Of a stretch of 64,000 bases of DNA, positions 1-64,000 are shown in pieces (the first letter of the stretch is position 1; every line of letters starts with the position of its first letter). The stretch is from Onchocerca volvulus. Its lineage: Eukaryota > Nematoda > Chromadorea > Rhabditida > Onchocercidae. A program made the position numbers and the translations under genes. The stretch covers positions 9,608,888-9,672,887 of the forward strand of contig HG738138.1 of NCBI GenBank assembly GCA_000499405.2. The letters are read 5' to 3'. Below the pieces are notes generated by a model. It saw nothing but the letters and a program-made list of their open reading frames with translations, did no database searches and had not been told where the DNA came from.

Positions 1-2545
1 AAATCACGAAATGTTACATTTGAAGGAAAACAACTCTGCACTAACTCATTCAAATTTTTAGATTCTATTGGCCAAAAGTTTCCAAATTGAAATTTGCAGG
101 TGTGCTGATCGGCTGCAAGTTTGATCTGCAATCGAGACATGTCATTTCATTGTCAGCTGCTGAAGAATTTGCTATAAATAATAATTTAAAGCTACATCTC
201 ATTTCAACGGTAACATTCATAACAAAGTCCCTATTATCTCGTCTTCTAGTATATTGACTTGTGGTTTCATCTTTTACCTCATCCCTTGTCCTTCCGTTGT
301 CTGTCGTATTATCCACTTATTACTATCCAGTTCGGTGTATTACGATCATTAAGACTTTTGCAAACACTGCAATATCCTCCTGCTAGTCTTGCATCAAACC
401 AAAAAAAAGAATCAATTCTTTCTCCCACTGTCTCTTTTCATCTATCGTAAATGCTATTTTACCCTTACTCTGTTTAGAAATCAAAATTTTCTGTTTGGTA
501 AAGAATCGCTCATACCATTCAGCCTTATATCTTTAAAAGATTCAGGCTGAACACTCAAAATCGGCCAAGCATTTCCGCTCAGACTAGTCAGCATGTTATC
601 TATTGCTTTCTTGCTTGTTAGACATAAATAACCAAGGCATTATATTTGCTGCTCAACAGCGTAAATACTATCGTTACCAATTAAGTCCATGTGACGCGGC
701 TGAATCTCCGCCTTTAAGAAAGAATAATTTATCGAGTGCATCATATCTTTTTCCATGTTTCAAACTTCTTTCCTATTATTTCTCAATAGCATTTCTTCGT
801 CCATTGCTTCACATCCAATAAATATTTGAACAATTTAGAGGACAACACCAACTGAATTGGAAGAACTCTTTTATAGCAGTATCATGGATTACGCCATGGA
901 ATGAATAACTATCTCATTGCATGAATGAATATCTCATTTATGAATAACTATCTCATTTAGCGATCTTTATTTATTTCTTGTAATTATTATTCTCATTCAA
1001 TCGTATGATTGCTCCAATAAAACATAAATGGTAGTAGGTGTCATAAATGCAAATAAAAGCCATAATAATTTCTCTATTAACAAAGAAGTTAACCATCCCG
1101 AAATGAAATTTATAAGATATAATATATTGAGATGAATAATTGCATCTCTGTCGCACATATAATAGTAGTAATAGCATGCTGTATGATACAGAAGATTTTT
1201 GAAGGAATTTAAGACTGAAAAATACATCTCATTTCGTTCTCCCATATACTCCAAGATACACTGAAATAAGAAGTTCATTGAAATGGATGATAGGTGTTAG
1301 AGGTGTATGTAGAAAACAATTATATTATTTGCTGTGACACCATATTTTACACATCCTATTATCAGACTTTTTATGGATGCATAAAATCATATAGTTGCAC
1401 CAAGATAATGACCAACATGAAAACAATAAGCTAATTATAGTCCTTGATGATTTTCCTTATTTTTTGCAAGCCAATAGATTTATATTAAATTTCATGCCTT
1501 AAGAGGCTTAAAACCTGATCAACTTTCAAGCATTCAAGTTTCATTTTTGGAAATAAACCGAATAATGAGATGGAAATTTTCAAATAAAGATCAAGACTAA
1601 AACCAAGCAATATAATGCCTATTGACAATTGTCTCAAAAGAAACAATATATGTCTATTTATAAATTCTTATGCTTTCTAGTTCGGAAATCCGATTATTGT
1701 CATACAAACACAACTTCTTTAAAATGGAAAAGTGAAAAATTTTATTTTAATCAACGTAATGAGAACCACGAAGGAAAACTAGTGCAAACAAAGTCAACTG
1801 AAATTTAATTTGTATATTAAAGTTGAATTCGATAGCAGTTCTAAAGGCAGATGTTGGATTGTTATAACATTCTGTAAGTTCACAATAGCTTGTCCTGATT
1901 AATTTCAAACCTTGTTCTTGCTGCAAAAAAAAAAAAAGGAAAGCCCACGATAAAAGAGGAATAACAAAATAAGTTTAAAAAAATGAGATGACATCAAAAG
2001 AGGTAACTTTAGTTTGCTCAGCATCATCTAATGACATCTGCATATAACGAATGACAGATGTCCCTCTCCTTGTTCTATTTCAAAACTCCAATCTTATCAG
2101 GTGCCATTGTTCTCTGATAATGTTACGTAATTCTCGTAGAGGCACGTATAACTGGCATTTGATATAACTCATTCTTAAATATGATATGATGTTTAAAATA
2201 CATTAGTGTTGCTGCCAAGTGCATTAAATTGATTGAACTGAATGACTTTGGATAAATGATGGAAATGATTCGAAATAGAGGCACAAATTAATTCATTATC
2301 ATATATGAGCGAAATTTCGTTGAATTTCCAATTAAAAAAACTGGCCAATACAACTACTACTGATATTACTTCTATTATAGCTTTAGTGTGATTAAAAATC
2401 GAAATTCGATTATTCTTCGCAATTAACTAAATTGTTTATCTCTTCCTTATCTGTTTTTTTTTTTTTTTTTAAATCTTTGAGAAATTAACAGTTTTTATTA
2501 ATGCTACTAGCATTAAATAAGTTTTCTAATGTTATAATTTAAAAG
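1..2545. other. no supported gene
   Basis: AT-rich sequence. Short direct repeats of a TGAATAACTATCTCATT unit occur at about 901-958. A minus frame at 75-316 has protein-like composition but no ATG or clear splice sites. Confidence 0.5.
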
Positions 2546-2773
2546 CGATATACACTTATATGTACTCATTGTGGAGTAATAGCTCATCCGGAAAAGTATG
2601 AAAAGAATATTCAACGAAAAGAATATCGTTACGGCGTTAATAAAAGCAGTTGCTTTTGGACTCGAATTTACAATCTTCTTCGAGCTAATGGAACTTTTGA
2701 AGAACTAGTTGCAGTTAATAGTGATGAGACAGAAATAAATAAACTACAAAGATGGATAACAAGACCTAAATAA
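2546..2773 (+). other. orphan exon-like ORF with a CxxC pair
   Basis: Following a TTTAAAAG acceptor-like site, 75 codons stay open to TAA with non-repetitive, protein-like composition: LICTHCGVIAHPEKYEKNIQ, YRYGVNKSSCFWTRIYNLLR, NGTFEELVAVNSDETEINKL, QRWITRPK. There is no good start codon, so it would be a terminal exon or a relic. I found no partner exons upstream and recognise no family. Confidence 0.35.
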
Positions 2774-5192
2774 CTATTTGGTCGGCAATCACCTAAATCA
2801 TGATTATATCTGACACAGAATGGCAACAGAGAATTGACCTTTTACAAGGAGTTCGGAAAAAAACCCTATAATAATAATAATCAAAGTTCGCAATCTCTTC
2901 GTTTTATTAAACCTAACTAAGATTAAACATAATAGAAGAGATAAACTTAAAATGATGCCATAATGCATATTCAATATTCAATTCAAGGCTTAAGATTAAA
3001 GATAAAAAGCTTAAAGATTTTTTTTCAATCTCTTCATTGACTTGAAAATATTGTAATGCAGTTTCTGTTGAAGTTGAAAAACCAGTATGTTGAAATATTG
3101 GAAGATGAATGAAATGGACTCGCAGAAGCATAATGTGTAGGATGATGTCGTAAGAACAGCCAAAAATATAGATAATGCTCGAAACTGGCCAGCAATTTAT
3201 TGGAATTCGATGTTTTCATAAACGATGCTGCTGTCCCAAATATTACTAATATGGTGCCATCATTCGCACTACTTGTCATTAAGCAGCAGATATAGCTTAA
3301 ATAACATGATTCACTAACCGAATTGGTGAGAATGAAATAATAGTTTAGTTGAAATGGTGAATCTCTTCTTACACAACTATTGAAAATAACAATTGCAAAT
3401 CTTTCAAGAAACAAAAAATGATACTTTTTTATTTCTTTGAAGACAAGAAAAAATAAGCCATTTCGTTCATTCTGCCTTTATGAATCAAAATTTTTTACAA
3501 AAAAAATTCTCCAAAAGGATCTTCTGTTAAAACGCTGCAAAGTAAACAAAATTTTGATGTACAATTTCAGCAAACTGAACAGTTGCATGCTAGCAAACCT
3601 TATCAAATGCATATTTCCCTGATGCAAGCATTGAATGAATTAATGCAAATATTTTCTGAGTGTTTCACGGTGAAATCATTTAATCAGCACTGCCTCAATT
3701 CACTATTATCAATTAGTTACACAAAACTTAAACAATGCATCAGTTTATTGCCATAAACGATTTAAACTTCCTTCCCTTTCCTTTATTTCTGGATCCGAAA
3801 GTAACTCAAAAGATCTATATTCTCCCAAAGTAAAATATAAATTACAACTGCAACAAAGCTGCATGCAACGATATTCACTACTTGATAGATCCTACATCGT
3901 TATTTTACTACCAGTCAACAGCACATGCAGCAATAATTCCATTCTGATAAATTCGGATTCCTTATCTCAGTTTAATAGAGAATCTGAAACAACTGCCTGT
4001 AAAGCAACTATTTTCAAGATCAAAAAACTTTCTGGACATCTTGATGAAGAATAATTAATAAGTATTGAAAAACGAAAGAAATGCAAGTAATCCTAATCCA
4101 TAAAAATTCCGAACAAGTGTTGCTGTAAACTGTTGAGACGAATATTACCGTCTTGATTCAATTCCTTTAACAATAGTGACTACTAACCGAACTTTAAAGC
4201 CTAGATAATAAGTTGGGCTTTGTTTAGATGCAGAAGTGGCAATATTGAACTGGATGAAAGTTTCATACACCTTGTATTAATGAAATTCATGGGGAGGTGA
4301 AAGCCATAGGAAATCGCAATAAAGAAAATCGCTGTCTTTCAGCTATTTTTACTTCAGATCTCTGAATTAAGTTCTTCATACAAAGTTGATGTCAAGATAT
4401 AAAATCCAGTGCAAATCTGACGCCTCAGTATCTATAAATTTATTGCAAGAAATTTAGACAGATCTGAAGGAACATCATAATGGTAATAAGGAAGGTACGT
4501 ATGAAATTAAGGATGAAGAAGGAATATCTAAATTTCTTCGAAATCAGTATCAATGACAATAGGCTCAAAGTCGTAACTAATAAGTAAAAAGTAAGAAGGG
4601 TCTTGAGTTTTAAAGAAAATAAGATGTTTTTCTTTTCAAGTTGTAAAAAGGGTTTTATTTTTTTTTCATCATGGTAATTTATACTGAATAGCTGTTTTGA
4701 AAACTCCTTGAGAAGGAAATCTCCAGAATACACTACTACTGCAGGAAAGATTTCTTTTTTTTTTCGATCAAATAAGTAATATTTTATTTCGAATATTCAG
4801 ATATCTTATACATATACAAAATTTCTTTGCAGATGAAGCTTTAAAAAGAGTGTGGCAATAAAATTAAATGTTAAAGTGATAATGATTTCTTAAAACTTTC
4901 ATCCTCATTTGAATTGTCACACAGCAAAATCTTCCGAAAAGTCTAACTAGTTTTTCCTATCCATAGAAAGCGAAATGAAGTTATTGGTTTCTTTACAAGT
5001 AAATATTCAAAAATATTTTTGGTAGGATATTCAAAAATATTCAGCTGAAAAACCAAACAAACTTTTTGAGGAGCAACCTTATCTTGATCATGCTGTTTTG
5101 ATATTCCTAAAAACTAAATCGGCACTATGGAAGCTTATAGAACCACGGAGATCCGATATTTTAGAATTGAATCAAATTAAAAAAACAAAATT

Positions 5193-5252
5193 TTGCAAGA
5201 AAGCAAAGCACTTCCACTTAAATTTAAATAGAACTGCTTTGCTTTCTTGCAA
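5193..5252. repeat. perfect 18-bp inverted repeat, 24-base spacer
   Basis: Arms 5193-5210 and 5235-5252 are exact reverse complements (TTGCAAGAAAGCAAAGCA). A transcript would form a stable stem-loop; a MITE relic is also possible. Confidence 0.9.
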
Positions 5253-7629
5253 GTGGATTAAACCCCCTTTCTTTTGGATTCATAAAAACAAATTTCAGCA
5301 TGTAAGCAGATCTTATTGATAAAAGAAACATTACGCAAATGAATATTGATGTCAAATAACTTTAAGAACAACTAGCTTTAAACTGTCAACTGATTGCTAA
5401 ACAAATTTAAAAAGGATTTCCTTTGCTGGAAGATTAATCGAAGACCCAATCATTCAGACTTGAGCCAGTCTTACTTAGTCCCTAAAGTTTATTATATGAT
5501 ATCGAATAAAAATAGTGATTAGCTTGAAATATTTCTTTTTTTTCCTATTCGCAAGACTGTTCCCTAATATTTGAGAAAATGACATCAAGCAGTTTTATTG
5601 CATCCACCACCTCTTTCAGTCACTACTAAGCATTTCGCATTCTCAACCAATCGCATCAATCTTTCGCATATTTCTTATCAGTTCCCTTTGCTTGATTATT
5701 ATTATTTTTTTATCCTCAATTTTCCATTTCGCTACTTCAATCACTGCAACAGTTATGCATATTTATAAAGTTTCTCATCTTCTGTCAGAGGATAACTTTA
5801 CAAATCTGAGCATTTTCATATTCTCATTGATTTTCTTTTTTATTTCTTTTCAATCTTTTTCAAAATACTTCCAATCGGTTAATTTTTGCACAGAGATCGT
5901 ACAGATTGGACTAGACATTATGTAAGCATAATGTGAAGTTTTTTAAGAAATGCTTCAAAGACTGTTTCATAAAGCAGTAAAAGTTTCTAATTAATTTATT
6001 ATCATAGAAAGTCTATCTAAATTGATAAATGATGCATTTTACATTTCTCTCCATGAAATTTCGTGCAATTAACAACAAAAATAGCTGAGTAATAGTAAAA
6101 TGCGCAATATTCTGTAATTAAATAATGCATTTTATTTTTCCAAAAATTATTAAAAATGAAAAATTTGCTGATGGCAATTGATTTCAGAAATTTTTTAAGA
6201 AGTTTTTGCAAGTTTTTCTCTACAATTATTTGGAATATGTTAAACTCAGTGATATTAGGCCACTTTTTTTTTCATAATTAGTGAAAAAAAGCCATGATAT
6301 CTTTTACAAAATGCAAAATTTCTATCATCTTCTGTACCTCATGTTGATAATATCATTCAGCAGTTGTTTTATCAGAAATTTTTTTTATTTCAATTTTTCC
6401 CAAATTTTTTTGATATAAAATCTGTTCATAGCATTTCGCAGCAGAGAAAAATAAGAAGCATTTTGTAGGATGATTAGCAGTTATCATTTGATCAAATGAC
6501 TGTTTGTTAAACGTCTTATTGCTTATTGCTTATCTATCTATATCATATTCTATCGAATTACATTTCTTTTCAATTGAATGAATCGCAAATTATTGCAGTT
6601 AGAAAATTTATAACATAAAATTTTAAACGGAATTAAAAATGAGGACAGAAACGCTATCATCAAGAATTCTATTGATCGAAACTGGTCAATGAACGATTTC
6701 GAGAGAGAACAGTAATAATTATGCTTGAGATTCTGATAAAATCATTGTTCAGTTGCAGCCCTCATCTTTTGATAGTTTTTGAATTTAATTAATTATTATT
6801 ACAAAGTTAATCGAAGTTTGGATTTCGATTTCAAATTTTACTAAAAGACTTAATTTCTCATAATGTTTTACTGCGAAACACTTCCTCTTCCCTAGAAACT
6901 TGGATTTCTCGTTAATTGATCTTAGGCAGATAAGCTTCATACGACCGACCATAGTGAGCAGTTCATGAATTTATATAATGCTTCTTCAGCCATGTTTAAA
7001 TTACATATTTTTTAATTAATATTTGAATCAGAATGTACGATTTAGGAAACTTTTGCAGGCTTTATTCTCCTTATGTTTGTCAATCAGATTATCATTTTGT
7101 TTCGTTCATTGCTGTTGCTGTAGTAGAATATAATTGTACACATTCAATTTTTTACAATGATTATTCTAAGAATAAAAAATTTTATCCTGTGAAACGCATG
7201 ACGATTGATGTATGAAGTAGGGCCTGGCACCTTTGATGCACTTACATATCCAATCTTTTGGCCAGCAATATAAGAGGAAAACGAGGCTCTGCACTTCTGA
7301 TTTCATTATCAAACTAACAGAGTAGTTGCTGTCAACGGACTAAAACTTTGAAATTAAAATTCATAGAAAATTTGATAATGGTTGAATTCATGCTTTCACA
7401 GTTGCGTAGCCACAGCAAATTATCAATGAATTATTCAAGGACAAGGAATGAGCCTTGCTAAATTAAGCTATATGCAACAAATTATTCCCTATTGCTTAAC
7501 AAATTTGCAAATCAAGTTACAGTTCGAATTTGCTTGATTAATGTAGATTTAATTTGCAATGCGGAAGCACCACTGTGGCAAATGTAGTCTACGGTATATT
7601 TGGTGCAAGTTGTTAGACAATCGTGGCAT

Positions 7630-7689
7630 ATATACATACATACATACATACATACATACATACATACATACATACATACATACATACAT

Positions 7690-7722
<33 letters not shown>

Positions 7723-7741
7723 TACACACACACACACACAC
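7630..7741. repeat. TACA then CA microsatellite
   Basis: About 75 bases of tandem TACA units pass directly into about 37 bases of mostly CA units. Several overlapping His/Tyr/Thr or Cys/Val frames here are artefacts of the repeat. Confidence 0.97.
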
Positions 7742-8076
7742 TAGAATTTATAACAATATCAGCCAATATGGCGATAGTTTTCTAAATCGTTATACTAGTG
7801 ACTAGCACCAATGACTTGTCAAAGTTCTTCATAAATCCTTTCATGCTTGGCATTATAATAAATGTTTTGTTGCGAAATTCGCAAAAAAATGCTCGAATCA
7901 ATAGTATGCGTTTGATGCAGCGTCTTATATAACTGTATGTTTCTTATAAATTAGTTTCATCTTATGATTAATTTATTCATATGTCTCATTTGGTTTTGTC
8001 CCTTTCATTTTGTACGCTTTTTATTAAGAAAAGTACTAATTAATAAGAATCAAGGGGCATTTTATTGGAATTACAG

Positions 8077-8133
8077 TTTGCTATGCAAAAGAGTTTGGAC
8101 CTCAAGGCATTGGTACTGGAATTTCACAAGTTC
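8077..8133 (+). pseudogene. isolated remnant of a LIM-domain C-terminus (CRP/muscle LIM type)
   Basis: Directly after a TTACAG acceptor the frame reads CYAKEFGPQGIGTGIS. CY-x-K-x-(F/Y)GP-x-G-x-G is the characteristic end of LIM domains in cysteine-rich and muscle LIM proteins, where the first Cys is a zinc ligand. The usual GAG continuation is missing and a candidate donor (ATT G|GTACTG) lies at 8113. I could not find the rest of a LIM domain on either side, so this looks like a stranded exon or a decayed copy. Confidence 0.5.
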
Positions 8134-8152
8134 AGAGACATTACTTAAAGGC

Positions 8153-8208
8153 AAGACTTCTTTAAAAGACAAAACTTTTAAAGACTTCTTTAAAAGACAA
8201 AACTTTTA
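8153..8208. repeat. 28-bp tandem duplication
   Basis: Two exact head-to-tail copies, 8153-8180 and 8181-8208, beginning AAGACTTCTTTAAAAGAC. Confidence 0.95.
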
Positions 8209-8209
8209 A

Positions 8210-9302
8210 AGATTTCAACACTAATTGAAAGATATTTTCAACGATAAATTAGTACTTCCACTTTATGTTAAATAAATATTAAGGATTGTTTTCGTGTCTG
8301 AAACAATACGATGCAAAGAAATTTATTGAAAGCTTATACATCTATTTTAATTTATATTTGGAACAAAAAGAACATAGAATGTTTTACGCTTTCGTTTCAC
8401 TTTCCTTAAAAACTATTTACAATTGCTTTAGAATAAAATAATATAATATTGATGACCATTCTTCTGGGACTTTACTTCGTAGTACTATTCGTTCAGTATC
8501 ATCATCAGATTAAAAAAGTTCTAAAATATGATGGATGACACCAATGACCTCTGACATGGACAATTTCAATAGAGAGTAGATTTGGAGAAAATACTCGAAG
8601 AGTTATTCGATTTAATGCAATCCCGAAGAAGTAAGGTATCTCATTTAAATTTTTAATCTTTACAAAGGCGGCAAAGGAAAGTTAGACTCAAAATTCAACA
8701 CTTTTATTCTCTCTCATCATGAAGATATGAGCAAATTTAGTGGCATATTGAATACTATTTAAAGTATGCCATCATCAAAACTGTTTTACAGAGACCAGAG
8801 CATTCCGAGAAAATAAATTGATTGAATAGAATTTTGGAAGACGAAAAAGACAAAAGTACTTCGAACATATTTGGAAAAGGCACTTCATTTAACAATAACT
8901 ATTAAATTTTTTTGGCAGCTTAATTCTTGTAGATAAGAAAAGCAAACAATCAGAAGATGAAATAGCATAACTTAGAAATGAAAAACCGGCGAGAATCCGT
9001 AACTGCTCGAACATCTTTTGTATTAAGCATTTTCAGGATTTTACCTGCTTAAGCATGATTTCGAAATAGAATCACTTAGCTAAATCGAAACATTCTAACT
9101 ACAAAAAATGTTTGACAGAGTACGGCATTATATCTAAGTATGTCAAAGCGAACATAATAGCAATAATAATTATAATTAATATCCGGTAATAAAAAATAAT
9201 ACGTATGGGCGAGGATTGGTTGCTCGATATCCAAACAAGTGGCATATCTAGTGGGCGTGGAAAGGCAAGGTTAGCAACAAATACTGGCACCATTACATTA
9301 TC
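8210..9302. other. no supported gene
   Basis: AT-rich intergenic DNA downstream of the dim-1-like gene; nothing recognised on either strand. Confidence 0.5.
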
Positions 9303-9308
9303 TTTATT
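9303..9308 (-). promoter_or_regulatory. candidate poly(A) signal of the dim-1-like gene
   Basis: AATAAA on the minus strand, about 150 bases past the predicted stop at 9460. Position is plausible for a 3' UTR end; no other evidence. Confidence 0.4.
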
Positions 9309-9459
9309 TTATAAACAAAAACATCTTTTTATGAAATATAAATGTAACGTAAATTTAATGAAGGAAAATCTAATGATATCAAGAAACTTCTGATACTTCG
9401 GCAGATATTTTGCTGTTCACAGAATCTAGCAAATTATGGACAATCCAAAATTGTCCATT

Positions 9460-12400
9460 TCACGCTTCGCTGGCATCATCCGCCCCTTCGTCTAAAGGTC
9501 CTAAAAATGGAAGCTTATACTAAAATAGTCATACTTCACACAATTCAGTTAACAACAGGAAAACGACAAAAAAAAAAATTCCTTTCACCTTTTTACGTTG
9601 GTTTCCTAACAATTTGAAAGGTTGAAATTATGAATTTGAAATAATTCCTAAGATAAATTTCTTTAGTAATCTTGAAAAATTGGCAACATACTGCCAGAAT
9701 GAGCGACTGGTTGGGAACGAATTTTAGAAACTAATTTAAGCACTGAATTTCAGATTTATTAACCTTTTTACTATCTGTTATTAAATGTTAGAAACAAATC
9801 CAGTTTTAGATGAAAAATGATTCTTATAATCACCCTTAGAGTTCCTAAACTGTTAAACTTTGAGTGGAAAAAAACACACAAGGCAAACTTGTTGATTGTT
9901 ATAATGCGTGAACAAGCTAGATATACTGCTATACGGTACAACACACGGTTACACATTAGAATTCAATGCACATCAATCTGTCATGCTGTCATCGTCATCA
10001 CCTGAATTAACTATACCAACAGTTATTTCAAACTTTTTACCTAGAATTCAATAAAGAAGCTGCGGATAAAGATTTGAGATGTCAGCAAAATTAAATTTAA
10101 CTTAAATTTATTCTGAATCAACTCATGCTACATTATTTGCATTATCTGAACTGAAATCTTTCATAAACGCTGTAAAGTGGCATTCTGACTCATCTCACCA
10201 TAATCAAAAACAGTGATCAGCTATTAAGCTAATACTCAAAAAAAGAAAAAAAAAGACAAATATAGTTTAATATTTCGCAAAGATAGCAAAAAATTCTTTT
10301 ACATGTGATTATGCAGTGAATCACTCTCATCCAAAACAATGTCAGAGAACTTTTAAACAAAGCGTTAAAATATATGAACAAGGGGACCAGAAAAAAACTG
10401 GAAATTGTAATAATTCCCTGTCGTTAATTCGAAAAATTCATTAGGACATCAGCAATATCAAGAAGAAACATGTAGTTCATGCCAAATTCGATGAAAATCT
10501 AAACTTCGTCTTTACGAGTTAAAAAAACATGCAACACAGGTTAGAGCGTGTCAGAACTTTTACATAAAGAACAAACCTTCGATATTCAATGTCAATTCAA
10601 CATTTGCCTCACCAGCTTCATTTTTAATATTGCAGGTATATGTCCCACTGTCCTTTGCTTTATAATTCTGAAAACACTGTTTTAAAATTTAAATTTTAGC
10701 TCCTTCTAATATACATTTTAGTTTAGAAAAGAATATTAATTAAATTAATCCTGAGGTTTTAATGTTCTTCATGACTTAATAATATATGAAGCAATAAATA
10801 ACGACCATACTTTCAGTTCTAGCTGAGCAGTGAATGTGTTTGCACCACCATCAGGTGTTAAACCGAACTTTATACGACTTGATTCCTTCATTTTCTTGCC
10901 TTTTGGATTTAACCAAATGACCTGCATTGAGAAATCTTATTTTAGATACATATAATGAAAATTTTCAATTTGATTCTTTCAATATATGGTACTAAAGAAA
11001 CATTAAAGCTGTTTTACCTCCGGGTTCTGATCAGCTTGGAATCCAATATCAAAAACAATGGCTGGATCACCAGAATCTGATGTTTTTTGCAAAATCTGTG
11101 GTTTACGAGTAAAGGTTGGAGCTCCTTGTGGTACTTAAATTGTTTTTAGATAAAGAAGAAAAAAATAAAGATTAAAACATTACATGAATATATCAATTTC
11201 AAATTTACAAGTTGAAGACAAAATAACTGAAATCTAAAAAAAAAAAAAAAAAAAAAAGACCTTCAAATTTAACAGTGAAAGTAGCTGTTAGTTTTCCAGA
11301 TTCATTCTTTGCTGTGCAAACAAATTGGCCCGCATCTTTTTCTTTTGTCGGCTCCTGAAATGTTCTGATTTTCAGTATAGCAATGTGATACATTTAGCAC
11401 ACTAAATCTAGCAAAAATTAAGTGGATACCTTAATTTCCAGAGCAGCATAATATGTTTGATTTGCTTCTTCTCTTAGAACAATTTTCACTCGATCCGATT
11501 CAGCTACGATTTCTTCACCCTAAAACGAAACCTGTTATAAGTTCAATTACGAAATTTAAGGACAAGCAAACTTCACCCAATTTATCGAGTCCTGAAATGC
11601 TATATTTCCTGAAGTTTATCGAGTGAATGAAATATTGTTTTTAATGTTAAAAATGTTATTTTCCTTCTGAAACAATCAGTAATAATGAAAGAAAAAAAAA
11701 AACCTTTTGCCAGACGAAAGTAGGTTTAAGAATTGATTTTGCTCTAAATTCCATTACCATGACCTGACCATCGTCACGAGATGATATCTGCGGTTTTTCG
11801 ACAAATGTTGGCGCGCTGAATCCTGCAATTTGGAATCAAGCAAGATAAAATTCAATTCTAAAGCCACTGAAGAAAAGCAGCATATGTTTTCTATTAGATT
11901 TCTTCGTGAAATAACATGGATGAAATTTAAATATTGGACACAGTTCAATAAAATTGACGGAAATGTTTTTGCCTAAAAAGGTTCAAATTGTTACTAAAAG
12001 TAACGTTTTGAGACAATGAGCACAGCAAATTAAAATATGATAAATATATGATAAAATTAAACGAACCTGTAAGTTTAAGGTTAAAATTGGCGTTCCCTTT
12101 TCCGTGTGGATTTACAATAGCACATCGATAAGCTCCAGCATCACTATCAGCAAGATCCTGAAAAAGCAATCGTTAAATGTACTCATCTTAGACTAATTGT
12201 AACAATCAAATTTGTAATGAAACAACATGTTTTAAATGCCAAACCTTAATTTGTAGGATGGCTGAGTAAGCATCGTTTCCTTTGTTATCCAGTCGAAAAC
12301 TGAACCGTTGGTCTTGTTTTAGTTCGGTCTAGAAAAATGTGTAATTACTCGTTATTGAAGTTCCGCAAATTTTATGTGAGAATCGAATTTAGTGTAAAAC

Positions 12401-12663
12401 AGTAAGATATCTGAATCGAAAATCAGAGATGGTTTTCCTATTATTCAGTTTTGATTATGAACGGCAGCACCTAAGTTTCCTTCTGTTAGATCTAAAAACA
12501 TTTGCTAATATTAAATTCAGCAGGAAAGACTTACTGTATCATAAAACCACTTAATGTCGGGGACTGGCTGAGCTTCTAAAAAACATTCCAGTTCCAATGA
12601 TCCATCATCGTTTTGTCGAGCTACCGGCTGTTGCGGGAAATGAGGTGCCTTACCCTCCGGCAT
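9460..12663 (-). CDS. dim-1: DIM-1-like muscle protein with three Ig I-set domains (9 short exons plus a small tenth)
   Basis: Exons (minus): 12663-12535, 12328-12245, 12157-12067, 11822-11704, 11519-11430, 11354-11261, 11133-11018, 10921-10811, 10667-10577, 9500-9460. All phases agree and give 321 residues. Three Ig I-set domains follow one another (about residues 5-102, 104-205, 210-308). Each has the I-set core: C and W in the first half, then a D-x-G-x-Y/F-x-C motif ([48 protein letters not shown]). The start [10 protein letters not shown] follows an AG acceptor at 12706. The tail is acidic ([13 protein letters not shown]). Nematode DIM-1 is a short three-Ig protein of dense bodies and the body-wall muscle membrane region; size and domain count fit. 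Twitchin-like giants are less likely because start and stop lie close together. A longer isoform with upstream exons is possible. Family call fairly sure, symbol inferred. Confidence 0.72.
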
Positions 12664-13687
12664 CTTTCTAATAGCTAGTTTTATTATTTTCTGCCCGCAG
12701 GAATCCTGTTAATAAATATTGAATATCGATACTGTCAAATGAAACGAATAAACGGATCCGGTGCACAACGGTCAAATTTTATAAAAAAAGACTTACAAAA
12801 CGATACAACGACTAATCAGTTCCGATTGAATCCTTGAGGTGATACGAACTAATAATAATAAAATAACGATAATAGTAACAATAATAGTAATATGAAATAA
12901 ATCAAAGCAATAAGAGCATTATTGTGACATTTAATGAATGAAATACATAAAAGGATGTCAACATTGAAAGAAGCGATTAAGAAAGCAACAAGTCTGTAAA
13001 TATATCAAATTATAAATTAAAGCCCAAAATGCATTTCAAACTTATGTTGAAGCCTAATATGTTGTAACCACAATTTTAATTACTGGACTAATTTAACAAA
13101 TAATTTAATTATTACCTCTAACAATTAGTTTACTACTGCTTTTAATCATAATCATGATAATTCAGAATCCGATATTAATTTTGAACTGTTTGATGGAACA
13201 CCGCGTTAAATCATGCGTTGAATAAAATGTAAAGGAGAAGAGACAGAGGAGGAAAAAGTTTCAAGACCTGATGATGGTCAAAATAGAATGAGACAAACTT
13301 GTCAAGAATAACTAATGTGGATCTTATGAGAGATGCAAATAACTTGAGAAGGAGGAAAGAATAGAGCAAAAATGAAGAGTGGTAAATCGAACTAATTTGG
13401 AAAAGTTGCTTGGAAGTTTCTATCCTAAGATCTATTATACAATACAATCATTTTATTCAAATTCACATGGCCGAATAACGCTAACTTATATTTAAAAAAA
13501 AAAGAAAGAAAAATGAGAGAGAAAAATAGAAACATAAAAATACAGACGACTTTCACATCTCTATCAAGCCCTTCTTCCTCCTCCTTCCACCTCACATCCA
13601 AACAATCTTCAAGCAGACTGCTATCGACAACAAGCGGCAACTGTTCACAAGGCAGTGAAAATTGCATTCTTATGTGTGGCACGCCAT

Positions 13688-13703
13688 ATGTATGTGTGTG
13701 TGG

Positions 13704-13757
<54 letters not shown>

Positions 13758-13790
13758 ATGTATGTATGTGTATGTATATGTATGTGTATT
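13688..13790. repeat. TG/TATG microsatellite
   Basis: Long TG run followed by TATG units. The long Cys/Val and Thr/His frames across it are artefacts. Confidence 0.97.
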
Positions 13791-16700
13791 CGTTTTCAAT
13801 CGGTTTTGTTTCATTTTCACGAAAACTTCCGAAAACAGCTTATAAGCAATGCATGCAAGATGATAAAAGAGCACATGCAAATATTCGGTCAGAAGCAAGA
13901 AGCTAAGCAAGTAATGTTGAAATCTGACATTTCTAAGATTCGCATGGATATGGTAGACATTTGTTCAATCAATGGGACATCCCTGTGTTTTACTTGCTTT
14001 TTATATCCTTTTTTAATATTACTTTCACTTTTACCAAAATTTTTTGAAACTTTTCCCATAAACTGTGACGAAATATCAATACATATTCAGTACAACACAG
14101 TAGCCATTACGCATATCGAGAGCAGGAAGCCGAAGAAATCCTACCCTTCCGTTGTTTGTCTGATTTTGTTCTTTCATTGAATAATATTTACTTAATCTGA
14201 ATAAATATTTCCTCTAATTATATTTTCTTTGGCCTAAGCCACTTTGTCAATCCACATCTCCAAATATGTAATTAGTATCCACAATCAGATTAACCTATCA
14301 TTTTCACAAGTGATATAAAAAGTTTTTTGGATGTCTACTAATTTCGAAAGCTGTATTATAGAGGAGGCTCAGAAAGATTATATACAATAGATTACATATG
14401 CACAAAAACTGGCTCAATTAGCATATTCAATAGCTTGAATATTTTGTTAGCTTTGTTAACTTGAAACTTTAACTCAAAATACAGTGTGAAAGAGAAGGGA
14501 ATTCAATTTCAGTGTTATAATGCGGAAAATGAAAAAGCTCTCGAAGTGAATATTTGTAATTATGAAATGATCGTCCATTAGAAGTTTTCTTCCAAGATAT
14601 GAAAATTCATTAAAAAAAAAGCTGGAAGGAGGAAATTGTCAAAGGTGTGAAAAGTAACGTGAATTTCGACCCTGTTATGACATCTGCAACTCATATAAAT
14701 GCGCATATCATTATTCCTATTACTGTCATTAGTGATATTATTATTATTATTATTATTGTTATGAAATATATCACGACATTCTAATTAAAGCTCATTCCAA
14801 ATTTTGATTGTAAAATACCGGATTCCTACTTAACTTTTGAACCAATACACTTATTTGACGTTAACGATGACGAATAATTTGAATTTCATGAATAAACAAA
14901 AATATTGTTGTGATGAATATGGATGACATAAATCAAATACATCAACAGTACCAGACAGAAGGACGATCGTTCGGTTTGCATGCATCACCTTAAGAAATTA
15001 GGAAAACCTTATAAGCGGTTATTACTGACAGCAAATCCCGCAAAGAGTTATAAATAATATAATAAACCATAGAAATATTTGAAAAGAGCTTAACGTATTC
15101 GGAAAAATTTTATAATTAATTGTATTGACAAAAGATAGCATAAATATACTTTAACCTACTCAGTCAATGAAAAGATACTTTATAAGGAAAGCTAAAAATA
15201 ATGCAAATAGAGTTTTGTAAGGAACAATAATTAATAAAACAAATGAATTGAAAAGCGAATTACTTGATGAAACAACAAGACGCAGAATACACGTAACTGA
15301 TGCAAAAACTATTCTAATTAAAATCCGGAACAGAATATTCGGAAAAAAAGCATCAGTCAAACAATATGTTCTTTCGAGAACAAAATGAATTTTTATCTAC
15401 ATTCCAAAATTTAAGAAGCATTTGGTAAAATGTCTAAAGCAATGAGAGTGAAGATGAAATTATGTTTTACGATTTGTGCATTGCTGCTATATTATGAAAA
15501 ATCCGCCGAATCTATGAATGTTCTATTCTTGGACAATCTTAAATATAATTGGTTGGTGACATAATATGTCATTAACCAGTTTCAGATTACCATTCTGGCA
15601 TTATAATTAATTCTTTATATTTCACTTTTCCTTATGTAACCGACCATTAAAGCTTATCTACCCCAAACAGATTTTATTTAATTTTATTCGCATGGACAGT
15701 AAATCTGCCGTATCTTTATCCATTTTAACGTGTTTTCAGGATTTTTTTAAAGTGATGTCTTACGGTGGATTTATGAAAAATCTTCGATATATCTCAATTA
15801 CTATGGATAGAGATTTTTCACGGTTAAAATAATCTGAATTTACTTTGTAAATCCATACTAATTCATTGATTTAAAGTAAACTTGGAAATTCCCATTTCTG
15901 TCATTTTCATTTTCCTAAATATGTAGAAACGTTTTTCACCGATAAAGAGAAATTATTACTGATTTTAAAATGTAGCTATCCTGCTTCTTCTTGAAAATTG
16001 CAGGTATCTGTTTGTGGCTTCAATCGTTGCTTTCATTTAAGTTCGTATAATATAATATTGATTTACTAATAACTATATTGGTGTTTCAAATATTTCCTAC
16101 AAAAAAGGCTTATGGGGTCCTTAATATGACTTAATCTGGAATTGAATGAATTTTTTTTCAATTGTAATAAAAAACAGATTATATAATCAAGAGATCCTAC
16201 TCCCTGCTCACAAATTTTATATATTTCCTTCGGGATATTTATAGATGATGATTATAAGACTATTTTAAGGTTGTAGGAATGGATATCTCCATCACTGTTT
16301 TTCACCTATCTCTTTCCCTTCCAATCAATCTATAACCAGTTGACCAATACAAAATATGGTATGAAATTTCTAAAACTTCAAGAATGTCATTTAGTAGTGT
16401 AAATATGCAAAGACTCTTAACACGGTTGATTATTTGGGAATGACGATGGTGAAATTTGTTGAACTATTCCCAGAATTAAAATCAAAGTGTTACATAAGAA
16501 GCAATCAAGCAGAATGTAAATATTATTTCAAGACAATATGATAAAAAAAATTTCATCAAATTCAAAACAGATTTTCGGTTTGCTTTTTTTTGCTATGACT
16601 TCTTGTAAATTCGTCCACTTCTCGAAATATATTTAAAAAAACCATTTTGGAACATAATGAAATTATATCTGTATGAAATAATAAACAAATGAAAGGATGA

Positions 16701-17761
16701 ATAGAAATGGACTGATCAAGTGATATCAGCCGAGAAATATGATATGATATTATTGCTGAGATACAAGAACAGGAATCCTTACAAGACAGGAGATATCATT
16801 TCATTCACAAAAAAAGAAAGCAGGACAGTCAACAAGACGATGACAAGTAGTATTAGCAGTATAGTATTTACTAGCTATTCCTGTTCATCGTTGGAAATGT
16901 ACAATGAGAAGTGCTAAGTGGAAGAAGCATTAAGTTATGGAAGGTAAGACAGGAAGATGAACACTGATACAGTAAGGATTTGTTATCAATTTTATTTGAG
17001 CTTCGAAAATGAGAAGAAGTACGAGGTACAACATTTCAACAATATTTCGTTCGTTGGCTAATGGGTCAGCAGCGGACGAAATGATTAGAATAAGTTGGAA
17101 ATGGGAGGACGAATGATATGGATAATTTGTGTAAAAATAGCAGGCTGTTGTTGAAAAGTTGAAAAATTCCATCTAAATTTCTTGCATAAAATAAATTTCT
17201 CACAGACAAAAAGTTCATAATGAAATAACAGAATGAGCGAAAGAGTGGAAGAAGCTCGCATAGCAATCCTTTAAAATTTAGCTTATCATCTACTTATCAC
17301 TTCCAGATGTGTTATCTGTTATCCTCAGGGACGGAAACCCCCGCACTGTGTAAATGTATGTCTGATAAGCAGAGATAAATGTGAGGGAGGATAGTGTTAA
17401 GTAAAATTCTCAGTTGAGATAGGCATTAGAATGTTGTATGTATATGTGTATGTGCGAGCGTGGATGCGTATGTGTGTGTGTGTTATTTGAAGAACGCCCA
17501 CATGGACATATGGAAGAAAGTGGGGAATAGCGTGGAAGAAGAAAGCTCTGAAAATCTCGATAGTACCAAACAACAGCTTTTTTGTCGTAAAAAACGAAGC
17601 AAACTGAGAAGTCGAGACACACTGAGCAGGCCGAGCAGCGACAGACTGATGGAGAAGTCTGCTGCGTGGAATCCATCATCATCACCACCTGTTTTCCGGA
17701 AATCCATCCATTCAGCTTCCTTCTCCGCTAAACAAATAATTGTATGCAACACGCTGTAATA

Positions 17762-17762
<1 letters not shown>

Positions 17763-17812
<50 letters not shown>
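17763..17812. repeat. (TG)n microsatellite
   Basis: About 25 uninterrupted TG units. Confidence 0.98.
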
Positions 17813-17818
<6 letters not shown>

Positions 17819-19501
17819 TAGCTCATTATCTTAACTAATATAACACGATGAATACAAGACGACGAAACAAAATTTCATTTCAGACTTCAACAAATAGTTT
17901 AACAATCTTAGTAAATAACTAGAAGACACTTCTTCACTTAATAATCCTATGAATTCCTATTTCTAACTCCATAAAGCACCTTTTTTTTTGAAACTTTAAG
18001 TATGACTCACTATGACAGTAGAAGGAATTTCTAATATTTATTGAAAATAGGATAAATGTTTACTAAATATTTGATAAGGATTTGACTCTTGACGGAAATA
18101 CTTTTTTTAAAAAAAAAAAGAAAAAGAAGCTCGGCACCATTTGAATACGGTTTTTGTAGTATTTATTCAGAGAGTATTTGAAGCAGTGATAGTTCGCGAA
18201 TTGTACTTTCTACGATTTTTTTTTTTGAAGAATGACCAATATTTACAAAGGTGAAGAAAAGCGACACAAGAAAGGATAGGTCAATTATAACAACAGAGAA
18301 GATAGTCAGTGATCCATGGAAAACTATTAGGAATGAAAGGAAATATGCAAGTGATGCCTAGAATGATCATTTTTTTGGATAATCTCATAAAATAATATTC
18401 CCTTCGTAAATCTGAAAAGATTTGATACTTCTCATATCATTTCAGTTTTTATTTGATCACTTTTTATACACATGCAAATATATATGTTTCCTGTCGATAT
18501 CACAGAAGTGATGCTTGAAATGATAACAACTACAAGTTGAATTAGATCGTTAAAATATTCAAAGATATTGACTGACACGGTATGCACAAAGTTCATTCCT
18601 ATCCTATATGCATTAGAATATTATATCCTAAACGATGCTAAAAATGAATGAAAATATGAATTTGAATGTTTTCTGTTTTCTACAGGGAAAAAATAGAGGG
18701 ATGGAGAGCCAGGAAGATAAATGAAGGAGTGAGTGAAGGGCAATGTTGAGTAGCACCAACAGACTACCGTTAGGTTCAAACAAAATTCTTTAACGTATCG
18801 ATTTTGCAAGTTCTCACATCTTGCCTTCGCATCACAAATATTTCACAGCCAGTTAGTAGTTATCCTTCTTCACCCTGTTACATTAAAAAAGTAAACAGCA
18901 AGAAGTGCTTGAAATAATGATCATCTATGAGCAAAATGGATTTGAAGGACCTCAATTCAAGTTAAAATTGAGTTGAAATTATTCTCAGCATTATAATAAG
19001 AAAGTAAGTTTAAATTTAAAAGTAAATTCAAATATAGCCGACATATTACTTCGTCATAGTTGTAGATAAGAAATGAAGTTATCTCCTGGATGTGTTCATT
19101 CAATACTAAAACTTCAGGTTGTTAGTTAAAATTTTCAAATTTTAATAATCGAAATGATAGAATGATGAAATAGCAGTGATTTAAAAAAAAAAAAAGAAAA
19201 AAAAACAACTAGAGCTTTTGATGACCACGAATAGCAGTGATAGGTATTATCAATGCTGCTAAATCACTTGAAATGACTTTTTCGTTCATGATTAATCAGA
19301 TATTGTCACTCTGTATAGCGTATAAAAAAAAAAAAATCTTAGATATATCTGTTTTCGTAGATAGCTTAGTCGATGACATGTAGACTGGCTGAAAGTTGAT
19401 TCCCAAGGCCGGAATTATTAGTTGGACCAAAGCAATGATTCTCGGAAATATTCTGGTACTAATCAAGCATCAGTTCGTCAATTACTTGAAAACAAAATAA
19501 C

Positions 19502-19650
19502 CTAATGTGAAGCTCGACCCGTTCTTCAATTTTTTTTCCTTCATAGTAAAACTCCTTGACTTGAAATGAAATTGTTTGAAGAATATGGGATGATAAATTG
19601 ACTCTCAACCGGACGTACGTATCATCGACAGTGAACCTAACGGTGCAATG
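19502..19650 (-). other. candidate unassigned exon
   Basis: The minus frame CTVRFTVDDTYVRLRVNL, ILQTISFQVKEFYYEGKKIE, ERVELHI ends at AG|GTTATT and is preceded by a long T-rich tract and AG (acceptor at 19651 or 19637). Composition and CpG content exceed the surroundings. A strong pyrimidine tract with further possible coding sequence (FNSTSIEQNDCRMHVSLQ) lies just upstream on the same strand at about 19760-19850. It could belong to a long dim-1 isoform or a separate gene. Confidence 0.35.
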
Positions 19651-21014
19651 CTCGTTCAAAAAAGAAAAAAAATCTTTCCCTTCAATGCGAGAATGGATGG
19701 GATATGTGTATGTATTTGTGGATTGAACGGATAAGAATGCATCATCGATCTAACAACTCTTTTCCTCCTGCAACTGCAGAGAAACGTGCATTCTGCAGTC
19801 ATTTTGTTCTATTGATGTGCTGTTGAAACGGGATATGCTGATAATCTGAAATAGTTCTCTCCTAGAAGCAGAAAAAGAAGGAAAAAAGGAAAAACTGCTG
19901 CAAAATTTAGAAGCGGCCTGGAAGAATAACAGGAACGGAGCATCGAAATTCCATGCAACAGAAGTAATGGAGAAGAGTGAAGGCAATGACTGGTTTTTTT
20001 AATGGCAATAGTCATTTGTGCTGAATCTGTTCCGTTGTGCATGAGGGTTACAACTGCATCTCCGTTGATGGTTCGATGATTGTTAAATTGTAATTTAAAT
20101 CAACCTGGAAGATATGTATCTACCCAAGCTTCGCTTGTTAACCATTTTTTTACTTTGAATATTCAGAATATCTGGATGTTGTTTTCTTTTTTTTCGCACA
20201 AAAAAAAAAATTCATTTGCTGGAAAGAAAAGAAGAAAGTATCAATAAAATTGGTGTGAATTATTTTAAAATCATTTCGACTTTATTACCAGATTTTTTTA
20301 GCACAAAAATTTTGATTTAAAGCTACTTGCTTCAAAAAAGAGAACTTTCCTCATCATCATGAAAATTTCTTGAAAAAGAAAGCGAGCAGAATGTATTTGC
20401 TAACATTTTCCTCGAGTTATGACAAGAGAAATGATGTTGATTTCTTTTGCATTTTTCTTTTCACTAACAAAGCTTAAAAATGAAGGTATAAATGTACCAT
20501 TGTTGAAACTATGAAAATTACTGGAAACTTAGAATTCAAAAAATTATATTTTCAGCACTTGAAAATTTTCAAGCTTGCACACTATTTCTTCTATGTTCTG
20601 TTCCACAAATATGGAACATACACTAGAATTTTTGATATTAGTCAATTCTAAAAAATGAGAAATCATGGAAAAAAGAAATTTAATCTTATAATAGCAACTG
20701 GAGTAATTTTGCACAGTGAGCGTTTATTTGTTTCTCGTGCTAACTTTTTGATAATTAATTTTGATGATGTTTGGCCAAGAAGTATATGTAGAGTGTCACA
20801 TCTTAACTGCGACATTCCCAATGTATAGCAGAAAATGTTTCCCTTTTAATTTAATCAAGATTCTTTTACAAATTTCTTTACTTTTTTTTTTTGTGTATCT
20901 TTTGAATTGTGCAATATTCCAATAAAATAAAACAATAATATATTTTGGTGAAGTTTCTCATAATTAAATCACATTCTAAGCACATGCAAGTAAATTACAA
21001 TATTTTTCAGTCAT

Positions 21015-21020
21015 TTTATT
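21015..21020 (-). promoter_or_regulatory. candidate poly(A) signal of the secreted-protein gene
   Basis: AATAAA on the minus strand, 28 bases downstream of the TAA at 21048. Confidence 0.4.
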
Positions 21021-21047
21021 AAAATTATTGAAAATGTTGCATTTACT

Positions 21048-23516
21048 TTAAACACATTTTCTTGCCCTTCGTCTGGCGAAATCCCTCAACTCACGACGAA
21101 CACTACGTGGGAAATTGTTGACAATCTGAAAAATAATTAGAAGTTATTTTATAAGTAAAATGTCGATTTGTTCTTTTTAATACTCCTCAACTTATGAGTT
21201 ACTTCTTGGATGACAATGATTCATATTTATTCCATGAAAAGTATGGCGGAGATTTCTATACGATGCAATCTATGGTTTATTTCCTGTACTATGAGCTTTC
21301 CAAAAACTTCGAAAGATCTCTGCAACAGATTCCTGTTATCCTAACAAGCTGCCCAAAATCATCACTACTTTCTTTCATTGCCAAGAAAATTTTATTTTTG
21401 GTTATCGAAAAAAATGAATTTATGCATAAATCAAATTCATTTTCCCAAATGTTCCGAATAGTTCACCTACCCCAACCTGCTCGTTAGGTTCTGCGTAGGC
21501 AAGAATTTTCAGAGCTTTTCGTGCCTCATCCGACATATGTCGCACATGAAGTAGCAACTGTTGCTGGCAGCGTCGGCGTTCTCTCATATATTGGTTATAA
21601 GCAGTAAGCTGCTTTGTAGTTAGCAATGATACGGCAAGCAGGTGAATCTGCAATTACAAAAGGTCTCTGAAATAAGTTGAGATTTCTTTGTGTATTCTAA
21701 ACAATGATATATGATGCTGCTGCTTATATGCGTTTTTAAACACGAGAGAGACTGCACCTTGCATTACTGACATCTCTTCTGATATTAATCAATTGTTGGA
21801 ATCACTCACTGTTTATTATTTTACTGACTACTTTACATTTGAAATATGCTTGTGATTCATAATTCTTCAATGACTTGAAAGGATTCTTACCATTTCTCTG
21901 CGTAAACTCTCGGATGGAATATTTGGATCGTTCCATACTTTTGTGAAATTATTGATAACATCCTTACTTGCATCTTTTAAAAATCCCGGGACTTCAAAAG
22001 TTTCCAGATTCTGCAAATTTTTTTTTTTTTTACACTGACTACTAGATGGGCAACGGTATTATAAGTTAAGAAACATTACAGGTACTTCGTCGTGAACAAC
22101 TTCATCTGCTAGAATTGGAGGAATGTGATTGCTAGCGGGATTATGTTCATAATGATTGTTGTGTATTTTTGAGCTTGCTGAAATAATTACATTTTGTTCG
22201 CTTTCATATTCTCTATGCTGAAAAGTTTTTGATCTTAAAGCAGACGATAATCTTCAAAATAAAACGAATACTTTCTGCTGAAGTTGTTGGATTAATGGTA
22301 TCATCATCGATATATATTGAATCTTCAGTATAATACATTTTTTGAGGTTCACTTCTCTTTCGATATGATCTTGATGGTATCATATTTGTGCTCAGTTTTT
22401 GATGCAGTGCAGAATGTCGTGGATTCAGATATGTCGGATGATGTTGAACATCATCGGATGTCAGTTTTGATTTTATCATGACGGATCGGGCAGTTGTTGG
22501 CTGATCTTCTAAACTCTCTGCTGTATACTATTTGAATTTTTTTCATTTGTTAAAATTTTTATCGATATCGATCATATCATGCAATTGTGATAAGTAATAG
22601 GGGCTTTTTTTTTTTTTTTTTTTTTTTTGAGGAAATGAAAAAGTGGGAGCAGGGAAGAAAGAAAGGAAACTGAAGGCCTTTAATTCAATTCTAATGTGTT
22701 TCCCTAAGAATTTTACATTGCTGATCAAATCTAATATATATGGAAGGTTCACCTACCGTTTGCTTAGGTATGTAATAGAGCAGATGGAATACAATGAAGA
22801 AGAGATGTGCGTGCTTTGTTTTTCCCTACTAAAAAGTACCTGCATGACGATATTTCGCAGAAAAAATATCAACGATTGTAAGGATTACATCAGTAGCGAT
22901 TTGTTCCGCACCGCAGCTTGTTCCGGATTTGTAATTTTTCCTGTATAATTGCATTATTATCTTTTCACCAAAAAAAAACTGAACAGTTCAAAGATGAGAA
23001 CTTCAACGTTTCCGGAAAATTGATTTCCTTCACTCAAAACTGATAGGATAGCGGAACTACTTCTGAGCACAAATTCTTCATTCAAATGAAATAGCTAGAA
23101 TCTTCTCCAAGCTTTATGGGCCGCTAATTAATAACAAAAAAAAATGTTTTCCTTTAATTAGAATTTTAAGACTTACCAAATATTTCGCAATTTTTCCTTC
23201 GCAAAATCTGGTATTTGATTATATTCGGCAGGTAACCGGCATGGATGTGGCATCTGAAAATTAATCAACGGAACTAATGAAACTCTGTAAAATAAATTAA
23301 AATAAAAGCATATTTCTTGATCGTTTTGATTATATTGAGGAAGTCAAGTTTTCAATGCTTCATCATGCAAATTAAAAAAGGAAACCGAAAAGTTATAAAG
23401 AAATCAAAAATTAATACCGCTACACTTTGATATAATATTCCAAGTGTGGGATAACGTAACAAATATACACATGTCCACATCCATACAGCAAGTCTTCCTT
23501 CGAAGCTCACACACAT
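21048..23516 (-). CDS. secreted nematode-type helical protein, two related modules (DUF148/SXP-RAL-2-like, tentative)
   Basis: Exons (minus): 23516-23418, 23253-23177, 22940-22889, 22527-22272, 22210-22080, 22010-21891, 21647-21477, 21125-21048; total 327 residues in frame. The N-terminus is hydrophobic after a few residues (LAVWMWTCVYLL..., about 8-33) and looks like a signal peptide. A module near residues 40-75 (PDFAKEKLRNIW, then KNYKSGTSC) resembles one near 215-270 (VPGFLKDASKDVINNFTKVW ... YNQYM), with a His/Ser/Asn-rich linker between them. The C-terminus is very basic (RRELRDFARRRARKC). Helical modules opening with P-x-F and followed by a W are typical of nematode secreted SXP/RAL-2 (DUF148) proteins; I call only a resemblance. 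The 22527 acceptor and the 22272/22210 junction are the weakest splices. Function unknown; likely extracellular. Confidence 0.6.
22605..22628. repeat. poly(T) tract, 24 bases
   Basis: Homopolymer in an intron of the secreted-protein gene, T-rich on the plus strand and so A-rich in the transcript. Confidence 0.95.
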
Positions 23517-24388
23517 ACCTAAATTTAATATTATAATTTCTGGATTTCAGAAGAAGAGATAATTTATTTTAAACTGTCAAATCTTTATTTACCAATTGAC
23601 TATGCTTCCAGTTCTTCACTTTTATTACATCAAGAATTGACATTTTATCATTAAATTAGCTACTAAAAGCGCTGCAGTTTGGATATTTACTAATTATTTT
23701 ATCATTTAATCTGAATACTTTTCAATTTCCGAAAAAGAAAAATATGTAGCCAAATGAAAAAAAAAAAAAGGAGTATGAATCGAATATTTATTGTAGGATC
23801 TCTTTCAATTGAAACTGCTGAAATCTAAAGACCAATGCGCGCCTACTTTTTCTTAAAGAAAAAGTCAAGGTGACTACTTCTTTCAAATCCAGTTTTTCCA
23901 AGCAAAATAAGGATGTGTGACAGATGAAACGTCATAATGACATCCCCCTTTATCTATTAACTTTCGAACCGAAAGAACTATTCACTTCTCCTACTGGGCT
24001 TAAAATAATTTCATGAAAATTCACTTAAAGCAATTACCACTATTCCACCAACAGAAACCCGTTTCCAATCCGGAATGAGTTATTTTGATTACTTGCGAAT
24101 TATCGCTTCCTTTCGTTCTCATACTTTAAAATCTTATGGAAGTCTCTCAGTCACAATAAGGAATTTTTTAAATTAAATCTCCAGCACTATCAACGGTAGA
24201 TGGCAGAATTTTTTTTTGTAATTGCTGGTTGATCATGATGCTGTACTTTAGTCAGCAAACAGTATGGCAAGAAAAATAATTTTATCAGTTACCAGTGAAC
24301 AAGTAAATAAATGAACTAAATATGACAAACATTTTTTGGTTATAACAAAAATATGAAATAATTTTTAAATCTATTCTTTCGCCCAAAT

Positions 24389-26805
<2,417 letters not shown>

Positions 26806-27466
26806 AGAGATGCTAAAAGCGTAAATAATAAAATAGTAGAAAATCAGAGTGGTTCTGTGAATGTCGATAAATGCTCATAATAAGAAGTCCATAATATAAA
26901 CTGGAAGGTGCAAGAATAATTTCCATCTCACTATTTGAAGTGCTCCTCTTAGAATCTGAAATTCCAGCCTTATTTATATGTGGACGATACATCTGAATTT
27001 CCAGAATATTAGTAATCCGAGCAAATGTAACCCTACCAATAAATGGAATGAGACCTTTTTTCAGCATAATTTAGAATTCAGCAAAAATAAAAGTACGCTT
27101 TATTCTGCAAATGCAATAAAATCAAAAAATAAAACAATCATTTGCAATGAAATAGTACACTAAGTACACTATTTCAAAGTGATTTCGATCACATCAGGTT
27201 TTAGCCAAAAACAATAGAGGAAACATAGAATTATTATTACAAGACTTATGAAATTAAATAGTGAAAAATTGTTTTCTATAGTTCCAGGATTCTATGATTA
27301 TTTCGATTTTGAAGGAAAATCAAGCACTAAGTTGAGGATATCCTAATTCTGAGAGTTCAAATTCCTTGATATGAAAGACCTATATCACACATGAATCCAA
27401 CTTCCGTTAAACCAGTTTGACATATTTCACATGACATTTCTTTTAATAGAGAACAACATAAAAAGA

Positions 27467-27472
27467 TTTATT
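27467..27472 (-). promoter_or_regulatory. candidate poly(A) signal of the PH-actin gene
   Basis: AATAAA on the minus strand, about 215 bases past the TAG at 27688. Confidence 0.3.
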
Positions 27473-27687
27473 AATGATCACTAAGCGATGATATCACATT
27501 AGTAGGCAGTGAATGGCAAAACAGTGGTAGTAACAACAAAGTGACAAATTCCGATAAAGTTTTCGATAATGCATCAAATATTACAAGTACAGCTAAACAA
27601 CTTAAATAATCCGATATATTGAAAATATGATCAGCCACATCTCAGTAATTACAAAAAATTTTGACTGAAAGTTATTTAAAGACACAA

Positions 27688-30600
27688 CTAAAAGAAGGAA
27701 TTCTGCAAATGATTAAGAAAATCACTGAGACTTTCAAGTGTAATACAAGTTTGATCAAATTGGGTACTTGAGGCGATCACCTGTGCGCCCAGATAAGCTG
27801 CATTGTACCTCCACGGTGAAAGATGGACCTAAAAGATATGAAAAGGGAAAAGATAAACGAAATCTTGGTTAAAACAAAAATTATTAATACTACAGCTTAA
27901 ATTTGGAGGGATAGGAATGAAACGAGAAAAACTGTAAAATAATGTACGAAAAATTTCTATGCAATGAAGATAATGGAGAAAAAAACTGATTTAAACTCGG
28001 TCATGGAAATTTCATACTTGACTTTACGAACACATTTAAATAATGGAGTAAACTGGAAAACAGCAGGGCACTTTGATTACAATGGAGATAACAAAAGAAT
28101 ATTGCATGTAAACAACCAGCATTCTTCAGTGAGGAAGTGAAGTTAAATCCACAGTTTCATTTCAGTATGAGGAAATCTTAAATTCAAATGCAAGATATGA
28201 AAGACATCAACTACGATTAGCTGGCGGTTTTGATCTTGCAAAAGCAGTGACAGATTATACATAATATTTAGGGCATCGTGGCAATGTTATCAAAGCGATA
28301 CCTGCGTGTGTATACTTGGTGCGACAAGTGATGCCACTTCTAATTCCAATCTTTCAGCTAAACCAGGAAGTAAAGAAATGCCACCAGCCAAATATATATT
28401 CCTAAAAAATAGAATAAATTGAAGTACACATTATGCAATGGAAATGCTAAACTGAATACCAGAAATTCCATAAAAATGTGCATCAGAAGCTGATCAAATA
28501 TCCGAAAAGGAATTTACCTGAACAAAGTTTTTCTACTATCAATAGGCGATGATTGCACAGCTTCAAATACTAGTTGATGAAGAGCTTTTGTATCAAGACC
28601 CCACCTTTTCGGTTTGAATAAACCTTCAGTTGCAGCAAAACGAGCAGAATTTATCTAAAATGAAGCTTCATTTCATATAAAAAGATGAAGATAACTAATA
28701 GTCAGTCGCAAGTTAGATGCATGTAAATGACGACATACCTTGAATGAAGACATCATTTCATTAGTTGGTTCAAATTCCTCAATAGAAACGACTGCATCTA
28801 CGTCGCAACTGTTATTTGCACATTTTTTAACTTCTTCCTCATAGTCAACAGCAACAAAACACGCCTTGAACATGAAATCAATCACATAATTATGCCTGGT
28901 AAATTGTTTTAATAATAAATCACTTATGAAATCACGAAAAGTGAGGAATAAATATACTTGTTCCATAACATAGCGCGAAATAAGCATTTCAACAGACGAT
29001 TGAAAAGTGTAGCTGCCACAATTTGATTCCATAAGTTTTGTTTGCAGAGCACTAATAATTTGAGTCGCGCCACACGGCAATGACACAATCGCGCTATCGA
29101 CAACATAACCTTTAATACGCATGACATTTAACAACAATCTCGTTCAATCTTGTTCAACTATTACGTCCTTCGTCAAGATGAAGGACTAAGGACTTGTACA
29201 AAAAATACATCTATGGAGATACGTGTAACTGAATGTTAAACATTTCTTATACCTTCCAACTAAGTTTGGGGATTCACTTAATTCATTCCCTGAATAGTAA
29301 AATTAATTGCGTCTTCCAACTTCGACAATCTCCACATCTACGTGAACAAGTAACATGCTACTTTTTACTTAGAGTTCTGAAGGTTTATTTTCTATTTTTG
29401 ATGACCAGCTATTGTTCGTCTCTTCAACTAAGTATTGCTCTTGATGAATTTGATGGAATAATTTGCGCTGCATGACTGCGCGTTATAATCCCACTTGTTT
29501 AAAGACAGAACAATCCTTCATCAAGGGAAATACCAATTAATGGATAAAAAGCAATTTTATAGGGGATGAAAAATGGCCAATCTGAATTAAAACTATTATG
29601 GTAGATTACCAGAAATTTCAAATGTTGTCGCGAATTTGATATCGCGAAACTCCAACAAAATTCCATACGAATAAATAACTAAATACATTTCTCATTCAAA
29701 TTGTAAAACTAAATTTCTAATTATAACCAATGTTTATAATAATAAATCACTCAACCAATTTTACATTCCTTTAGATTTATTTCCCATGTTTTTTTTTTCT
29801 GCTTTTATCCATGTTCACATCTGTGTATTTCTATTACACCAGAATTCCCTTTGTTATCAATCGCTAACCGTACTAAATTCTCATTTTTGTTCATATTCAC
29901 ATCCTAATCTTCCCATTTGATACCAGCTGCAATGCTTGAATAATCATGGTAATCCACTCCACTTCCTAATGTTTATAAGCTCTATTGTATTGAATGAGAT
30001 ATTATTTTATCGGAAAAAATAAAATCCTACAATTCGGTTGTCTGTTCAACTCAACTCATCTTAACTGTTACTCGAATTCAATTTAACTCAGTCCAACTCA
30101 ATACACCTCAATCAACTCCCCGCAAGCAACGCAAAGGGCAAATCAACCTTGGTCGAAAAACTGGTTGTATTTGGTTATCAATGGACATCACCTTCAACGA
30201 ATCAACAAAATTTACGACAAATGTCTGGTATTGGAAATTCATGTTATTTACTATTAAATTCCGATAGGAACTACTATAAAAGAGAGTTAAAGAATGATCA
30301 TATGATTCTATTCTCAAAAAATAGACTTCTTAAGATCAGAACACACCGTCGATTACTGGCACAATATTGACACAATCGCCGATATCAACGACGACACCAG
30401 TAGCTACGTCGTAAGCATATAATACAAGGCTTGGCTGACGTGATATTGCTGCACCCTTGAATAAAACGAATTTTATAAAGCTTAAAATCACTCGAAAAAG
30501 AACATCTATTGAAGATAAATCTAAAGAAGTATATAAAAGTGTGGAGCAATAAATAAGTGAATGGAGAATTTAAGAGCACTTGAGAACCTGGAAGCACATT

Positions 30601-33600
30601 TCTTCCAAAATAATTTTCAACAAATCCGCAATGAGAGCAGTAGGAATATTTTGCGGAATTGAGAGCAAGACCTGAAAAAATTATATTTCATTTAGTATTT
30701 ATTAACTAATATCCAATAACTATACTGATTAACCAATACAAGAATAATAACGAGACTAATAACAATAATATGAATAATAAGTATAAATAAACGAGACAGG
30801 ATATATATTTGCTTTCCATAAATGAGTTGCTAATTCATTCCCCATTTGGTGTTAAGGAAAAGATGTAATTACTCGATAATTAGTCGGATCAATTTTCAAA
30901 TCATCCACACATTTCTTTAAGCAAGCTTTCAAAGCTGATCGGTGAAATATATATCGCTCCAGTGAGATATCTGTTGCGCGCAGTGGTCTTATCAGCTCAC
31001 CTTTGCGACGATTCTGAAATTTTAGTATTCTAATTCAATTGTATTAAATTTGAAGATACAGAATGTAGAAACGCACTATAATTAAAGATTTGTTTCATAA
31101 AATGCAAAATATCCTTAAACTGACAATAGCAATGTCATAAATATTGTACTATTTCGAATTAAGAGTCATAAAAATATCCTAAGGGATCTGTGCTTCATTT
31201 CATAGACAGCAAATCCATTTCAAAGCTAAAAATTCACGGGAAAACTAACAAACCTCCGGTAACAATGCGTCACCACCAACAATGAATGTACCATCATCTT
31301 TAATGAGGACTATTGTTGGAAAAAACGACTGCGGTAACGAAGGTTCCATTGTCAGTACACCAGCTCGCATAGAGCATGACCCGAGTTCGATAATAGCGAC
31401 TTTCTGTAATGTAAGTGCATGCTGAGAGAATAGAGAAATAAATCAATTTCTTTATTAAAGTTAGTTGATATCATCTACAGAATTAAAGAGAAAAAAGAAC
31501 GCCATAAAAATAAGGATAAACTTGGCATTCAACTGGATAATATTGATAAAGTGAAGAATTTTAAAAAGGAATGGGAAAATATTTAAAGTCATTCTCTGAC
31601 TTAACATTCATACAGCATTTGAGCTTTTTCTTCACATGAAATACAAAGCATAGGATAGAGAGAACAAATTCAGAGGACTAATACAAATTTGTAGTTCTCG
31701 CTTCTTTCTACTCTGTGCACAAAGAATTGAAATTTTTAGTTCATCCTTAGTCTGGCGCAAATACCAATTCAACAGCATAACATATTCAAAACATTCCAGG
31801 TACGAACCGGGAAGCACTTTTAATAATGCCTCGATGATGAATAGAAAAATATACAAGGCGAATTTTCAGCAAGAAATGAAAAAATTAAAGAAGTGAAAAG
31901 AAAATAGAGTACCGAAAATTCACTTTGCTTTAAGACACAATTTTTTATTTTCTATAGCTCACATTATTTGCATAAATAATAATCTCTGCAATATTTTTAT
32001 GAACAATAACCTCGGTGAGATGAGGCAGTGGAGGATAGACAGGATTAACGAACGTATCAAGATACGATGAAGCAGCGTGACTGTTCATAGCCTTTCTCCA
32101 TTTATCAAATACATTGGCTCCTGGCGGAATCCTAAAGAATAACATATATTGAATTGATGACCACAAACATTTTAAAACATGGCATAATCGAAGTGCTGAG
32201 AAAAAATCTGTATTTAACACTAAATAATTATTAAATGAAAGAGCAGTTTTCTTCCGAAAAAAATTGAAATAACAAAGGAATTCCCCAGAGATAAAAATGA
32301 CAGATATGTATTTTGTTACAGACTTTTGCTAAATGTATTTTGTTATAATCCGCCACTTATAACGGTAGATAGCATCTGTGAACAATATGAATTAACAGCA
32401 AGGACAAATTCCTAATAGTTCAGAAAACATGAGCCTTAAAATCAACTTCAATCAATAAATAGACTGATTTGAAATTGACCTCAACATCATTCTGATATGA
32501 CTCTTTCCGCCGTGTATATAAAGTGCATTCTCATCCCTGTTAGCATCTACTTCACAGCCAGAAAGCAGTATTTCCCCGACCGGCGTATCATCTGCGAAAT
32601 GTGACTGAAAATTAATAAAATAAAGTACTCATTATTATTTAGGCCAACCTATTAGAAGGTACTCCGACCGGAGGATACTCTGATTTAACTAAATGTCTTC
32701 TCCTCATTCTCCCTACTTGTAGAATGTTCGGAGGAATTATTCGTTGTGATACTAAAAACATTTCCACTGATGAACTACTTATAGTAAGGACGGTATCAAA
32801 TATCGAAAAAATGGCCCTCATAGAATTACATTCTATCATGCTTCAAAATTACAAGAATTACTTTCTGAATGTCGAAATGCATCATTTTTTCGTAAGTATT
32901 ATGAAAATCCCAATAATAATATAGACTGAGAAGAAAAAACTTAAAAAAAGTTTCGCAAGTTTGGGCCTGTATTTCGATATATGTCTGTACGGAATAACCA
33001 ACTACTGCCTCATTTCCTGATACAGTGAAAGAAATTACTTACAGCAAACCACTGCAAACGTCCATCTCTAGTCCGAAAATATTTTTGCACCCAGTTTTTT
33101 TGCAACTCAGCGTATATGCTTTCGCCATCTACGGGAACTTCAAGATGTCCTTCCATATTAGTGAAACGGTTAAGTTTCGATTCCTTGCGTGGCTCATAAC
33201 TGACCTGTAATTTCGCCAAATTTAAGAAAACATCACCAAATCAGTCATCGATAGGATGAAGTGCAGACTAATTGGTGAATCGATATGCAAATCAAAGGCA
33301 CATTTCTCATTCTCTTTCATTAATTTGATAACTTCGGGTTTTAAACAACTGAAGGATTTTTAATTTGGAAATGCTAACATTTTATCGACATTTAACTAAA
33401 ACACCATGCGACATTTAGCTAAAACGAAATTTGAATGAAATTTGAAATTCCTTCAACTCATAATTCTTGTCCGGCCTTATTGGCTTTATTCGGTTCATTT
33501 TGAATCCAGTCATTTAAGAGTCGCAAAAATTTAAAAGTCACCTCGTACAGCTTATTTAAAAGAAGTGTTGGGTTCCAATTACTGGTTGCCATGCCTTCGG

Positions 33601-36600
33601 TACAGATATATTTTTCCACTGAATCCTTATTTGTGCATAATTCTGGTGAATTACGCTCAACTGCTGGCATTATTTTATAAGTGGCTGAAGCTGATACTTC
33701 AATATCCGTTGTCTTATTATTGACTGGAACAGTCTCTAATGACTTGCACTGTGGTCCACAATTATCAGTTAATTGACAGACACTGATCAAACTTTCAACA
33801 GTTCTCGCTTTTTTGTCAAAACTATCGGTGGAAAAAATGTGTTCAAAGCTATTTTTCGCACAATTTTTTGACGACCTTCCCAAAATCTTTTGATTTTCGA
33901 GAGGTGTAAACTGCTGAGAGCCTATCGAGATCTCTGCGCTAAACTTATCATACTCTTCATCCGAGGAATTTAACACCAACTTTGAATTGGTTCGAAAATC
34001 GGACCAACTCGATGCAATACAGCATTTCAAGTAATCTTAGATTCCTCTGGTGCAATCGACAGATGTTTTCCGAAAATAAGCCGTGATATCAAGGACAACG
34101 TATGCCCTTTGCTTCTCCAACGCAAACCATATTGAGGACGATAAAAAGGAGATGCTGCAGTAAATATAGAATCCCCAGTAGCTGTTTGCAAGTTGACACG
34201 ATGACTGCTAAGTCTAGTATCCACCTGTTTCTCAGCGACCGTCTGCAGTGGAGTTACCGAAGCGATCTTCTTAACAGACGACACTGTCGATTCTTCAATT
34301 CTTCTGAAATTTTTGATTTTTAAAGCAAATTAAGATCAAAAAAATGATTTCGAATACTCTTTCTTGAATCATTTGAATATTAAATGTTGAGAAAGAATAC
34401 AAATATTAATTGCTCTATAGAGGAGGATTGTTAATACATGTCTCAAAATGATGTCTGAATGTACCGGCAACATATGAGCTACTGAAGAAGGATGAGGAAG
34501 TGCGGGAAGAGAAGAATATGCGATACGTAACTATCAAAAAAGTAAATATTTCAGTAAATTGTTTGCTAAATACAATTCCTGAAAAATATCTCAATGGATA
34601 GAACTTCCCGGGAAGTTTGGACAATGAAAAAAAAAAGCGAATATTTTCCCGGAACCATCGAAATTGCTTTCAAGTATTCCAGCGCCATGATAAAAGTATG
34701 TTATTGATTATTAATACTGCTTTTAACAGTTACTCGGAACTCTTTCTAGACATACGCAAACTTTAAATTGATACTCGGAATCATTTCTTGCTAACACATG
34801 ATAAGGAAAGCTGTCTTTTTTTTTTTAAAGTGAAAAAAATGTGAAGGATGTTTAAAACTTTTTTTTATTTACGAAGAAAATCTTAAATCCTTTTTCATCA
34901 CATGTAGAGAGAAACGTAAAGCAAAAAAACTTAAGAGTCACATTCGGAAATCAAAAAGAGACATGTCCCAATTTCGCGAGAAAAGACTACCATTAGTCGA
35001 TCATACATCTTAAAAGCGTGTAAATAAATGAGATATAACTTTTTAGTAAAAATAAATACAATAATTTCGAAAATTTGCAAGGTAGTAATCAAAGAAAAAA
35101 AAGTAAAAATAATTTATTTCCTCAAGGGCAAGCCAATTTTAGCACATTTCAACTATTCCACCAGCTATGTTATGCTTATTTTATCCATCTCTATGAATGA
35201 ATGGAGGTCGAGTCATTCAGGAACATACTAAATTGTTATGTTATTGAGAAGTAACAAAATCTTCCGTAAACGAATTCAGGAATTAATGGGAAAAATCATA
35301 ATGAAAATAAACAAAACATTTCTTTCATTTCATAACTTTATGTTATCAGGCTGGTTTATTAGAAATAGTAAATTAATAATAATTAGCGATTTTAAAAAAA
35401 CTATGAAGCTTCATCGAATATATATGACCGACTCAATATACATTAATACATGAAACAAAAAAGTAGGAAAAGGCCGTATTCGATGAAACTTCATATTTCT
35501 TATTAAAATTACGAACTACTATTAATCTGCCATTTCTAACAAACCAACTTCCATAACACAATGTTATAAAATGAAAGAAATGTTTTGTTTATTTAAATTA
35601 TGATTCTTTTCCACTAATTTCTGAATTCGTCTATGAAAATTTTTATTCTCATGTTTTTGCTTTTAAACTCGTTACATTTTAATTAATTTTTATAAATTTA
35701 AAAACATTTTGAAGGTTTGCCTTCAAAATGTTTTTAAATTTATGAAAATTCAGTGGTCTTGAGGCTTAAGCAGAGATAACTGATTCGAATTACTACCAAT
35801 CAGAGAGCAGAAGTAAGGTTTCTGATTCAGATAACTTTAGATTAAAATGTAAAATGATAAGCAACGCATTAACAAAAAAGAAACGTTAAGTAAATTTATA
35901 TGATTCTAAAATTTTCTGTTTGCATCTCACGCTAATATTCAATATGCTATCAGTGCTTTCTTCACTGACTTCTAATATCAGTTTACTAAATTTTTGCCTC
36001 TAAGATCGCGAGTTTCATTAAAAATAATTGCGAGAAGTCCTTTATCACTAATCGAAATTTACTGAATGCTTTTTTTAAGAAAAAGAGAGAAACGTGAGAT
36101 ATGTGATAGTAAATTTTTTTAATTTTTGAATTTAATTACTCTAATTGAAAACATAGTAGAAAGTGAAGAGAAATAATTCCATGGAAAAAAGTGCATTAGC
36201 CAGTGGAAGTGGAGGGATGTGGAAAAGAACAGCTGGTACATAAAGTTTATCAAATCGAATGGAAGAGCACTGAAGTTGTATGCTGGAGCAAATTCTGGAA
36301 AAATTCGAGTTCATGCAGCAGCTCATTTTTACTTGCTTAGTACCTATCTTCCAGTACTATTGCACTATCTAAGATGATTAAGCTGTCAAAAAAATATTTC
36401 CCACGATTAACTGAATCGAATTTTGAAAATCGAATATACTAGCTATCTAATCACCGGCAGTCAATAAGAATTTTGACAGTCTTTAGCCAAAAAGACCAAT
36501 TAGGACCTCAATAAAATATAATTCATGAAGATTGATGGCATAGTTGATGTCACTTTGGTTTCCTTTAAACGTTCACCATTCTCACAATTTAAAAAATAAA

Positions 36601-37560
36601 GAGAACAAAAAACTGCAATAAGATTAATCTAAATGATAAGAAAGAGCAATCAAACTGATGAAGTGATCTATTTTAAAAGGAAGATAATCATGTAAAATAG
36701 AGATCAATAGCCATTTTGAAACAAATGACGGATACATGACGTTTATTACTCGGCAATGCAATTAAATAGAAGAGTAGAATATATCGAGAAAGGAACATTA
36801 TGAAGTGATAACAAATGATCAACCTAACAAATATCAAAACAAATATGCCCACCGCAAAAAATGATACTATAATAAGCACAACAAAGAACCGATGACGTCA
36901 ACATGTCACAATTTTGCATTCTTCAAAAATCAATATTTCACAGTCTATGTTCTACTGACACTCATTTATTAAAAATTATTTTGTTTGTTTAGCTGGAGTA
37001 GGAGAGGAAGGGAGGGGGAGGGAAAATTCTCTTTTTTGTGAATAAGAACGGAAAATATTAACAATAGGAAATTTAGTTCTAACTGACTCAAGTCATTTAG
37101 TATAAGCCTTCTACTAAACTATTTTCAAATGCTTGGCTTCTCTTACCTGCCTCTAAAAGTATGGCTCTGCAACAGCGTTAAAATTAACTGGCTCAATTCG
37201 ATCTGGCTGAAAGAGACGCCGTATCAATTTTCATCTGCAGAAATAAATTTTCCACTAAAGAAGCCATCGACCAGATGAAGTTGCCGGTTTCATTTGTTGA
37301 TTCAGTGTGCTTTCTTTAGCAGTAGTATATATATATCCTACTGCTAAAGATATATACATATATATGTATATATATATATATTCACTGAATATTACTTTCC
37401 TTCGAATAGTTCCTTTTTAATATGAAAGAAAAATCAGAAAAGACCGATAGTAGTCAATTTCTTAATTCGTTTTAAATACATAAAATTATCAGTCCAACAG
37501 TTTGCTTTGTTATTCATCAAACGATGACTCATCTTCAAGTCAAGACAGTGAAATATAAAA

Positions 37561-37604
<44 letters not shown>

Positions 37605-40600
37605 AGCAAAACAATAAGATAGAAAGTTTTAAATTGCAATAAAATTTTCAGAACTGGTTATCAGCAAGTAAAATCAGCAATGAAATGTGAACATTATGGA
37701 CATGCGATTACTTCTGAACATATTTCTAAGCACCTGATATATACAATATACGCCTAAGAGGTAGGTAACTTTTGCACACGTACTAAAATATTTATAAGCA
37801 TTGTGTGTAAAGGAGTACAAATAGAAGGCCAGGATTATCATCATAAGCATTCTGTCGTTTACTGCGCAATATGCTGAATTTAGATATGAATTATGAGATA
37901 GGAAGGGGGGTTATCAAGTAGAGAAGAGATTGTGGGGAGGATAATTATCATGAGAAATGTTTCTAGGCTAGCGTGGATGATGTATTATTCCTTGTTCAGC
38001 ATGGATATGCTATGATGAGGTGAGATGAGTGAAACTTCAAGTGCATCTCATACATAAAGCATCACAAAAGTTGAAACCAATAAATCAGAATTTGGAGATG
38101 TAAGATAGATGACACGGAATATGAGCAGTGTTGTCAAGCGTTAATCAATTTCAAAGTTATCTAAAAGTGGCATCATCATATTGTCGCCTGTCTGCACTCC
38201 GTCCTCCACTACTCATTGACATTACTGCATACCGCACTCACCTCTCTCAACACGCGTTATTTACTGCTTGCTTACTGCACTATAACTAACCATCCATCAT
38301 GGATCGATAACCAACGGTTTGGTTAATACGCGTTAGAGCTATACGATACTACTGGACGAGTGCTTACCATTACTGCAATTAATCATCAAATACTATCATT
38401 ACAGCAGCTATCATAACTTCTACTACTCCTCCTCCAATTACTACTACTACTGCTGCTATTGCTGTTAAAGCTGCAAATAGAGGAGAAAAATACGATCAAT
38501 GATAAGGAATAAGGAGTAAAATTAAGAGCGAAGTCAGTACCAAAAGAGGAGAGGTACTGCTGCAATTGGTGACGACAAATAACAGCAGGCAGGAAACATT
38601 GATGAGGGGGGAAGTAAGGCGCGGAGGAAGCCAATCTCTTATCACTTGATCTCGATTTAAAATCAGAAATTGTCATCTATCTGTAGCTTCTCATTCTTAC
38701 TTACGCCTTCTCTCTTCATTTCCACCTCTTATCTGACCATTCGAATTCTAACCGAACATCATTGTGACGTCCTGAATTTTAATCTATTTGTCAAGAAGTG
38801 CGCAATTGATTGGATATTGTGATCAGCAGCATACTGGTTCGAATTCCATTCATTTGTCTGAAGATTAGATGGATAATTCTTTACATAATCATCATTGTAC
38901 TGCCATTATTGTTGATCGAAAATACTGTGCCCAAGCACTTTTTATCAAAGTTCTTGGATACCTTTGAGAGGTAATCATGCGTTAAATCCAATCATACCTG
39001 GCTTGTTTATTCTGGGTTGTCTTGTTTGAAAGCTAACTCTTTACTTCGTTTCTTTCTTTTTCTGAATGTCATTCGCTACTTTCTATGTGACTACGAACGA
39101 TTTACACAAATTCGTTCTTCTTCCTTCACTGTATTCCAAATCAAGTTTCTTACTTTTCGTTGACCACATAATTCTTGTGTAGCTGCATCGACGAAAGAGC
39201 CTGAGGAGATGGTCGCGGTTTTCTTCATTTCTCAGAAATCGATGATACATTTTAAAAATCATGCGTCTAGCACATTTTTTCCCAGTTGAGGATTCTGACA
39301 TATGTCTCTTTCTTCGCCCATCATGACATGACTTTAACTTCTAGGCTAAAGCAATCTACTTACGTATTAACTTATGCGTGTTAGAAGTTCTTCATTAATC
39401 CTTACTATTTCTGGTATTTAAATCCATTTCTGAGATTCAGTTTTTAGTCATTTCGTTGCTTCATGAATGATCTGCAGTGCACATAACGCCAGAGACACAG
39501 TGAATTAAGTGTGCTTCATGGCTGTCAGGGTTTTCTTGCTAAGGTGTTGCGTATGGAATGATTATGAAATCGTGTACGGGAGTGAAAGATATTCATTACA
39601 TTGAATATCAATTTTGTTTTTCAAACAATTCTGGCAGTGATTTCAACAATTTACTAGCTAGTAGACTGATAAGAGTTGCTCGGAAAGCATTCCTAATATC
39701 TTGAATCCGCGAATGAACGAAGAAATTGAGCAGTGAAAGGGTCATTTAACCATGTGATAGTTCGAAATTTTTAGTGGCAAAAAAAAGCCTCAAATTTCAA
39801 AAAAGTGATTTCAATAAATAAATGCAAAAAAAGTGATTAAATTTATGAAAACAAGAACAAACCAATCAAAGAATTATGATAAGTGACAAGAAAACTTCCT
39901 AATTGAATATTCAAGACCTTCATAAGGAGCAGAGAGCTAACGAGAATAAAAGAAAATCTTGCCGAGAAGAGTCTCAAACACTTTGTCCTCTCATTGAAGT
40001 TCCTATTCTGTCAGTGATGGAACATTTCCAATGCAATAACATATGATCCTCAAGAAATCCTTTACTCTTCCTGAGAAAAGGATCAGAACTCAGAGAACTC
40101 CATTGTGCTTTGTTCATTGGAATTCTACATAGACGAATTCCTAAAGTTAATTCATTTCAGTCCACTGATAAGTTTGCGAATTGGTGAATAGAATGTCTTC
40201 AGCGATTTCCAGTATTCACTGGAGCATTTCTTTCAGTTTGGAATGACTGAATGTAATTGTGACTTAACTCAGATGTCCTAAAGCAGGCAGTTTATGCATG
40301 CGTTCGACAATGCCAGCTTTGTGAATCAAATATTTCTTTTAACCAAACGCATTGTGTCAGTTTGAGAAAACATTCGGTTTATCGAATTATCAGTGATCTG
40401 AATTAGTTAAATTTCGTTGACTTAACATGTCGTTCTTTCGTTTTTTCATAGTGTACAATATTGGGGTTTTCCTAAATGTTTAAAATGGCATTTATGAAAG
40501 AAATTACATATCAAAGGCTGGCCGGTTAGCAAACATCAGCAGGATGTTCTGCTGAATAACTACTCAGTTTTAGAATGGTATCTTATTAATTGAAATGCTG

Positions 40601-42036
40601 TATAAATGAATTTAAAGAGGCAATGGAATGAAATGAACCAAAATGAAATGAGTAGAATCAAAATAATTAAACTTTTAACTTGAATGCAAAAAAGTGACTG
40701 GAAAGACGAGATGGTTGTTACTGCTCAATCTCGATGACGATAAATGGATGATACATCAGTTGTTCACGGCGATCTTTCACAGTATTTAATTCCTTCACAT
40801 ACTACTTAAAATGCATCAAAGAGGATGGTGTACGAGAATAATTTACACATTCTAAATTTGAATTTTCACCACAGAACAGCCTTCTTTATCGTTTACGAAA
40901 ACGAAACAGTCCAGAATGATGGATTTCTTTAAACAATGCAGAGCGACTCTCTTGATAGGTTTTGGTGTTTCAGTTTAACATTATAAAAATTAAACGCCCT
41001 CTTCCCCGATGGAACACATTTTTTGACCTGAAGAGAATAATACTCCCAAACAATTAGCTCAAAATTAGCTTTATGCGGAAAACATAGGAAAGACAGCTCG
41101 AGGAGGATTAATGATAACTATAGAATGTTCTCTCATAGTGAAAAAGGAATAATAGTAAGTATTCTTCCAACCAACTTGTCAAGTGCAGTAAATGTATTGG
41201 ATGTAATATGGACGGAGTTTTATAATATAAAAATAAAATTTCTTAAGCAACAATCTCATTAAAATAACAGAGACTTAATGATATTTATGCGTATGTTTTT
41301 GTCTACTGGCATATCATTCATTTTTTTTTTCAATCATACATTCATTTTGCTAATTGTACTTGTATTTCATCAATAAACCGGCTTTTTGCATATGTCCGTA
41401 TCTTATTTCATAACATGCCTAATCATATTTGTAGAATTTATAACTCGTTAATAGCTCACCGAGACGTGGAATCAAAAATAACAAACCTTCCCACCGGAAG
41501 AAACCATGAAGATCGTGTAATATCAGGTGATATCTTGAAGTATTCATTCTCCTTGTTTTTGCGCAAAATTTTATTCAAATTTTTGTCGACTAACGACATG
41601 TTATTATGGCGTGGTACATAAGAACGAATCGTAGAAGTGGTATGCAAAAGTTTCTGTAGTACCAATAGTTTACTTGATTTATTAACAAAATTATCAGAAA
41701 TAATGTCATACGTCCTCATGATAAGATCTTCCATTTCAGAACTTAGTGTACTACAATTCTATGAGTTTATTAACTCGCTCTACTTTTCTGGTATAAACTA
41801 AAAATCATGATCACGCTCATTGCATTGCTGAAACGAAAATTTTTACACTTGATTAGATCGCATTAATTATCACCATTCTTCCCCTAAATTTTATAATTTA
41901 CTTAAAAAAGTAAAAATAAGGCTTGCAATATTAAAGAAAAAAAAATTTTTTTAAATCGAGCATGATGACATTAGCTGCCAAAGCCATAAAATCACTTAAC
42001 TTCATTTCCCAAATCCCATCTATTAGCTCGACTCAT
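27688..42036 (-). CDS. PH domain fused to a divergent actin-like domain (predicted 859 residues)
   Basis: Exons (minus): 42036-41996, 41741-41487, 34303-34128, 34035-33542, 33204-33043, 32604-32480, 32131-31963, 31421-31254, 31013-30873, 30671-30588, 30455-30347, 29109-28958, 28864-28739, 28654-28518, 28401-28302, 27828-27688. Phases agree throughout. About 320 N-terminal residues are unrecognised and polar. A PH domain follows (about 338-450: MEGHLEVPVDG, KNWVQKYFRTRDGRLQWF, a later FDKWRKAM helix). The actin fold spans about 475-845: phosphate loop 1 ELGSCSMRAG (actin has DNGSG), loop 2 VVDIGDCVNIVPVIDGY (actin DSGDG), CFVAVDYEEEV, AGGISLLPG and SPWRYNAAYLGAQV. Both loops are altered, so ATP binding is doubtful. 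Exons from 34035 to the stop are secure; the first three exons, a 7.2-kb intron and the 34128/34035 splice are tentative. Probable membrane- or phosphoinositide-linked actin-related protein (inference). Confidence 0.75.
30040..30120. repeat. degenerate CAACTCA-type repeat in an intron
   Basis: Several imperfect copies of a CAACTCA-like motif in the 1.2-kb intron 29110-30346 of the PH-actin gene. Confidence 0.5.
35692..35743. repeat. perfect 24-bp inverted repeat with a 4-base loop
   Basis: Arms 35692-35715 and 35720-35743 are exact reverse complements around TTTG. It lies in the large intron proposed for the PH-actin gene, so it would form a hairpin in that transcript. Confidence 0.95.
37314..37349. 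repeat. 12-bp inverted repeat flanking TA repeats
   Basis: CTTTAGCAGTAG at 37314-37325 and its exact complement at 37338-37349 flank a TA-rich loop. More TATATA sequence follows to about 37381. Confidence 0.9.
37562..37602. repeat. poly(A) tract, 41 bases
   Basis: The longest homopolymer in the window. It could be the tail of a retroposed sequence or a simple expansion; no retrogene body or target duplication is apparent beside it. Confidence 0.95.
39083..39301 (-). other. exon-like ORF inside the large first intron of the PH-actin gene
   Basis: A 72-codon minus-strand frame begins with ATG (MSESSTGKKCARRMIFKMYH) and has balanced, basic composition. It could be a cassette exon of the surrounding gene: a donor at AAT TT|GTGTAA leaves phase 2, which fits the next exon at 34303. 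Its upstream acceptor is poor. No family recognised. Confidence 0.25.
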
Positions 42037-42051
42037 TCTTCGAATTATTGC

Positions 42052-45000
42052 TGAAATGGATACCTCCTGACTGTAGAACTCCTTTTCATTTGTAGCTGGC
42101 TCATTTCGATCTGCATATGCATTCAAGCCAAACGCTAAAATTCTCGAAAAATATGGCCAAAAAGACTAAAATACTCTATGACAAAAGATTTGGCCTGGCT
42201 AAAATATTCTGTAACAAAATAACGCAACAACCAAAAAATTTCACTGTGATTATGTATGAAAATAGAATTTGATAATAAAAGATTGCATTTGCGAATAAAT
42301 TATTAATCGTGATTATTGTTATGGAATGATTTTTATTCATGCATGCGAAGGTACTCCCATTTTTTTTCATACCTATCCACGACAACGCAGGAGAATTTTC
42401 TCTGACACTTCATTCATTTTAATTATTACACAAAGTTTTGGAACCTTGAATTTAGTAGTTTTTGAGATAATATTGGAAGATCTAATTTCATCTTGAAGTT
42501 ATATCTTTTATATCTCTGTCTTGCTTCTTGCACTTTAGAGTTTAAGGAAATGACTTTTTTACATCTGAATGATTGGTTATTTTTTGATTGCTACCTTCGT
42601 TTGTCATCATTAATTTTTCATTCATTTCCTTCAAGAGAAATAAAACGATCGACTAAATTATGAATCTTTCAGAATTCAAATATTTTAAGACACTACATTT
42701 TTCATGCATATAAACTTTTGATAAATTAAATTTGTTTTTATTATACATTTTAGTAAACAAAAAAAAAAATTAGATTTTAAAACAGTTAGCATATTTTTTT
42801 GGCAATTTTACCATGATAATTGTTAGCTGATAGATTATTTTTATCGTCTCTATTTTTCTTTGCTATAATAATTAAATTTCATTTAACGACAGAATTTTCG
42901 CTGAAGTCCTAACTGCTTCTTTCTGCTTCTTCTCTACCTTTGATTTCTTCTTTTTCGTCTCGTCATACATTCCTTCCCTATTTTTAATATTTTCTTAATA
43001 AATAAAATTTATTGGATGAAATAAAGAAGGAAGAGGAATTATGAGAAACGGAAAATATAAAAACAAAAATAAAAATAGAAAAATTATCCTCAATCTTATA
43101 TAACTTACAAACTAAAAGACAACTTGATTTCTGGAAGAAAGAGTTGTTTAAAACAAATCACTGAGAACTTTTATTATCAGTATATCATTGTGCAAAATAT
43201 ACTATTTTCAGTAGTGGCCGCCATCGTAATTGATCTTTCATTATCTGCTGCTTACTTCGATCAAGTATTATGGTTTTTCTTTCCCACGGAACACTGCTAT
43301 ATGTTATTAATTTATTAGTGGAAGTCAATCAGCATGAAGCGAAAAGATGAGCGTTGTACGATTCAACTGGATGGAAACTCAATTATTTTGTTTAAACTCA
43401 AGTTCTGCCCAGTAACTATAATTGGGCTTTGCATTATTATTATTTATTTTAACTTGTTCATACAAATAAAATGAAAGGATTGTATGTAGAAGAATCGATG
43501 CGAGTATAATTTCGACAAATTTTTGGTAATGCATCGTCATATCATCACCAAATTAATAAATAAATAAATAAAAGTAAAATAGGAGTATTCTAACTAAGAA
43601 AGACGCAATTAGGCTGTAATAGACAAATCCATTGATTTCCAATTTGCATTACAATTTAGAGCTAACAACTACTATTTTGTACAAATAATGGATGGCTTAC
43701 CAGAAAGTCAAATATTTCATGAATGAAATGATCAAAATGATAAAAGAAGGATGGGAAAATATCTGGTTCGGATCATTTAATTGCAACACATTACAGCGAT
43801 GACACTTTGAGAAGTCAAAGGGTGAATCTTTTCGTCACATTACGAATAGCTTGACTGATAATGGCCAACAGCAATAATATTGCTGTACTTATAGTTTCAC
43901 TTTTACTTTTATCACTGATAGTTTCACTTTTACTGTTATCACTGCAGCCTTATCACCTCTTAGTAATAAATTTCCTCATAATTTCCCAACAACTTTCAAC
44001 AGCTGATTTTTCAACGTTTTCTGAATTTAAAACACTTTGCTGTAAAAGGAACTGAATTCTAATTCTCCATAAACACTAATAAATGTAAATGATGTTTTGG
44101 ATTTGAGCATAATCCTACAACCTCATTTGATTTCTTCCCTGAAAATTTGAAAACATCGGAAGTTTACGAATCTAAGAAATGATCCAGCAAAGAGTCATTG
44201 AAACATTTAGATAAACTAGGTCTGAATATACGTTTCATTACAAAATAGGATTTCTTGAATCATTACAATGTTTCAAGTAATTCATTACCTTAACAAAAGG
44301 GGGGTTTTCTCTTCAAATAAATGCCTCCAAAAACTTATATAAGTGTATATAATAATTTGATCTGCTGAAGTTGAATGAAAATTCTTTTGCTGGATGTTTT
44401 GCGGGAGATTACTTGGAAACAAAAATGATTAGCGGATGTGCTAGGAACAAACAGAAATATTGCTAAAAAAAAGTTCCATTTTCATCTACTTAGCATTCAC
44501 CTGTAAGGTAATCTATTTTTTTGAAATTTATGTACTTGTGAGGCGAATGATATTTCAAGCAATTTTTTCTTTACTGAAACAAAATCTAAAACTTTGGAAA
44601 TTTCTGAAAAGATGATATTTGTTACAGTTTTGCAAGTATAGCTTTTTTTTTACTGGACCTTAGCAAAAGTTCCCCATGAAGATCTTGCATTCTTATGATA
44701 ATTTGAATGGTTTCGGCAGGATTACTTGAAAGAAAATCATTAGCTCTAACAAAAATAGCAATAAATTTCAAAGTTCAAATTCTGGAATTTGAGGGAAGTT
44801 TTCATAAAGGTAAAAAGAAAACAATTCCACTTGAAAAAATGGCAAAGATAGCTACACAATTAGAAGAATAAATAAAATTGGAAATAAAGAAAATGAAAAA
44901 CAGCAGAAAGAGCAAATGTTTGTTTAAGAAAGCTATAAATTAAAAGATGAAGATATTTACTTTCTATTGATCGCAAGAAAAAATTGCAGTCGACGGATTT

Positions 45001-46880
45001 GAGGAGGACTGATATAAAGGTTCTAGGCTTCGTTCATTTAGCATCGAATCTGTCCATAATCCATAAATCGCTTGCAATAAAATCATATGGGATTGTTTAA
45101 AATACTGACATCTTAACTTTTTTCAAAGATTATAGGATATATCAATATGAATTTGTAGGAAGGGCTTCGCCATTCAATGGGTGGCTGGTGGGATATTCTT
45201 GAAGAATCTCGTTCATTTAAATTTTTATTTTTAGTGCTCCGTTTCATAACTTCTTAATACCATCGATTCGATATCTCTCTGATAATATCTTCAGAACATT
45301 GCAGCCAAACATGATCCATCGATATAATTGATTTTAAGTTACTAAGGAAGAAAACTCCATATATTTCTCTAGGAGAAATATGTAATGGCAACGACTCATA
45401 ATAATCAATGATATTCGTTGACAGCTGTTAGAAATAGCCAAATTTTCAAAAAAAAAAAAAAAAAAAAAAAAAATATGATTTGTAAGAAAACGTTTAAAAA
45501 GCACCAAATGATATTTTCCGGAAGAATCACGATGATCTTTCCAAATAAATGTTGGAATGCATCTTATTATGGACTTAATCAGAATGATTGGTTTCTATGT
45601 TTGTAAGGGATGGAGAAAATGATTAAGAAAACAAGGTTTCCGCATCACTTTTTTCGGTATTTCTAACTAAAGAAATTAGCATTATTTCAAATTAGAAAAA
45701 TAAGTTCTGAAGCCAGAAGAGCTCGTCAAGGTTGAAAAATAAATAAGAGATTGAATCGACTGGGACTGTTTGAGTCAGCTTGTAAAAGAAATTGAGATGC
45801 ATATGATAACTGAAATATTATAAGGAATAAATTGATGGAAGTTTCCAATTTCTAATATGCAAACTATGTTTCTTTATTAAATTTCAAGCAAATTTTATTG
45901 CTGATGGGTGCCTATTGAAACCTGCTCCAGCAGGTATTGCAGAATAAATTATCTGGAGTGCACTGTTGACACCATTTATTTGTCGCAGATGATTGGTGAG
46001 TGAATGCTATGATGCAGTTAAAATACTGCAATTTCGTTAGAAGTTGATGAAATTTGGTAGAGTTTATTTCTGGATATATTAAGGTCAGTAAATGAAGGAT
46101 TTTTTCTTTTTTCTTCAAACAAGAGAGTAAACATTTGTTCGATTACACAACTATTCCATTCCAATATCATTATCAATACAATGATTCCCATTTTACAATT
46201 TTTGAAATAATTAATTAAGCTATTTTCATCAGTGAAGACAATGTTTTCATTTACTCGATCATTCATCATTTTTGTTTAAACGCTCTGTTCAATTTATTTA
46301 TTTGTTTAGCAAGATAGTGATTAAATTTATTTTTAGAAATTACAGTGTCGCATTATTTTGCCCAATGAATTATTAAAACGAACAATGGTACTCGTCCATT
46401 TGTATTGCATGCATGTGTTTATGACTGGAAGCAAATTTGCACCCTGCATATTAGTTACAGTCTTAAAATGAGCCTAGAGAACAGCATATTAATATAATAT
46501 TCAATTTCAATCACTGCCCAGACAATGAAATTTAAAAATTTGGAATATATAAGTAAAATAAATGAAGTTTTGTTGATACTGAGCTATGGTGTTTATCAAA
46601 TAAGTTAATTCTTCGCCTGTCGTCTCCAATCAGTCATATTCGGGAATAGAAAACATTGTCGAAGAAAAATCAGGCTTCTCTTCCAGTACTTACCAATTTT
46701 TATTTTAAGCAAATGGTTAGATGAAAAGCAGTAGCACAATGTACATCGCACGCATGTTTTTGAGTTTTGCGCACTACTACAAAAATTGCCAAGGACAAAT
46801 CACATCAAGAACCGCGAAGAATACTGTTCAAACTTCGTTGGAATTTCGCTATTCGATGTAAACTATTTCAGTACTTACAG
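42052..46880. other. about 4.8 kb without a supported gene
   Basis: AT-rich DNA between the divergent PH-actin and PANK genes. It contains a 27-bp near-exact tandem duplication (43891-43917 and 43918-43944) and a 26-base poly(A) at 45448-45473. It may hold promoters for both genes. Confidence 0.5.
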
Positions 46881-46896
46881 AAACGTACCTATTAGC

Positions 46897-46912
46897 ATGC
46901 CAGTAACCAAAG
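46897..46912 (+). other. possible alternative first coding exon of the pantothenate kinase gene
   Basis: ATG plus five codons (MPVTK) and one extra base are flanked by a TTACAG acceptor ending at 46880 and a near-perfect GTAAGTAT donor at 46913. It ends in phase 1, exactly as the downstream first exon (52842-52983) does. Splicing to the exon at 53256 would give [16 protein letters not shown] in frame. The intron would be 6.3 kb. No transcript evidence. Confidence 0.35.
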
Positions 46913-49900
46913 GTAAGTATCCACAAATCTAATGTTTAATTTTAAATGATTTCAGTAAACGAGTTCTAGTTATTGGAAAATTTGAATAAAACTCTCGGTG
47001 CTTGTAAAGGGATTAGGGTGAGTAAGAGATTTCGGTGCAAATCAAAAACAATTTTAAGCAGCTGAATTGGAAACTCGAAATGCTTCGCCAGAAAATCATG
47101 CATGCAGTAGACACATATGAATCAAACATGCTTTTCATGTCTTCGTGCATTCTGGTAAAATCCATGGCAGCGGAAGAAGCATAGACGGTTGTTGTAGTGC
47201 TGAAAACGGAGTGCTGGCTCACAAACAGCTGTACAAACGAAACGCTTTCGAGGCAATGCGATGCAGGATGCAGGACGACGACGTATCGTTGTCGTCTTCT
47301 TTCCCTTTCTCAATGTACAGTTATATTTTGCTTCTGTCTGTGAACAAAAAGTGCCGAACTTTTTGTGATAATGGAGCGGTGTACACAATCCGTCCGCTTA
47401 TTCATCCATTCTTTCTTGTTTCGCATTCGGACAGATGCTTTTATCAATAAAAGCACTCGTTTTGTTCGTCTGAAAGGCCATGAGACTGAGGTTCCTTATC
47501 ATAAGATGAAATTTGAAATGAATTTAAAAAAAGAAAAGGAAAGAAAAACTAAATAAATGTTTCTATGAGCGACAGACAGTCGTGCCAAACTGTCAGTGTG
47601 GGGTGTTATATTAGTTGTTAACCATCATATGCGATTGATTGCTTGAATTTCATTTTCTAAGATATCCATGTTTCAAAAGAAATAAGTGTTAAATTAAGTT
47701 TTTAAAAAGACGTCACATATTATATATATATCCTCATACTCTAATGACTTAAATATCGGAATCATTGCAAGCAAGCGATCAGACTCCTTAAACTACTCAG
47801 AAAATAGTTGTACTACTCCATTTTTGAAAAGCTGTTTTTTTCACGCTTGCCTATTTTTTATGACTGAGTACATTTACAATTTCCAATTTCCCCGGTAGCT
47901 TTTTTAGCAGTTAGCTGCATCATTACTGAGATGAACTGGTAGCTGAAACTCTGCCTTTTGTTTTTGGAATCCGAGAAATTTGCTTTAGTTTAAAACTTTC
48001 GAGAGACAAGTAAATTTTACTGTTATACAATAGATGACTGGGTTCTCTTGTTTTGAATTTTTTCTTGGTGGAGGATAAATACGATTGATTAGTAATCAAG
48101 CATTTTTAGAGTTAAGGACGGTATGGGATGAAAAAGAATAGATGAGAATTTTCAGAAAATTAGTTACGAAATGGACGCAGTTGTTCATACAATACAGAAA
48201 TGTTTTTGCAAGGACACGCACAATTGTCATCCCGACAGTCCGTCATCTATATTTATCTAGTTAAATCCATGTTATCTCAGCTACTCTATATTTATCTTTC
48301 CTTCAAGTTTTTCAACCATACCACGTAAGTTTTATCCCTTTTTACATTCCCCAGCATAAAATTTTTTAATTTTAACCCACCCATTCATTTTGAGCTACAG
48401 TTCATAATAGTAGCTAAGCCTGTCAGTTCAACTAATAACCAATCTCTCGACCGGTCATCTGTTTGGATTTTATCCCTAACAGGATCATATAGGTTCATGG
48501 ATATACATGGAAGCCGATCATTGTTACGGTTGTCATCCTGTTCATGTTTGCTGACTCAGTATTTTAAAAGTCACCTTTTCCCCTTCCTGCTCCAATGGCC
48601 AACTATATTTAATTTTTTTAAACAATACGGCCGAATTCTTTTTGGTAATTATTAACACTATTTCCAGTGATTCTCATCCAGTTTCGATTTTTGTTTTAAT
48701 TACCTGAAAAAACTGATATCGATAAAAACTATGCTTTACATGTTATACAAAGCTATAACAACTAAATTATACATCATCTACGAAATTGCAGTTTTCAGTT
48801 TCATGATTTCATAGTCAAACTACAATTACTTTTCTGCTGTAAAAATATTCAGTCAAAATGATAACTAAATCATTCCAAAAACAATTCTCAAGGATACGTC
48901 ATTCTAAGTAGTAGTGCCGCAGGTAACAACAATTGAGTTTACCTGCTCTCTGCTGCTTAACATGACTGTCCATACTTGAACAATTAATTTGCCTTATCCA
49001 TAAAAATTAATTCAATTCAGGATTCATTCCTTTATGAGTACTGCCTAAGCATTTATTGCTTGAATATTTCAGGGAGATAGGGAAAATTGAATAATTGAGA
49101 AAATTATAATTGAGGAAAAAAAAGTAGAACTAAAAAAGCTCAAAAAAAAAACAATCAGAAGTGCGGAAAAAATATCTCCGTCGCATCTCCCATTGGAACA
49201 GTTTCACATCGTCGAGAAAAAACTTTAAGCCTTCAAAATTATCAAGCAGAAATGTGGGAAATCAATTGACACAATCTAAAATAGAGTCCTTCCTCACGAA
49301 TTTCTTTGCATCCTCTCTTTGAACATTCTCATTTTTCTCAATTTTTGTGATTTCTTGGATCATAAATGTTGCTTCAATCATCCATCTAATTATATTGCAA
49401 AATTAAAATGAGTTTATTATAGGACATTTAAGACACTCGGGTGTCATGTTTTCTTTGTTAAACATATCAATTCCTTTCACTAAATCTTTTTTTTTTTTTT
49501 TTTCACCAAGCTATTAGCGATGCTCATATAAGTTCAACAAAAATGGCCCAAAATTTGAGATGCTAATATATGCATTGCATATATCATTCAGGAAATTTTG
49601 ATAGGTTGGTTAGTCAACAGAACAGCCACTAAAAAAACTAGGCAAAAATGTGTTGATGAGGAAAATTTTTTTCAAAACTAAAATCTATGATTCTAACCGG
49701 AGACTGATGAAAATAAGATTTCCGATTTAGATTTTATTTCTCCAAAAAATCTAAAAATCGTCTATGAAAATGCATAGCGCTTAGCAAATTGAAACTTTCC
49801 CTCTTTCTATTGATGCCTTTTACCAAACTTTGTTCCTAAAAAATGCATAACGCGCTGCTATTCGTCAAAAAGATGTTATAGGCGGGAATATGTGATATAT

Positions 49901-52826
49901 ATAGAAGTTATGATAGATCACTGATACTCTCCAAAATCTTCTAATTATCGTCAGTTATTTCAAGTAAGCTTTTGTTACTCTTTCTTTTTATTATAAGAAA
50001 TTTTTGTAACATAAAATGTGATCTAAGAAATTTTTGAGACCTATCATTGAAATCTGTGTCTGAAAGTGTAAAACGATTCGAATATCTTTTGACAGAGTTC
50101 AATTCATTCGGCTAAGGAAATAAAATTTTCTATTGTTTCTTAGGCTATTACGTCTGTGCCTAATTCCCAAAATTTGATAGCTTACACCTATCTAATCCGC
50201 TTTGTTGTTTTGTCATAATTATACTTTGCTGCTTACTATCAACGCCAATTAGCAGCTGTTTTAATAAGAAAATTTTAAATTCGTTAATTTACTTTAGAAC
50301 GATGTTCATTTACAATGCTGTACATTTTATCATTTCTTATCGATTTGCTTTCAAATTGAAAAACATGAAAATATTACCCCGTTATCACTTACTTTGACAA
50401 CTGAAACAATTTTTTCTGATGATCGCAAGCATCACGATCATTATTCATATGACAAACAAAACCTGTAATGACAAAAGGCTAGCTCTTGATCTTTTCTGAA
50501 TTCTTTCTATTGCTATTATTTGAAAACAAAAAATGACCCAAAAAGCAGTCATTCCAAAATTGTGTATTGAGAAAAATATTTCCTTTAGTATTCCAACCTA
50601 CCATCAAAAAACCGGTGCTAATCCAGAAAACAACGAAAATAGGTTATGTATATTTGGATAAAATTGACAGTTTATAATAATGCATCCTGGAAAGTTAATT
50701 TTGTACCAAAATCGATGAGATTATCACTGCCGAGTTATGAGCTGCTTGAAATTTAGAAGATAAAGAAAATTTTTTATTTTATTCATAGAAAATAGATAAA
50801 AAAGATATTGAACATGTCATTACTAGTGAATGAGTTTCCCAAGAGAATACAATACTACATTAACACTTTGAAAGATTTGTTTGAAATTCCATCCTACGGC
50901 GATCGCTTATGGTTATTTCATGTTACTTTTCCCAGGAACTGATGTGGAAACTGGAAGAGATTTAAATAGAACGTGAAATTTTCCAATTCATTTTTTATAA
51001 GCAAACAATAAAGGGTAGATATATTTCAAAACACTTCATTTTTAAAGACAACTTTTGTTGCTTTTTGATTTTTTTGAAGTCGGAGTCGAAATACTGCCGG
51101 GCAGAATTAAAAAACATTCGAATTATTATAGATTATAAATACTGTGACTATTTCGGATTATAAGTAATTCAGATTTGGGAAGTTTAGGAACTATAAAAGC
51201 AATTAATTAGTGATAAAGCGTAGTTCAAATGATAACAGAAATTGGTGACACTACAGATGTGAGGACAAAATAATATTCACAGTCAAATCTGTTAAAACCT
51301 TTTGGAAAAATATTATCAATTCGGCTGTGAGAATTTGAATCCATTTTTCGGAGGAAGAGTGTTACTGGTAATTTATAAAAATGTACAGAAAATGTATGAA
51401 ATGAACTTCGCAAAAAACCACAGTTGTCAGCTGAGAATATAAGCAATAATTGAAATCTTTCGGAATTATTCTTAAAAAAGAAATGTGTTTACTTGTTAGC
51501 GAGATGAATAAAATTATATAGGAACGGCACCAAAGTGCACTCCTTTATCAGTTTAAAATATTCAATGCGATATTATTTAGAATGCCTTACATGATGATCG
51601 TCCATGGAAGTGCTTCACATTATTCATCGATTCCTTACTACTAAAGTTGCATTGACCTATTTATATGTCTACGATTGCTAGTTAACATGAAAGACATGAT
51701 TCGAAGTAAAACTCATAACCTAATTTGATTGAACGCAGGAAAACATTGCCTAACACAGATCACGTGAGCGAAAGCGGATTGAAACCTCCCTCACGCTTCG
51801 ATGAATTTTTTCCACCCCCGTCCTTTCTGGCCACTTCAATCCCAATTGGCCTAGAAGTATTTCACGGCGGTCGTCCCCTAATTATAGCAGACAAGATCAA
51901 CTGTTTCCTTTAATTTGATTCTGTCTGTACTGGCTTGGCATTTTTTTGGTTTACAAAGGGTATTCGTGGGTTCGAGGAAGGTGATACTTCCTCTCTTCAT
52001 TCGTCTGTCTCTGTTTATTTCCACTCATCTTTTATGGATTATCAGATTTGTATGCACATAAAGCATAGTGGCATCGTTGTTTGAATGTTGACGAAATATA
52101 TGTCATCTAAACTGTGGGTACTGTAGTTTTTTTATGTCGCATATCAGTTAACTAAGAAGTTTCGAGTAAGAAATGCTTTACTTGGTTCGGTTGGAAGATA
52201 ACTAGAAAATCTATTTTGTTTTTGTCGAATTGAGTGAAAAGACACTTTTTTATATCTTGGTCAGTAGAATTTTTTTTCCCTTTCCATTCTAATTTCTGTA
52301 CTGACGATATTGTTGTCTTTATCTTGTATTTATGTTTACACTAATTTTTATTTCATGTTTGGCTTTTTTATTTGTTATATTATTCAGGCTAGCTAGCCAT
52401 TGACTACTGATCATTTCATGATGACAGTACAGTTTCAGAGGAGGAACAGCTGCACGCATTAGTTTTCGATAATTCCGTTGTCTAAATAGTTTAATTTAAC
52501 CGAATTGTGTGTCAACAATTTGCTTCTAACTGACTAACATTCAATCTTGCTTCATGATATGTTTAAATTTTTATATTTTGTTGCATCATCATGCGATACC
52601 CAATGGGAATGTTATGTAATAAATTCTCTCTAGGCAGTGGGAAATGTTAAAGATAATAATTTTTTGTGAAATCTTAGAAGCTCTAAGTCTGATGTAAGAT
52701 AAATAGAAAATGGTGATTTTTCGTTTTCCAAGGCGAAAATGGATGGTAACAGAATAAGATGTTATGTACGATTTAGTCAGGCAACTGGGAACTTTAAACT
52801 ATTAATGTTATTTGATTAATTTTAAG
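46913..52826. other. about 5.9 kb without a supported exon (possible PANK intron)
   Basis: No exon with convincing splice sites seen. Higher-GC islands at about 47140-47290 and 51735-51900 could be regulatory. The second includes the palindrome TCACGTGA at 51760-51767, the core recognised by bHLH factors of the TFEB/HLH-30 type. Confidence 0.4.
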
Positions 52827-52841
52827 AGAAATTTGACAACT

Positions 52842-55531
52842 ATGTCTGGCAATGATCTTACGCGTGATGCAATGACTGAAGTCGTGAAAATGGTTGGATG
52901 TGAGAACAAGGATGATAATATGGATAATATTCGCTCTGGCGTGGTTCGTCCAAGGCAAAGATTACTTTCACTTTCTGTGCCTCGTAAGTTCTTTCAAAAT
53001 ATTCCGATATTTAGCGAGGTGAATGGTCCAAGTTATGCTTTTACTTTCACATGTTGTTTTGATTAACATAGCTTGGCATTAGTTAATAGAAAAAGATATT
53101 TGGGTTTAATTACCTTTCATCATTTTTGATATATTTAATTAAGTTTGCTACATTTTTTATGATATGTCATTTTATGTTTTATTAAAAGTTTCTCGGTTTT
53201 CGAGTCTTCTTCATCTATTCTGATTTTTTCTGTCTTTTTAAAAAAATATTTTCAGCAATGCCTTGGTTTGGTATTGATATAGGAGGCACACTAGTCAAAC
53301 TTGTTTACTTCGAGCCAGAGGATCATGCAAGTTTTTCAATTGTGCAGAAATTACGTAGAATCGTAGAACAGCACAGATTATCACATTCAAAATTTCTGTT
53401 AATATCGATTTTTCCACTGTAACGCTCATCTGTACATTGCAGAATGATTTTATTGAAAATGAAGAAGAAATCTTACGACGTAGGAAAATTCAACGGTATC
53501 TTGTAACAAGCAAAGCCTATGGCGGTAGTGGTGTGAGAGATGATCATCTACGTTTGTGTAATGTCGGAATCAATGTTAGTTTCAGTTACCAATATAGTTT
53601 TTTTTATTTTATTTACTGATTTTTTTTAGTAGTGTTAGAATGAGAGATCCCAAAATTTTCATAATAGAGTAGGTTTAGTCGGGAAATATTTTTTCGAAAA
53701 AATGGTCAATGTCTAAAATATTTGAAACTGTACATGCCATAGCAAAATTAATGAATTCTATTAATGTTAAATTCATTTGGATTTGGAAAAACAAAAAATA
53801 TGATAAGAGGCGCTTAAGTACTTCGCTTTTCATCCGCTTTATTCAGGGCAGAGTTGGCACAATACATTTTATTCGATTTCCGACGGACAGAATGCTTGAT
53901 TTTGTACATTTGGTTAAGAGGAAGGGATTCGCCGAAATGAGCAGTACAGTGTGTGCTACTGGGGGCGGCTCTTTAAAATATGCTAAGGAGGCAACGGTTT
54001 GTCCTTTTCTTTTTTGGAAAAATTGCATTAAAAATGAGTTCATTTAAAATCGATTGAATAAAACATTTCTTTTCAAGCTATTATTGAATTTTTTTGCAGT
54101 TAATTAATATTCATTGGGAGTCTCTATTACCTTTTGTTTTTATCAGGAAGAAAGGCAAAATTGTTTTTTTAGGATTTGGGTTTGCAATTACACAAAACAG
54201 ATGAACTCGAATCTCTGATTAAGGGTATTGAATTTATTGCTGCAACTAATCCTGATGAATGCTATTATTATGAGAATCCTTTGGATGACACTTTGTGTAG
54301 AAAAGTAATTTGGTATGTTACATATGGCAAATCATCGTTTTTTGATTTAATTTTAGGACGGTTCTCTAAGGTCATGGAATTTGTAGGCGATGGTCACACG
54401 GTCGTTGCTCAACATCGGATTTTGTTCCAGAAAGCGAAAAAAAAGATGGCTTGCAATATCCGTACATCGTTTGCAATATTGGTAGTGGTGTATCGGTGCT
54501 AGCTGTACGTGGCCACAATCAGTTTGAACGGATTGGAGGCAGTAGGTAGTAGTTTTCATGACTATATAGTAATTTCCCAAATTTATGTAAATAAATGAAT
54601 AAATAAAAATATTTATATATTTTCTAATTATTGAATACAACAAATTATTGAATACAAAATTTCAGCATTGGTGGTGGTTTCTTTCAAGGTATATGTGCAG
54701 TTATGTGCGGATGCGAAACATTTGAAGAAGCTATTGAGTTAGCATCACGAGGAGATAATAAGAATGTTGATAAGCTTGTGAAAGATATTTATGGCTCAGG
54801 TTATGATCAAATGGGACTTGCAGCAGATGTTATTGCTGCTAGGTGATTTTTACACACATTTCTCTATATGCCAAATCTTTCTGCCTTGTTTTATATCGTT
54901 TAATTATAGCTTTGGAAAAATATACAATAAGAAAGATCGCGATAAAGCACGAATTGAAGACCTTGCCCGGTCGGCTCTCGTCACTACAACGAACAATATT
55001 GGTTCAATTACATTTAATGGAGCGAAAACTTGCGGAATTGATCGGATTGTTTTTGTTGGTAATTTTCTTTTATAAAAAATATTAGATGTTCGGTATACTA
55101 ATAATTCGATTCGCCTCAACATATCATGTTAGTCCTTAATTTTGACTTTACAGTTCTTAAATATTGCTGTATATTTTGTAAATAACATTTCAGGGAATTT
55201 CCTGAGAGTAAATCCTATTGCTGCAAGATTACTTAGTAATGCTATGGATTTTTGGTCACAAGGAACGAAAAAAGCACTATTTTTAATACATGAAGTAAGA
55301 ATTTTTTGACCAGTGAAATTTTTTCAGCCATCCCTTTATTAGTAGCAGATATATTGTTCTTTGAAATTTATAACTGTTCTTCATATAAAGGGTTATTTTG
55401 GTGCGGTTGGATGCTTGGATAAGTTGGTCGATGTTACGGAGACGAGAAGACGAAAACGTGCTGAAAATCAACAGCAGGAAAACAGTACTAATATCAGAAA
55501 TTTGAAAGGATTGGAACTATCACAGGAGTAA
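52842..55531 (+). CDS. pnk-1: pantothenate kinase (CoA biosynthesis, first step)
   Basis: Exons: 52842-52983, 53256-53326, 53443-53574, 53847-53996, 54173-54312, 54387-54545, 54666-54842, 54910-55058, 55194-55294, 55391-55531; 453 residues. The enzyme phosphorylates pantothenate with ATP and is feedback-controlled by acyl-CoA in animals. It follows animal type II PanK closely: [20 protein letters not shown] (start of the ASKHA ATPase fold), [104 protein letters not shown]. About 48 residues precede the conserved start. The second intron begins with GCAAGT rather than GT. The 54312/54387 splice is the least certain; it was chosen because it alone keeps frame into NIGSG. The C-terminal tail ([15 protein letters not shown]) is lineage-specific. 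The symbol follows C. elegans pnk-1 by analogy. Confidence 0.93.
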
Positions 55532-55533
55532 AA

Positions 55534-55539
55534 AATAAA
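55534..55539 (+). promoter_or_regulatory. AATAAA close to the PANK stop codon
   Basis: A canonical hexamer lies 2 bases after the TAA. It is very close for a working poly(A) signal, but no better one is evident in the next 200 bases. Confidence 0.25.
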
Positions 55540-58110
55540 TCAAGTTATCTGCATCATCGCCTATTATTTGTTTGTTTTTCACCGTTTTTTTTTTTGATTT
55601 AAAAAATTCATAGTAATCTGGTTTAGATTGTTGAGAAATATAATATCTTTAGAATTTGTTCGCTTCAGCATTCCATTTTTTGCATTAAGTTTTTAGCTAA
55701 TTTCTTCTGCGGTCATTATTCGTTCATATGATGAAGCATTTGTTAACCTGATGAAAAAATCATTTATTGTAGGTCTTATGGATTCTTTTTTTTTTTTTTT
55801 TTTATTGTTTTGAAGTATGATACATCAGTAGTTTTGTTTGCTAATTTAGATTTTCAGTCTTCTTTTTAAAAATAACATTATTTCTATTGACATTCTTCGT
55901 TGCATGGATCCTTCGAATTTTCTTGTTGAATGTATTATAACGTTAAACTTTCCAACTATTGATATAGACTATAGTTATTTTTTTGCTAGATAATTTTATT
56001 ATTTATTATTTGGCCTAACTTATCTCTAATATTCGAAGTCTTCGAAAAAGTATTCGAAAAAGAAGTTGGAAATAGTTAAAGTGCCTTTGTGTTTCATTGA
56101 TCATCTGTCAGGAAGCGTTCTCGCTTTGCTCATCTCTCATTCACTTTATTGTACGAAACATAATCAGTTTTTTATGAGGTCGTATACTTGTTTTGTTTGC
56201 TATGAAATATTTCGAAGTAATTTGTTATTGATTTTTTTGATGTATTTTACTTTATTTTTTCATATTTTTTGAAGGAGATTTCGTTCAATGATTGATGCGC
56301 TCCATATGTTTTATTATAAAAAATGCAAAAATTGTCTCAATTCAAAGCTATTCAATAATTTTAAATTTTTATCACAGTAATTTATTGTACAGGGCTGAAG
56401 ATTCGATTCTTGTTGTTTTGATGCATTGATTGTAATTAAATTAACATTTGCCTTCATTAACCTATTCTTGATAGCATATATGCAATCACAATTTATTTGG
56501 ATACAGAAAAATCAGATTTGCAATCATTCTGGACCAGCAATACACTATCTTCAGTTTCTTATTGTCGAAATCTCTGAGATGTCACTAATAGCTAATCCAT
56601 TGGGAAAATATAATGCAGCAACTTCATTGTTACCCTCTACAATAGCTTCTTTTATTTATGGAGTTTTAGAACTTGGGCATTGCGAATGCTGCCCATTTGA
56701 TGATTCGATTTCTTTTCTGCCTTTGCCTTATCTGATAAATTGATAATTCACTTAATTCTGTCGTTATAATTCGTTTTTATTTTTCTCTCTTTTGAATTAT
56801 TTTGTTTCTGTCATTCTGCAAACATTCGTAATTTCAATACTTCAATGCATGGCTATTTAAATTTAAATGTTAAACTTTTGTGTAAGTTGTGTGAGACTTA
56901 TTTTCCATATCGAGACTTTTGTTCACTTTTATGCTGCACAAGTCTTTAAATATTTATTTCGACATCTATTTGCACCTTACGTTTACATGATTGCTGCTTC
57001 TTTATTATAGATTTTTTTTAGTATGTTGTATTGTTGTACTACCACTTTTTCAAAATTATCGTATACATTTCACTAGATCAATATATATGTATTTGAATAT
57101 CTTTTTGTTATGTCTCATTTTTTTTTTTTTTTTTAATTTCACTTATTTCATTATTCCATTTGGTAATAAAAAATGTGAGCTAAAATAATCTGCAGCATCT
57201 TTTGCGCTGCATTGATGGTTTGTCGCTTTCCAAATACAGTACTTGATAGTATGTGACAGTTTTGAGCAAAGTTTTATTCTCATGCATACATGAATGTGAA
57301 GTATATCAGTATGCATGCAAATATTTCTCTACTGAGAAGACGATTTAGACAGTTTGGTAATAAAATATCGGGAAAATCGAGATGGAATAAGACCAGGAGG
57401 ATCTTTCGGATTCTAAGTCATTAAAGCACTGCTCAGTGTAGTTATCCATCATGTAGGCAAGACAAATCTGACAGTTGTGAAATCAGTGGTATAGTGAGGA
57501 TGATAATTTATGTCGTCAAAGTTGGGCTCGTTGTAAAGGAAATGCATAGTTAATGGATGATGGGAAGCCATTTTCCTAGATTGGCATCACTGCATGTTGA
57601 AGTGCAACACGATTTTTACTGTAATGGGTTATTTCTCTTGAAAGTTTTCGAATCACTGCATATTATGAGACATTGATATTAATTAGGAAAAAAGATATTG
57701 CTTTCAAACATATTGTGATGAGTAAATGTTCCTTGTGTTATCTTACATATTAATTCGACGGAATTTATACAATTTAGTTGGCAACTGCATTATACAAAAT
57801 GTAAAATGAGGCCAACAACATGTGCGTGACGCTATCTAGCATTTGTTCGCAAGTATCTAAATTATTAAGATTGCAGTTCACATATAGCCATAATTTCACT
57901 TGGTAAATTGCTACTCTTAGTGTTTTGTGGCATTGTGAGCTTATCCGTAACTTTACCAATATGCGTCAATTATTTCATAGTTTATCGATCTATTTCAAGT
58001 GTCTGCAGTAAGGCGAGAAATGTATCGATAATATTAAAAATTTGTTATGGTAGTACATTTTTATATTTTTTGCTAGCTTAATATGAATACTAATTTCATT
58101 TTATGTTTAG
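55540..58110. other. intergenic region between PANK and GPAT
   Basis: AT-rich, with poly(T) tracts at about 55787-55803 and 57119-57134. A 105-codon frame at 56426-56743 has no splice context or recognisable domain. Confidence 0.5.
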
Positions 58111-58134
58111 TTCCATAGAAAATTTTGGAGTGCG

Positions 58135-61100
58135 ATGATAGATTTTACAGTAGAACATTTTTGTTCTATATTCTTCCGGTCAGTTTTATTAATGGTCCCA
58201 ACAGTTGTGGTTCTTTCATTCTTTGATCAATCTGTCGGTTTTAATCGTTACTATGTGAGCTGTTTGCTCAAGATTTTCGAGGTGATATTTTTTATCCTAA
58301 TAGCATGACAACCATTATCTGGTGAAAAAACATTTCATATTTGATCAGAAAAAATCACATTTTTTTGCTTAATTTATGTTTTGATCCATTAAAAAATAGA
58401 AATGATTTATAGTGGAGCGCTCGACAAATACGCTTATCAGCAAAGGAAAAAAGCCAAAATTCACTGAATCTATGCACGAAGGTTGATAACAGTAGCTGTA
58501 CTGATGATTCGGATCTCGAACTGGAACATTTGACTCCTTTTGATGATGATTTTACCGGTGAAAAGGTAATAAAAGGTCGGAAAAGAAGACATTCTGGACC
58601 AAGTAAGTCAATTTTCTTTTACTGAAGTTTCTCCCTTTATAATCTATTAAAAATGTTTATGGACATAATAAAGAAGTTTGGTACGCTGATTGTTTAATCC
58701 TGCAAAGAATATTTTATTGCAATCTTCCTTTCTTTTTGTTAGAGGGAATCATGAAGATTGTAATGGAGCTTATGAAGGATGGTTTAGATATCTAGATCCA
58801 TATCCCATTTCATCTGAAAAGTGTATAGATTGCATTCCTAGCTGGTCTTTAGATGCTGGACCGATTAGATTTTTCGTCTTTGACTCTTCTTCTGGTAAGG
58901 ATATTTTTCCAAATCAAAAGATGACTGATACTTTTAAAAAACAATTTCATAAATTAATACAAGATAATTCTGATAAACCTACGTGGTTTTTAACTCATAA
59001 ACCGCTTTGGGGATCCCCAAAGAAAGAATTTCTAACACTAAAGAGCCATGGCAATCTTACACAAATTGAAGCTTAAAAAAAAAAAAAATTTCCCAGAATT
59101 ACCGCAACTGTGAAGATAAAACCGGAAATATTTCTTCAGGGATAATATTTCGCGAGACATCGATGCATTTTGATGATGAAAATGGGCAACAAATAGCGAA
59201 CATTCGGGGTTGGGCGGTTGTACGCGACAGTATGCATCTTGTCAAGGTCTTGGGTTAAGTATCATAATAGGCAAGAAATATCATAAGAATAAGCGATTAG
59301 ACATGATGTTTGTTAAAAAGAGGCTGTTATAATCATATAGCGTGGGAATAGTTCTATTGAAGCGGATTTTTTGAAAATTTGTTCAGTTTACTGCTGGTGC
59401 CTTAGAACACTTGATTTTATACAAAGTATTCTGTTTACATTCTTGCGATGATTTTGTCACTTTAACTTATAATAATTTCAGGCAGGCATTGAGGCGGTTA
59501 TCCAGGATGACGTAACCAGTCGGTTTGAAGCTGAACAGCTCGTCTCGTGGAACATGCTCACTCGGACTAGTTTATCTTTCAATCAGTTTATCAAGTATGC
59601 TTTGGGACTTTCTGTGATCTGACTTAATCGGACTGAGTTTAGCACATGTTTCTACTATATTTTTTGCAGTTGGAAGCTGTCGATTATTTGGGCGTTAGGT
59701 TTTTTGTTTCGATATACAATTTTACTTCCGATGCGTTTGATTCTATTACTTACTGGTGTTGGCTTCATGATTGTTAGTACGGCTGTGATTGGATTATTGC
59801 CGGAGGGATCGCAGAAGCGATGGTTCAATGAACGTTGTCTGTTATGTGGTTATCAGATCCTATCTAGTTGTGTCTCTGCCGTCATCACATTCAATAATCG
59901 TGAAAATCGAGCTCGAAATGGAGGTAGATATTTTTTATGTCATTCAAGCCACATTATTCATATCTGTGCAGTATGTCCTATGTATGACTTCCAAAATAAA
60001 TGATTTTTTTAAGGAATTTGTGTTGCAAACCATACGTCACCGATAGATGTAATGATACTTAGCACGGACTGTGCGTATGATTTAGTTGGACAGCGTCATG
60101 GTGGTTTCCTCGGGATTATGCAGCTCGCCCTTGGTAGAGCAAGTTCTCATATATGGTTTGAACGAAGTGAAGCTCGAGATCGTTCATTTGTTGCAGAAAA
60201 GTAAGTCATTTCCAATTTTTTATAAGATTTTCCTGAAAATACTGTGAATTACATACACGGATTAAATATTGGCTAAATCAGTACGTTACACGTAAGATGT
60301 AGCCTAAATTCACAAACAAATTATGGTTTAGGAAAAGATGCATGTAGATATGTTCACAGCACTTTTAGGAAATTTTTAGAACTTTTATCTTGCAAATAAT
60401 CCTTTTCGAGCCATTTGCATACTTCATGATTAAATCTAGATTGAAGGAACATGTCGACAATAAAAATTTGCTTCCAATTTTGATTTTTCCTGAAGGTACA
60501 TGCATCAATAATACATCAGTGATGATGTTCAAGAAAGGATCATTCGAGGTGTGATATATTTATATTATTTATTTTATGAATATAAAGTGCATTTTCTCAA
60601 GCAACTTTATATTAACATGTTGGAGTAATAATTTAAGGTTGGAACAACAATCTATCCGATTGCAATGAAATACGATTCTCGTTTTGGTGACCCATTCTGG
60701 AACAGCAGCCAACATGGCTGGTTTGAGAATTGCTTTCGGATGCTTACTTCGTGGGCTATCATATGTGATGTTTGGTATCTGGAACCTATGAAGAAATTTG
60801 TAAGTAGTTCTTCCATTTTATAAGCAAAGAAGTAAGATGGTCTACATTTAATGAAATTTTAAAATCTTATGTGTAAAAACAAGTCATGGTAATCTTATAA
60901 TGATAACGAAATTATAAAACAGGAAATAAGCTTTGTTACTTCAAGAATGTACTATGGAGAATGAGTGAATTTTTATTAATTTGAAAATTCATTGGTTTTA
61001 AAATCACTTGATTCGATATCACGATGTAGAAGAATTTTTTTGTTAATTTGTGGTTCATAATTTAGTTCATGCTCGAGGAATATAATATGAATTTTTGTTC

Positions 61101-61659
61101 TCAACCGTTAAGATTATTTTTCAGCCCAATGAGAATGCCATTGATTTCTCTAATCGTGTGAAAAAGGAAATAGCTATGCGAGGTGGTCTTGTCGATCTCC
61201 AGTGGGATGGGGAACTAAAACGAAGTCGAGTTCCAACTAAATTAATTGTGCATCAACAGCAAAAGTTTGTTCAGCTCACTATAGTTTTATAGCAGCTAAA
61301 ATGTTCTTCTTGTTTCTTATTATTGATATTCAAAGTTCCAAATATCAATTTATCTTTTCCAGATATTTCCGGCGTCTCGCGCGATATTTTTCAGAAGATA
61401 TGAAGAAATATGTTTCTGTCCCTGAAATGAGAACGATAGGATGTGAGCTTTGAGTTTTGATTACTTTTCGAGTATTTCAGCGGGATTATATCGTAAATTT
61501 TTGCCAACATATTTTTATTTTATTGAACTCATTGTTTTATTGCTAACAGATGTTTGCGCCACAAATGATCAGACAAACGAGAATTCCGAATCTCATCTTG
61601 ATGTTGGTATGATGTTTTCAGACAACTTGAAATACAAAGATGTTTCATCGAATAAGTAA
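58135..61659 (+). CDS. glycerol-3-phosphate acyltransferase, GPAT3/GPAT4 type (ER membrane)
   Basis: Exons: 58135-58281, 58413-58602, 59140-59246, 59482-59594, 59670-59923, 60014-60200, 60440-60548, 60638-60799, 61125-61264, 61363-61442, 61550-61659; 532 residues. It transfers an acyl group from acyl-CoA to glycerol-3-phosphate, the entry step to glycerolipids. Features in order: N-terminal membrane segment (FRSVLLMVPTVVVLSFF), amphipathic CLLKIFEWSARQIRLSAKEK, a two-helix membrane region (about 195-245), acyltransferase block NHTSPIDV (H277, D282), WFERSEARDR, FPEGTCINNTSVMMFKKGSF (about 349-368), SWAIICDVWYLEPM, and GGLVDLQWDGELKR near the end. Human GPAT3/4 match along the whole length; C. 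elegans acl-4/acl-5 are the likely orthologues. If exon 10 is not spliced at T|GTGAGC it ends at 61453 (499 residues). Intron 2 carries bacterial-type DNA. Confidence 0.93.
58640..59139 (+). pseudogene. fragment of a bacterial (probably Wolbachia) calcineurin-like metallophosphoesterase in an intron
   Basis: The frame reads NKEVWYAD, then after a one-base loss FNPAKNILLQSSFLFVRGNH, EDCNGAYEGWFRYLDP, CIDCIPSWSLDAGPIRFFVF, FDSSSGKDIFP, PTWFLTHKPLWGSPKKEF and, past an in-frame TAA at 59073 and four Lys codons, FPRITATVKIKPEIFLQG. The GNHE(D) and THxPLWG blocks are metal-site motifs of bacterial calcineurin-like phosphoesterases. The 5' end of the gene and the C-terminal GHxH part are absent, so it is non-functional. 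There are no introns in it, unlike its surroundings. It lies in sense orientation between GPAT exons 2 and 3. A Rickettsiales/Wolbachia source is inferred from the nematode host and the AT-rich codons; only a database search could name the donor. Confidence 0.8.
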
Positions 61660-61677
61660 TCAATTTCGTTTATTTTA

Positions 61678-61936
61678 ATGGAGAACCAAAAAGTTAACAA
61701 AAATCCTCCCAGCTTTCTCTCATTCGCAGAATATCAGGTTTTGCAGAGCTCAGTAGTTTCCAATAGGAGGGCTATTACTATTAAAAATGCGCAGCTGATT
61801 TATGCGGAATTTGATCTCATGATATTAGCTTTATTCGACTCGAACATTGTCCGACATAAACTATTTTTAACATGGGTGGCAGCCTTATATAATATCCATC
61901 TGGAGTCAGGCAGCCTATTGTCTTTATATGATAAGT
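61678..61936 (+). other. open frame directly after the GPAT stop, in the same frame
   Basis: After the TAA at 61657-61659 the same frame stays open for 92 codons (MENQKVNKNPPSF near its start, WVAALYNIHLESGS later) and ends at a good AA|GTAAGA donor. A TTCTTCAG acceptor at 61949-61950 would continue it in frame for 17 residues (DLSKNGGETEKFRFQS) to a TAG. It could be chance 3' UTR, an extension by stop readthrough, or a downstream mini-gene. No family recognised. Confidence 0.25.
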
Positions 61937-61951
61937 AAGATTTTGATTTAA

Positions 61952-64000
61952 TGTTCTTCAGAGATTTGTCAAAAAATGGAGGTGAAACGGAGAAATTCAG
62001 ATTCCAGTCGCGATAGCGGATCTATTTCTCACTACAGTGTGCAAATAACTCAATCGCAAGTTATAGATGCTTCGTCATTTCCTCTCAAAGCTTTTTAAAT
62101 TTACCACTGTTCTTTTATTTCAGCCAAAATGAAGAAGTGTTAGAATTCGTAACTGTTGTTGATATTACGAAACTGAATAGTTTTTTTGTTGTATAGTATT
62201 GGACGTGAAATAAGTTTGATTCAAGTGCAATTAAATGTATTTTTCGAATATCATTTCAGGATTTTTCTTCCGTTGCTAAACCTAACAGAAGGTTGTTAGT
62301 TGCTTTGTTATTTGGTCTCGATGAAAATTTACACTATAATAGCTTTGGAATCTCACATGTTGCTTTAGTGTTCATCACGGTTTTTTTGTTTTAGATTAAT
62401 GTCATTTTGTTTCTAGATAAGACTGTTGAACTATGAGAAATTGGAAAATATTTTCCAAAATCTCTAAGTTTGTTTATCTTTATTCATAATGAAGGACAGC
62501 TTTGCGTTTTTTGAAGGTAAAAAAAAAAAAAAATTAAATTTTTGCCTTGAAAAAGCATAATTTCGGCCAAGACTATGGTAGAAGATTATATTTTGTCAAC
62601 TTTCTATTCTTTCAGTATTGTATCCTAATAGCATTTGATTTGACTAATCGATTATTAAAAAGATATAATATGAAGCAGCGGATCATCAGATTGAAGTAAC
62701 GCGTTGCCTAACGTATATTTCTGCTTTTCGTTGTAATCTAATATAATATTCAATTCTACCACATCCTTGCGCCTTATCAGTAAAATAAATCACCCTGGTG
62801 AAGTTATTTCCCTTTATGTTTTCAAAGTTTTCTTTTCCAAAATGTATATGTCTGTAAAAAAAAAGTAACGGTGCATTTGTTTTTCAAATATTTTGTTGTA
62901 TGCTTATTTTGTAAATGAAATAAAACTGGGTGTAGCTTTTTGCTCGCAGTGATGCTTCTATTTCCGGATCCGTCCATGTTACATTTATGTACAATGTTCA
63001 AAGGGATAGTTTCGTACGTGAGGTGATTGCAACAGTATGTATGCGTCGGGTCAGTCGTTTTCATAGTGGCAACTTAGGGTAGCACGAACTTTTTTCATGT
63101 GTGTTCAACACGACCTGATGTGTTTTGTCTCGGTTCTGTGATACGCTTAAACAAAAGTGGAGTGACATTTCGTCTATGTATTTTGTACTGTATTATTTAT
63201 ATTGAACGTCTTGTTGAATTCCGAATGGATTTGCTGTCGATTGTACCATATGTTTAGTTACTTTAATCGAAAACCTGAACTACTTGGACGATACTTTTTT
63301 GATGGAGCTTAAAATTATGAAAAAAATGCAAGGTTTGACTATCAGTTCGAGCCGAATTACGACGGTTATGCCGCAATTTTCTGTTGTAGTTGCTGACAAT
63401 CTTTAGTTGTGAAATCGATCCTAATTAAATTAAAACGTAATTGATTCAATAATAATAATAATAAGAGCTTTGTTTTTGTCATCTCATTCAAAGGACAAAA
63501 TATTCTGCAGACTTGATTATATTTGTCATTTAAGATTCTCGATTCTCTCTTTTCTAGTTGTTGAGCACATATTAATCCCTGAAATGAATTCCTTCTACAG
63601 TTAATGCTACTTTAAAACTTATCGATAAACAAATTGCTTAGTAATGATAACATTCGGCAATTATTTCAATGGGTTTTAATAACATTTCTGTGCAAGTTCA
63701 GAAGGAAATGGTACATTTTGAGGATTATGAAATGTATGTTTGAAATAAGAGAACAGGATTGCATTCTGTAGTAATAGGAAGTGAGGTAGTGCTAAGATGG
63801 AATGACATAAAACTTAAGATGAGAGTACTCAACATTTTTTTTTGTGGAAATAGTAATATGGTCAAGAAGTATTTGTGCAAGTTTTGGTCGAGGAGAGCTT
63901 GAGATAATGGCATAGACGAAAGAGAGTTTGAAATACTAATGACTTAGTACGGAAAGTTGCGATGTATTCTTATTTTGCATTCTCATTTTGTCCTTGTCAT
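61952..64000. other. no supported gene
   Basis: AT-rich sequence downstream of GPAT with a short AAT repeat near 63450-63465. Nothing recognised on either strand. Confidence 0.5.
62784..62789 (+). promoter_or_regulatory. candidate distal poly(A) signal downstream of GPAT
   Basis: AATAAA about 1.1 kb past the GPAT stop. It may belong to a long 3' UTR, or be chance in AT-rich sequence. Confidence 0.2.

Follow-up and report, generated by a model that had tools for sequence, protein, structure and literature searches.

A probable nuclear Wolbachia transfer in a GPAT intron of Onchocerca volvulus: an internal metallophosphoesterase fragment in decay

In this study we ask how a stretch of bacterial-looking DNA came to lie inside an intron of a GPAT gene of Onchocerca volvulus, the river-blindness worm, whose bacterial symbiont is Wolbachia, and whether it is anything more than a fossil. 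The window, by which we mean the whole stretch of DNA that was analysed, covers 64 kb of a 25,485,961-base contig in a 94.7-Mb assembly of 115 contigs; in the examined text of PMC5310847 the 25.5-Mb scaffold OM2 is given as the X chromosome of O. volvulus. The exons of the host gene were placed by tblastn with three nematode proteins, and all features described here lie on the plus strand. The coding exon 5' of the insertion (58413..58602, of an acl-4-type GPAT, ending in KRRHSGP and 100% identical to the O. ochengi GPAT model P0123) is followed by an intron of 537 bp (58603..59139) with donor GTAAGT and acceptor TTTCTTCAG, its limits being set by the tblastn exon ends and frame-consistent splicing. 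The exon 3' of the insertion (IIFRETS...HLVK) occupies 59140..59246. Further GPAT exons were found at 59482-59594, 59670-59923, 60014-60200, 60440-60548 and 60638-60799, and the matches of P0123 run on past these to about 62193. Over the aligned part the GPAT residues of the window are 100% identical to P0123. For the Pfam, PDB and relatives searches we used a spliced GPAT model that omits the exon 59140-59246 and takes an acceptor at 59486. It carries the acyltransferase domain PF01553 at 1.2e-26 (exons within 59482..60799); the names among the best 120 of its 2788 relatives are glycerol-3-phosphate acyltransferase, ACL-4 and ACL-5, and a PDB sequence search with it gave no match. The filarial GPAT matches on either side bear out the first-pass annotation, which had placed the bacterial piece in an intron between animal GPAT exons of a filarial-type host.

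That annotation had read about 500 bases of the intron as a broken bacterial calcineurin-like metallophosphoesterase gene with both ends missing, decaying after its transfer, and had proposed a BLASTN comparison with Wolbachia as a check. Here this comparison aligned window positions 58652-59074 (contig 9,667,539-9,667,961 on scaffold OM2) with L002:5959-6382 of wOo, the Wolbachia of the cattle parasite Onchocerca ochengi, at 406/424 identical columns (96%) and with one 1-base gap. The source gene in wOo is an intact ORF of 417 codons (L002:5461-6714), of which the worm carries an internal third, in the same orientation as the GPAT gene and with both gene ends absent. The enzyme family holds as well, Metallophos PF00149 matching residues 13-108 of a 128-aa frame with an E of 1.2e-6. 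Relative to wOo the insert has 17 substitutions and a one-base deletion that breaks the frame; the reported frameshift is thus present, although nearer to 58692 than to 58695. The in-frame TAA reported at 59073 also exists but sits at 59074-59076, within an A-run, and it was created where this A-run replaces Wolbachia sequence, not by a point change within the well-aligned part. Truncated at both ends, with one base deleted and its frame closed, the piece does show the decay that had been claimed for it. Might it nevertheless be a functional, domesticated phosphoesterase gene of the worm? In favour of such a gene, 128 codons can still be read through the frame 58690-59073 without a stop. What is left, however, amounts to about a third of the gene with a broken frame, and the PF00149 match spans profile positions 62-161 of 191 only, leaving the catalytic domain incomplete. 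Without a start, without an end and with its frame broken, the piece therefore cannot make the enzyme, and we regard a domesticated gene as extremely improbable.

The left end of the Wolbachia piece is abrupt at 58652, the preceding 60 bases being no nearer to wOo than chance (18,070/20,000 random stretches were as good). The A-run leaves the right end uncertain; close identity to wOo is lost within it, at 59074. The homology is carried across the A-run by a profile built from 30 Wolbachia genes (nhmmer, 4.8e-126 for 58653-59098), and pairwise alignment with wOo prolongs the right end to 59109. In controls of this extension, 130/20,000 random wOo stretches aligned equally well at any position, and 38/30,000 were as good when the start offset was held within 5 bases, that is, in register. 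When the A-run was left out the control was weak (1369/20,000 as good), and the extension therefore rests on the register, on the gene profile and on the host-like sequence from ~59110. We read 59074..59109, by its in-register similarity to wOo, as the A-run with a probable decayed tail of the piece, the homology probably running over the A-run to about 59109. The last part of the intron (59110..59139) is probably the host's own 3' end, judging from its translation CEDKTGNISSG, which resembles the SEDNVRDISSG extension of the B. malayi ACL-4 model P0125. Of the interval first proposed, 58640..59139, the Wolbachia piece itself stands, but its secure start is 58652, its close identity ends at 59074, and 59139 marks where the host intron stops. 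A separate observation concerns splicing: P0125 begins the IIFRETS exon further upstream, with that same extension, in a reading frame that the end of the Onchocerca intron also permits. An alternative acceptor for this exon is a possible reading of the comparison.

The piece comes from Wolbachia, most likely one of the Onchocerca type. A pattern scan of a collection of bacterial genomes, a method limited to close relatives, gave 17 stretches that matched a pattern and one confirmed relative, namely wOo, at 94% protein identity. In a tree of the insert with the 30 best Wolbachia genes, wOo is joined to the insert with a support of 99, in agreement with the donor named in the first-pass annotation, which proves right in its essentials. 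The source gene was matched in 38/41 genomes of the genus Wolbachia that were searched, and of the 505 relatives of the wOo protein the highest named among the best 120 are Wolbachia proteins. A search with the 128-aa frame among proteins of similar length yielded 2 short proteins of 4 candidates, one of them labelled as Wolbachia of Bemisia tabaci. Another protein labelled Bemisia tabaci (P0031, SP49.7) shares 58% identity with the wOo phosphoesterase, the match covering 95% of the query, and may be symbiont sequence or a transfer. The PDB sequence search gave two chance-level matches for the insert and none for the wOo protein.

Other origins of the piece were considered. A phage origin was rejected, no match being found among 50,697 phage records. 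A repeat or mobile element was likewise rejected: in searches that skip simple repeats and common words, the insert (searched as 58600-59200) and its right flank each matched their own place in the window alone in the worm assembly. Further Wolbachia sequence was looked for in the 64-kb window. The two weak wOo matches found elsewhere (34 bp at 26471, E 1.9e-4; 58 bp at 55133, E 0.008) are comparable to the one match of the reversed-window control (E 6.7e-4).

We consider the piece to be a nuclear Wolbachia transfer (NUWT) that was inserted in an ancestor shared by O. volvulus and O. ochengi and has been decaying neutrally, a reading to which we give a probability of roughly 93%. The piece nests with Wolbachia genes, it has GPAT exons on both sides in a chromosomal contig, and it is truncated and degraded compared with the donor gene. 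Among the worm-assembly matches of 12.4 kb of wOo there is no Wolbachia chromosome, and no result of this analysis contradicts the reading. On this reading, about 423-458 bp from inside the metallophosphoesterase gene of a supergroup C donor entered the intron of the GPAT gene, which today lies on the X-chromosome scaffold, perhaps through the repair of a DNA break. The piece, if it is transcribed at all, would be transcribed together with the GPAT intron around it and then presumably spliced out, and its decay would be neutral. By far the likeliest state of the piece, as far as can be judged from the sequence, is that of a neutral intronic fossil.

The O. ochengi gene model suggests an age for the insertion. 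P0123 carries, between the same pair of GPAT exons, 50 residues of the Wolbachia piece, which are identical to the window translation and match wOo at 49/50 (the insert has I where wOo has V). Of the 18 differences between the insert and wOo, 11 were polarised to the wOo side and 5 to the insert side, with 2 unresolved, against the single outgroup L025, by which some assignments may be wrong. In the examined text of PMC5310847, wOv and wOo are given as 99.51% identical, which by simple arithmetic would lead to ~2 differences over 424 bases; 11 differences on the wOo side therefore point to a transfer before wOv and wOo parted. From P0123 and these polarised differences, we hold it most likely that the insertion is older than the split of O. 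volvulus and O. ochengi; the case for an age beyond that of O. volvulus is stronger than we had expected. Given the 100% identity, contamination of the assembly behind P0123 by O. volvulus DNA is possible, and no sign of it was seen. Any NUWT shared in this way serves as a dated record that an infection took place. Since the intron around this piece can be aligned, a single PCR would suffice to score Onchocerca species for the insertion, among them O. flexuosa, which is free of Wolbachia.

Preparations of O. volvulus DNA contain live Wolbachia. An assembly error, or Wolbachia contamination fused into the worm scaffold, has this in its favour, as well as the assembly of wOv from the same project as the O. 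volvulus genome (PMC5310847, examined text). Three observations speak against it: the piece differs from wOo by its substitutions and its deletion, it is confined to one intron with coding exons on either side, and the O. ochengi model holds the same piece between the same exons. We judge an assembly error very unlikely; the support that the O. ochengi model lends to the junctions is indirect.

If the piece is a NUWT, might a part of it have become an exon? The 50 residues in P0123 (residues 95-144, matching window 58747-58896 at 100% by tblastn) correspond to a potential cryptic exon of 150 bp within the Wolbachia piece (58745..58894), predicted in the O. ochengi model. Spliced in as a cassette, it would add 50 residues of bacterial origin to a minor isoform of GPAT, before the acyltransferase domain. 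It speaks for such an isoform that the public model P0123 includes exactly this cassette, that its 150 bp keep the frame on either side, and that its donor at 58894 scores 6.65, the best of 17 GT sites in the intron and within the range of the GPAT donors (4.74-8.28). These scores come from a small position weight matrix that we built ourselves, the donor range being taken from the same 8 GPAT donors and the acceptors from 7 GPAT acceptors. On the same scale, however, the cassette acceptor reaches 5.17, ranking third among the intron's 27 AG sites but under all 7 GPAT acceptors used (5.28-11.41) and far below the normal acceptor at 59140 (10.49). Near-identical splice signals stand in the wOo gene itself, and the signals of the cassette have therefore arisen by chance. 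The cassette is also absent from 7/7 other public nematode models that were aligned, although those worms need not carry the insertion. Gene finding in O. ochengi was not guided by RNA-seq according to the examined text of PMC5310847, and P0123 may come from that annotation or from another. We take the cassette exon for an artefact of gene prediction that has a slight chance of proving genuine, and consider an exonised isoform unlikely. If it were true, this would be an exonised endosymbiont fragment in a host gene of lipid synthesis. For the annotation of filarial genes the piece is instructive, since it illustrates that gene models can take up bacterial DNA as an exon that is false or, possibly, real.

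The 12.4 kb of wOo matched the O. volvulus assembly at 27 places, including the piece in the GPAT intron, with identities of 75-100%, a spread that suggests transfers of very different age. For 20 of these loci (L004-L023, the GPAT-intron insert included) the junctions were compared with wOo by eye. No target duplication was seen in this survey; three of the 20 (L004, L008, L014) have long A-runs at the junction or close to it, and L011 has a TA repeat there, from which we draw no mechanism. Two of the loci, L021 and L022 (G000:C3:14,113,477 and 14,092,884), contain one and the same Wolbachia piece of 74 bp in opposite orientations, some 20 kb from each other and with matching flanks, which looks like an inverted duplication after insertion. 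At two other places, L009 with L013 (G000:C5:10,540,778-10,543,654) and L015 with L019 (G000:C3:7,663,673-7,668,414), Wolbachia pieces that correspond to separate regions of wOo stand at a distance of 2.5-4.5 kb from each other, a hint of clustered insertion or of rearrangement of larger transfers.

Nuclear Wolbachia DNA is well documented in this worm. In their examined texts, Cotton et al. (PMC5310847) describe 531 putative nuwts in O. volvulus, which they term largely nonfunctional, and Vancaester et al. 2025 (PMC12693587) 653 regions of nuclear Wolbachia transfer, the C-derived NUWTs in Onchocerca having a mean length of 434 bp. At the published BLAST cut-off of 1e-15 the piece described here should be detected, and it is probably in the published NUWT tables. 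The examined text of these two papers does not name its intronic position, the O. ochengi model or the cassette exon, and the locus is likewise unnamed in the titles and visible abstracts of the papers found on Onchocerca NUWTs, the Wolbachia metallophosphoesterase, intronic transfer and exonization; the supplementary tables may well list the piece.

How does the locus compare with known systems? Set against its source gene, the Wolbachia metallophosphoesterase (PF00149, 417 aa in wOo), the copy in the worm is a non-working fragment of its interior. A similar case is that of D. immitis, where residues about 330-480 of P0041 ('Cyclin-dependent kinase-like') form a ~150-residue tail of Wolbachia phosphoesterase. 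The same Wolbachia gene has got into a gene model of a filarial host, as in the GPAT gene. In contrast to the GPAT piece, however, the host gene of P0041 is another one, its Wolbachia piece is longer, and its nearest relative is L025 (81%, 125/154 columns), so that the tail is most likely a separate transfer event that got into the model. In conclusion, the piece in the GPAT intron resembles the published NUWTs of the same genome in being short, Onchocerca-Wolbachia-like and fragmentary, without any difference in kind: it is in our judgement a real NUWT of ordinary size, and an ordinary one for the O. volvulus genome.
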